NCBI GenBank assembly: GCA_026874595.1
Contig: CM049319.1
Span: 15,837,601-15,901,600, forward strand
Reading direction: 5' to 3'
Source: Sipunculus nudus
Taxonomy: Eukaryota; Annelida; Sipuncula; Golfingiida; Sipunculidae
Length of the DNA: 64,000 nucleotides
The translations under genes were made by a program, and so were the position numbers. The notes below the pieces were generated by a model. That model was given only the letters and a program-made list of their open reading frames with translations. It had not been told where the DNA came from and searched no databases. Each line of letters begins with the position of its first letter. Positions within the stretch are counted from its first letter, which is position 1. This document shows positions 1 through 64,000 of this stretch, one piece after another.

Positions 1-3000
1 CACTCTGTGTAGTTTAAGTATTGTTTGATTCTTTAGTAATATTGTAAGCCCGGCTTTATGGTTCATTTAGATTTTATATATTGCATAAATTCTGATACTG
101 AGTTAAATTAATTTATGTCATTTCATTATATCTTCATAAAATTTGCATATTGTAATTAAGGATACTCTGCTCTTAATTGTAAACTCATTCTTGTCAGGAA
201 TGATGTCAGTTTGGAAATCTATCCATAATATTGAAAAAGAATGAACGACTATCTTGATTGAGGCTCAGATATTCTTTAATGTCTCAACGGCAGTTCATGT
301 CTTCTGGATTATACCTAGATGAATAATAGAGAGCTAGGTGCATATGAAATGTGAAATCTAATTCTCTAATTAATTCTAGCTTCTGCATATAAAACCTGAA
401 ATCCAGAAGGCTTTATAACAACATATTGTATCTAGATGCCTTAATTTTCATTTGATAAAATGTGCCACTCACACCCAAAAAAAAAAAAAAATAAATAAAT
501 CTTGTTCAGATTCATTGGTGGAGATAAGAATGCAAATCTGAGGTGCTGTAATGTTCCTGTCGTAAACAAGGGCGCTGGCCATGCCAAAGAGATGGCCATT
601 TCCTTTACAAATTGTACACGTTTCAAACGAATCTGTTTCATCAATTGTATAAGCTCTGTTTGTGATCCTCCGCTTGGCCTGGGAGAGTTTGTTCAAGCTG
701 GCAGCTGCTTTTCTTCTGGCAGCTGCTTTCTGAGATAACTGTACCCCATACAGACCAGTGTCAAGTGGTCCTGTGCTGGTTATTTTTGTCCCCTTTCTAA
801 AGACTTTGTCATGTCATCAAAGATCTAGTGTCCCATGACACCAGTGTTCTGAGAGGTTTTATCCTTCTAAGACTGGCTTAAACCTCGGCAGACAAATCCA
901 CTGCATACAAACTTGGATTTCATTAAATCTTGGTTTTAAACCAGTTGTGTTTCTGTTACAGAATTCAAGGGATGGTCAGGAGTCAAAACGCGTAAGCATG
1001 CAAGTACTGATATCCACCATTCTGGAGCCCCAACAAAAGCCTCACTTGTCCTCAGTTTTACCTTTGTATTGTTACACCTCGGCCAAGATTTGTTATGTTT
1101 TGGTCATGCTTGGTCAGTTGGTTGCATGCTGGGTTTGTCTGTTTACAACATTAAGATAAAGTAATGGATTAAGATGAAATTGTATGGGAGGTTGCAGCAA
1201 CACATGGGAATGCTCTTTAATTTTGGATTTAATCCTAATTGTTTATCACAGCCGAGGGGAAGGCCATCATCATTCAGATGTAATATGGGAAGGCATTGAT
1301 ATGGCTAGCAAAGCTCACCAGTGATGCAGTTCCTTGCAACTTGGCAAACCATAACACACATTCCACACAACTTGGATTCATATATTTCCTGTGCTTATGT
1401 AGCATACACCAATGTTTGATCAAGATCCTGGTAATATTCCAGATTTCGGGATCCATAATGAGCAGAGGTATTTATGAAGTCTCAGAGTGCTTTCTAGTAT
1501 TTTGTGTTTATCATGTTTGAAAGACTTTTAACCACACAGACATGATAACAGAAATAGCATACCTCAAGCAACTCGTTAGACACCCATACATGTGGGAAGA
1601 GCATGTAAAATATACTGCTAATTTGGTTAAATATCCCTATATCATAAACGATACCAACAGTTGGAATTCAACATACTATGATTTAAATGGTTATACCTAT
1701 ATCTGAATATGTCAGTTTTAAAAGCCTGTTATAAAACAGTGCCCTTGTTGTATTGTATCCCTGTTTATGTTAACATTATTATATGCTGAATATATTGATC
1801 AGTGCAAGAGGACCATTAAATGATACCTGTGACAAGGGTCAGTACACTGATTAATGGTCCCTACTAACAAAAATTGGTATAAAAGTAAATATATATAAAT
1901 TGTCATAAATTGGAGTGGTAAATAGAACAAGATTTCATATTATTTTTATCTGTATTTAACAGAAAATACAGCAGTGGAGATTGTGAGAGGCTATTTTAAA
2001 ATCTCAAGGCAATGGTATTTGGCTCTATACAGACTTCTGTTATTTCTTTGTTGCTGCAAGGTGGGGTTATCAAAATTAGTTTTAAAAATTAAATATTTTT
2101 TTGATAATCCCTTAGCAAGTGATAATCATTATGATGAACATCAATGATTAGCAAAGGATGATCATATATTGTTTTGTTATATACCATCACTGCATACTCT
2201 GTAGGACATAGATAGGGTGGGATTTATATTAATTCAAGACATTTGGAAAAATTCCAAAGGCTTGAGTGGTTGTACAACTGCTGCCATCTGGGGGTAAATC
2301 AACACACTACATTGGGCCACACTGTCTTGTTTTCTGGCACACAGCTTGTAGTGACTGGTCTGATCTGTGTCCCATTACCGATTGATTAGATATGGGCAGA
2401 TAGCAGATTCCCTGAGCAGTACATGCATCCATCAGCCAGCAGGCTGAGTAGAGTATTAAAGCACTCCCACACAGCACAGGCAAGATAGGGAGCTAGGTGC
2501 AGAAAGGTCAGCTCTTCTGCCAGTCAGAACATAACCTGGTCTGATGGGTGATGAATGGAGGTGGTGGCACCACCATTCATGAATATTCATAAGCTGCATG
2601 ACAGGATCTTATCAGGATTGATTACTCATAAGTCTGATGCAGCAGAGAGGAAAAAGAGTATGTCTTATACATGTGGCTCTGGCAGCCTTCGTTGGTGGCT
2701 GGTTAGGAATAAAGACGTATTTCCTCAGGGAAATCTTTGTTTATCTACTGCCTTGTGATGTTTTAGTGTGAACAAAATCAATAGCTACCTCTTTGGAAAA
2801 ATCTATTCATTCTCCTCCTGGTTCAATGGTCACAAAATATATCCCGCATCCCCAGGAGAAGATGCCAGTTAGGCTTGCTGGAGACATCTTGGCATGTTGC
2901 TTAACTGAGTGCTCCTCTGCCTGTTTACAGCACTGGTAGCAGGTACAATATGAAAAAAGATGCAAGAATGTGGAGTTTGATTATATGTTTTTATGAGCAT

Positions 3001-3141
3001 ATATCATCATATTTTGATATTGGACCTGAATCAGTATAAAGAATATATTATGCTATTTTAACATGGAACCTATACTAGAAATATTTAAAAAAATATATAA
3101 CATGATAAATATACATTTGAATTAAACATGAGCATAAATAT

Positions 3142-3201
<60 letters not shown>

Positions 3202-6200
3202 TGAAACAAATATGTTTTCTGAACATGTTTTCACCTTGGGCCTATGTATAAATGCATATAACTCTATATGATAATGATAGGCATGTATACTGTTCAGATA
3301 AATATGTCATTAAATGGGTATTAGCTTTTGTCTAAATAAATTTCACATAAATTTACAATAATATTGTGATATGTTTTAGTTTATAGTATGTGTTACAAAA
3401 GTTTTACTTTAAATTTCAGTATATGATGCAAAAATAAAAACCCACCAAAACCAACACTTGGAGTAAATGAAGTTAACAACTAATAGTTAATTTAATGGTT
3501 ATTATTTTGTGTCTCAAATTTATCCCATTAAATTTTGTATTAAAAATCAGATATTTTTTCTGGCTGTCTTTGTTATACAAAATAACCTTCAGCTTTTGCA
3601 ACCCGATTGTATGTACTGTGACAGCCAGGGTACATCTCTGATACCTCCCAGAGAAGTTTTCTTGAAGAATAATTTATGTGTCACTTCATGAATAATTAAA
3701 TAGCAGCCTGTACGATTTAAGAGCAATATGAATGATTAAGTTTATGACATTTAGTGGGGAGAATGAATCATGGATAGGCTGTCACTTAATGGACACTCTG
3801 TATATAGGTAAATATCTTTGGTAAAATTTCTCCACACTTTTCCACTTATGAACACCTTTTTTTTTGGGGGGGGGGGGGGAGGGAATATTTTTGCCCAGTA
3901 GTAACTTTTTTAAGAAATGCATCATTAAGTAAGGAAAATCTGAGGCCAAGGCCTTACCTACAACAGGAGATAAAAGTATCTACGTTTCTTAATATTTATG
4001 TTTGTCTTCCACTCTGGTGGTCACATGCAAAATAAAACAGCCTCAGTGTATAGCTTCTGATTTTATGGTTTCATATTTATAAACACAAAAAATATGACAA
4101 GATGCCTGAGACACATCCAATCAGTCATAACATTTGATATATTCCAAAAAGTAATAAAACTTAGATTTTTTTTTATTTTAAATTTCCTTAAAGGTTGTCA
4201 TTTCCATAGTTGGTTTACTATGGTGACATTTGAAATGTATGTCTTTAAAGATTATAATTAAAAAGAAGCAGGTGACTATTGGCTGAACAGGCTATAGAAG
4301 GAATGTTGTGTGAGATAACCACCATTGGTCATCACCAGAGTGAGCCATATGACATTCTGTGTCCTTAAGCCAAGGTTCACTCTATAGGGCAATAATAGGA
4401 ATTAAGGATTAATATGATGTGGTCTTTAAAATTGATAGGGAAATGCCAAAAGAGGTGTGATCCATGAAGAAACTCGTACAGAGGAACTTACTGCATGGAA
4501 GGTTAATTTTTTAGGGTAATAAAGAAGAAAAGGTATATGAAAAAGAAATCCCAAACCAACTTCTGAATAAAATAGATATATGGACCAGATAGACCAGTGG
4601 ATATTTTAATGGATTCAGCACCAGTTATCAGTGATAATTGTTATTTTGCTCTGATGTTTAACAGTTACAGGAGAAATCAAGACACATGGGGTGAACTCAA
4701 GACTGATCTTGTGTAAACCACAAACATAGTGATAAAAAAAGAGTCACATGCTGGACTAAAAATATAAGCTGTGAGGAACAGTAGCCATATGAAAGATGGT
4801 CAGGGCTTTCCTGCAGATTGTTGTCAAAAACAGATCAAAGGCTGGCTGTGTTGGAAACCAGGACAGGTTCAGCCAACCACAAGCTGTCAGGCTGGTCATT
4901 GATTGGATCGCAGTCACCATCCAACATCGGCAGACTGGCAGGGTTCCTCTTGGCCTGTGTGCCGGACAGCTTCAAGCTTGCGACTCCAGTTCTATTTTCA
5001 GACTCCTGTTGAAGAGGATGGAATGGGCAGTGGCCTCATTGGTATCAATAATCCTGAGGGGGGAAAATGCAAGAATCATGAGATTTGCAGGAATATTCTT
5101 ATCTGCTAACTCTGCATATCCACATATCAATATGCTAAATAACAAGCTTCAGTTTATATGAAAGATCTTTTAAGCAGGGCTGTTCATTACGTGTGATAAT
5201 AAATGACTCAGTGATAAATAAATAAAAAGCTATTGATGTATATAATTACTAATGGGCTGATGATCAATTATAATCCATGATCCATCCGGTTGATCTAAAA
5301 CTTCTGGTGATAGATCTTGCAGTGCCATAATCGATAGGAAATTGTTGCACGTAACTTAGGCTTTGTGGTCAGGAAATGAGTTCTTTCATACATGTTGTGC
5401 AAGCCACCTGAGAAAAATCTGCATTTACTGAAAAAAACTTATTTCCTTAGTTACTATATAGACATTTAGGCTATAGAATTATGTCATTATTAGCCTGAAT
5501 GAAGGGCTATACATATCAGTTAAGATTATTTACTGGTTGGTGTATACATAGTCTGAAAGTTCTAAACAACCAATTATTTCCCATTATCGGTGGGTAGAGG
5601 TTGACTGATTTTTACTGATGATTGATCATGAAATTACAACCGATTCCCAACACTAAGTATACATGGTATACAGTAACCCTAGTTAGTGAAAATAGTAGGG
5701 GGGGGGGGGGGGCAACAAATTCATTTGGATAAGGAGGGTATCAGGTTTTTAGAAGCTGTGACTATTTGAATGCGGCATGAATTGCAGTACATATGTGATT
5801 GTTTCGAACAAATGTGTTTCCCTTTAAATCTCAGACTCAGTTAAATAACAGAAGTAAAAAAAGTAAGAAATAAAATTCACAATTTTAAAGTTCAAACTGA
5901 ATTTGAATGAGCATGTTTCTTTCAGGAAAAATAAGTACGCATTAAAATTAAATTGCACGCTTCCCTTGCATTTAACTGGATGAGGGAATGTTTATTATAT
6001 GTTGATGACTTTGATTAATTCTTAATTAAATACTTATATATTTGAATAATGTCAACAATAGTGAGAAAAAATTTAATTAATTTTTTTTTTTTAGGGGGGG
6101 GGGGGGAATTGTTGTTTGTTTTGTCTGTTAAAAAACTTTTATCTGACATAAAGACAGTTGATTAATATTCTGACCTGTACTAGCAGAAGTAACTTAAGAT

Positions 6201-6380
6201 GCCTTGGATAACCTTAACCCTTTACTGTTCAGATTAGCCTGTGGATTGTCACACTCCTACTGTTCAGATTTATTTTGCATTTTTTCCACATTTTGACATG
6301 AATCTACATAAGAGACATTAACTCAGTAACCGTTAAAGGTATCTTTGTGAAATTTTCAGCTTTTACTGTCAGGTATATGT
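1..6380. other. AT-rich non-coding DNA (5' flank or first intron)
   Basis: No exon could be supported here. Reading frames are at most 121 codons (4796-5161) and overlap others in different frames (4818-5012, 4903-5109); none resembles a known protein. The stretch is AT-rich with scattered homopolymers: poly-A at 477-491, T9G14 at 3857-3879, G15 at 5698-5712, T12-A-G13 at 6081-6106. Whether it is upstream of the liprin-alpha gene or inside its first intron depends on where the canonical first exon lies, which is not visible here. Confidence 0.6.
3145..3198. repeat. (AT)n microsatellite, about 27 units
   Basis: Uninterrupted alternating AT dinucleotides visible directly. Such tracts are polymorphic and can extrude as cruciforms. 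No gene context. Confidence 0.95.
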
Positions 6381-6435
6381 CCATCATGTTATTTTATTTA
6401 TTTTCTATATACCTGGTTTGATATGTATGTAACTA

Positions 6436-7840
6436 AGGTATATACAGGTAAAAACAGGTAAATCTGTACTAACTGTATTTCCACTCACTGGTATATCACC
6501 AAAATGACCCCTTTCATCCTGTTCAGGTAACCCATTAACCCTTTGATAAAAAAAAGGGAAATGTAAGGATTTTTTTTCACTCTAAGGTAATTATTAATTA
6601 ATGGTAAGAAAAAGGTAAATGATTTGGTTTAATACTGGAAAGGGAACCACCAACGAACCAGAATGTGCAAGTAAATTAGATTTTTCTGTGGAAATCAAAT
6701 ATTTTTCACCTGAAAAGCTTGCTGACCCAAAGAGCACATTCTATGATTATTAACATATAACACATATGTTTACCTGTACAGGTAAGTAAAGGTAAATTAT
6801 TTTTTTTTTCTGAATATGTTAGCAAACACCTTGTTCATCAATATAGTTACTATAAATTAACACCTTCTCTATTTATGGACTGTATAATTCATTTTGATAT
6901 AAGAACAGGTGCTTTTAATACAGTAATTAAGTTACCTATGTGAATAGTACCTTTGTTCTTCAACTGATCTAATTACCTGTGGCAGTGACAAAATCATGCT
7001 GAAAAGTGGCTGAGAAGAATATGGATAAACAAGTGTCAACTGTGTAAAACCATTATATTTTGATTTTTCAGACATGTAAAACATAAATTGATAATTTTGG
7101 TTACGGTTACACATAAAAACATACTCACCTGTACAGGTGAGTTCAGGTAAATACAGGTAAATTATTTTTTTAATGAAGTATATATTTTATACATGTAATA
7201 AGGGAGAAAAAAAAACATACAACTTAATTTTGAGTGCCATGTGTAAAATTTATGAATTATAGGTACTAACTGCACTATTTATTGGGTTACCTGAAATGAT
7301 ACCTTTGATCTTAAACAGATTTAATTACCTTTGTAAGTACAGAATATAAAGACAACTTTTCATTTATAAAGTGGAGAGGAAATTTTTGAAGGGGTTAAAA
7401 CAATATGCAGAAACTATCTTTTAATTGACTGCACAGCCACGAGACTTGTGGATTTCAATTTTGCCAATTTCTACCTGTAAAAGTTTACTCACCTGCACAG
7501 GTAAGATCAGGTAAATAAAGGTAAATTCTCATTTTTTTAAATTTAAATTATATTATACTTGTTATAAGGGACATTGCAATAAAAACTATTTACTTTTGTC
7601 CAATGTGCAAAATATATAATTTATGGGTGTGAAATGCACTAATTATCTGGTTACCTGTAATATACCTTTTTATGTCAAATTAATATATTTTTACATGTGC
7701 AGGCAAAAACGAATCGCCGACTGATTTTAAAATAAAATCTGGAAAAATGTGTCTACCCTGTTTGTTAACATTTAATGCAATAATAAAATTGCTGTTTATC
7801 TGCACTGGTAAAAATCCAGGTGCGACAGGTAAACAGGTGT
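6436..7840. repeat. Divergent ~350-bp tandem array with CAGGTAA clusters
   Basis: Five clusters of the word CAGGTAA or its reverse complement occur near 6436-6463, 6769-6796, 7125-7166, 7486-7526 and 7816-7840, spaced about 330-365 bp. In three of them the cluster opens with a palindrome-like CACCTGTACAGGTGA form and is followed by AGGTAAATT and a poly-T run. Between clusters further shared segments align in order, for example a GTTACCTG..TACCTTTG..TTAATTACC block about 150 bp later. The units have diverged strongly, so this is an old tandem amplification. CAGGTAAG also equals a consensus 5' splice site, and CAGGTG/CAGGTA are zinc-finger or bHLH E-box words. Confidence 0.75.
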
Positions 7841-8320
7841 GCACTTGGTTCGATCAACGATTAGCCTAAATAAACGTTGATATATCCAAATCTTTCCCAT
7901 TCGAAACAGTGCGAATGTACTAAAATTTGAAATAAAAAATCAAAACAAATATGTCTTGCACTTGTGAAAACTCTTATTTTCTTAATTGAGGGTATCCATG
8001 CAATTTCTTTTGAAGTAACCGCCCCTCCGCGGCTGACGGTGATTGAGCGATAATGAGTGAATTTAGCAATATGTAGCACACAAGGTACATTAACGAGGCG
8101 GTTTTGCAGACTTTAGTCACAGAATTATCCTATCTAGTCAATATAACGGAAAAATAAAAATAAATAAAACATTTACTGGACAATTAAGATGCAAGACGAC
8201 ACGTCTGTTTGGGTTTTTTTCCTGAACGGTCCAATTTTACCGCGTCATCCCTCAGCCAGCGGTGATGCACTGACGCTGCAAACTTTTCTCACCCAATCAT
8301 ATCTACTTTTACATCAGCAA

Positions 8321-8406
8321 GGTTCACGTGACTGGGTCTGGCGTGTTTATTTTGTAAAGTCTTTTAAATGGACATGGTTCACGTGACTGAGTCTGGCGTG
8401 TTTATT
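8321..8406 (+). promoter_or_regulatory. Duplicated TCACGTGA E-box module
   Basis: Two nearly identical 31-bp segments start at 8321 and 8376 (period 55). Each begins GGTTCACGTGACTG and ends GGCGTGTTTATT, with one base difference. The core TCACGTGA is a perfect palindrome and the preferred site of USF/MITF/TFEB-type bHLH-ZIP factors. A CCAAT word lies just upstream at 8292. Binding is inferred from the motif only. Confidence 0.6.
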
Positions 8407-8453
8407 ATAAGAAGCATCATGAGATGCTGTGCCGACTGGCGGTCTGATTATTC

Positions 8454-8497
8454 TTTTTTTTTTTGTGGGGGTGGTGGGGGGGGGGGGGGGGGGGGGG
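8454..8497 (+). repeat. Poly-T followed by long interrupted poly-G tract
   Basis: A T11 run leads into G-rich sequence with a pure G22 segment. The G run could form a G-quadruplex; homopolymer length may also be unreliable in the assembly. Confidence 0.9.
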
Positions 8498-10657
8498 AGT
8501 TACCTGGAAACATCCTCTCACGTCATGCAATATGTATGCATTAGAATCGATTCTTTCCCGCAGGGATCAGAAACAATGAAAACACTGGTAGTACTAGTGG
8601 AACAATAATTTATTACATATATATAATAAATAGGCCTATGCACATTAATGTAAACAAATCGTTATTAACAAGAATATAAAATAACGGAAAATCAATATTT
8701 TTTATTGTTGAAAAGGTGTTTTTAAAATGTGCTATTGGGGATAATGCACATAATACCAAAGTTTATAAACGTGAGAAAACGATACTAAACTGTGAAGTAA
8801 CACCAAAAAAAATGTCTTCACAGTACATTTTAATGTATGTTATGTTATTCAAATATATAGGCCTACGTAAGTCCAACAATGCTTATCAAAATCATGCCTA
8901 GTTACTATGATTTCATAGCAGTACATTCTGGTATCTTAGAGGAAAATTGCACGTAGGCTTACATATCTTCATGCACTTACTTATCCAGGTTTTCAATTTG
9001 CACTTTATTTCAGTGACATTTAAATGAAGCATAATTACGTCATATGAAATTAATATAAAATGGAAATTTAATATATAATTACATTTATTTAATTCAACTT
9101 CACTTGAAGAAAAGTAGGAAATTTATTTAATAATTTTGAGATGCACAATTCCTTGGTTAACTAGATGTATACACGAGACCTAACTTCAAATCATATAGCT
9201 AATCTGGTAACCTCCGTATGCAACTTTGTACAGTTAGGCCCTCATATAGTCAGAAATCATGCACTGCTGATAAAACTTCAGCTTTAGCAGGAAAGCATGC
9301 GGTCTCCCCAGGCTGCAAGGTGCATGGTGATTTCACGGAGAGGCAGAGTTCCAGTTAATTATAAAACAATATGCAGCAACAATTCAATAATTCTGAAGAA
9401 GCACCTGGAATGTTCCAAAAACTTCTAATAAGTTATGATCTCTTGGGTGTTTGTTTATTTATTTATTTTGTATTCACCAGTCCCGTCAGCTGTAGAGACG
9501 CGGACCATGACCTACACCTGGCAATTATACATGTCGTTCGGTTCCCGAACATTGTAAATGATGTCATTATCCTTTGATGATTAATGTAATAGATGCCAAT
9601 TTAAATTAGTAATTTTCACTCCGAATCCCCGTCTGGTTGGCCACATGTTGTGTGCTGTCTTTCCGCTAAAATCTTCTGTGTGATAGGAAAATTTCCTTGT
9701 GCTAATAAAACTGTCAATCAAACGTGAAAATGACAAGGTCGGTGGGTAAAAATAGAAGCCGACACCCTGTGGTATTTTAGGTCTTCGAAAGGGGCAAGTT
9801 TGAGACAAAGCCATCAAACATTTTGCAATATAGATATATTTGTATACCTGCGTCTTTTAAATCTTATTTTACAGCAATGGAAAGGTACAATTAGATTTCA
9901 GTCTAATTTGTCCACCTGCATGGTTTCTCGATCGTCATTTTGAATACACCATGCGCATGCATATCGAAAGTCCGCATCTTTGGTCTTAATATTTTACTTT
10001 CACTGTGTCACCGTCACTATATATATACGCTATAGCTTCTAATTTAAGATTGGCGAATGCATTTTATTCATTTTCTTGCATGTATCATGACTGAGACTGA
10101 CTCCGCCGTATATATGACTTTAAAGGATTATCATGACCACGACACATTTTCCATGTTTAATCCCTGGGCCATGCATGCAAGCGTTGACTGGGTTTTGAGA
10201 GCGATATCAATATAAAGCGGCGTTTATACCGGGTGCATGTACGGTATATGCGATATATATGCAGTCTGCGGTATACGTTATGTATTTTTTATGAATATAG
10301 GCGGCGAATGAACCCGATTTGAGAAACTTTCATGGATGAAATATAAAAAGGAGTTATAAGTTCTGGTATTAGTGATCAGATTTTATGTTTAAAAGGTACA
10401 AACATTTATAACGCAGTACTATTCCTTACAACAATGAATAGCCTGTTATAGGCAAACGTATATTACAAAAAAAAAATTATTTACTTCAATTCATAAAATA
10501 ATAGGTTATATTTTTAAAATTTAGTTTGCTATGTGCCATATATATTTAAAGATGTTTTGCAGCTCCGCCCAAAATCTGTTTCACTGGCAGTGACAACTAC
10601 TGGTGCTTTTTTCAATCACTAATGAAAATTATAATACGCACATAGGCCTATATATAT

Positions 10658-10700
10658 ACACACACACACACACAAAAGCGCGCACACGTGCACGTACACA
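10658..10700. repeat. CA/CG-rich dinucleotide tract
   Basis: A short (CA)n tract runs into alternating purine-pyrimidine sequence (gcgcgcacacgtgcacgtacac). Alternating CA/CG can adopt left-handed DNA. The local reading frame is a by-product of the repeat. Confidence 0.8.
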
Positions 10701-11698
10701 TGTAGCCTATACATATAAAGGAAGTACTACACATATAAAAATTTGTAAAATCTGTTCAGTATGTGTTAAAACCGTATTAATACATATTTGTTCAAGCGTA
10801 TAAGTCACTTACTGTCTTGTTTTACATATTCAAGGATCTGGGTGTATAGGCGTACAGTTTCACGTACGTCGTAAAATAATTACTTCAATATTTCATGGAG
10901 TATAAAGTTATCTTTATATTTTACACTGGAAAATTAACTATATCTCTATAATATCTGGCTGTTTCTAATTTAAGACGGTATTAATTTTATTTTCAATCCA
11001 AAAAGCCTCTTAGAATGATTGACAGTTCTTGTGCCCGATTACGATTGTACATAACATGTTTGGCACAGAAATGATCACTAGTAAACAATCAGACATCACA
11101 TATATATACGACATGATATATGACAGTATCTTCGATTTTTAGTTAAGAAAATATGTTAATATTTAAAATAAATACTCATTTTATTATATGATATCGGTTA
11201 AAAATGGTTTTCCAGTGCCAGTACATGACACAGTAAGGAGGTCACGCAGATCACGTGCGTGGTGTCTGTCAGACGCGTCAGTCAGTCGGACGGCGATCAT
11301 TGGTCACAAGTTAAACCAATAAAAAAGGGGATAATATATGATCTTGGAAATGTTTAACGGAAGTTAAATCTGTAAACACACTGCACTTGATTTTGTCACC
11401 AGGATTGATTGCCAACATTTGGTAATTTACCGATTTCTGATGAATTTAGCGTAGGAGTCTGATTTTACTCTCGCAGCCGACATGTTACCAGGGCCCACGT
11501 AACAAGGCCACGTGAGTGAAAGTCAATCATTTTTATATCTTTCCAACAAGTCTGCGTTCGCGCCAGTTTGGATCTTGGTCACATGTTAGAACAACACTTG
11601 ACGTTTTTCTCTTTCATTTAAGTACAAATATGATGGATGACAATAGACATTTCACCCCCAAAACTTGCCCCAATTACGGGTATGTAAAATGGGCTTTA

Positions 11699-11759
11699 GC
11701 GCGCCCGGGCGGGCGCCTTTGAACTACAGGCCCGTGACAAACGCGCGCCCTGGCGGGCG
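11699..11759. repeat. Two GC-only 17-mers, 44 bp apart
   Basis: Positions 11699-11715 and 11743-11759 are nearly identical 17-base words made only of G and C (one mismatch), each of the form GCGCGCCC-GGCGGGCG. The centre of copy 1, CGCCCGGGCG, is a perfect palindrome. In a window otherwise around one-third GC this is exceptional and marks the most CpG-dense spot seen. Confidence 0.85.
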
Positions 11760-11884
11760 TTATTGGAGTTTAAAGCCTTAAACTCCTGCATTAGCTTAGC
11801 ATGCATTATGTTGCAAATGCAAAAACTTGTATACCAAGATTTGATCATCATTGAGATACTTGTAATCAGACAAAGCTCATGGCA

Positions 11885-11895
11885 CCATCTGGTGG
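11885..11895 (-). promoter_or_regulatory. CTCF-like motif (CCATCTGGTGG)
   Basis: The reverse complement reads CCACCAGATGG, the core of the bilaterian CTCF consensus CCASYAGRKGGC apart from the last base. It points opposite to the next motif 48 bp away. CTCF binds such sites to organise chromatin loops in animals; occupancy is not shown. Confidence 0.5.
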
Positions 11896-11942
11896 ATAGA
11901 ATATAAACTATATGGAAAACTGAATATTGTTAATCAAGTCGA

Positions 11943-11954
11943 CCACCAGATGGC
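11943..11954 (+). promoter_or_regulatory. CTCF-like motif (CCACCAGATGGC)
   Basis: All 12 positions fit the CTCF core consensus CCASYAGRKGGC. It lies next to an oppositely oriented partial match at 11885. Confidence 0.55.
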
Positions 11955-12624
11955 TGCACAAATTACTGTCTTCACAATTCTCCACACACAAGATCTGTCT
12001 TTGAAGGTGAAGGATAGATCTCTTGCAATTATATGTGCGTGCAGCACTCTTTCCAGCCGAACTCGAGCCATATCTGTAAGAAAAGTAAATTACAAAAGTT
12101 AATGCAGCAATTATAGAGTATGCACCAACATCAACCATTTCAAATATAACCAACAAAAGGTATTTGACCGTGAAACACATTTTGTATATTGATAAACCTG
12201 TGGATCTATTGCGGTGTAATATCTGTGACGCAGTATTGTAAATATCATCAGAAACTTATGCACATGCTTCCTTTGATAGTCTACGTGATATATTTGCTTC
12301 CAGATTTGTTGAAGATGTAATAGCATGGTGATAGTGCAAAGTGATTGTTTTGGTATTTTCAACATTATGCGAAAAGATTACCTGCATGAATTAGGAGATT
12401 AACCATTATTGCATGCTGACATTAGACTTGATAGAGTGCCAAGGGATCTCGAGTCAAATGTTGTTTATGTTTACTGATCATACAAGTGAGGCGGTGACTG
12501 GGTCAAATGTGGTCAAACATGCTTAAGTCCACCACTGAAAGCAGGAATTATTCATTGTGCACAATAGACCATATCCCTGGGCGGAGGTTGTGTCAGCACC
12601 TCAACTTTGCCAGCCTCTTATATT

Positions 12625-12638
12625 GCGCCATCTAGGAG
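12625..12638 (-). promoter_or_regulatory. CTCF-like motif (GCGCCATCTAGGAG)
   Basis: The reverse complement CTCCTAGATGGCGC fits the 3' half of the CTCF consensus including the TAGATGGCGC core; the first three bases deviate. Confidence 0.45.
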
Positions 12639-13814
12639 CTACAGGTTAAACTAAACCTATTCTTGTAGCTTGGTACCAATACCCTTTTTTTTGTTTTGTT
12701 TGCACAAATATGGGTAAAATTTAATCACCTTAGACCTTGTTTAGCATTTGTTATATATGTATCATCCTTTGAGGTAGATTTGCTAACCTTCTGAAATAAA
12801 ATATTGTGTTACATTTCACATTACATATGCCATGTTGCATTGCATTTGTATATGTTTAGTTAAAGTTTTTTTCCAAACTCAAAACAAATAATTGAACATA
12901 TTACTAAATATACAGAGTTTTAAATAAAAATAAAGAAAATTTTCATATCACTATAAATCTGATTATTTAAGTATTAATTTTTTGTTTGAAGAATTCGATG
13001 ACAGTGAAAATATATTGTATATGTATAAGGTTCATTCCACGGCTGGTTGAGTAACCATTTATGGCATCATTTGTCAGAAATTTTGAAAACAATATGTTCA
13101 CACACAGGAAGCCAGCACATGTAGTTTCTGTGAGTATTGGTGTAATAAAGTGTTTTAGCTTCTTTGCCCCAGTTACAAATTTATGGCAGTGTTCGGCACC
13201 CTCCCAGGCTGGTCAAGTAATATATATGGAAGACCACATAATGAAAGCACAAAACTGTTAGACAAAAAGCCTCCCAGCTGAAAAAAGGACTGAATGCAGT
13301 CAGATATAACAGAGATATTGTGCTCTCTAGGTCAAGCAAATGTGGTCCAAATCTTATTATAATATTGCACAATTGCCTATGAAAAAAATATTAATATAGA
13401 TTTTATACAAACTGAACCCAATTCCTGGAGGAAAAAAATTTTTCTATTCATTTTTTCACAAAAAAAGTTTTGTGATTTGTTTTAAAAACTCTTGGCACAT
13501 TGCACATCTATGAACACTGTTAAATTAGCAGTTATGTCACCAACAGTAAAATCAATGTGACTAAAAATTCTAGATCTCATCAAAAGCTTAGTATTTCTGA
13601 AACTGTGAGCCCTAAATTTTCAGGGAAGAATAAAAACAACATGTATTGCTAGATTTAAGTAATTTCTAAGTTTTGGCTGTGACATCACACTTTGCACCAG
13701 CCATTCACATCAAGGCCCAGTCTCAGTTCTGGATGAAATGCTTCATGCACATAACAATACCACGTGCTATTAGTTTTACCTAACCTCTAGTTCATTATCA
13801 CATACTAATAGTTA

Positions 13815-13910
13815 TCTGCAGCCAGTCATTAGTGCCATCTGGTGGAATTTGTCTGTATTAATAGAAAATCAATGATATTTACAGCCAGTACACAGGGCCA
13901 TCTGGTGGAG
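13815..13910 (-). promoter_or_regulatory. Pair of CTCF-like motifs in a short direct repeat
   Basis: CCATCTGGTGG occurs at 13835-13845 and 13898-13908 in the same orientation, 63 bp apart. Each is preceded by a shared CAGCCAGT word and followed by GA, so the pair arose by local duplication of a block of about 35 bp. The first reads CCACCAGATGGCA on the minus strand, a full match to CCASYAGRKGGCR. Confidence 0.55.
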
Positions 13911-14092
13911 AAGCTGCACACTAATGCATGATCAAATGATGTTTGTAATTACTTAGAAGTGCCTCCAATATGTGTTTATCAGTCCAGTTTTCTCCACAAG
14001 AAAAGACATCTCACTGGTCTCACCTGCGTAGTTGCTTTAAATATTAATTATTAAAAAAATCATTATATTAATAGAATATATCCTGACAAATG

Positions 14093-14235
14093 TTAATGGC
14101 CTTGAGCAATTGTTTTACATTAGGAGGTCCCAGGTCAAGTCCTCTCCAGGGGCTTATATTTCACAGTCAGCGTATGTGTGTGATGAAGATTGGGGTGGAG
14201 GGAATGGGGAGTTAAGCATAAATTTGATGGATGCA
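14093..14235 (+). repeat. tRNA-related SINE-like relic
   Basis: The segment contains GTCCCAGGTCAAGTCCTC, which resembles an RNA polymerase III B box embedded in a tRNA T-arm, followed by a G-rich tail. No intact cloverleaf is visible. SINE ancestry is inferred. Confidence 0.3.
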
Positions 14236-14603
14236 CCGTAAACCATCTTTAATAATTAATGATTTATCATTACTGAACCAAGTCTGCTGTGATACTTTTT
14301 TGGGCTAGACAGACCACCGTGAAAGTGGCAGGAACTCTGGTTGATCTTTCAGGCGGTGTAATTTTGTACACGAGGGGCTGCTTCTGTGTTGATCCACACC
14401 TAAACCCTGCAGACAAAATATCAATTCTGACTTCAGCAGCATCGGAAATGTCTGACCCGTGAGGCAACTGGTGCAGTATGCTGTTGCTTAGTTACACTGT
14501 TAATTAAAGCTCCCTAGACAGATTATTACTGTAATACCAATGACTCTCTATATAAATTGCAGTTAGGAAGTATTTTACTTCCTACTGAAGGAGTCTTCCA
14601 AGT

Positions 14604-14676
14604 TAGGATTTTATCTGAGTGGTTAAGGTATATGAACTCAGACTTGGATAGTCTCATGTCCAGTCCTCCTTAGAAT
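14604..14676 (+). repeat. tRNA-Leu/Ser-like pseudo-tRNA or SINE head
   Basis: TCTGAGTGGTTAAGG near 14614 is close to the A-box/D-arm of type II tRNAs (CCGAGTGGTTAAGG). About 40 bases later GTCCAGTCCTCC is a degraded B box. The acceptor ends do not pair well, so this is a relic, not a working tRNA gene. Confidence 0.4.
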
Positions 14677-14679
14677 CTT

Positions 14680-16560
14680 AAAGAAGAGTAGATTCTCAAT
14701 TGAACCTCAAATATGCTTAAACAGCCTAAAAGGTTTATCATAATGTGTCATCATTGAAGCCAATATATAAATCTCTCATCAGCATTAGCTAAAAACATAG
14801 GACCTGTATATTTACACCAATATTGGTGATTCACATGGGCTAGGCCCAAATTTTTAATGTTCAGCCCACTACCTCTTATGCAGGTAAATGTTTCATCATA
14901 ATTTTCTCACTTATTTAAAAGTAATTTACTTATTTATTTCTGTTTGTTTTTCCATTTGTTTCAAAAATGGAAAATCTCAATAACATTTCTTTTATATCAC
15001 TGTGCAGAAGTGCCAAAATATGACCCAACCTGTTCCAAGATTAATTTTTCTTCACATTAAATAGTAAGTGCCAGTTACAGGGTATTGATTTAGTTATCCT
15101 TTAAAAATTTCACTGTTACTGAATCTGAATTTAGTATTTGTATACCTGAAATATGATGTTAAAACCTGATAAAATAAGCACCTGCAAGGTCTCAAACAGT
15201 GGTTGTTACCTGGAATCATGATATGATGATATGATAAAGTCATATATGTAATATAGTATTATGGTAGTCATAAGGCTGGGGGTGAATGACCAAGATATAA
15301 CAATAGAATAAATCTGATCATAGTTCTGTGGTTTAGTGATTCATGGAATGGCTTTGGATGTGAACAGTGATGTTAAGTAAACCATTGATTTATGAGTGTC
15401 AGGGATAATTGGAGGTGATAAAAATATAGGCTTAAACTTTTACACAAATTATTTAAACCTCATCTTTTAAGTTCTGAATTTAAACTTATTTTGTGGTTTT
15501 AAATGCAACACTTTTTGCATAATGGACTCAATGACATGTATATATATATAATCATTGAATGCATAGGTGAACATTGTACCTGTTAATACTTTTGCAGATA
15601 AGTTTATTCTTTAATAAATAATTACAGTTTATCGTGAAAAACCACAGCCTTATTTGAATTGCCATCATAAGTAAGACAAAAGTTCACGAGCAAGTATGAA
15701 AAACACAGCAGTGTGTACTCGGAGTGTTCTGACAGGCCCGCAGCATGTTCAGTACACAAAAACTAATGCTGTGTATGGATTACACGAGCAGTGTACACAG
15801 TCTCCTTTTAGCCCAAAAACTGCATGCTCATTGATTATTTAAAGAAATTAGATCTTGATTACAAGCCAGGTTGTAGCAAAATGAACCCCCGCTGCCAGTT
15901 TTGCACACTTCACACCTGTAAAAACAGTCATATTGATGTAAACAGGAAGTTCTTCAAGAGGAACTGATGTAATGTGCAGTTTAAAGGTTTTGTTGGCCGA
16001 GTGGCAGTTCCTGGTTTTTTGTTTGTCGATTAAAGAATGCGAGCAGTAAATCAATTTGTATCACTATTTTTTAGATACATTAAAGGTTTGTCAGAAGTTT
16101 GTCGATACTAGACGTGGAACTGTTCAGTTTCCCAGACATTTTATTAAAGTTTTGGGAGACTCTTGATATTAGATGTAAAAGTAAGGAATATCTTTAGTTT
16201 TCTGAACAAAATAAGAATTTACATGTCAGTGCTAAATATAAACAGTACTAAATACCTTCAGTGATCATAACGTATCATGAAGGCTCACAGTGAGAATGTG
16301 TCAATAACAGATGTAAAAGTACCGTTTACCTTCAGTTACCTGAATGTATCCTGAAGGACTGTTTGCAAGAATTCATTGATAGTTGATTGAGTATCACAAT
16401 GACTAACTTGACTCCAGTATCTTGATTCAGTATAGTCACAGCCTATATGAAATACCAAAGGATCTTGACACACAAAACATTTATTCACTAGAAGGTACCA
16501 CCAAGACCATAACATTTAACTAAAGTTGCATCATATATCTCTGTCCACAATAACAATGAT
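14680..16560. other. Non-coding AT-rich DNA
   Basis: No exon or clear repeat recognised. The 68-codon minus-strand frame at 15848-16054 resembles nothing I know. A short (TA)n tract lies at 15537-15551. Confidence 0.5.
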
Positions 16561-16567
16561 TAGCCCT

Positions 16568-16825
16568 AATACCAGTGAATGGTGAGGGTCTCACCCTCAG
16601 CCAGGATACCTAAATTGCCCTATCCTGCAGGGGCAAAGACCCCTTAAAAACATTATGATAATCCAAATTACCTCCAAAATGTAATAGATGTTTCTTTAGG
16701 TATTACCCTAACCCTTCACAAATTTTCATCAGAATCTATTTATAACTTTTTCGGCTAAGTTGTTAACAGACAAACCAACCAACAAACCTTGGAAAATACA
16801 TATCTTCTCACGGCAGAGGTATAAC
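16568..16825 (+). repeat. Dispersed repeat A, copy 1
   Basis: It shares an ordered set of words with 31163-31420: 'ataccagtgaatg', a 'cc..gccaggat' block, 'attacctccaaaa', 'ccctaacc.t.cacaaa', and a run of 'ccaaccaac' followed by 'aacatat'. Two diverged copies about 14.6 kb apart show it is a dispersed element. The tail 'aaccaaccaacaaacc' resembles endings of short interspersed repeats I recall in molluscs; family not assigned. Confidence 0.65.
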
Positions 16826-16829
16826 TAAT

Positions 16830-18240
16830 GGAGATTTTTCTGTTGAATGTTGCTTATCAGTTTCAGACCTGCCATCTAGCATTTGATCTGCATGTGACAT
16901 TAAGTTTCAGTAACCCCCGGTAGCTTCTGCTTGACTTTAACAAACCTGTATCTTGACACTGAAGCTCTTACCCCTCAGGGCTCTGTGTGAGATCCAACCA
17001 GAAATTGGTTTCATTTATGTGCAAAACAGTTCTCTGCAACACAAAGATGACCTTGGTCAGTTTAAGCCTATATCAACAACACAATCTGGTGTGTGTAAAT
17101 CTGAACTGGGGGGTGGGGGGGTGGGAGAATGACCTTTAGTGACCTTCTTCAGACCCGGTAAAATGATAAAGAGGACAGTACAGCCAATCACTAAATGACT
17201 ATTGATAGGGCAAAAGCCGTCTTGCTTGCCACTCCATCACGGACCTACCATTCTAATGGTATACTAGGGAATGAAATTTTCAGTGCAGGAGTTGAAATTT
17301 TCCATGGCTCCTTGGCATAAAGCCATTATTTTCTTGTTTTAGCTGGTCTGGTTGCATTTAAGTCTTCAGTAAATATGTTTTATTTTAATACTATGATTCC
17401 ACATAAGGCAAATATCATGAATAAATATTTTAAACAGGATTGTGAGTCCAATTCTGGATATACATATAAACATACCATAAAAGTCTTTCCATCTTTCACA
17501 TAGTCAGTATAGAAACATAAGCAATGTAACATGTATACAAGAACTGTGAAAAATGAAATTATATATGGAGCACTGGTCAGCTGATGGCAACAGTCACTTT
17601 ATTGGTAGGCTGAGCTGGCCTGTGATGCAAATATCAAGTTAGTGAACTGTGACACATTTCTCTGGGCTTACATTTATATATTTTCTGCCCTTCTGCCTTC
17701 CACCAAAGTTTGATCAGGATCCTGGTGGAGGTAAAATTGCAGTCTCTGACTGCTTTCTAATTGTATACCATTAACCTTACATGTAGAATCAGTAAGGTTC
17801 AATCTTTGAACAGTTAGCCCCTTGGTAGTGTGTGTGCACTGGTGCTGAGAAAACCAAGGACAGAGTGAGATTTGAGAGGTGAATTGTGCATGCTGGGCAT
17901 GAAGATTAAATCCCCCCAGTGACATCCCACAGTGTGCAGGGCCTGCTTGGATATGTGCCAATGGTCTTATGTATGGTAAAGTTATTAATAATTAACCAAG
18001 TTTGGGTTGGCATCCCATGGGACAAGTTCCAGGTCAGCTGTCACCGGGTTCATGAACATTCATTGTGTTCAGTGTGATTTTGGGCTGTACAGATGAAAAT
18101 ACACATCTTGATACGTATTATTATTTTAATGAAATTTGATACACCTCATGATATTTTAAATCATATCTCAACATATCCATAGATATTCTTGTATATCATC
18201 TTCATGATGGGGGAAAATACTTTTATGACAGAAAATATTG
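16830..18240. other. Non-coding intronic-type DNA
   Basis: No exon recognised. The 95-codon minus-strand frame at 17674-17961 has no recognisable domain. A G-rich run lies at 17108-17125. Confidence 0.5.
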
Positions 18241-18246
18241 ATTTAC

Positions 18247-18395
18247 AGTGAAACCTGTGTTAAAAGACCAGCCATGGGACTGGCCAAAAGTGGTCTTGAT
18301 TCACAGGTGGTCTTATTAGACAGACCTGTTATAAATATTGTAATTGTGAGGGCTTTCAGTCTTAACAGGTCTTTGGTCTTATTAGACAAGTTCCA
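18247..18395 (+). repeat. Short dispersed repeat with 'gtgaaacctgt' start
   Basis: The segment contains internally repeated words (AGTGGTCTT..., GGTGGTCTTATTAGAC, GGTCTTATTAGAC) and opens GTGAAACCTGTGTTAAAAG. I recall similar 'gtgaaacctgtcttaaaagacc' sequences as common short repeats in marine invertebrate genomes. No coding signal; the 96-codon frame over it is a by-product. Confidence 0.5.
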
Positions 18396-18399
18396 CAGT

Positions 18400-19400
18400 A
18401 CGTTTTACATTTACCATCATTACATCTTTCTGGTAATTCAATTTGACACTCGTCTGTTTTCAATATTGGACCATATAAATAGACCATGGCACATGATTAT
18501 ATATTCATCATTTTTCCAGATAAATTAACAAAGAAGTTTAATATATCTCCATCCACCGTGGCTCTTCTTTTGAATGATCAGTAGGTCTTAGTCTGAAATT
18601 GAATTGGGTTTGTCTGTCTGTCCTTCTGTCTGTCCTCTGTTCTATCAGTCCATTAGGTTTTCATTTCTGTGTGATTACTTTCCTAAATATTATCCAATTT
18701 CATTCAAATTTGGGGTTAGTGATTGCTCTCATGCATACCTTGGTTGGGATTGTTTTTGGAGCGTCTGTCTGAAATTTATTATTATCACCAGCTCCAAAAC
18801 AAAAAGAAACTTTCCCTTTTGTTCCCAATTCACCAAAAAAATATGACATGTGGAAACATCTTAACGGGAAAATGGAATCTAAAACACAGGCACTATGACA
18901 TGTGGAGACTGTGACATCTCCAGGGGAAAATAAAAACTTAAACATATTGAGAATGCAAAAGGGGGACAACAAGAGACAGAAGCAGGGGACATGAATTCCA
19001 CGAATTTGCTTCTTGGTATTAGTTTACTACTTACATATAATATACTACAGTACATACATTTTGTCAGAAGTTCATAAACACCGATACCCTGTATATCCGA
19101 ACAAATTGCAAGTTACTACTGAAAGAAAGGCGTATCATCTGTCCAAAAATAATTTTGTACAGTTGCAGCATTATGCATACAAGGTGTTTCTGAGTGTGTT
19201 GACAGACATGTAGGCAGTTTGAGCAATTATGGTATTTTTGTCACCATTGATTGACAAGCAAAGCTTTTCTAGACTGATTTCTGTGTTTTCCTTAATAGGA
19301 AACACTTGTTTGATCATATTATATAGTGATGTTAACTGGATTTGTATCTTAATCCTCAACCACCAAAGGCCATGATGTGTTGGAAAAAATAAGCTGAATA
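18400..19400. other. Non-coding DNA with GTCT/TGTC-rich patch
   Basis: Around 18608-18655 the sequence is TGTCTGTC-rich. Short unrelated frames on both strands (80 and 90 codons) overlap and have no recognised similarity. Confidence 0.4.
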
Positions 19401-21660
19401 CACTCTGTAATTTGAGTTATTTAATAACGGCTAGCTGTATCAGCCAAGCAAAATGCATTATGGCAGCCAGTTGTTAGCTTAAGATGGCAGGGAAAGCAGT
19501 CAAGAAGTTATTAAGTTAATGGAAAAAGCACTGTAATTTCCTCTATGGACTGTTTTGTATGTGTAATTTTGGCTAGCTTTGAAGCACATTTGTATGGCTT
19601 TAACCTGAATTTGGATGACGACCACCGTTGGGCAAAGTTTCACGGGAACTCGTTTGATGTGGAAGAGGGAGAGGTTAAACACTATCAGACACTCTTGATA
19701 GGCTTCTGCGGGGGTCGTTAATTTGCCGCACCAACCTTGATTAAAGGGAGATTGATGTGGGCATACCTAGTAGTTAACACTCCTAGAAGCCTTGGTCAGC
19801 ACTTTTTGTATATCAGAGGTCATTTTCTTATTGGTAGTGCTACTTTTTATAGAGGAGGTGGATTTAAATCGCAACACTGAAATTGCCACAGCAATTGCTG
19901 AGAAATGGGAGGCGTATGGTTCCAGCCGCGAAGGAATCTGAGAAGAGCTCAGTGCTTTACTGATCACCCCAAGAGCCAAATAAGCCAGCGCTGAGAAACC
20001 TGGAATGCAGCGTTTTCTCACATGTCTCTTTTCGAGCCATCAATACCAGTAACGTCACTTTGCCTGCTGCATGTTTAGTAGTACAGAGACCAGCCAAGGG
20101 TAACAGTGACTGCAGGGAGACAGGAGTAACAGGGGAGGCTTAACTAATATGCAAGTCCCCATTTGGCCCACATGGGTCCTTGGTGGTGTTTGGATTTGCA
20201 ATTGAGATATTTATATGGATCTTTGTCTCATTTCTCGACATTGTCACAGTGTCACTTAAAACCATAGTCAGCGACACTCGTTCTGCGGTGAGTGTTCGTT
20301 GCTTGTTTACCTCTGATGGAATCAATGCCATTGACTGAAACGAGCCTTGCTTGTTGTGTTGGTGTGTCACTCTTAAGCTTTTGATAATTGATTCCTGTAG
20401 GTGGCTTAAGGCCTCTATGTTACCATCACGATCTGTATACTTGCTTGTGAGAAGAGTTGTTACTCAGATTTAGTATTGAGTATCCAGCCCTTCCACTGCA
20501 ACCATTGAGGACAAGTTCTGTATCCACCTAGTGCTGTTACAGTTACTGGCAGCTTAGGAGATAGTTTTGGTTTCTGCAGAGATGGTGTGTTTTAATTACA
20601 AGTGTGCTTTGGTAGTACCACCAGAGTACAGCATTAGTAGTCTTCAAGACATTATTGATAACCTCTGCTTTTAATCAATGGATTATTTATAACAGTTCTC
20701 CAGAGAGACCTAAGCGAGGTCTGAGTCACCACAGATTGTTGTGGTACATTGATATTTTTTACACATTTCGATTAAATGATGACAACTGTGTTATTCGGAA
20801 GGAAGGAGGTTTGATAAATCATTTGATGATATTCTAAGTGAGACTTGATTCAAGGCTGGTGGTGCAATAATACTGTCCACCAAATGTTAGGTTTTGGTTA
20901 GAAATGATAAACTTAATGCTGAAACTTCATGTAAAGGAGACTGTAGAATAAGTTAGTGAGCATGTTGACGACATGTAAATGGTGAGTGGGATATTTGTTG
21001 TAAGATGATTAAGTCTCTGTGCTGGATTGACTGTGGGACATCCAGTGCTGCTGCTAAATGGAAATTAATACGTTCGGCAGCACAGCTGTCCTTGCATCTA
21101 CACAGATAAGTTCATCAGATCCTGGAACCAAGTTAATAACCAACAGGATTAATCTACATTTAATTATGTCACAAACAGGAACAAAATTTGAAGAGTGAAG
21201 TGTTGATGTCTTTTTGTCAAAGTAGGCTGTGTGCTGCCCATTCGCAGCCAAGTAGAGCATATTGATGTTTGCAGCTATAACGAGTATCGGAGAGTCAAAA
21301 ACAGGAGAGCTTGCGTGTGTGATTGTAAACCAACTCGCTTCGGCATACCATTGGTGGGAGGAGCGGTTAAACACAACAGAGAGTGTTCTACTAGGAAAGT
21401 GTGTCACATTTTGTCAACTCGTTGGACTGGCAGCAGCCATATTTATCTGATTACGCAGATTACCCAACAGTCAATTTCATGCATCAATTGCACTTTGAAA
21501 TTCCCTGGATTTACAAAATGGTGGATTATTGCACATTACAGAATGGATGGGACATCAACTGATGTAGTTCGCTCATGGGAAAGGTTTGGTAAATGGGCAT
21601 TCCCTTATTTTATAAAGTATATTTTAAGCATCTGGATGTCATGAAATTGATAAGTAAGTA
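19400..21660. other. Complex, repeat-poor stretch with overlapping open frames
   Basis: This block has fewer homopolymers and more mixed composition than its surroundings. It holds the longest frame in the window (21231-21644, +, 137 codons, cysteine-rich start) overlapping a 117-codon minus frame (21054-21407), a 62-codon plus frame and, further left, minus frames at 19767-20021 and 20140-20370. I recognise no domain, and mutual overlap on both strands suggests low stop density rather than genes. It could be conserved regulatory sequence or an unidentified exon; I cannot decide from sequence alone. Confidence 0.3.
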
Positions 21661-23400
21661 TATTTTGCAGTCTATGAGTTTGGCACTTATCAACCTTTCA
21701 TATCATGTAGATGCTATAAAGCATATTTATAGAATTGTTTTCCTTCTTTTTGAAAAGAGCTGATAATTCCAGAAATATTCTTTGAGGAATTGTGAATCCT
21801 GTCAATTAATGTCTCCTAAATACCTCTTCTAAAAAATTAAAATGTAATTGACAAAAAAGTGAAGTCATTTATTTAAAAAAGTGTTGAAACTATTCTTTTC
21901 AGTTATGAAACTCCAATCAGAAACCTGACATGATATATCTTAATGAATCAAATTGGGGAAAAATTAAGGTTAAATTAAATAATTGGGCTGGCTGTAAACT
22001 GATGATCCCCAGAAAACCAGTGTGTTGTTAAAAATTTGTTTTTAACATCTTTGCGGTATTATGCCAGTTCCATATTATACACACCAGATGGTTTATATTC
22101 TTAGGTCAACAAGACCTGTTCTTGATACTGATAAACACAATCTGCTCCAATTAGAACGGGGTGGACTGGCATCCAGACTGCTACATTATAACATCATACT
22201 GACCACTGTCTGAAGGCAGTTGTGATTCCCCAAGTGTCGAGACAACCGGAAGAATAATTTGCTGAGAACCACTGGCAAATCGCCAGGCCTGAACTTGCAT
22301 TTATTTGAACCCTATGTTGTGGCTGGTTGCCATATTAATTAAGCAGCAATAACGCGAGTCTGCTGTATGATTTATATGTACACTACTCCCTTATGGAGTA
22401 GAAAGCATGGAGAGCGCCACCTTGATTATCAGGCAACTGTAACGAGATTAATATCAAAGTGTCTTGTTTTTATCATGACCGGATCGTCAGAAATTGGGAA
22501 AAAGACTAAATATTGATAATACTGATATACTGAGACTGAAATGTTGATGAAAGCCTGGCCTTGTTAACAAAATGATACAGAGGGGTATACACACTTTATT
22601 ATGGTGGAGTAGTTTCATCATGAAAATTATCATATGAGAAAAATATTTATCATTGACGAGACCAAAATATTGATGGAAATCTGGTATGTGAGACCCACAG
22701 AAAGAAGAAAATACAATAGTATTAGTGAGCCACATCTGTGTCAAGACTGAGGACCCCAAAAAAACATGCAGGCAAAGCCATTTTTGGCTTGGAATGAATT
22801 ATGCTTCCGTTGGTCATAAACTTTACAGGTTGTTCCAAAACAGATACAAGGGAATATTAATAAAAGCACATGTGACTGAGAATCGCAGAAGATGAGCGAA
22901 CTTTAAAGTGAAATAACGGCAGCCGGTAACGCCCACATATTGGAATGTACTATTAGACATCAAAGGGGCACTAAATCCAGTCAGAACCAATCAAATTCTG
23001 CCTGTGGAGATAAACTGACAGTGTACAGGAGGTTAAATTGAGGCAAATTTTGTAGGGGAATGTTTTATTGTGAAGAAATAGATAAAAAGCAGTAGTGTAA
23101 GATCTATTTCACATTTTATGCACACATTTCATAAAGCAAGGCCATATTACATCTGCTTATAAGTGTTAAGAATGTATATCATAGTTTGTTTAATCTATGT
23201 GAATTTTTGCCATGTATAAAATTTCAGAAGACCTTAAAACACACCTGTGTCATGGCTGAACAAATTAAATGCCTCGTGAAAATTTGCCAAAAAGGATCTT
23301 GGAGGTTTCTAGGTGGATTATAAACAGGTTACCTGGGAAACAAAAGTTGGGATTTTCCAGTGGAGGATTCTCGTATAAGGATCCACTGCTTCTGTTGGTG
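21660..23400. other. Non-coding DNA upstream of candidate exon
   Basis: No repeat family or exon recognised apart from AT-rich stretches. If 23485 is a first exon, the promoter would lie in its last part. I see no consensus TATA box close to it. Confidence 0.4.
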
Positions 23401-23484
23401 CTCTGAATTAGTTCCCATGATGCAGTTGGTCTGTTGGTTTGTGATATAGTGCAAAAGGAGTTGTATGTGCCTTTAAGTTTGAAT

Positions 23485-23613
23485 ATGGTGAAGGTGCCAC
23501 CTGTGATGGCCAATGGGCTGAGTCCTCGCAACATGGGCTCAATACTCGCCACTGACAACATGGCGTCCCTCACCAAGTTATATGGGGAGGAAAACGTCAA
23601 ACACTTCCTTGAG
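23485..23613 (+). CDS. PPFIA: Candidate alternative first coding exon of liprin-alpha
   Basis: An open frame begins after an in-frame TGA at 23404 and runs 43 codons from the first ATG (23485, A at -3 and G at +4) to a strong donor, GAG|GTAAGA at 23613/23614. Third positions are about 70% G or C, unlike the AT-rich surroundings, which argues for real coding sequence. Two more ATGs in frame also have good context (23506, 23560). The end is phase 0, matching the phase-0 start of the next recognised exon at 42828, so splicing would give ...NVKHFLE then EFASLTKEL. The peptide does not resemble the usual liprin-alpha N-terminus (MMCEVMPTINE...), so it would be an alternative start from an internal promoter. 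Alternatively it is an internal exon (an AG lies at 23424-23425 behind a weak pyrimidine tract) or belongs to another transcript. Confidence 0.5.
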
Positions 23614-23716
23614 GTAAGACACAAAAAATCAGGAAAGACTTTTAAGATTTTTAAAAATATATATATGTAAAGTTGTACATAAAATGTGTAGTGTAAAACT
23701 TATGCCACTGGTCATT

Positions 23717-24180
23717 TTACCATAAATTATTAAAAAAAAATAAATAAACGATAAAGGGAGATAGTGCAAATTGTTGATGGTGCCATGTCCTCTGGATATT
23801 AGGTTTGTGTGGACTCTTAAAAAGTTGTAAACTGATTAAATGCTGTTACCATAAATAATCTAAAAAATAAACATGATTAAGTGAGGTAATGCAAGTCCTT
23901 GATGGTGCCATGTCCTCCACATATATATATATATATATATGTGTAGACTCTAAAGGTTCATAAGCTGATTAAATGCTGTTACCATAAATATCAAATGCAT
24001 TTGTGCAAGTGGTCCTTAATTCCAAGTCAAAGTGTGTGTTAATTCAAACGATCATAGACAGATTAAATGTTGTTACCAAAAATAGTGTAAAATATACAAA
24101 CAACAACTCACAGTATTGCAAGTCTTTATGATGCAATTTCATATTGATATTATACTGGGGTCCAATGGTTGAATCAAAAA
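23717..24180 (+). repeat. Tandem repeat, ~130-bp unit, 3.5 copies
   Basis: TTACCATAAAT or close variants recur at 23717, 23846, 23979 and 24073, each followed in order by 'agtgcaa/atgcaagtc', 'gatggtgccatgtcctc', 'gtgtggactct' and 'ctgattaaatgctg'. One unit has gained an (AT)n tract (23922-23940). The array starts about 100 bp after the candidate exon. Confidence 0.8.
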
Positions 24181-26280
24181 GGTCTTTAACTATAATAAAT
24201 TCAGACTCCTCAAAAACTGGTAATGAAAATTTTACATCTACCAGTATAACATAAGGTTAGTATGTACTTTTAGCTAAAGATAAACATTTGACAGTATAAT
24301 CATTATTGTCCAGTGTGCCCCAGGTGCTGTAAGCAATTATACTTGATTTTGCTGGACTTTTCCAGCCATTAAATATTGTCCCATTTGCCATGTCAGTCAC
24401 ATGCAAAATCCCAAGTCAGTAGCTTTATTTAACATTGAAAATTTTCTGTATTTTTCCTCAATTTTTTGCAGATCTATGGAAAACCGAGGAATTTTATTTT
24501 GCTGCATTGTAATTCTTGAATGTAATGTTGCATAATTTTAAAATAAAATCCTATGTACCAACTGAAAACATATATGACATATTTTCAATAAGTCTTGCAA
24601 ACATGCCTCAAAGGTGATTTCACTGTTACTTTACTGGAACCTGCATTACAAGCCCAACAAGGCTAATTCTGATAACCCTGTGGGTATTTCAAGAAAATAT
24701 TTGTAAATATTATAACTTTTACTTTTCTTAGGTAGGATGCTGCATACAGAGTCTAGATTAAATTAATAAAATACAGACTTGGATTTGAATTTAATAATTT
24801 ATGCCATATAACACAAAACAGTATCCCATGTGCAACTGTCTTTCAATTTATACCAAACTGTAAATTTTTCAGAATAAAAATATTGCCAAAAACAAATAAA
24901 CAGGCTCTAGTGAAGCTATTGGTATTATATTTGTATATTTTACATTCACAGTATTTATATCTTGTTCATAATATTAGGTTATTTCTGTGGTATGCAGGTA
25001 CATTAAAGGCGCTTAAAGTGTAGGTTTTTAATACCACAATGTTTTTCTCAAGATAAATCATTTTATGGGAATTAGGCCAAAAAGGGATTATTCATGGTTT
25101 GGCTTCCATCCACTGTAATCTTACATAGCTGAATGATAAAAAAATGTCAGAGATGATGTAAATGATCATAGTAAGTTTACTAGCATACTAGCCTCCTATG
25201 GTAATATGTCAATATATTGATTGATGAAAATAAACCATGATGATTGATAGCTCTGACAATAATCAGTGCAATTACTAATGTGTTTAACAGGAAGTCCCTG
25301 TTAAAGAGTTAATATAAAAATGAATTCAGTCTTGTTAATCTGAGTCAGCAGCCAGACACATAGACAATTCTTAATCTGTATCTCATGAAAAACTTTGCAA
25401 GAAAGATTGTTTGATTCTCTCAAGATATATCAAGATTTATGAAGTCGGCGGAAATTAACACGTACTCTGTGTCGTGGTTTCATCAAAGCAATACTGCACT
25501 TCTATTATTCTTTAATTCCCGCTAGGTTTCTGCAAGGTGTAATTTCAGAAAAAAATTACAGATTCCCTTGTCATGAAACAACAATAATATTATGTCAGTA
25601 ATCTGGTGCTGAATAATTTTATAAACAATTCTCTCAATACTAAGGGCTAATTTTATCCATAATTCTTTGATCACCAAAGATTACAAGCTGATAATCAATA
25701 TCACCACTTCTCCGAACAGCCAGATGGTGAACATAGGCTACCGGTAATCTCTTGCGTCTTTAGACTGAATGGTATTACTGGTGTATTAATAGAACACATT
25801 ACTTATTGAAATAGCAGTGAGTGATTATATTTGACATTTTGCGTCCTCACTTACTCAATCTTAATATAACTTTTATTTGCAAATTCACCACACCAAAGTA
25901 CATCTGAATGTTTCTGCTGTATAAATGTGGAGATATCTTCAGCTTTGTACACTGAAATGCATCAGTCATTTTAGTTTAGTTGGTTTAATTAACCCTTTAC
26001 TATTAACAGGCTCACTAAAGCACACTCTAATTTGTCACCAAGAACTCCCTCATATGATCAGATTCTCTCAGGTCTCTAACTGATTGATATTTATTTTCAG
26101 ATTCAGAGATTTCCTTTAACCTAAAGCAATCCTACTCTGTAGAAACTATTGAAAATGTGGTAAAGATGCAACATAAACTGAAAAAGATATTCAATTGCCA
26201 GCAGTGTCAGTGTAAAAAGTGTGAAAAATTGTACGATTCTAATAATGTAAAAAGTAAAAAGGAATGGGTTAAGCCTGCTT
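24180..26280. other. Non-coding intronic DNA
   Basis: AT-rich unique sequence; no frame of 60 codons or more and no repeat I recognise. Confidence 0.6.
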
Positions 26281-26284
26281 TTTA

Positions 26285-26715
26285 GGGGGTTTCTTACCGT
26301 ACTGACTACGCTGAGCTTAAGCTGCCCTACGCTGGCCTACTTGGCAATGTACACCAAGGGATCCAAAGGGGTACGTACACGAGATGGACAAAAATTAAAC
26401 CTGTTTATTTTTTTTTTTTGCATACTGTCGGCTTAAAACACTGGACACAATAAGTAAGCAGTATTTACGCAAGTCTATGGAACACTACGCTACTGTATGC
26501 CAAACCTACGTATACATACACACCTTGCGCCTTTTGTACAAAATCCTATGCATAGGTACACCAATGGCATATCCCGTGTAGGCACACAGTGCCTATGCTT
26601 AGGGTACTCAACCATACGTCATCACAGCAACATTTCCTGCATGAGTACGCAGCCTAATTTTGGCATACTCGGTACCGCAATACGCAACTCTACGTAGGCC
26701 CGGTGTGAAATCCCC
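26285..26715. mobile_element. 431-bp inverted-repeat (MITE-like) element
   Basis: The left end GGGGGTTTCTTACCG matches the reverse complement of the right end (GGGGATTTCACACCG) with few differences. The interior is distinct from the flanks: higher GC and more than ten TACG words (CTACG, GTACG, TTACG), absent outside. A flanking target duplication is not obvious. No coding capacity, so a non-autonomous DNA element is the likeliest reading; the 66-codon frame inside is incidental. Confidence 0.5.
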
Positions 26716-27320
26716 ATTAATATAACATTTTATGTCATCTTCAGGTAAGCAAATATGGATGCATCCTTTTTTGTCTCAGTTTACTTGGTTTATCTTTTTC
26801 AAAAGTCTAAGCAACAAATGTACAATGAGAACTATGATAGTATTTTCCGTTATATCAGAATTATTTTCCTCAATGCAATATTTTCTTTCTATCTTCTATG
26901 TCTCATTTGGTTTCTCTCTTAAATAAAGGGGTTCATGAAGTGTAGTCATTAATAAATAATTAAGGGCTGCGTGTTAATAAGGTTGTGAAATGCTCTACTT
27001 TGCTGTGTCTTTGAGTGTTAGGACACCATATGAGTTACATAGGGCAACACAAGCACTTGGCTGGTATGTTGAACAACCGGTGGTATTGATCAAGCATTAT
27101 CAAACATTCATGTCCCCGCTCACTGTGTGCAAACACAATGTGTTGTTACTCCTGTAACATTGAAACGGGTCTGGAACTGCCCTTCCATATCTCTGATTAT
27201 TACCTCCATCACCAAAATAAAGTGAAGGTGATGTTTTCACCCCCCCTTTTTAGCTCAGCTGACTGAAAGTCATCTGAGCTATAGCAATCACTCTTTGTCC
27301 GTCGTCCGTCTGTCCGTCCG

Positions 27321-29289
27321 TTAACCAGGCACAAATCGTAACCGCTGGACCTAGAACCTTGTAACTTGGGATTCTGAGAGGTCCATAAAAAATCTCCTTG
27401 GAAACCAGAAATTAGGTCTCTGTTACCCATATCCTTTGAGCTATGTGGCCCCAAAGTACCCCCCAGAAAAGTCAAAAATTTCATACAAAAACTTCAATAT
27501 CTCATTAACTACTTGACTGATGGTCATGATTTTTGGCATACATATTGATCATGAGATGTTACATCACTTCCTGCAGACTGGTGGTGCCACCTGTATTTTT
27601 CGATTTTTTACGAATTTTTTTCTCTATTTTTGAGACCTTTAAAAATGTGAACATCTGTTAACAAGGCACAAATCATTGAGACTGGACTTAGAATCTTAAT
27701 TCTTGACACACTCAGAGGTCCATGAAAAATCTCCTTGGAAACCAGAAATTAGGTCTCTGTTACTCATATCCTTCGAGCTATGGGGCCCCAAAGTACCCCC
27801 CAGAATAGTCAAAAATTTCATACAAAAACTTCAATATCTCAATAACTACCTCACTGATTATCATGATTTTTGGCATACATATTGATCATGAGATGTTCGA
27901 TCAGTTCCTGCAGACTGGTGGCGCGACCTATATTGTTTGATTTTTTACGATTTTTTCTTTTATTTTTGAGACCTTTGAGGATGCTGTCATCTGTTAGCGT
28001 GGCACAAATCGTAACGACTGGACCTAGAATCTTCATTTTCCACACATTGAGAGACCTATGAAAAGTCTCCATGGAAACCAGAAATTAGGTTTCTGTTACC
28101 CATATATTTCGAGCTATGGGGCCCCAGATTACCCCCCCAGAATAGTCAAAAATTTCATACTAAAACTTCAATATCTAATTAACTACATCACTGATGGTCA
28201 TGATTTTCGGCATACATATTGATCATGAGATGTTTCATCAGTTTCTGCAGACTGGTGGTGCCACCTGTATTTTTCAATTTTTACGAATTGTTTTCTCTAT
28301 TTTTGAGACCTTTAAGGATGTAGTTATCTGTCAACAGGGTACAAATTGTAACGACTGGACCTAGAATCTTCATTCTTGACACACAGGGAGACCCATGATA
28401 AGTCTCCATGGAAACCTGAAATTTGGTCTCTGTTACCCATATCCTTTGAGCTATGGCACTCCAAAGTACAGCTCAGAATAATGGAAAATTTGATACAAAA
28501 GCTAAAGTATCTGAACAACTAATGCAGAGATAACCATAATTGTTTGCATGGATATTGATCATGGAGTGTTTCATCAGTTTCTGCAGACTTTTGGCACCAC
28601 CTGTATTTGTTCAGTTTTTATGAAATTTTTCTCTATTTTTGAGACCTTTAAAGATATGAACATCTGTTAACAGGGCACAAATCATAAAAACTGGACCAAG
28701 AATCTTCATTCTTGACACACAGGGAGACCCATGAAAAGTCTCCATGGAAACCTGAAATTAGGTCTCTGTTACCCATATTCTTTAAGCTGTACGGCTCCAA
28801 AATACCCCCCAGAATAATGGAAAATTTGATACAAAAACTGCAGTATCTCAATAACTACAACACTGATGGTCATGATTTTCGGCATACATATTGATCATGA
28901 GCTGTTCCATCAGTTTCTGCAGACTGGGTGCGCCACCTCTATTTTTTTTCAAATTTTTACGAATTTTTTCTCTTTTTTTGAGACCTTTAAAGATGTGGTT
29001 ATCTGTCAACAGGGTACAAATAGCAACAACTGGACCTAGAATCTTCATTCTTGTCATGCAAGGAGGCCCATGAAAAGTGCCTGTGGAAACTTGAAATTAG
29101 GTCTCTGTTACCCATATCCTTCAATCTATAGGACTCTGAAGTATCCCTCAGAATAATGGACAATTTGATACAAAAGCTGAAGTATCTGAACAACTAATGC
29201 AGAGATCACCATGATTCTTTGCATAGATATTGACCATTAAGTGTTTTTATTAGTTTCTGCAGACTGGTGGAGCCACCTGTATTTTTGTA
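27321..29289 (+). repeat. Six tandem ~337-bp units
   Basis: Units start at 27321, 27658, 27994, 28331, 28667 and 29006 with variants of 'ttaacagggcacaaatc', at spacings of 336-339 bp. Each then carries 'actggacctagaatctt', 'ccatggaaacc.gaaattaggt', 'ctctgttacccatatcctt', 'tattgatcatgagatgtt', 'tctgcagactggtgg' and 'tctctatttttgagacctt'. The sixth unit is broken by the Helitron-like insertion and resumes at 30599. The even spacing and moderate divergence point to amplification inside the element. Frames of 60-91 codons here on both strands are shadows of the repeat. Confidence 0.9.
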
Positions 29290-30598
29290 TCCACCAAAAC
29301 GAAGTTACTATGTTTTTGACCTGGTTCCTCCGCTGCCGCCGCGTTCGTTTCCAGAGAGCTCCTCGGAAACTAATGGACCGATTTTTCTGAAACTTACACC
29401 AATTATCGGGTCACATGTGAACTGGTGCCTAACCAATTTGCGTTGACCTCTGACCTTTCCTCTCTATCCAGTGTCCATTTGTGGGTCTGTTTCCACTCAT
29501 AAACCCTCATATCTCGGGAACCGTTTGACCGATCAGGAGATAAAATTTATACAAATGTAGCCCTTGGATTGCTTTATAACATACACAAAAAATGGTGGCG
29601 CCACCTGTAACCATGTTTGCACAGTGTCCATCTGTTCATCTGCCTTGTGTTAAAATCACTCATATCTCTGCAGTGAATTGACTAATTCACCTGAAATTCG
29701 TCATGCGTATACATCCTGGATAGCTGTCTTGATTTTATGACAGGTGGCGCCACCTACATTCACTTTAACGCTGATGACATCCAAGCTCATATCTTGGGAA
29801 CCGTTTGACCGATCAGGAAATAAAAATTTATACAAATATAATCCTTGGATTGCTTTATAACATACACAAAAAATGGTGGCGCCACCTGTAACCATGTTTG
29901 CACAGTGTCCATCTGTTCATCTGCCTTGGGTTAAAATCACTCATATCTCTGCAGTGAATTGACTAATTCACCTGAAATTCGTCATGCGTATACATCCTGG
30001 ATATTTTTCTTGATTTTATGACAGGTGGCGCCACCTACATTCACGTTCACGCTGATGACATCCAAGCTCATATCTCGGGAACCGTTTGACCGATCAGGGA
30101 ATAAAATTTATACAAATGTAGCCCTTTGATAGCTCTGTAACATACACAAAAATGGTGGCGCCACCTGTAACCATGTTTGCACAGTGTCCATCTGTTCATC
30201 TGCCTTGGGTTAAAATCACTCATATCTCTGCAGTGAATTGACTAATTCACCTGAAATTTGTCATGCATATACATCCTGGATAGCTTTCTTGATTTTATGA
30301 CAGGGGGCACCACCTACATTTACATTCACGCTGATGACATCCAAGCTCATATCTCGGGAACCGTTTGACCGATCAGGAAATAAAATTTTGCATGTGTATA
30401 GATCTCACATAGCTCTAACTTGGACAGCTTTCTGGATTTGTGGTAGGTGGCACAACCTACATACACATTTAGGCTGCAGACATCCATGTTAATATGCAAC
30501 ATACCTCACTCTGTTTCCCCTTGCCACTCAATCCATGCCTCACTTCACTCTGATTTTGGCAGATACACGTAGTCACTTGTCGGCTACCCGTATTCTAG
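29290..30598 (+). mobile_element. Nested Helitron-like non-autonomous element
   Basis: The insert begins TCCACCAAAACG and ends ...ATTCTAG, with host A before it (29289) and host T after it (30599), exactly the 5'-A|TC ... CTAG|T-3' rule of Helitrons, with no target duplication. Removing it restores the host 337-bp unit at correct length: TTTTTGTA + TTTTTAAAG aligns base for base with TTTTTCAATTTTTACG of other copies. A short stem (CGG-CTAC-CCG) lies 8 bases before CTAG, shorter than the usual Helitron hairpin. The interior consists of a unique 5' segment with CCGCTGCCGCCGCG and a tandem array of 280-bp units. No Rep/helicase is encoded, so it would depend on an autonomous partner. Confidence 0.65.
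29512..30400 (+). repeat. 280-bp tandem array with GGTGGCGCCACC palindromes
   Basis: CCGTTTGACCGATCAGG recurs at 29521, 29801, 30082 and 30361 (period 280). Each unit carries two GGTGGCGCCACC perfect 12-bp palindromes; five intact copies are at 29594, 29743, 29875, 30024 and 30154, with two degraded ones near 30304 and 30447. Adjacent copies are very similar, more so than the surrounding 337-bp units, so this array is younger or recently homogenised. Confidence 0.9.
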
Positions 30599-30784
30599 TT
30601 TTTAAAGTTTACACATTTTTTCTCTATTTTTGAGATATATAAATACAGACTTAATCTTGGCCTGTTGGTTAATCTGTTTGATGCTTCAGTTGAATGGGTA
30701 TATACTACCATTCTGATGATAAAATTTCCTTTTGCGAATCTCTTCCCAGTCAGCTGAGCGTCATGACCCATGGGTCACTTGTTT

Positions 30785-31160
30785 TTGCTTCTGTTTGTCT
30801 GTTTGCCCTTGTACAAGAAACTACTGTGCAGAGCCTTAGTAATCTGCATAAGGTTAATCTGAAAATTCATTTAAATATATTAAATAAAATCAAATGAATA
30901 GCTCAATACTCATAATTTCAGTTTCAGGGATTAAAATATATCTTGCTTTATTTTGGTGACATTTGTAGTGATTTGAAAATACATCATTGCATGAGGTGCA
31001 AGTTACATTCTTAATGTAAACAAAGATTGTTAATCCAGGAACAACTAGAACAGTAGTCAGAGACTCCATATACACCTCCACAGGGATCCTAATTAAACTT
31101 TTGAAACTGCTACATACAAAAATGAGTGACAGTACACCAACTCACTTTTAAATCATATGG
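30785..31160. other. Non-coding intronic DNA
   Basis: Nothing recognised beyond random short frames. Confidence 0.5.
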
Positions 31161-31162
31161 GA

Positions 31163-31420
31163 GGCCCTTCATACCAGTGAATGACTCTGGCCCTCTGCCA
31201 GGATTAAGAAACTGCTCTGTCTTATAATGGTATACAATCCTTAAAATTAAAGTCACATTTTGGTGATCTAGATTACCTCCAAAATTTTATCCCTAACCAT
31301 CCACAAAATTTAATCAAATAATGTATTCAACTTTTGGCAGAAAGTTTCCAACCAACCAACCAATAACAAATAAACAGTATAACCAGAAATATGCATTCTC
31401 ATGAAAACATGCCTCCAACC
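31163..31420 (+). repeat. Dispersed repeat A, copy 2
   Basis: Ordered word matches with 16568-16825 (ataccagtgaatg; attacctccaaaa; ccctaacc; ccaaccaaccaa), as described for copy 1. It is directly followed by repeat B sequence, so A and B may be parts of one larger degenerate element. Confidence 0.65.
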
Positions 31421-31429
31421 ATGTTTGCG

Positions 31430-31810
31430 GTCTTTAATGTGGGATACCCCGCAACCTGTGTTTTCATTCACTTATTGAGCCAAATTCAAAGGTTCATTGG
31501 TGCATATATGTTCCCTAACAAGTACAATTAGCATTCACTTATTCTGTCTTTATTGGGTCTTTATTATTGTACAATTGAGCATCTGTGACTGCATATTTGT
31601 GAATATTCCTTGAAGTCCCTCCTGGATCTGCCTGGACCTTGAGCAACCCACACCAAAATCTGTTTGATTCTTCATTGGCCCATCCCAAAGGTGCCATGAA
31701 AATTTCATGGGATTCTGTTCAGGATTGCATGAGTTGTGTTGTGAACAAACACACACACACCAAACTGAACGGGAATGAAGACAAACCCTCCTGACAGGGG
31801 CAAAGTTAAG
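31430..31810 (+). repeat. Dispersed repeat B, copy 1
   Basis: It shares 'gattctgttcaggattgc', 'ttgtgaacaaaca' and 'ccctcctgacag' with 33478-33590, and its first part ('tttgc.gtc', 'cattca', 'gttc..gtgca', 'tattccttga', 'tcctg') with 32600-32770. A (CA)n tract sits at 31750-31762. The 116-codon minus-strand frame at 31550-31900 lies over this repeat and is not taken as a gene. Confidence 0.6.
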
Positions 31811-33477
31811 AAATGTACCCAATAACCTCAAGGAAGCTGCCATTGATGAAAGCGAACTAGCAGCAAAGAGACCAGCCATCAAGGTTGGAAATAAAATCAT
31901 TTATGTGCTGCTTATAAAGGTTTATTGCTGGATCAGTGGAGATGCCATGTTGGATCCGATATAAATCTACCTGTATTAGGCCTGTATCGGGCTGTCGCTG
32001 GCTTGAGGCAGAGGGAGAAGAAACAGAGGACCATAATGGTGACTTTATGAGTGTTTAGTGTAGACAGAAACCCAGGTCTCTATTTATAAAAAAAAGTGCT
32101 GTATATTGTTCATGTAGCCCCATCATAAATAACATCGGAATGTGAGTTGATCTAAGTGATTTATGTTAGTTACCTCTACTGGAAACATGTTGGTATTTAC
32201 AAAAACAGCTTCAACTAAGAGAAAGTGTATATACTCATCATCATCAGTTACCAAGCTCTCTGTGTCCAGTCCAAAGGATAGAAGTAAAATTGTTAAAGAA
32301 TTTAGAGTAACACACAGGTTTGGGGTTAATGCACAAACAATATTAAAAAATACACTAGTTGGAGATAAATACACAAAGTTTTTTTAGGGTTACATTGATC
32401 AGAAGTTAATGTAGAGAAAAAGAAAAGGGAACAATACACTTGGTAGGAATGAATATTCATGCAAAAGAATACCTAATCAAGATCAATGTACAGACAAGAT
32501 TTTACAATATCATGATAGTTCCAGATTATTGTATTAGACACAAAGATATACAGAAAAACACATTGTTTAGAGGTTTCTTAGTTAGAAATGTGCATTCTAA
32601 GGAATGCAAGCCTTTGCCATGAGGGGGTTCCCTATTGTGGTATATACTCCCAAAACAATGTTTGCAGTCACTCATTCAGCCCATATTCCCATGTTCTTTC
32701 GTGCACAATTGACTGTACATTTCTGTTTATTCCTTGATGAAGTTCCTGAATCCAGATCATGCCATAAAAATTCTATCACCGTCCAGTTGTTTACGTGCTT
32801 TTATTCACAGATTGCTGATTTTCTCAGATAGAAGAATTCTTTAATCCAGATGTAATTTACTATCAAGATTATTTAATCAAAGTTAACAATAACAAATGTC
32901 CAAAATATATATATTCTGATAGTTTGCCCTATTTTCCACTTAACTGATCCTGTTCTCTGTCTCTCTCTCTCTCTCTCTGTATTAACTCCTGTTCTTATTC
33001 CTGTCTCTTCTCTCTCTCTTAGCTCTCTATCTCTTCGACTCTTCTCTCCTTAGCTCTGACCTTCCCTCCCTGGTTCAGTAACCAGTATCTCTATTTATAC
33101 ATTTGCCCAAAATAATAATTGTAATTAAGGAATTTCTTACAGCATTAATACAAGACATATTGTGTAATACATTCAACGCCTTTCTAGCCCTCCTGTGAAC
33201 ACCTATGTCTAAACTGTTAATTAATTAGTTTATCTGTGCCTGTCACTTTAAGAGTAAACCCTGTCAAATGTGTGAACATGCTTATTAATGAATTCTCTGT
33301 GAACACTTATCAAAGAGCTGGCAGTTAAATAATAAACTGAATTGTAATTAGAAAGTTATTCTGCACAGAAGTCTGCTAAATACCTGTTTCATTCCTTAGG
33401 ACTGATCACCTTATAATATCTAATGACAATTGGTAAAATAAAATGATTTGAATTATCATAAAATTATTACTCTGGTG
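31811..33477. other. Non-coding intronic DNA with CT-rich tract
   Basis: Apart from the repeat B fragment it contains a (CT)n-rich stretch at 32955-33060. Overlapping plus and minus frames at 32123-32387 have no recognised similarity. Confidence 0.5.
32600..32780 (+). repeat. Dispersed repeat B, fragment
   Basis: The region 'tgtttgcagtcactcattcag' through 'tattccttgatgaagttcctgaat' matches the first half of 31430-31640 with divergence. The second half of the repeat is missing here. Confidence 0.45.
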
Positions 33478-33595
33478 ATAATTCCATGTGATTCTGTTCA
33501 TGGTTGCTTGAGTTACATTGTGAACAAACAGCCATACACACTTTGACACATGAACAGGGATGAATACATACCCTCCTGCCAGAGACAACAATATT
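33478..33595 (+). repeat. Dispersed repeat B, copy 2
   Basis: 'gattctgttcatggttgctt', 'ttgtgaacaaaca', 'acatgaacaggga' and 'ccctcctgccagag' align in order with 31710-31800. Confidence 0.65.
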
Positions 33596-33982
33596 ATATA
33601 TACAGAAGAGAGAAAAGAATGTGGAATAATATTTAAAGTGAAGATAAACAGGACAGAGTAATACTATTACTATATAGTTAAAACTGAACTGCAGAACGAA
33701 TACAATATGTAATGTCATGGTTAAATATTTGTATAAAGACTAATGCATAATGGCTAATACACCTGTCTGAGACCTCTACAGGTAAATATTATAGAACAGT
33801 AGTGTTTACAATTCACCTTCTTCCATATGAATGTACAGCAGTATAAATGACGAGGAAAAATGAGAAATCTGAGTCTGGGTAAAAGAAACATTTATAAACC
33901 TACTTTATACAAATAAAAAACAAATAAGAAATTATGAAATTAAGAATTTTATTTTGCTGATAATAAAGAAAGTTATGTCGCT

Positions 33983-33999
33983 GATAATAATAATAATGA

Positions 34000-34031
<32 letters not shown>

Positions 34032-34064
34032 AATAATAATAATAATAATGATAAAATAATAATA
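33983..34064 (+). repeat. (AAT)n microsatellite
   Basis: Repeated AAT/ATA triplets with a few interruptions are directly visible. Confidence 0.95.
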
Positions 34065-34354
34065 GTTGTATGTGTATGTGGTGGGGGTGGTGTATAAGAG
34101 AGAGGTTTGGAAATAAAAAAAAATATATATTGAAGAGAAGGATTATAACATAGTAAGGTTTAGTTAACGGGAGTCAGCTTGTCTGGTTTATCATCTGCCT
34201 GCTGGTGTATATATTTTAAATTACATCCATTTAATGCCAGCTATATACAACAATTTACTTTTATTATTGAATCTAGCTTTTCAGACGTCCAGCTAATATC
34301 AGTTTTGTGAAAGAGTTATTACCAGATTGAACCTGTAGATGCACTTATCACCAT

Positions 34355-34542
34355 AATCTTAGACAATTTAAGCCTGAAAATAATTTAAGCAGTATTTAGT
34401 TATTAATCAATAAATAGTCTGTTTTGTAGATGAAGCTATAAAGTTTATAGTCTTAGACAGCTTAAACCTCACAGTAATGTAAGCAGTATTTAGTTATTAA
34501 TCAATAAATGTAGTTAGATTAGTAACATGAAGCTATAAACGT
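34355..34542 (+). repeat. Tandem duplication, ~94-bp unit
   Basis: 'aatcttagaca..ttaa' at 34355 and 'agtcttagacagcttaaa' near 34449 are each followed by an identical 'gcagtatttagttattaatc' segment and by 'atgaagctataaa'. Two copies only. Confidence 0.8.
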
Positions 34543-37500
34543 TATGGATCTCTCCATTGGCTTTTTAGTTACTTAGCAACCAACATGCGTTTATAGCTGT
34601 AACTCGCTCATGGCGGGTCAGACCTGGGTGAGTTTAATTTCTGTTATTGATTGGCTGCTTTTATGGAAATAAAATTTTGGAATAAATCACAAAATTATTA
34701 TATCATAATATTTCAGTTAACACTTTCTTTTTTCTAAAGTAAAGAAAAACTTTGAATTCCAAATAGTATTTTTAATGCCAGATGACAACACAAGAGACTC
34801 AATCATGTCATAAACTTGTATGTATTCATGTTATCCTTGCTGAACATGGTGGCTAATTATAATTGTAATTAATGTAATTATAGAACTGTATTTATTATTA
34901 AATCAACATAACAGGATCATCCACCTAACTTGGCAATGATGATTGCAAGAACTTTTTTTGGGTCAGATTTAAGTTATAATCTCTGTTTAGATATTGTTAA
35001 AGGCAAGAGCTTATTTATCAATAACTGATTTCATAAGGTTATTGCATTGTAATATTAGGTTAGGTGGTCCCAGTAATTAATGCAAAGTATTTCATTAAAT
35101 ATAAAATTGGGAATTCTAAAAATTATTTTTACTTGCTTAGTTATATATAGGTATAATTTTTCTATACATAGTAAATATAAGCATTGTAAAATTCTATAGA
35201 CCTGAGTAGTTTATTTTTTTCCCTGATATTATTAGTGATATTGTTCATAATATTGCTGGATATTGCTTGCTTTGGAATACAGCTAAGCTTTAATACTCAT
35301 GAATCATATTTCGGAGTTGTCAGTGATTTATGCTCTTAGCTTAAACTTAAATGAACAACATATAACAGAATTGTTTGAAAAACGCCCCCCTTCCCCGGCC
35401 CCCAGCCTCCCTCAAATGTGTATCACCAAAGAATTTTAAAACTCTGACCTTATTCCCATTGAGGCAAACTTGCTATTAATTATATGGTGGGTGACTCACT
35501 TGAACAGCCACATATCGATGAGTACATGTACAAAACATAATTAACCTCTAAATATAACACGCAGTACGCCATGAAATCTATAAATTATTAATAATACCTT
35601 GAAAAAACCTTGAATACCAAAGAGAAATAGTGGAAGGGCAACAACCTTTTCAGAAGTCTTGTGCTGTGTTCTCAGTCATACCGGCACATGGTTTCTCATT
35701 TTATTATTGAGTGAGGCATGCTTTGACAGCCAGGGTCCAAAACTCATAGTATAACCATTGTTTGTTTGAGTATATATTATACTGATGGTGAAAAATCTTC
35801 AGTTCATCCTACATTTTATTATGTTGATTATGGAAAAATGTGTAGATATCAATTTTTATCCTTCAATTGTGAGTAAACATAATTACTGAAGGAATCCTTA
35901 AATTTTTGTTTATCGGTTAAATTTATTGTCATAATTATAAAACCCGTTTTTGTTCTTGATAACTTTAAATTATATATACCATTACTGAGAATATCTACCA
36001 TTCCATGCTCTTTATTAGTTGTACCAATGCATATATTATACTGTATATATGGTATATATTTATATTTTATAAGTATTAATATTATATTTTAATATTATAA
36101 AATATAATTATAGGGAATCTTCATTATATCATTTTATCATTCTCAAAAAGTTAGATACAATATTAAGACGAAAATCTTGAAGCTTAGTATCCTGGACAGG
36201 CAAAGATGCTCGTCTGTATGTGAGATGCAGATCTTCAAAAAGCCACACTCAAAGCAGCGAATATGACATGGGTATCTTGTCCCATTAAACCTCCATGACA
36301 CCCATGGCGTTTTCCATTTAGATAGGCAGTGTCTTATTGATAGGGATGATACAGGGCGGAGGCCTATCACTCCAGTAATGTGTAAAATGCAGCAGTCACG
36401 GGCATACTTTGCTATCTGTATTTCCCCAGGCTTGTGTTGACCTGTCAGACTGTATCTTATACCCACCCGCTATCTTTGTGTGGGTTGTCATCGTAGTGAA
36501 TTTATCAAAATGTAATGCTTTAACAAATATTAACTCTGATAACTGGTATCTGTGTTTTTCACTTTTTTGTGTGCCATTTCCTGTACATGGGTTCAACTAA
36601 TACTCCTAATCGATGGGTTCTCGGATGTGAAATTTAATGATTTGAATATGAATGCTGCATGTCAGTCAAATACTCGCTTAAATTGAAACCATGTCTAACA
36701 GTATATTTTGCTGCTTTTGTTGATATAGTTATGCTACAATGTGCCTTTGAAGTTGACAAGTCCATTTAAATGCCTTGATATATATATATTCAGGTGGAAT
36801 GCAAATCAATGGCAATATATTCTTTATTTTCTGTAATTTTATATATCATCATAATTTATTATCATTTCATTTTGTTATTCTTTGTTGTAAAATCACTTTT
36901 GAGTATAAGACTTAAAAATTTTGTTTATTACATGTATTTCAACACAAATATGTATTTTTTTTTTATTTTAACCAACAGTGTACTGGGTATATTCCATTTG
37001 GGATTCTTTTTCATTCTTATTTCATTTTAATTATTTTAATTCATCATAATTTACAGAAGTTTATCCACAAACACCTTTCACTGATATCTGCTTTTGACTT
37101 CAGCAGTTATTATTTGTTCACTGTGTCTACTATTATTGTATGTTCCAGGACAGCCACTTCTTGTCCACACATTGGATTTCTGTCTTGCTCTCTTGAAAAC
37201 CCAGTGTGCTTATTTCATGGTCTACCAGTACCTTCTCTGTACCGCCAGTCCTTATATTTCATGCAGTACTTGTCTGTTACCACTGAGAGTAGGAATTCTA
37301 TATATCATTGTTGTTTGTTTTAAAACTAGTTGAACTCTGGTTAAATTCTTAATTTTAACTTTTTAGATTAGAACCTACACATCCCTGTTCATATCAGCAG
37401 TAGTCCATTATTTAACACATTCTTAATTTATCTTTACAGAATAGAACCTGCATGTCCATATTATTAGTAGTCTCGTATTTAACCCAATGTGCCCCTTGAC

Positions 37501-38400
37501 TTGGTTTCTGTGACTTTCCTGAGGGATGCAGATTAGATGCAGATTAGATGCAGTGTACACACAAGTACCTAAGACACACAATGTTTAAAACTCCAGCTTT
37601 GATATTTAACAGCTGAACTTGAAGGGGCTTAATAGTACTCTTAATTTATTTAGGCAAGTGATAGATATTTAACAGCCAAAGTTGGAGAATCTTGATAACA
37701 CCTATTTTCTCTGGAAAGTGATGTCTCATTTCGTCCAATGTCACAGTGATAGTGTACAGGATTGATCAGTCAGATAGCCATCCACCTACTTTGTCAGCTG
37801 GAGTCTATCTATCACCCGGCTGCTCAATTAATTTGCGACTCCGAGAGGGAGTTAGGAACTAACGGTCTGGCCAGACTTGGTTTTTGTCAAGGTTGAACTT
37901 AGATACACTTCAAGAGGAGAATTGTAGCCTGGTGATAGGATTCCCACCCATGTGACAGAGTGACTCATCCAAGGTGATGGCACTAGAAATAGAGAACTGT
38001 GGGAGATGGTTGATTGCATTGAGTAAATAGATGTGCTGGAGTAAATATATGTGCCAGATGTCTCAGAGACTTGTCAATTCAAATTAATATTCTCCCTTCC
38101 TCAACTTATGATTGTTTTCTCCTCTGCCAAATCAATTTATCATTCTTCATGGATTTGGAAATGTTAGTTATAACTGGACCAGCTTCAACCCACTCTGTTG
38201 GTTATGGTTACTCATTAAGATGGAAGAACTAGTTTCTGGATTTAAATTGCGGTAGTCACAGAAAACCCTCAAAGAGCTCTATTTTCTCATAACTTGAGGA
38301 TGGAATTTTGCCCTACTTTTAATTTACTGATGTGCCAAAGGTAGATACAAAAAATAAGACCTACTAGAGTTTTCTTTTCCATTATGTCTCACTTGAACAG
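34543..38400. other. AT-rich non-coding intronic DNA
   Basis: No exon or clear repeat recognised. Opposing frames at 36143-36600 (107 codons on minus) lack any recognised domain. A short repeat of 'gattagatgca' lies at 37529-37551. Confidence 0.5.
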
Positions 38401-38403
38401 ATC

Positions 38404-38750
38404 TTGTATTCCCCTCTCCCTGGCGTAAAAGGATCTTCCTTTTCTTCTCTCTTGCTTTCAGGAACTCTCCTTTCACTACCCTTGCCTGCATGGGTCTTCT
38501 TTTCTCCTGCTTTGCTTACAAGGGTCTTCTTTTCCCCTGTCCCTGTACTATTGGGTTTCTTCCAATCTTCTCTCCTTGGCCTACAGGGGTCTTCATTTCC
38601 CCTTTCCCTGACCTTTTGGGGTCATCCTTTTCCTTTTTTCTTGAGCACCTAAATAGATCTTCTTCCTTTCCTCTCTCCATGGCCTACAAGGATTCTTCTT
38701 CCCCTTCTCAGGCCTACAGGGGTCTTCCTGTCCATCTCTGACCCACAGGG
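38404..38750 (+). repeat. Pyrimidine-rich minisatellite (CCTACAGGGGTCTTC)
   Basis: Variants of 'tggcctacaggggtcttc' followed by 'ttttcccctctccc' repeat at irregular spacing of about 35-60 bp. One strand is almost pure C/T between the words, so long purine tracts lie on the other. The 82-83 codon frames here are repeat artefacts (Leu/Ser/Pro/Phe-rich). Confidence 0.8.
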
Positions 38751-41700
38751 CTGTTTGCTTTTTATTGATGCCATATCTGCATCTGCTGTCCCATTTTGTG
38801 TATGAATAGACATTTCTTTTGATTCCTTCATTTTTGGGGCACAAGATTTTGATTTACCTAAATTTCAAAACATAGAAGGGTTGCGACACAGGAGTTCTGG
38901 CCATGGACATGTCAGCCATGGTTTCCCTTACTATCAGCGAATCGGCAGACTGTTCAAGGGAAAGTGGTCTATTCAGAAAACTTAAGATGGTTTCTTAAAA
39001 AAAGAATAGGGCGATAAGTTGTTATAGCTGACCTCAGAGATGTGGCAATTTTCATGTTTTATTGAAAGCCAATGGTTCTTCTTTCAATTTCAAGCATTGG
39101 ATCATCAAAGACAACCATCAGTTACAGAAAGAACATGCTATAAAAGCAAAATCACCATGATCCCAGAACTTTATATTCAACAGAACCCAATATTTATCTT
39201 GAGATTATTTAAAAAAAAAATAGTTTTAGGCGAGATTTAATCAGCAAAATATGGAAGACACATAATTAAAAAGTTATTGACAATGATTTTCCAGTTTTAC
39301 AGGTAATGGAATATATAGCAGATTCAATTATTAATTATTTATTGGTTTGTCCAAACAGAGGATTGATTATAAATAATGAACTGACTCCCAACACTAGCTG
39401 ATCTCAGTGGATTCATTTCAAATTTACATTTTTTACCAGCACGTTCAGATTTCTTAATTAGGTTTTAGATATTACAGGAATCCCACAGGAAGTTCAGGTG
39501 TCTGCTTTTATTTGTTAAAACCCTTGAAAAGTTTCTGTGGGTTTTGACATTCCAAGTTTAAAACATGAAGAGTTCATTAAGAGTAAAACATGACGCCTCC
39601 CAGCTGTTTTCAGGCTCATAATTAAAACAAGCCAGATGTGACCAAGTCTTGTAGCTGTGTGGTGGGATCCTTGTTTATGACAGGCAAGAACTATTGCTTA
39701 TGTTGTCACCATTACTGGTGCTGATCAGTTTTAAACTAGATTTCCTTATTACAACCCAGCTGAATGTTAATAAGAACCTTGAATAAAATATCATTGGCAC
39801 TGTTTAGACTATTGATTGGAAGGTGGGGCTTTGGAGCTGACGGTCTTGTTCGATTCATCCTAGTGTCTTAAATGTGGCCTTTGTCATCGTTAGGGCCCTG
39901 TATAATTAGTCAGGTCAAGTAGATGCTAATCTATACACCAGTGAAGATATGTTATAATTTGGAATTGCACTCGGTAACACATACACCTTTGCCATAAGAA
40001 GTACAGTCGTATTGGATCTTCATCCGAACCTACACCAGAATTTAATGGTTCATGTTCGATCCCTCCATAAAGTTTTATATAAAATTGATGCAGAAAAGTT
40101 TGTGTATTCATGTTGTGAGGTAAACAACATACACAAGTGAAAACATAACCTCCTTGTCAGAGGTAAACATGCTCTGATCACTTGGACACAAATATGTGGT
40201 TTTTCATTAAAAACAGCCAAGTGTCTTTGAGTGGTCATTGTTTTCGGTTCTACTTAACTTTTCTTGGTATCAGGATGTGGTAGCAAGTAGTGGTAGGAAT
40301 CGGTAATTAATAGATTATTATATGTACCAACTTTATTACTGTGAAATATGCTGTATAGCATTACAAATAAAAGCTCAGTCTTAACTGGAACATCCCCCTG
40401 AAAGGTCAAGGTAATGCCTGGGTTGTTGCCACTTAATTGTTGTACAAGGTTAAGTTTTAATGCTGTTCCCTGTTTTGTGCCCCGTCTTTCTTATATCTCT
40501 GTCAGAATAAGAATATTTTATTAGGTTATTGGGATAATATGAATTCTTTGGATGTGCATACATAATTGTTTGTAATAGACTATGCAGTCATGCAATTGAT
40601 TTAATCGATTATTAAAGAAAACGACCAATCGTCGATATAATCGATTAATTGGCACACCACTTGTAGTTAGAGATGAAACTGTTAATGTCGGCACTTTCTT
40701 TGCTACACTGTTCAGAGCCGGTCACATGACGGACTGTTGCCTGTGTCCTGTCCCTGTTTAACCTTTTCAATACAGCATGGGTAGAGTGTACACATGAAAG
40801 CATTATGATGAATAAGTAATGACAGGCTAATGGTATAATGCATAAACATTGTTGCAGTAACCCTGTCATTGTGTCCCTTACTCAGGACTGCTGAGAATAA
40901 TTAAAGTAACATAGAGTCCTGCTGACATTGTCAACAAGTGTCACAATGGTTGAGATCCATACAAAGTAATTAAGTGGAAGAGGTAATTGGTACAAGAGTA
41001 ATAGATTGGTCCCATCAACGGTATGTTAATGAGGTGTTTTGGAGCAGAGCTGGGTGCTTATATAACGTGCATACACTGTTTTGGGAATCCCTCATATTAG
41101 CAGCTCCTTGCTGCAGTGAAATGTCTATTGAATTGTGGATGGAACGCAGAGACTGTACTGAACATGAAGCTGCAATATTCCAGCCTAGACAGACAAAGAC
41201 ATAATACGCTAATTCAGCACTGTTTGAGGTGGCCCTGACTTGCTTTTATCTTTGGTTATTTTAAGCAGAAACTGCTGGCATTTATTGGACCTTGTTCAGG
41301 GCTTAACATTAACAGGAAAGTAACACTTGCCTAAGGGGCTGTCAAAAGCCCAGAGCGATAATAGTAGGTTCCCACGGTTAAGAATCCTTGAAAAGATTTC
41401 ATTTGTTTTCATGGCCTTGAAAGCTAATTTTGAGAATTTCCATGAAAACCCTTTGAAATTCACTTTAATGTCTGGCATTTGCAGACCAACCTTTAACTAC
41501 TATTTCATAATGATGACTGATGCATGAAAATGGAAAATAAAAAATGATTAGAATGAGATGATGGAGGGAAAATAAAAAGCAGCCATGTTAAAAATCTAAA
41601 ATTCAAATTTATGTCCTTGAAAAAAAAAAAAAAAAAAAACTTGAAATCTTAAGAAAGTTTACCTGCTAGTCATTGTGGCCCAAGTACCCTTTAAAAATGT

Positions 41701-42827
41701 GTTTGTGACTCAGCGTGTATTTTACTGTAGGTTCTAGGTGTATTTTGGATAATTGATGAGCAAATAGTGAAGTATATGGGTTGATAGGATTTTAATCAGA
41801 TCAGACCTTTTGTTAACTATCAAATCATAACAGTCTCAGTTTATTTGCAATAATATCACTGGTTTGCCTTAAACTTGATTGCCAGCTGGATGAATTCCAA
41901 CAAAAAATATTCAATAATTTGAACCAGTGTTAATATAATTAATGTTGAACCCTGTTGTTGTTTGATTGGCTAATCTGCTGGCTGCACCTAACTATAATAA
42001 AAAATACAACTACTGATGTTTTCAAAAGATGACACGTGCCAAGTAATGAGAACTCGCGTTATTGTCCTTTCCAAACTAATCAAAATCTGTTTAACTGTCT
42101 CTGAAGCTTTTAGTTTGACAGTTCATTTATGATAGTTACACACGTAGAGGGTCAGGGAGGGATAGTTGGCGTGTTTCACTAGAGATTGTAAATATGCTGA
42201 CAGCTGCAGGTCCTTGTGTAACCATAATTAAATAATGCAAGGGAAATACAAACTAAGAATTTTTTTAGATCTCTGGTTTGCTGATATAAAAAACACATTA
42301 GTAGTATATTTTCTGCTCTACCTTTTCAGTTATGAATAGCATACGACAGCACATACCCAATATTAATATTAAATTCAAAACTCTATATATTACAAGTACA
42401 CACACATCCATATATTATCAGTGTACTTAAAAAAAGTGAAAGTTGCGATTATAGTTGCATTTATGGGTATTCACGTTCATGATAGCACCACTAACACATA
42501 CACAATAAAATATATAAACTGCAAGAGTACTTAGAAATGCATTTAAGAAGATGTGTCATTTTTGCAATACTTATGTATGTCTAAGAATAACACCTGATTA
42601 AGTAAGATTAATATTATTCTTAATAAAATTTTTTTGTCCTTAAATTTTGCTATGAAATTATTATGACAAAATTCTTCAAATAATAGACATGAATGTTAGG
42701 TTAATTTTCCACTTTATACATGTATTCAGTTTATTCTCTTCAACATTTCCATATATGGCATCATTATCTTGTATGGCTTCTTCACCTTATTTAGTATTAT
42801 TTACTTAGTTTGGTGCTTTATTTTCAG
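38750..42827. other. Intronic DNA with one repeat fragment
   Basis: Around 40105-40185 'gtgttcattgtgagg..aaca' and 'cataacctccttgtcagagg' resemble the end of repeats A/B. A poly-A run is at 41620-41639. No exon recognised before the acceptor at 42826-42827. Confidence 0.5.
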
Positions 42828-42929
42828 GAATTTGCCAGCCTGACCAAGGAGCTGAATCAGATCAGAGAACAGTTGATGGAAAGAGAAGAAGAGATCTCAG
42901 AACTGAAAGCTGAACGCAATAATACTAGG
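42828..42929 (+). CDS. PPFIA: Liprin-alpha coding exon (N-terminal coiled coil)
   Basis: This 34-codon exon has acceptor TTTTCAG at 42821-42827 and donor AGG|GTAAGT at 42929/42930, with phase 0 at both ends. It encodes [15 protein letters not shown], then a stretch ending ERNNTR. That is the highly conserved segment following the first coding exon in liprin-alphas; Drosophila and vertebrate proteins have EFA.LTKEL...[15 protein letters not shown] at the same place. Heptad-spaced leucines and many Glu/Lys fit a coiled coil. Liprin-alpha is a cytoplasmic scaffold at presynaptic active zones that binds LAR-type receptor phosphatases, RIM, ELKS and kinesin-3; the N-terminal coiled coil mediates self-association and several of these contacts. 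Confidence 0.95.
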
Positions 42930-42935
42930 GTAAGT

Positions 42936-45700
42936 AACTCTTAAAATCAACAGCATGGATCATTTATCTTTGAGTGTCACAAATATTTTGTTAAAATAAG
43001 TTTAAAAAAATATCTTTGTAAATATAGATTATTTAGCCATTTATCACTGAAATTATTCAGCCAATCATGACTGTTGATATTGGCAAGAAAACTCAAGAAG
43101 AAAATAATCTACAGATTTATATTAAGCCCAATATGAACCAATATTAGTGGTATGTCCATAGATTTGTTTAGCACATATATTAATTTTTAATTCAGGACCA
43201 AAAAATCTTCACATGGGACTGGGGGTGGGGCTGAATATTTGAATTTATGTCCCAGGCAAAAGCAAATACTGTGGACAAAATGTTTGTTAGGTGTTATTTA
43301 TGGATGCTTCAACACTGCATTCATTCAGGAACTCCTTCTGGGTAACTTCTGCTCGCTGTTGCATGGTGTGCTGGGTTTCACGTCCAGGTGATTTGGCTCA
43401 GGGCCAAGAATGGTCAGACCAGTTCCACATTAAACGCACAACTAAATTGGCTCTATTCCAGCTGCCTGGTGGTGGAACCCATCAAACCATGCAATAGCTA
43501 GTAGGTTATGTGGGAAAAGGAATAGAATGATTTGCAGCTTAAAACCACCATGTTAAGGAGTGTAGGTGTCATGACATAGACTACATACAACATACAAAGA
43601 CTAAGAATCAATCCCCCCCCCCCCAAAAAAAAAAAAAATACTGGAATTCATATAGACATGTTCATATAACCAGTTTGAATCATGGGGTAATATCTTATTT
43701 GAGGACAAAGTTGTTTTGAATCCTAAAGATATCTGTGAAGCTTGAATGAATGAGTCTATATGGATTCATACTTATACATTATTCCTTTTACAGTATCAAT
43801 TAACAGTCATTTTCTTATTAAAATATTCTGCAGAGGATCCTTTTATGATTTCTGAAATCTCTAAATTACCTCATAAGATCCTTAAATGTAAAACTTGGCC
43901 AGTCTGAACAGATGCCGCAGGTAACTCTTTCAAACATGGACAATCAATTCTTGAATTTTTTGTTATTTTGTAAAAAAATGTATATATGACTCATTGTTGA
44001 TCATGTTATAGTTCAGTGGCTGCATCATAGTCATTAGTTAAAAATTACTCCCTAAAAGGCAAACAGAATTTTGCTTCAATGACTCAATCTTCAGATTGGT
44101 TTCGGTTCACTGCAAGCACCAGGAAAAAAAGAGTGAAAATACATACCAAAGGGCGCCAGTGAGCAAACAAGATTTAACTGGCAAAATGGCTGTTTTATTT
44201 TCACAAATACCTCAAATTTCAGTTTCTTTCTGTGTGCACCAAATGACTGCACCGAATACCTTTGATCTTTATGAGTATTGACCAGACTTCAGTAACGAGG
44301 GACTGGCTGGCAGTTGGGTGCCTGTGCAGCTGTGAAGAAAGTACGGAGGCCAGTGGCTGCTGTTTGTGTCGCAGATTTGCTAGATCAAAGCAAATGGTCC
44401 AGATCAACGTTGGTCGTTATGATAAATTTGCCAGGATGCCCAAATATCAGTGTGAGCTGGAGCGTTAATTAAACCCAGTTTTGGTTGTAAATTGACTTGA
44501 AATCGTCATCTTTCCTGGATTTTCCCCCTTTGCAGATTTGAGATTAACATGGATTAAATCTAACGAGCTCTGTAATGGTCTACGCAGTGATAGGTTACTG
44601 TCTTGTTTGTCCTTCATCCGTCCTTTTGAAGTCTAGTTCCAATGTAAGTGCTTGATCTTCTGATGACAGACCTTTTGTGAAAGATATGTATTTGACATTA
44701 TACTTAAACCTTTTATCAAGTCATAGCGTTATTCATCAAAAGGATCAAATATACATAAGACACATTATATGACTGGAAACTGTTGTTTACTTTTCGGGAA
44801 TTCAACTATTTTGTTAATTAACAGAAAAAAAAACTTGATAAAAAGTACTGTAAAATTCAAAAGAGAAGTCTCATTCTTAGTAGAAGTCACACCCTGACTT
44901 TTGGCTTATGACAAGCATATAGATAATTCAAGTTTCAGGTAACATTTTCTCCTTCATAGAAAATAAAACTGTATACAATATAACAAAATGAGTTTGTACA
45001 AAGCCTCTTTTGAGCATTTAACAACTGAATTCTGATTATAATGTCTCTTTACTCACAATTCTCGGAGACAAAAGTTAACACTCCAGTAAATCCTGTCCAT
45101 GTGTGTGGAGATCATGTCTTTGATTGGTAACTGATTTGAAAGTACTAAATCACCACTGTTCATTTGACTAAAATTACGAAGCCAATATATAAAAATTAGA
45201 CAATGGAAGAGTTGGCATACAGCCAACCAAAGCTAGCCAAACCATTGACTAGTTTTGATTCAGAAGTGGGTTCACTTAGTTGAATAAGTGGTTTAGTTCA
45301 TGTATTAACCCTGTCATTATATTCTCTGTAACCAGTGGGTGGTTGTTTAAAGCATAACGTCATGGTTACATGAATAATTCATCTAGTTTTGTATGAAGGT
45401 GGATTCTGTATGTGGAAACATGAAAGAATGTCATGAACATGCATGCAACAGTACCATTGTCTTTTTAATTTATTTTAAAAAATACATGATTTAAGGGTAT
45501 TCAGCCTTTAAAGTGACATTTTCCAATCTAAGGGTGCTCCCAAGATATTAATATTTTAAATATTTTTGTGTGTATACAAAAATTTTTTCTGTCTGTGCTT
45601 TGATGTATGTTATGAGTCATGTCAAGAAGGCCAAATAATGCCATAGTATTGTTAACATACTATAATCTCCCAAATCATTTGGTAAACAGTCATCTGTAAA
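42936..45700. other. PPFIA: Intron segment without recognised features
   Basis: C12A14 homopolymer junction at 43613-43638. Overlapping plus and minus frames at 44096-44468 (61-68 codons) have no recognised similarity. Confidence 0.5.
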
Positions 45701-45702
45701 AG

Positions 45703-45874
45703 TTAGTAAAATTCTCAACTCAAGGACTTACATTGTACGTAGCTGTAGCTTTCGACCATATCACACGGTCATCATCAGCAGACTGGCGTGCTTGACAACG
45801 ACTCAGGTGATACAGTTGAAAGCTACAGCTACATACAATATACCAGTAAATCCCTGAGTTGAGAATTTTACTTA
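45703..45874. mobile_element. 172-bp foldback (hairpin) element
   Basis: The arms 45703-45755 and 45815-45874 are inverted copies with few mismatches: the left starts AGTAAAATTCTCAACTCA, the right ends TGAGTTGAGAATTTTACT. The inner parts AGCTGTAGCTTTCGAC and GTTGAAAGCTACAGCT also pair. The loop of about 59 bases contains 'ggtcatcatcagc'. The shape fits a foldback MITE. The 62-codon frame on the minus strand here is a by-product. Confidence 0.8.
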
Positions 45875-45879
45875 CCATT

Positions 45880-48766
45880 ATGAAATCTCCAAGGACATGA
45901 TCTAACATACACAGTTAAGAGTCATCTGTATTTCATGAATGTATCCTAACTGAAAAATGTTAAGATAGTTTAGTCAGATTGAAAAAAAATTAAATAAAAT
46001 TAATTGAGATTAAATAAAACCCACAGCCCCCTCCCCAACGCTCCCTTCTCAGCCAGCTTTTTTTCACAGCTTCCTTGTCATCATCTTCCTCGGCAGAGTG
46101 GAAGATGTAGGGATCAGCTCCATCCTTTTTTTACTGTCTATCTTATGATCTGTCAGCAAACTATTCAATATGAGAAGCTATTCAAATCCACTTCTAAAAA
46201 AAAAAAAAAAAAAAGGTGTATTTTGTGTATCTCCCCAGTGGATCAACTAGATTCTCATAGAATTGATATTTCAATTAATTTTAATGAATTTATTAAGTGT
46301 AAATTTGCTACATTTTATATTCTGTTAAAACCAACGTAAACATTTCTCATAACTATGTGAAGGATTTAGACCTCTGGACAACATTTACTTATTTCATATT
46401 CTTATTGTTGGTGTCGAAATAACGTTAAGGACTAAACAAGACCATTAACAGTTAAGATTGGCAAATTTTTCTACACATTAAGATTTCTTTACATTTATTA
46501 TTGGTACAGGAATAATCAACATGTTATTTATTGTGGGTCTCACCTTGATTTTCATCCAGGTAATGACAGGTACACTAGAAATGTGGGACAAATTACAGGA
46601 ATCACTCTCAGCTGGAGAGTCAGTGCTTGTATTTGGTTAATTACAGATAAGGACGTCCACTGCATGTTGGCGGCTGCTTTTCTGATTAAAAAAGTTGACA
46701 TTTCAGATAACTCATTGATAAACACAGTTTATCACTGCCAACAGTCTTAACTTGCTTCATACTTATTCCTTATCTTTTAGTTTTATTTTTAATTTGCAAC
46801 AGCAATTTGCACAGATAAAGATAAAAAAATTGTAGTCAAATGACTATTTTGTTTTCTCTTAATAAATGCTCTCAGATAAATTCATTGTATATGTTTCATT
46901 CTATATGTTCTTTTTCCACTTTTCTGTCTAAATACAGATTGTACTCTTCAAATTGATGGAAGTATAAAGCTATCGGTTATCAGCTGATTTATTAGCCTTG
47001 CCTTTTCACAATTTTACCAAACAATAGCTCATTAGCTGGATTAGTTTTCCCAAGTCAGTCTCCTCTTGCAGATGATAATTTTATTTGTTGAATTACCCGA
47101 GAAAGAGAAATCATTTAATTTGAACAGTTTTAAACAATCCTTCAAGCTCCAAAAATTCTTCAAGTCCCCAAATAATTTCTAGATCCAACTAACTAAATAC
47201 TGATAATGATATGAAATTTGGTTTTAAATAAATGTTCATATATTTATATTTGGCAGGAACCATATTTTTTAATCTGATAAATGAAAAAGTCCACATAAAG
47301 TTTACATGCTGCAATGAAAATTTAAGTGCACACACTGCTGAAATTGTATGTATCAGAAGCAATATAAATATCCACTGGTAACTGCACTCCTATGCTGTAT
47401 GTAGTCTACTAGACTCTGTTCAGACTAAGTATACATCAAGGAATATTTAGTCTTTGTCCAGGATATTTAATTAATTGAATCTGTTATAAAAAGCAGGCTT
47501 TGGGAATATGTGAAAATTGCACAGTCGCTTAGACAGGGTCTGTTCTGGGAATGAAAATGCCATGAAAATTCCATGATAAGTAAACCAAAGATGTATACGG
47601 CAGTAACAGGTAGATGCTTTGTATCCAGTATTAATATTTATTTTTAAGTAGGCTAATATTAGAGATTCTGATCTACATTACCTTCATTTGAAGGCTATAA
47701 ACAAGGAAGTGCTGGGGGAGAGGTGCGCATCAAAAATAAAAAATGATTTTGAGACTTTGCTAAAGGTGTTCCGGAGAGATGGCAGGGATATTGCAGAGAA
47801 ATGTCTGCAAGGATCTCAGCTTATGGTCCTTAAGCCGTCTCTGTGAAGCTGCAGTTATAGATTTGATTCTATCATAGCAGAAAGCATTTTGTCTTACAAA
47901 CGATGGCCCATTTCTTTATATGAATCATGGTAAATTGTCATATAGCCAGAAAATATTGTTTTCATGAGTAAATAAAAAATATTTGGGGCCGAGAAGGATA
48001 TTTGCTTCTTTGGATCTGCTAAATTGCTATTCAGTAAAATTGATCATTTTCATAACTGATTTAGGTTTGTGGAGCTAGGTAAGAAAATATGTTATATATA
48101 CTTATGATATCTTTCCAATAAAGTGTTTTATTTACCACAGTAAGAACAGCTGAAAATAAAAGTCTGCCTTAATATATATAAAATGAAAATAAAAAGGATT
48201 AACTTGACATAAGAGACAAAATTAATTCTTTGCAAAAATAACACCTACAGTAAGAGAGAAAGATTAGTATATATATATATTATATTTCTTGTCTGATCCT
48301 GAGGAAGTGAATCTTTGAAAAAAAACATGTTTAGATATTTTTTATCTTTGTCCACATGCTTTTTAAAAGGGATCTTGCCAAGAAATTTATTTTGGTGGTC
48401 TGTATTTCATATTTCTTTACTTTGCGTTGTGGCATACATACAATAGTTATAAATGGGTGATGTAATTTTATGATTTCTCATACACCAAACCCGATGACTT
48501 TATCAAGTGCACATCATATCAGTGCTGTCTTTCATGTAAGGAAAAGAATCTGATTATTTTTGCATATTTACCAAATGTTGAAGATGCACAGGTGATTTTA
48601 TAAGCACATTACTAGTAATCCTTTTCAAGAAGAAATAATTTCTGTATAGTTCTATTAAAGTATTTGACAAATTTTGACCCTTCATGAATATTTTTGTTGT
48701 CAGATCAAATGGTGTTATAATACAGAATTTAAAAGTTGAAAGACTGTGTAAGCTCGGAAGTATCAT
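45880..48766. other. PPFIA: Intron segment without recognised features
   Basis: AT-rich; a poly-A run at 46195-46213 and an (AT)n tract near 48272-48283. No repeat family recognised. Confidence 0.5.
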
Positions 48767-48879
48767 AAATGATTATCATTTTTAGCTCAGCTGACTATAA
48801 GTCATCTGAGCTATAGTCGTGGTCCATTGTCCGTCGTCCGTCCGTCTGTCCGTCCGTCCGTCCGTAGATGTGGCACGTT

Positions 48880-50200
48880 TTGAAACCGTAAGACCTAGGA
48901 ATCCAAAATTCAGCATAATGTTAGATGTCCCCAAGATCTCCTACCAAGCCGAAAACTGGGTCTTTGCGACTTTGTTCCTTTGAGAATTTAAGGAAAAACC
49001 TCAATTTTTTATTAAAATCCTGTTTTCACACTTCAGGACTGCCTAATATCAAAACCACTCATCTGTTTTTCCTCATATTTACCATAAATAATCCTCTCTA
49101 TGGTTCCTATGTACATGCCAGAAATTGGGTCTGTATTATATAATTTAAAAAAGTTATGGGCCCAAACATAATGCATTTTGTAAATAATCAGGAAAAAAAT
49201 TTGATCACTTAACACAAAACTTGTTAAAGCTAAGCACTTTTTTTCCAGTAATATAACTTTTATTAATCAAAATTAAATTGTATACCCAAAATTTGATGAA
49301 AATCTTTTAAATTTTTTGAAATATTAGCAAAAATGAAAAATTGGTACCTTAAACTTTGCCCAACTTTGACCATGGCATGTTTTTTTCCTGTAACTGCTGT
49401 GGATTTAATTTTCAAAGCATGTTTTTGTTAGCATTTCAACTGTTAACATTTAAAATTTGAAACCAGTTGATCAAAAACTGTAAATTTTATTCAAGTTTTC
49501 AAGCACCATGTCACATATTGTTTACATCAACCTAGTGTTATGCAGTTTGCTAGAGCTCAGCTCCCCAGCTTCAGCTCTAAGTTCCTTAAATTAGGCATAC
49601 AGTAAGATGTCTCCAAAATCCCCTACCATGCCAAGAATTTGGTCACCAGAACTTAATTCCTTCGAGATATTAATGAAAAACCTCATTTTTTCATTAAAAA
49701 CCCTTTGTTACACTTCAGGACTGCCTAGTATCAAAACCACTGATCTGACTTTGATCATATATAATATACATATTTTTCTATACATTCGCTATGCACATGC
49801 CAGAAATGATGTCAGTGTTGCGTAATTGTTTTAAGTTATGTGCCCAAACAAAATTGACTTTGTAAAAAATCAGGAAAAATATTTACTCAGGTTTCATGAA
49901 AATTATTGAAGCTAGAGAATTTTTTTTAAGTATATAACTTTGTTTAATTAAGATTCAATTGTATACCCAAAATTAGATCTGTTTTTTGTTAATTTTATAA
50001 GTTATTAGCATAAACATAAAATCAGTACCTGAAATTTTACCCAACTTTGACCATGGCACATTTTTTCCCTGTGAGTACTATTGATTTAATTTTCTCAGAA
50101 TGTAAACAAAAGTATTTAATGTGTTTAAATCTGAAATTTGAAACTAAAAGGTTGAAAATTAGGCTAGTTATTGAATTTTATCTTGAGGGTCTATTGTAGT
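48880..50200 (+). repeat. Two ~690-bp direct repeats within element 2
   Basis: 'aatgttagatgtccccaagat' near 48917 and 'acagtaagatgtctccaaaat' near 49598 start two long diverged copies. Shared words in order include 'cacttcaggactgcctaatat', 'atcaaaaccactcatctg', 'acatgccagaaat', 'actttgaccatggca' and 'tgtatacccaaaat'. Confidence 0.8.
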
Positions 50201-50309
50201 CATTTGCTTTGTTCCAGATGCAGGTAGGCCACTCCAGGTCACTGGAAGTCAGCTATGCCAGGGTTCCTGATTTGTTTCAGTCACTGGGGGAGATCCCCTG
50301 CTGTGACAG

Positions 50310-52640
50310 GTGTACAATTGTTCTCATATCACACCCCCTCCCCCCCCCCCCCATGAATATATAAATATACATTTGTATGCATGATGTGGTGTTACATGAC
50401 AAGATTGAGATTTATGATGATGCAATTTAGAATTATGAATCAACGTTTATATTCAGAAATATATGTTATATTGGAAATGTATACAAATTAAACTTAAAAT
50501 AAAAAAAATGAGGATCTAATACAAACATGTGTTCATTATTTTCGAGCCTCAGCAGAATTGGAGATCAGGCTTTGTTTGCCCTTAATGTTTATGCAAAAGT
50601 GTTGTTAATCCCATCTCTTCCCCCCCCCCCCCCCCCCCCGGCTGTCATTGATCCTTAGTACCTCACCGTCACCTGTGCACTGGGACATTAGTTATTATTG
50701 CAAATGTGTACAATTTTTTTCAATTTGAAAGATAATTGGATTAGAAAAAATTAAGATCTAATATTGAAACATATTCTTGCCCCAGGAGAATGGAACATAA
50801 AGTGATCAGCTCTTGTCTGTCCATCATCTCTCAATTATCATTAAATATATATACTAATTATGAAATTTTTCCTTTAAGCACTGTTGAAATAACTTTCATA
50901 TGCTGTATGTGTATGGATTTAAGCCATTAAAGTGTGAAATTTGAAAGCAACTTATGTATTCAGATGTGTAATATTGCAGATGAAAAACTTTAAAATATTA
51001 AAATATATTATCAGCTTTGTTTGTCTAACAGTCTGTCTGTCCTTTTTTAAATATTATGTAATTGTGAATGGACTATTTAATCCTGTAAGTATTGTTGAAT
51101 TAAGTGGAAATCCTATATGTATATACACTATGTTAATACAGAGATGTTGTAACTCCCATCATTCCAGCCCCCCCCCCCCCCCCCCCCCAACCTCCACCAC
51201 CAGGTTCTTGCATCTGGGGACTGGAGACATCAGTTATATTTCAACTGTATACATTTTATAAAATAAAAATACATATATTTAATAATATATATTATGTAAA
51301 ATAGATCCAATTGAGCAAATGTGTAAACTACTGAACTGTCAACAAACTATCAAAAAGCCAGCCAATGATCATGGTAATAATATACATCTTATGTTCACAA
51401 ACTGTTCACATGCTTCAATTTTGACATTAGAGAATGCATGGTTTGGTCACAAAATATTATTTGCAACAATTTCTCACTCATCAATACAAACCAATCATGT
51501 CAACCAGCCATGGCATATATTACCTTTTCATCTTAGACTTGATCTCCATTATTATTTTAGATTTTTACCTTCAAGGCCAACTTCAGCTGAGCACAGTGAC
51601 CCATATTTATAGCACCATGTCTTGAATGTTTACATCAAGTCATTGGTTAACAGTGTTCCAGGCTGTTACATAACACCTTCACTCCTTGCCTACTGCTTCT
51701 GTGAGTGTCTGGGTCAGGCTGGGTCAGGCAGTAATTACCATAGAGCCTTTCTCCTCTCTCTTTCCCTTTCTCTCTTTCTAGCTCTCTTTCTCTCTCTCTC
51801 TTTCTCTCTCTCTCATCCCTATGCCTCCCTTCCTCCCTCCACCCCATTATGTTGACAGGTACTATAAACCTAATTTATTAGATATATATGTTGATGCAAT
51901 TAAGAAATGTGAATCAACTAAAATATTAACATATATATGTTATACTCTAAATGTATAGTTACATTTTCAAACCTGGAAAAAAAATGATGTTATAAAAAAG
52001 GGAATTAATGTAAAAATTGTTCATAATTTCCTGGCTCAGAAGAATGGGAATTAAAATTATTTGCTTTGTTTCTCTAGCTTTCTTGCCTGTTTTAAATATT
52101 TAATAATTATGAATAAACTTTTTTTTCCTGTAAGCTCTGATTAATTAAATATCATATCCTGTACGTATATGCAAGGGTATTGTAACTCCCACCATCCCCT
52201 TCCCCCACCCCACTAAGTCCTTGCTCCTTCGCACTGTCAACAATAGTGCTATTGCTATAGCATAAAATTTAATAATTTGAAGAAAATATATACAGAGAGA
52301 CAGAGGCGTTGTAACTCCCATCGTAACCCCCCCCCCCCCTCCATCAAGTCCTTCCGCCTGTGGAGTGGGGATTTTATAGCAACTGTATATGTATCATAAA
52401 ATAGAAAAAACAGTTTAAGTAAAGTTTAAATTAAAAAAATTGGATCTCATTAGGCAAATGTGTAAAATGTTGAACTGTCAACAGCCTGTCAAAAAGGTAT
52501 CCAATTAAGTGCAAGGTCAGATCTTAAAATATTATTTGCAACAATTTCTTCAATCATATCAACCAACCATAGCCTATATTACCTCTTTCTCTCAGACTTT
52601 ATCTACATTTCATAATATTTTAGATTTTAACCTTCCAGGT
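50310..52640 (+). repeat. Diverged direct repeats with poly-C tracts in element 2
   Basis: 'gttgtaactcccatc' followed by a C-rich run occurs near 51145, 52185 and 52306, with similar C runs at 50340-50352 and 50620-50639. After the run come 'aagtccttgc..ctg', 'actgtatac' and later 'gcaaatgtgtaaa..actgaactgtcaac' (51315, 52453) and 'tcaaccagccatggcatat' (51498, 52560), spaced about 1.06-1.14 kb. The C runs (up to C21 at 51168-51188) belong to the unit. Confidence 0.7.
51745..51842 (+). repeat. (CT)n-rich tract
   Basis: Almost pure pyrimidine, TCTCTC-rich. The 66-77 codon frames across it are low-complexity. Confidence 0.9.
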
Positions 52641-53347
52641 GTTTAAGTACTGTTGAATGCTCCCTCCCTCTCTCTCTATCTCCTTTTCTCTCTACATCCA
52701 ACCCTCCTTGCTGCCCACACTGTTTCCTTCTCCGAACCCCATCCCAATGTCAGCCTCAGTAAACGAGAACAAGTTGAATCAGATATATTCATATTTTTAT
52801 ATATTGTATAACTGTTTGTTGCCTATGTACGTGCCAGAAATTATGTCAATATTGTGTAATATGTAGATGTGGTGGGCATCAATATAATGCACCTTGTCAA
52901 GACCTAAGAGATATCATGTCATACAGTCACAATTCATAAATCCACTCTTCAGCATAGTTAATAATAACATTATATATGTCAAATTGAAATCTTGCGGACT
53001 TCTATACACTATAGATCCTTCAACAAATAGCCTTATCATCATTCTACCACTGCTTAGTGTACTGTCATTGCATTCATATTTGCTCAAATATATTGCTATT
53101 TTCAACAGCTCCCAAATAAATGAAAAATAAACCACTATATTTACTCCATATTAATCCATCAGTCAGGTAATTTCATACATGATTTACTCACATATTACAT
53201 TATATTCCTTTATAATAGCCTAATAGGTCCATGATATTCATAAGGTTTGTCGACTAAATATAGTATCACAATGGTGATACATTTATAGTTCAATCATGAT
53301 CAGCTGAGCGCCGTGACCCATAGGTCCCTTGTTTAAATGATTATCAT

Positions 53348-56225
53348 GAAAATATTAATTCAGTGTCTGATAAATGGTTTATCTGAATCTTTATCCCTTT
53401 AACGCCTAGAGGGCCACTTAGGCGTACTTGAGCTTGACACTTAGAAATCATTTATTTGGCTTGCTGGATTTTCTTTTGTAAAACGTTTTGTATTTTAATA
53501 TTAGAACTAGGGGTGTTCCATTGATCTAACGCAATCAGTTTTGTAGTAACTGTTGAAATTTGGCAAAGATTAAATGAAACAGGCTGAGATCTTACATATT
53601 ATGTTAAAACGAAGAGTATCAGTGTTTGTCTATATTCTTAAATTGATCTATGCAGTTACAGGTTAAACCTGGTATGCTGAGAAAGCTGGAGCTACATTTT
53701 CGCAAGCCAGCTATATGTCAGCTTTTTTTCGCCATTTCTTTTCTGTAGCACCATTATCATGTGACACTGGCAGAAAAATCACCTGAATCCAGACACAAAA
53801 TTCTGGTTCACAATGCGGGGTTGTCAGGAGATCACAGCATAAACTGCAGTATTATTAACTTCCTCAAAAGGTTGACCCTTTTTTACGAGCTTTATCTGGT
53901 TTATTGATAGAGAAATTCCAAAGTGGTGCGATCCCTTGGCTTGGTGTGTGACTTCACCAGACCATGGACGGCAGACAGGTCGCAGAGAACGCCTGCACAA
54001 GATGGCAGTAAAAAGTCTTCTCTTGTTCAGTCAGGCAACTTGTGCATAAACACCCATTGTAGCAACTTAGATAGTTGCTTATGCAGCTGTACATGCCTGG
54101 GGCAGGGCTGTTAGACAAGAAAAGGGAAAACAGTTTGCAGGAAGAAAACACTTATCTGTCAAATTGACTTGAGACAGAACGTAACTGGTCATTCTGGTAT
54201 TTCACTGCAGTTTATTTCCTTTGTTTTGCACAGTTCTTTATTTAGGATTAACTGGACAGCTGCTCCAAAGGATGAAAACTGTTTAAAGGATTTTTAATGT
54301 TTTTTGTATTCGGTGGTAATACACTTTCCTTCTCTTAAAAGCTTATGCAATATGGTTTAGCTGCTGGCTGTATGGTATAAGTATCAATTAATGACCACCA
54401 ATCCGTCTCTTTTATACCATAGGCTGAGTAACAAGTACTCGTTAACTGTTGATTGATACCTCAAGATTGTTGTGCTATCAGAAATTTGCTGCCATCAATC
54501 ATACAGTATGGCGTGGTCTGTCACATTTCTGAATTACTAGAAAATGTCTTGGCAGCCAGCATTTAATCACAAAGCAGAAAGCTTTAGTCTCTGACTTCTT
54601 TAACCGCAAGGCATTGAGGCAGGAGAAAGTACTTGTAAAAGTATTCTCTAGTATCCCCAAAATATCTTTTATGCCAGAGTTCATGGGTCGACAGCAATGT
54701 GTACCGCTTGAACCCTAGTTGTTCTTCTGCAAGATTTCATTTATGAGAAGTCATCCATCATAGAGAGTGAAAACTTGTCACTTCAGTGGAAGAAAACTTG
54801 GTAATACAAAGTTACTGGTTGAGAATTTCTGCTCAGTGAAATGTGTTTTACTGATCCATTGAGTCCGATGTGTTTTACTAAAGAAACATTGTTAAGAAAA
54901 GGCCATAGCCACAACCAGTAAAAAGCAGACAGATCATTGAAATGTGAAGATGACTTATTCTTTTAGACAGGTTTGTGCAGGATAACTTTCCCAATGTCAG
55001 TTCCTTTAGCTACAAAAGCATAAGAGGAGACTAATTGAAAAACTAGCTACAATAATGTCTTTCTGAGTGAATCTGCCACATTTGAACCTTGTGAGTGAAT
55101 CAAAACTAGAGCTATGTTTTCCACACAAATGTGGCTAGCTTTGATATCTCTGAATGCCTTTCATTGTTGAACATGACAAACGCCTGGCTTCAAATAGCTT
55201 TGAAGAATTTTTGTTAATATGGCTTTGTTGCAAAGTATCTATTTTATTCCAAGCAAATTTGTTATATATTTTAAATGTAATACAGCAATGACTAAATATA
55301 TAACCTGCATATAGGTTTTACCTCTTTGGGAACTAAATATTTTGCTCAAGCCAGACTTAGTTGTACCCATTTTACTTTGGTGAAATTTTCTCAGCAACTG
55401 CAGGTAAACTCAGCTGGGCTTGACTTTAACCTGTCATTGCAGGGGATGGTCTGAAAAAAAAATGGCAAAGCCAGGCTGTAACCAAAAACAAAACCTTTTT
55501 TAATTTGTTTCTTCTATGGTAATGCTACAAGAAGGCCAGTCGGGGTATCTAAAACAAAATTCTCATTCTGAAGGAAGTACTTCTTTCAGGTGAGCTAGAC
55601 ATCAGTGATGCACTACCATAGTCCATCTGTCTGGCTAGCTGTTTAGATATCCATTAACATGGCACAAATTGTAACTTTAAGATCTATACACTGCTAATCA
55701 GACATTCACAGACTTTCACATTATTGTTAAAATCTCCTTGTAAATCAGTGGCTTGATAGAGTTCTTCTTAAAGTTCCTTAAGGTTAAATCATTGAAGAAT
55801 TTACAATGTAAATTTATCCGGAAAAAAAGCATAAGCTTCAGTTTATTTTTAAATGGTGAAAATTCACATCTGTAAAAATCTGTATGATACCAGTATATTT
55901 CCCATCTCCTCTGAAAAATACTGGATTTTACTTTTATAACAAAATAATTCTGGTTTGTAGTAGGGTGCCATGTTCCAGCCGTTGATAATTTATGCATGTG
56001 AAGCAGGTTTTTTTAATTTATTCTTATCAGGGCTGCCTGGTCTTGAAATTTCACTGTCTGTTAAATAAGAAATGGCAGATATACTTCATAGATCATTAAG
56101 TGCTATAGAACCCAAAATTTGTCTAAGAAGATGAGAAAAACAGTCAAATGTGATAGCATTTTAGAAGCACACATCCTGCCATCCCTGCTACCAGCAGTAT
56201 CCATTATAACAGGCTGCATTGAACT
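53348..56225. other. PPFIA: Intron segment, one repeat remnant
   Basis: At about 55630-55690 'attaacatggcacaaattgtaac' resembles the start of the 337-bp unit of element 1, preceded by TCTGTCTG, so a small remnant of that family may lie here. Otherwise no feature recognised; the 93-codon minus frame at 55716-55997 has no known match. Confidence 0.4.
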
Positions 56226-56229
56226 TAAA

Positions 56230-56720
56230 ACAAGAGCACCACAGGAGTGTACAATACATCAGTTGTATTTCTTGTGACCTTTGACCTAATTGAATATGCA
56301 CAAATTAAGTTGAGAATTGAATTCAGATGAGAAATTCTATTGGTAAATATTTATAGTGAGTTTCATGAAATCCATAAATACTTTGGCAAGTCATGACGGC
56401 AGCACTAGCGGCTGGTGACCTGATTTAATATGCGTGAATTTTGCTGAGAATTGAACTGAGTTGAGATATTATATTGGTTAGTATTTATGGTCAGTTTCAT
56501 CAAAATCCATCATATTCCTGGTAAATTATCCTGGTGACCTTTGACTTCCTTAAATATGCAAGGATTTTGCCAAGAATCAAACTTGGGCAAGAGATCTATC
56601 ATTTTAGGTGGGTGAAAATCCATCTTATCCCTCGTAGGTTATTGCAGCAACACTGGAAGCGGACAGATTGACCCTGCCCGAAAAATAAAATGACCCGTCT
56701 TAGGTGGGTGTATGAAAAGT
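56230..56720 (+). repeat. ~130-bp tandem repeat containing TGACCTTTGACCT
   Basis: Three diverged units begin with TGACCTTTGACCT (56275), GTGACCTGATTT (56415) and TGACCTTTGACTT (56535). Each is followed by 'aatatgc..aattttgc.gagaattgaac', 'gaga.attctattgg', and 'agtttcat.aaatccat'. The first word is the exact inverse of AGGTCAAAGGTCA, the DR1 nuclear-receptor site. Confidence 0.75.
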
Positions 56721-57141
56721 AGTAATGACTGTTAGGAAAAATGTTTCTATTGTTATTGGTATTGACTTTGTGTTATTTTAAGGATAAAATTATGTCCTGA
56801 TTATCAGGAGAAATATTAATATTGATTACCCTTGGGAGAATATATATTGATTAAATATCAGTAACTGTTAGAACAAGGGAGACGAAAGATTTATCCAGTT
56901 AAGAGCGCCGGGTTGCAATTTAGCAGTGTAAGCATTAATACCAATAGAAATACTTTAAAAGGCTACATATTAATTTAACTTGAATTTTCTTGATAAACTC
57001 AAATCTTTGTTGCAGTGTTTCTTGTGTGATATGTATTAAGTAAAACCTAGAGGTTCATGCTATTTGCTATATCAGTATACATGTATCATTAGCTATGTGA
57101 TACAGTGTAAGACAATCTAAAGGCTTGTGGGGTTTGCCATT

Positions 57142-57146
<5 letters not shown>

Positions 57147-57188
<42 letters not shown>

Positions 57189-57266
57189 TATTTATATATA
57201 TACATCTATATATATATATATATATATATATGAAGGTTGTGAATTTTTTTTTTTTGGGGGGGGGGG
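57147..57266. repeat. (AT)n tracts followed by T12G11
   Basis: Two long alternating AT blocks (57147-57184 and 57207-57231) are followed by a T12G11 junction at 57244-57266. Confidence 0.95.
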
Positions 57267-57269
57267 CAT

Positions 57270-59580
57270 TTCAGGGCCAGCCATAATCTCCCTGGATTAA
57301 AATTTTTGTTGTAATAGCCATTGATAATGATATTTGCAATCTTACCTTGATCATAAATTGATACATTGATAGTTTGCTCTAAACATAACCCACCACAATC
57401 AAGTCTTGAAAATGAACACAAAAAATAAGTCTGTTGAACAAAATTGAAATGTATTTTAATTAATAAAATTATTGAAAAAAATTAAAATATCTGCCTCTTT
57501 TTGTGCCTAAATTATACCAGGATTGGCTGAACCTTTGTTGAAAAGATATTTACCTAAAAGAACAAGAGGTTAGCTAGCCATTTCACCATTGGGATTACTT
57601 AACACACATTTTCTTCTGCAACCAGTGGTTTTATACTCAGTCACTTAGATGCCACTCTGCCAGTGAAATTGTGAAAGTTAAACTTAAAGTGGGACTGACT
57701 TCGGTTTGAAAGGTGTGCGACCATGTCTTTAACACCCGGTAACATCCCATCATCCATCAGATGAAGAAAGGCCTTCTCGATCACCAGGGGAAATTATTAG
57801 TTCTTTGTAGTGACAAGCGACCTCGGTGTGAAGGGGAGTCACAGATCGGTTTACCCGATAATGCACAAACTACCACAGAAGAAGACCAATCACAGCTCAG
57901 ACCAGTCCAACAAACTCCCTAAAGAATGTTTTTACACAATATTCTGTTCCGGATTACGGCATATCTGTTGAAGCTCATTGGCTGGTTGACAGTTGAAATG
58001 GACCACCTTGTCGCCACAAATGCATCAGTGTTCCAAGCTTTCTGTGTTTTTACAAATACTCAGAAATCGAAGAATAGATTTAAGTGGCATGACCCCATGG
58101 CTTACGGGACACCCAACTTATGGGAATTATCTATAAGTGAATTTGTTGCTATTGATCCAAGAGCAACCAAGCAGTTTGTCAGTGGCAAAACGCTATTTGT
58201 ATCTATTGGGTTGTCTTAACATATGATAAATGTCGATAAAAAACACCCAGTGCTCTTCCACAGGCTTTAGAGGAAGGGTGAGGGCGATTTTCAGGCTGGT
58301 GGCGCCAGACCATTTGCAAGATTGGAGTTTTCCTGTTATTTCATGGTCCAGGAATGGCAGAGCTGCACTTAAGAGATAATGAAATTCTGGTTTTTCTTCC
58401 TAATCCATCCTAATGCTCTCAGAACCCAACCAGAAAGAAGTATAGCTGCTCATGTATGTCCTCGCTGAAGATCCCAATCCTAGGATTTCTGAACATTAAA
58501 TGTTGTGAAGTGCTCATATTGATGCCTTGAAATATTATCGCCTTAGTCTGGGGGATTAAATTCATGGTCGCCTCATAGGAAAACTCACCGATGCGACTTC
58601 ATATTGAAACCTGCATGAAAATTTGTTTCCTGTATTTTGTATTTCATAGCCTATTCATTTCCCTTTTATTGCTAGATGTCAAACAGACCCAGGGAGCATC
58701 GAAAAAGAATGCTTGATTTGGTCAACAGAGAGAGATTTAGTAAGCTAAGAAAAAGGATGAAATTCAGTGAAGCAGGAATTATATTTAATTTATGGTTCTT
58801 ATTTAATCTTTCTGATATATTTCAAGTTTTATGCATATAAATCCTTGTAATGTTCTGGCAGTGAAAAAGCAGTTTTGATATACATGTACATGAAAATCTT
58901 ATTGTCTTAGTAATTATGTTTGTTCAGTTAATGATATGTAATATAAAATAAGTAAAGTTACATAATTTGTAATGTTATATGAAAATTTGATGACTGCTGG
59001 TAGTACATAATGATTGCTTTTCTTCTATCACTCTCATTCAAAGCCATACTGATTTAGGGAACTGCATGACACAGTGATGATATAAATGTTCAAGAGAGAT
59101 TTAATCCAGGTAATACTGCAGGAATTTAACCATATTTATTGGCCTGATTTTGTCATCAGTTTAAAATGAATAGGATATCATAAGTTGTTACAGAAATATA
59201 TACAAGGCAACAAGGTCCTAACAACGGGGGCATTGATTGAAATTTGTTGGGAGTCTTAGGGGAAATATTGAGAATGTCCATACTTTGTAGTAAAATTTTT
59301 TGGCAAGAATTTGAAATTTATTGTCAAGAAGCATTCTTATTAATCAAGGTAGTCTCTCAAACAGCAATCAATTTAAATTATGTAGTAAAGGTATTAACAA
59401 TTAGAATGACACAGACTATCTGATGTTCATTATTTTCAATTATTGTCTTCATACAGTGCGCCTCATGTTGAGCTGATAGGAACAACTAAGCTCTGATCTG
59501 ACCTAGAATATGAATTAAAAACCCTGATTGTTATTACAGTATCATTTGATTAACTTGTCCTGCCGACTTAAGTTTAGTTC
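57270..59580. other. PPFIA: Intron segment with one cryptic exon-like stretch
   Basis: Around 57600-58330 composition is more balanced and a 97-codon frame (57926-58219) exists, but no domain is recognised. A cryptic exon with good splice consensus lies at 58676-58739 (see findings). Confidence 0.4.
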
Positions 59581-59589
59581 AGCTGATGA

Positions 59590-59790
59590 TGCCACTGTTT
59601 GCACAGGTAGGCATTTTACACAGAATGCACACCTATTAATGTGCACATATGACGCCTATCCATTAAGGTGAACATTGGATATAGTCTGAGTCATTAAGAT
59701 GTTACATAGGGTATACTTCCATTAAGGTATTGTACAGGGGATGTACGTCTGTTAAGGAAATGAACCAGGTCTAATGTTTTTCAAGACGTA
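59590..59790 (+). repeat. Degenerate minisatellite (cattaaggt)
   Basis: 'ccattaaggt', 'tcattaagat', 'ccattaaggt' and 'ctgttaagga' recur every 33-55 bp, each followed by 'gaacattgg', 'gttacataggg', 'ttgtacagggg' or 'tgaaccagg'. Confidence 0.65.
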
Positions 59791-60299
59791 ACACCCAAAA
59801 TAAAAACACATCTTGTCAGATGATGGGGTTGGGTAACTCAGATGTCTGGACGGAGTTTTTCGCCATAAAGATATATACCTCCATTCTCTACTTTCTTTAA
59901 TAAGGTATATGTTTTTGGTAATATTAAACTTTATACACCAAAACCTGTTAATTAAGAGTCAGATTGACCACCTGGACAACTTTGATACTTGCTTGTTGTA
60001 CATGGAGGTGATTAACTATTTTTGTTTGGGCCTTGCCATACTTTTTCTGTTTGGACACAAGAGATAATTTCAACACATTCTATTTAAGTGCAAAAAGATT
60101 CAATAAAAGAATACATCATCTCACTCTCAGTATTGTATTTGTTAAATTTCCACAAAAAAATTTGAAGCTTGTATTGAGTCAGGAGGCCAATTATTTAAAA
60201 CAATGTCACATCACAAATAAAAAAATTATTGTTAGGTTCAATGCTTTCTAGATAAAATTTTCTTTTTGGTTTTCAGTGTTACTATATTATGTTGGGGTT

Positions 60300-60720
60300 A
60301 TGGCAAGTGTATTTGTTTGCTGTTACATTCAGGGATTTGAAACCTTTGTGCAACACTTGGCATCAGATGTATACCACGGTTACCTTGCTGAGACTGTTAA
60401 TAGTTGGCTGTTATAACCTGAAAAAAAGCAGAATGAAGCTGTTTATGGTTTGTCCTTATAACCTGAAAACCATGTGCGAGCTGTTAATGGTTAGCTCTTG
60501 TTACCAGATTAACCATTTGCAGGCTTATAATGGTTAGTCATTTTAACCAGATAAACCATATGTCAGCTGTTTTTTGTTGGCCTTTGCCACCTGGAACCTA
60601 TGTGCAAGGTATTGATGCATGGCCCTTGTAACATAAAAAAGCAGGGGTTGTTTATGATTGACTCTTGATATCTAAAAGCTGTGTACATAGCTTTTAATTA
60701 TTTGCCCTCAAATCTGAGTG
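60300..60720 (+). repeat. Degenerate ~45-60-bp minisatellite upstream of exon
   Basis: Units of the form 'agctgttaatggttagctcttgt.acc..aaaaccat.tgc' repeat from about 60380 to 60700 with heavy divergence. The array ends about 50 bp before the acceptor of the liprin exon. The 82-codon frame here is incidental. Confidence 0.65.
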
Positions 60721-60772
60721 GGGAATTTCATATTGTAATTTAATGTTTACTTACGTGTTTGTTTTGTTGTAG

Positions 60773-64000
<3,228 letters not shown>

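Follow-up and report, generated by a model that had tools for sequence, protein, structure and literature searches.

Canonical liprin-alpha proteins (PPFIA1-4, Drosophila Liprin-alpha, and C. elegans SYD-2) and alternative first exons from intronic promoters are the described systems closest to the locus presented here. According to a review (PMC8044993), structures 7D2H and 7D2E correspond to helices H2 and H3, respectively, of the coiled-coil region CC1 of liprin-alpha-2, and the H2/H3 pair exists as a dimer or forms tetramers, setting the degree of self-assembly. When SYD-2 is autoinhibited, its coiled-coil N-terminus is bound by its SAM domains (PMC10695385). In a table of an alternative-promoter study (PMC2527337), human PPFIA3 is one of eight entries with promoters validated by ChIP-PCR; thus, internal promoters would not be unheard of in the liprin-alpha family.

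The window analyzed in this study is a DNA stretch of 64,000 nucleotides. It contains two liprin-alpha exons and, upstream of them on the same strand, a candidate first coding exon. The downstream exons are like those of the canonical proteins, with identities of 83% (exon from 42828) and 96% (exon from 60773) to the tblastn bait, a human liprin-alpha-2-like sequence. In contrast to the canonical proteins, the candidate would give an unrelated start of 43 residues, and neither the canonical start nor H1 was detected within the window. The candidate resembles alternative first exons from intronic promoters in its ATG, phase-compatible donor, lack of a good 5' acceptor, and very long intron; it differs in that no description of the proposed protein-level change was found in the literature examined. 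Compared with the liprin-alpha-2 CC1 structures (PMC8044993), the proposed isoform would be devoid of H1, and the part it would share with other isoforms starts at position 5 of the crystallized H2 chain 7d2h. On balance, the candidate probably serves liprin-alpha as a true alternative first coding exon, transcribed from an internal promoter and spliced to the H2 exon.

Liprin-alpha exons in the window

The coordinates of the host gene exons and of the candidate are listed in Table 1. The exon 42828-42929 matched liprin-alpha-2 chains in the PDB (7d2g, E 9.7e-13; 7d2h, E 1.5e-12), as did the exon 60773-60937 (7d2e, E 2.4e-11; 7d2h, E 3.8e-9), for which the query reached 60940 and thus took in one extra codon. 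The H2 and H3 coiled-coil segments of CC1 are therefore present by sequence, with the second exon covering just the start of H3. The acceptor preceding 42828 is in phase 0.

Table 1. Coordinates of the liprin-alpha exons and of the candidate first exon in the window
Feature	Position	Strand	Characteristics
Possible 5' untranslated part	23407..23484	+	Same frame open, without in-frame ATG
Candidate alternative first coding exon	23485..23613	+	43 codons, phase-0 end, peptide MVKVPPVMANGLSPRNMGSILATDNMASLTKLYGEENVKHFLE
5' splice donor GTAAGA	23614..23619	+	Junction GAG/GTAAGA, score 6.4
Implied intron	23614..42827	+	19.2 kb, deduced from where the donor and acceptor lie
Conserved liprin-alpha exon, start of CC1 helix H2	42828..42929	+	34 residues; tblastn E 3.7e-11
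Following conserved liprin-alpha exon, end of H2 and start of H3	60773..60937	+	tblastn E 2.9e-26

Human and Drosophila segments of the canonical N-terminus and H1 gave, among the top five matches per query within the window, E values of at least 0.33 at scattered places. These matches are at chance level and give no sign of a canonical H1 exon in this stretch; the canonical first exons encoding the N-terminus and H1 are probably located before position 1. No match to CC2, the single alpha helix, or the three SAM domains was detected within the window, and these parts would lie beyond position 64000. The long intron implied by the candidate donor agrees with the original prediction, which had placed the conserved exon 19 kb downstream. 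This interval includes two tandem arrays with long units lying near each other, 27320-29286 (337 bp, 5.8 copies) and 29506-30388 (281 bp, 3.2 copies).

Anatomy of the candidate first exon

The original prediction of a 43-codon exon at 23404-23613 was correct in the number of codons and is amended here in its coordinates. A TGA at 23404-23406 ends the preceding frame, the + strand frame is open from 23407 onward, and its first in-frame ATG is at 23485; hence, the predicted interval contains a stop codon and a possible 5' untranslated part in addition to the exon 23485-23613. Each of the exon's four in-frame ATGs (23485, 23506, 23533, and 23560) is preceded by a purine at -3 and followed by G at +4, which bears out the good start contexts noted previously. 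The GC content by codon position is 0.53/0.35/0.70, the last value being equal to the approximately 70% that had been reported for third positions, and the surrounding 2 kb have a GC content of 37%. The donor, described in the original prediction as strong and phase 0, is equaled or exceeded in score by few GT sites of both strands (13 of 6903, the candidate itself included). With both this donor and the acceptor before 42828 in phase 0, the anticipated in-frame join to the conserved liprin-alpha exon is confirmed at the level of reading frame. Without splicing, the frame would continue for 18 lysine- and AT-rich codons past the donor to a stop ending at 23670. A well-placed ATG followed by a frame open up to the donor is what characterizes an alternative first exon, and the candidate has both. 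A short open frame of 10 codons (23417-23449), in another frame, lies ahead of its ATG. From these features and the comparisons given below, the stretch 23485-23613 is likely to be a coding exon; that it joins liprin-alpha is also regarded as probable, with less certainty.

The AG sites between 23201 and 23600 were scored in the same way as the two genuine liprin-alpha acceptors, which reached 4.67 and 3.38. All phase-0 sites in this interval scored -1.99 or lower, and the best site in any phase scored 1.84 (23426). With no good phase-0 acceptor on its 5' side in this interval, the candidate has the appearance of a first coding exon, as originally proposed; use as a cassette exon, inserted after the canonical first exons and ahead of 42828, is disfavored. 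An additional non-coding exon may be present farther upstream. TATA-like motifs occur upstream of the candidate (TATAAGG at 23374 and TATAAA at 23319); they were given no weight because such motifs are common in the window, with 181 and 182 matches to TATAWAW on the two strands. An assignment of the candidate to non-coding RNA or tRNA was rejected, none being found at Rfam gathering scores or with ARAGORN.

The minus strand opposite the candidate contains an open frame of 144 codons (23265-23699), which had no Pfam match above the cut-off. Among the 29 frames that run from stop to stop over 90 codons or more, only one is longer. Diverged AT-rich direct repeats spaced 94 to 133 bp apart (23726-24096) are located just 3' of the candidate exon.

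Comparison with chance and with alternative explanations

A generic exon scorer, summing splice, start, and coding terms for first and internal pieces on both strands, was applied to the window; it was built with the candidate already in view and uses approximate matrices and frequencies. At a donor cut-off of 3, the candidate ranked first among 49 pieces with a score of 30.9, the genuine exon 42828-42929 scored 23.6, and the best piece overlapping neither of them on the same strand was antisense to the candidate (17.4). The genuine exon 60773-60937, with a donor score of 2.03, is lost at this cut-off. At a donor cut-off of 1, 144 pieces were obtained, and the best distinct ones were the candidate (30.9), the exon 60773-60937 (28.8), and the exon 42828-42929 (23.6). 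The next was a first-exon-like antisense piece at 38.5-38.7 kb (38520-38680, minus strand; 23.5), which falls among imperfect tandem repeats of 32 bp. In dinucleotide shuffles of the window (blocks of 200, 500, and 2000 bases, 300 shuffles each, donor cut-off 3), the best first exon reached or exceeded the candidate score in 2/300, 1/300, and 0/300 cases, respectively, and in 1/300, 1/300, and 0/300 cases when only phase-0 ends were considered. The top score among the 900 shuffles was 47.0, above that of the candidate.

Judged by single measures such as GC3 alone or codon log-odds, the candidate is weaker. Of the 539 open frames with 43 or more codons, five tie for the highest GC3 over a 43-codon stretch: the candidate and the frame opposite it, the frame opposite one genuine liprin exon, and one frame on each strand at 4.8-5.0 kb. 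The coding log-odds calculated with generic codon frequencies amounted to 0.46 bits per codon for the candidate, the genuine exons having 0.33 and 0.48. Among non-overlapping stretches the best one of the candidate ranked sixth, the five above it including one genuine exon and the antisense of that exon. Three-base periodicity in 129-bp windows placed the candidate at the 99.3rd percentile and the genuine exons at the 75th and 99.2nd, the second exon being measured to 60940, one codon beyond its end. A strict filter (a well-placed ATG, 43 codons or more, and a donor agreeing with the consensus at 7 of 9 letters) retained six donors on both strands, of which only the candidate had a GC3 of at least 0.5. 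A looser filter retained 36 donors ending ATG-started frames of at least 43 codons, with a runner-up GC3 of 0.57, so that the candidate alone reached 0.60 or more in either set.

Other GC-richer patches were observed in the window. The + strand open frame 4793-5161 (122 codons) has a stretch with a GC3 of 0.70 and no Pfam match, and the antisense piece 5005-4918 scored 21.8 as an internal exon at the looser donor cut-off. The patch 11700-11830 contains near-palindromic GCGCGCCCGGGCGGGCGCC-like runs, is open on both strands, and is perhaps a mobile-element remnant.

That the candidate arose by chance or is a relic, namely a GC-richer patch left by an old mobile element or pseudogene with an open frame that ends at a good donor, is rather unlikely. 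This explanation draws on the 144-codon antisense frame, by which both strands are open at the candidate, on the similar GC3 or codon scores of the other GC-richer patches (4.8-5.1 kb and 11.7 kb), and on the AT-rich repeats that begin about 110 bp downstream of the exon. However, those patches combine frame, start context, and donor less well than the candidate, its score was matched in at most 2 of 300 shuffles per block size, and no second copy of the exon was detected in the window at E 1e-3. A recognizable mobile element was rejected on the last result and on the Pfam search, in which eight translations (those of the two liprin exons, of the candidate and the frame opposite it, and of four among the remaining 28 long open frames) all remained below the curated cut-offs; the candidate may nonetheless be a degenerate one. 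The alternative in which 23485-23613 is the real first coding exon of another + strand gene, nested in the intron or small and unrelated, with a coincidental phase match, is unlikely. Single-exon structure of such a gene is improbable in view of the lysine- and AT-rich codons and the stop that follow the donor, and, among + strand internal pieces starting at 23.6-42.8 kb, none scored above 8.7 except an extended form of the liprin exon, whose phase matches, although the phase agreement with that exon has a one-in-three probability by chance and the candidate peptide matched no Pfam family (E up to 1) and no PDB chain (E up to 10).

Origin of the candidate by duplication of the H2 exon was also rejected; the two share ASLTK, and the residues after it do not align by eye. 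The motif occurs at 23563-23577 and 42834-42848 with partly different codons, and such a match was given by 15 of 20,000 shuffles of the candidate peptide. It was not built upon because it was noticed after the fact and the following residues are unaligned.

The favored reading, a liprin-alpha first exon, overlaps with a further possibility that concerns its novelty only and is not additive with it: that the isoform is widely shared in this animal group and already predicted in annotation. This is conceivable, though not what we would expect. The ChIP-PCR-validated PPFIA3 promoter (PMC2527337) is in keeping with a shared isoform. No description of such a liprin-alpha N-terminus was present in the literature among the matches listed, which speaks only weakly against it, as isoform sequences are rarely printed and isoforms mostly appear in annotation only; a stretch of the candidate peptide used as a literature query gave no match. 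In viral contigs, no relative of the candidate frame was found (5 pattern matches, 0 confirmed), nor of a liprin control exon (48 pattern matches, 0 confirmed), and prokaryotic genome contigs, searched with the candidate frame, likewise gave no relative (47 pattern matches, 0 confirmed). Since the liprin control in viral contigs also found none, the misses in these collections carry little information.

Proposed isoform and its possible role

If the candidate is a liprin-alpha first exon, as favored here, an internal promoter, located in the long 5' intron, would start a transcript near 23.4 kb, translation would begin from the ATG at 23485, and splicing would connect the exon in phase 0 with the H2 exon that starts at 42828 (junction 23613/42828). 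The canonical start and H1 of CC1 would thereby be exchanged for 43 new residues, and H2, H3, and all downstream parts would be kept. The original prediction that the protein would lose the first coiled-coil segment is thus retained for H1 and restricted to it, H2 and H3 of CC1 remaining in the proposed product. With these and the downstream parts retained, the isoform could still self-assemble and bind CC2 and SAM partners. It would be placed under separate tissue control and carry an altered N-terminal cap, which could bias H2/H3 self-assembly or SAM-mediated autoinhibition.

Single-sequence AlphaFold2 modeling predicted helices at residues 14-33 and 35-42, with a mean pLDDT of 82.9 for the best model, a spread of 62.8 to 82.9 over five models, and a pTM of 0.42. 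According to these models, residues 14-42 of the new start would be mostly helical and continue into H2. When the H2 register is extended backwards, V and F occupy the two a/d positions immediately before the junction, and the third and fourth are G and K; therefore, a coiled-coil continuation would be short. A helix could run from the new start into H2, with the coiled-coil pattern fading within about 10 residues.

The most specific form of the proposal is that the isoform belongs to this animal lineage and is made from the internal promoter, that H1 is replaced by a helical cap running into H2, and that this cap shifts the H2/H3 balance between dimer and tetramer and with it the threshold of active-zone scaffold assembly in particular cells. 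In this full form the proposal is speculative and improbable. If the exon is unused, it would be a good example of how convincing an exon-like stretch can look. If it is used, it shows that a master scaffold of the presynapse can have its start exchanged by promoter choice, within the region that controls its self-assembly, and the locus would offer a testable natural route for tuning active-zone assembly with the partner-binding parts unchanged.
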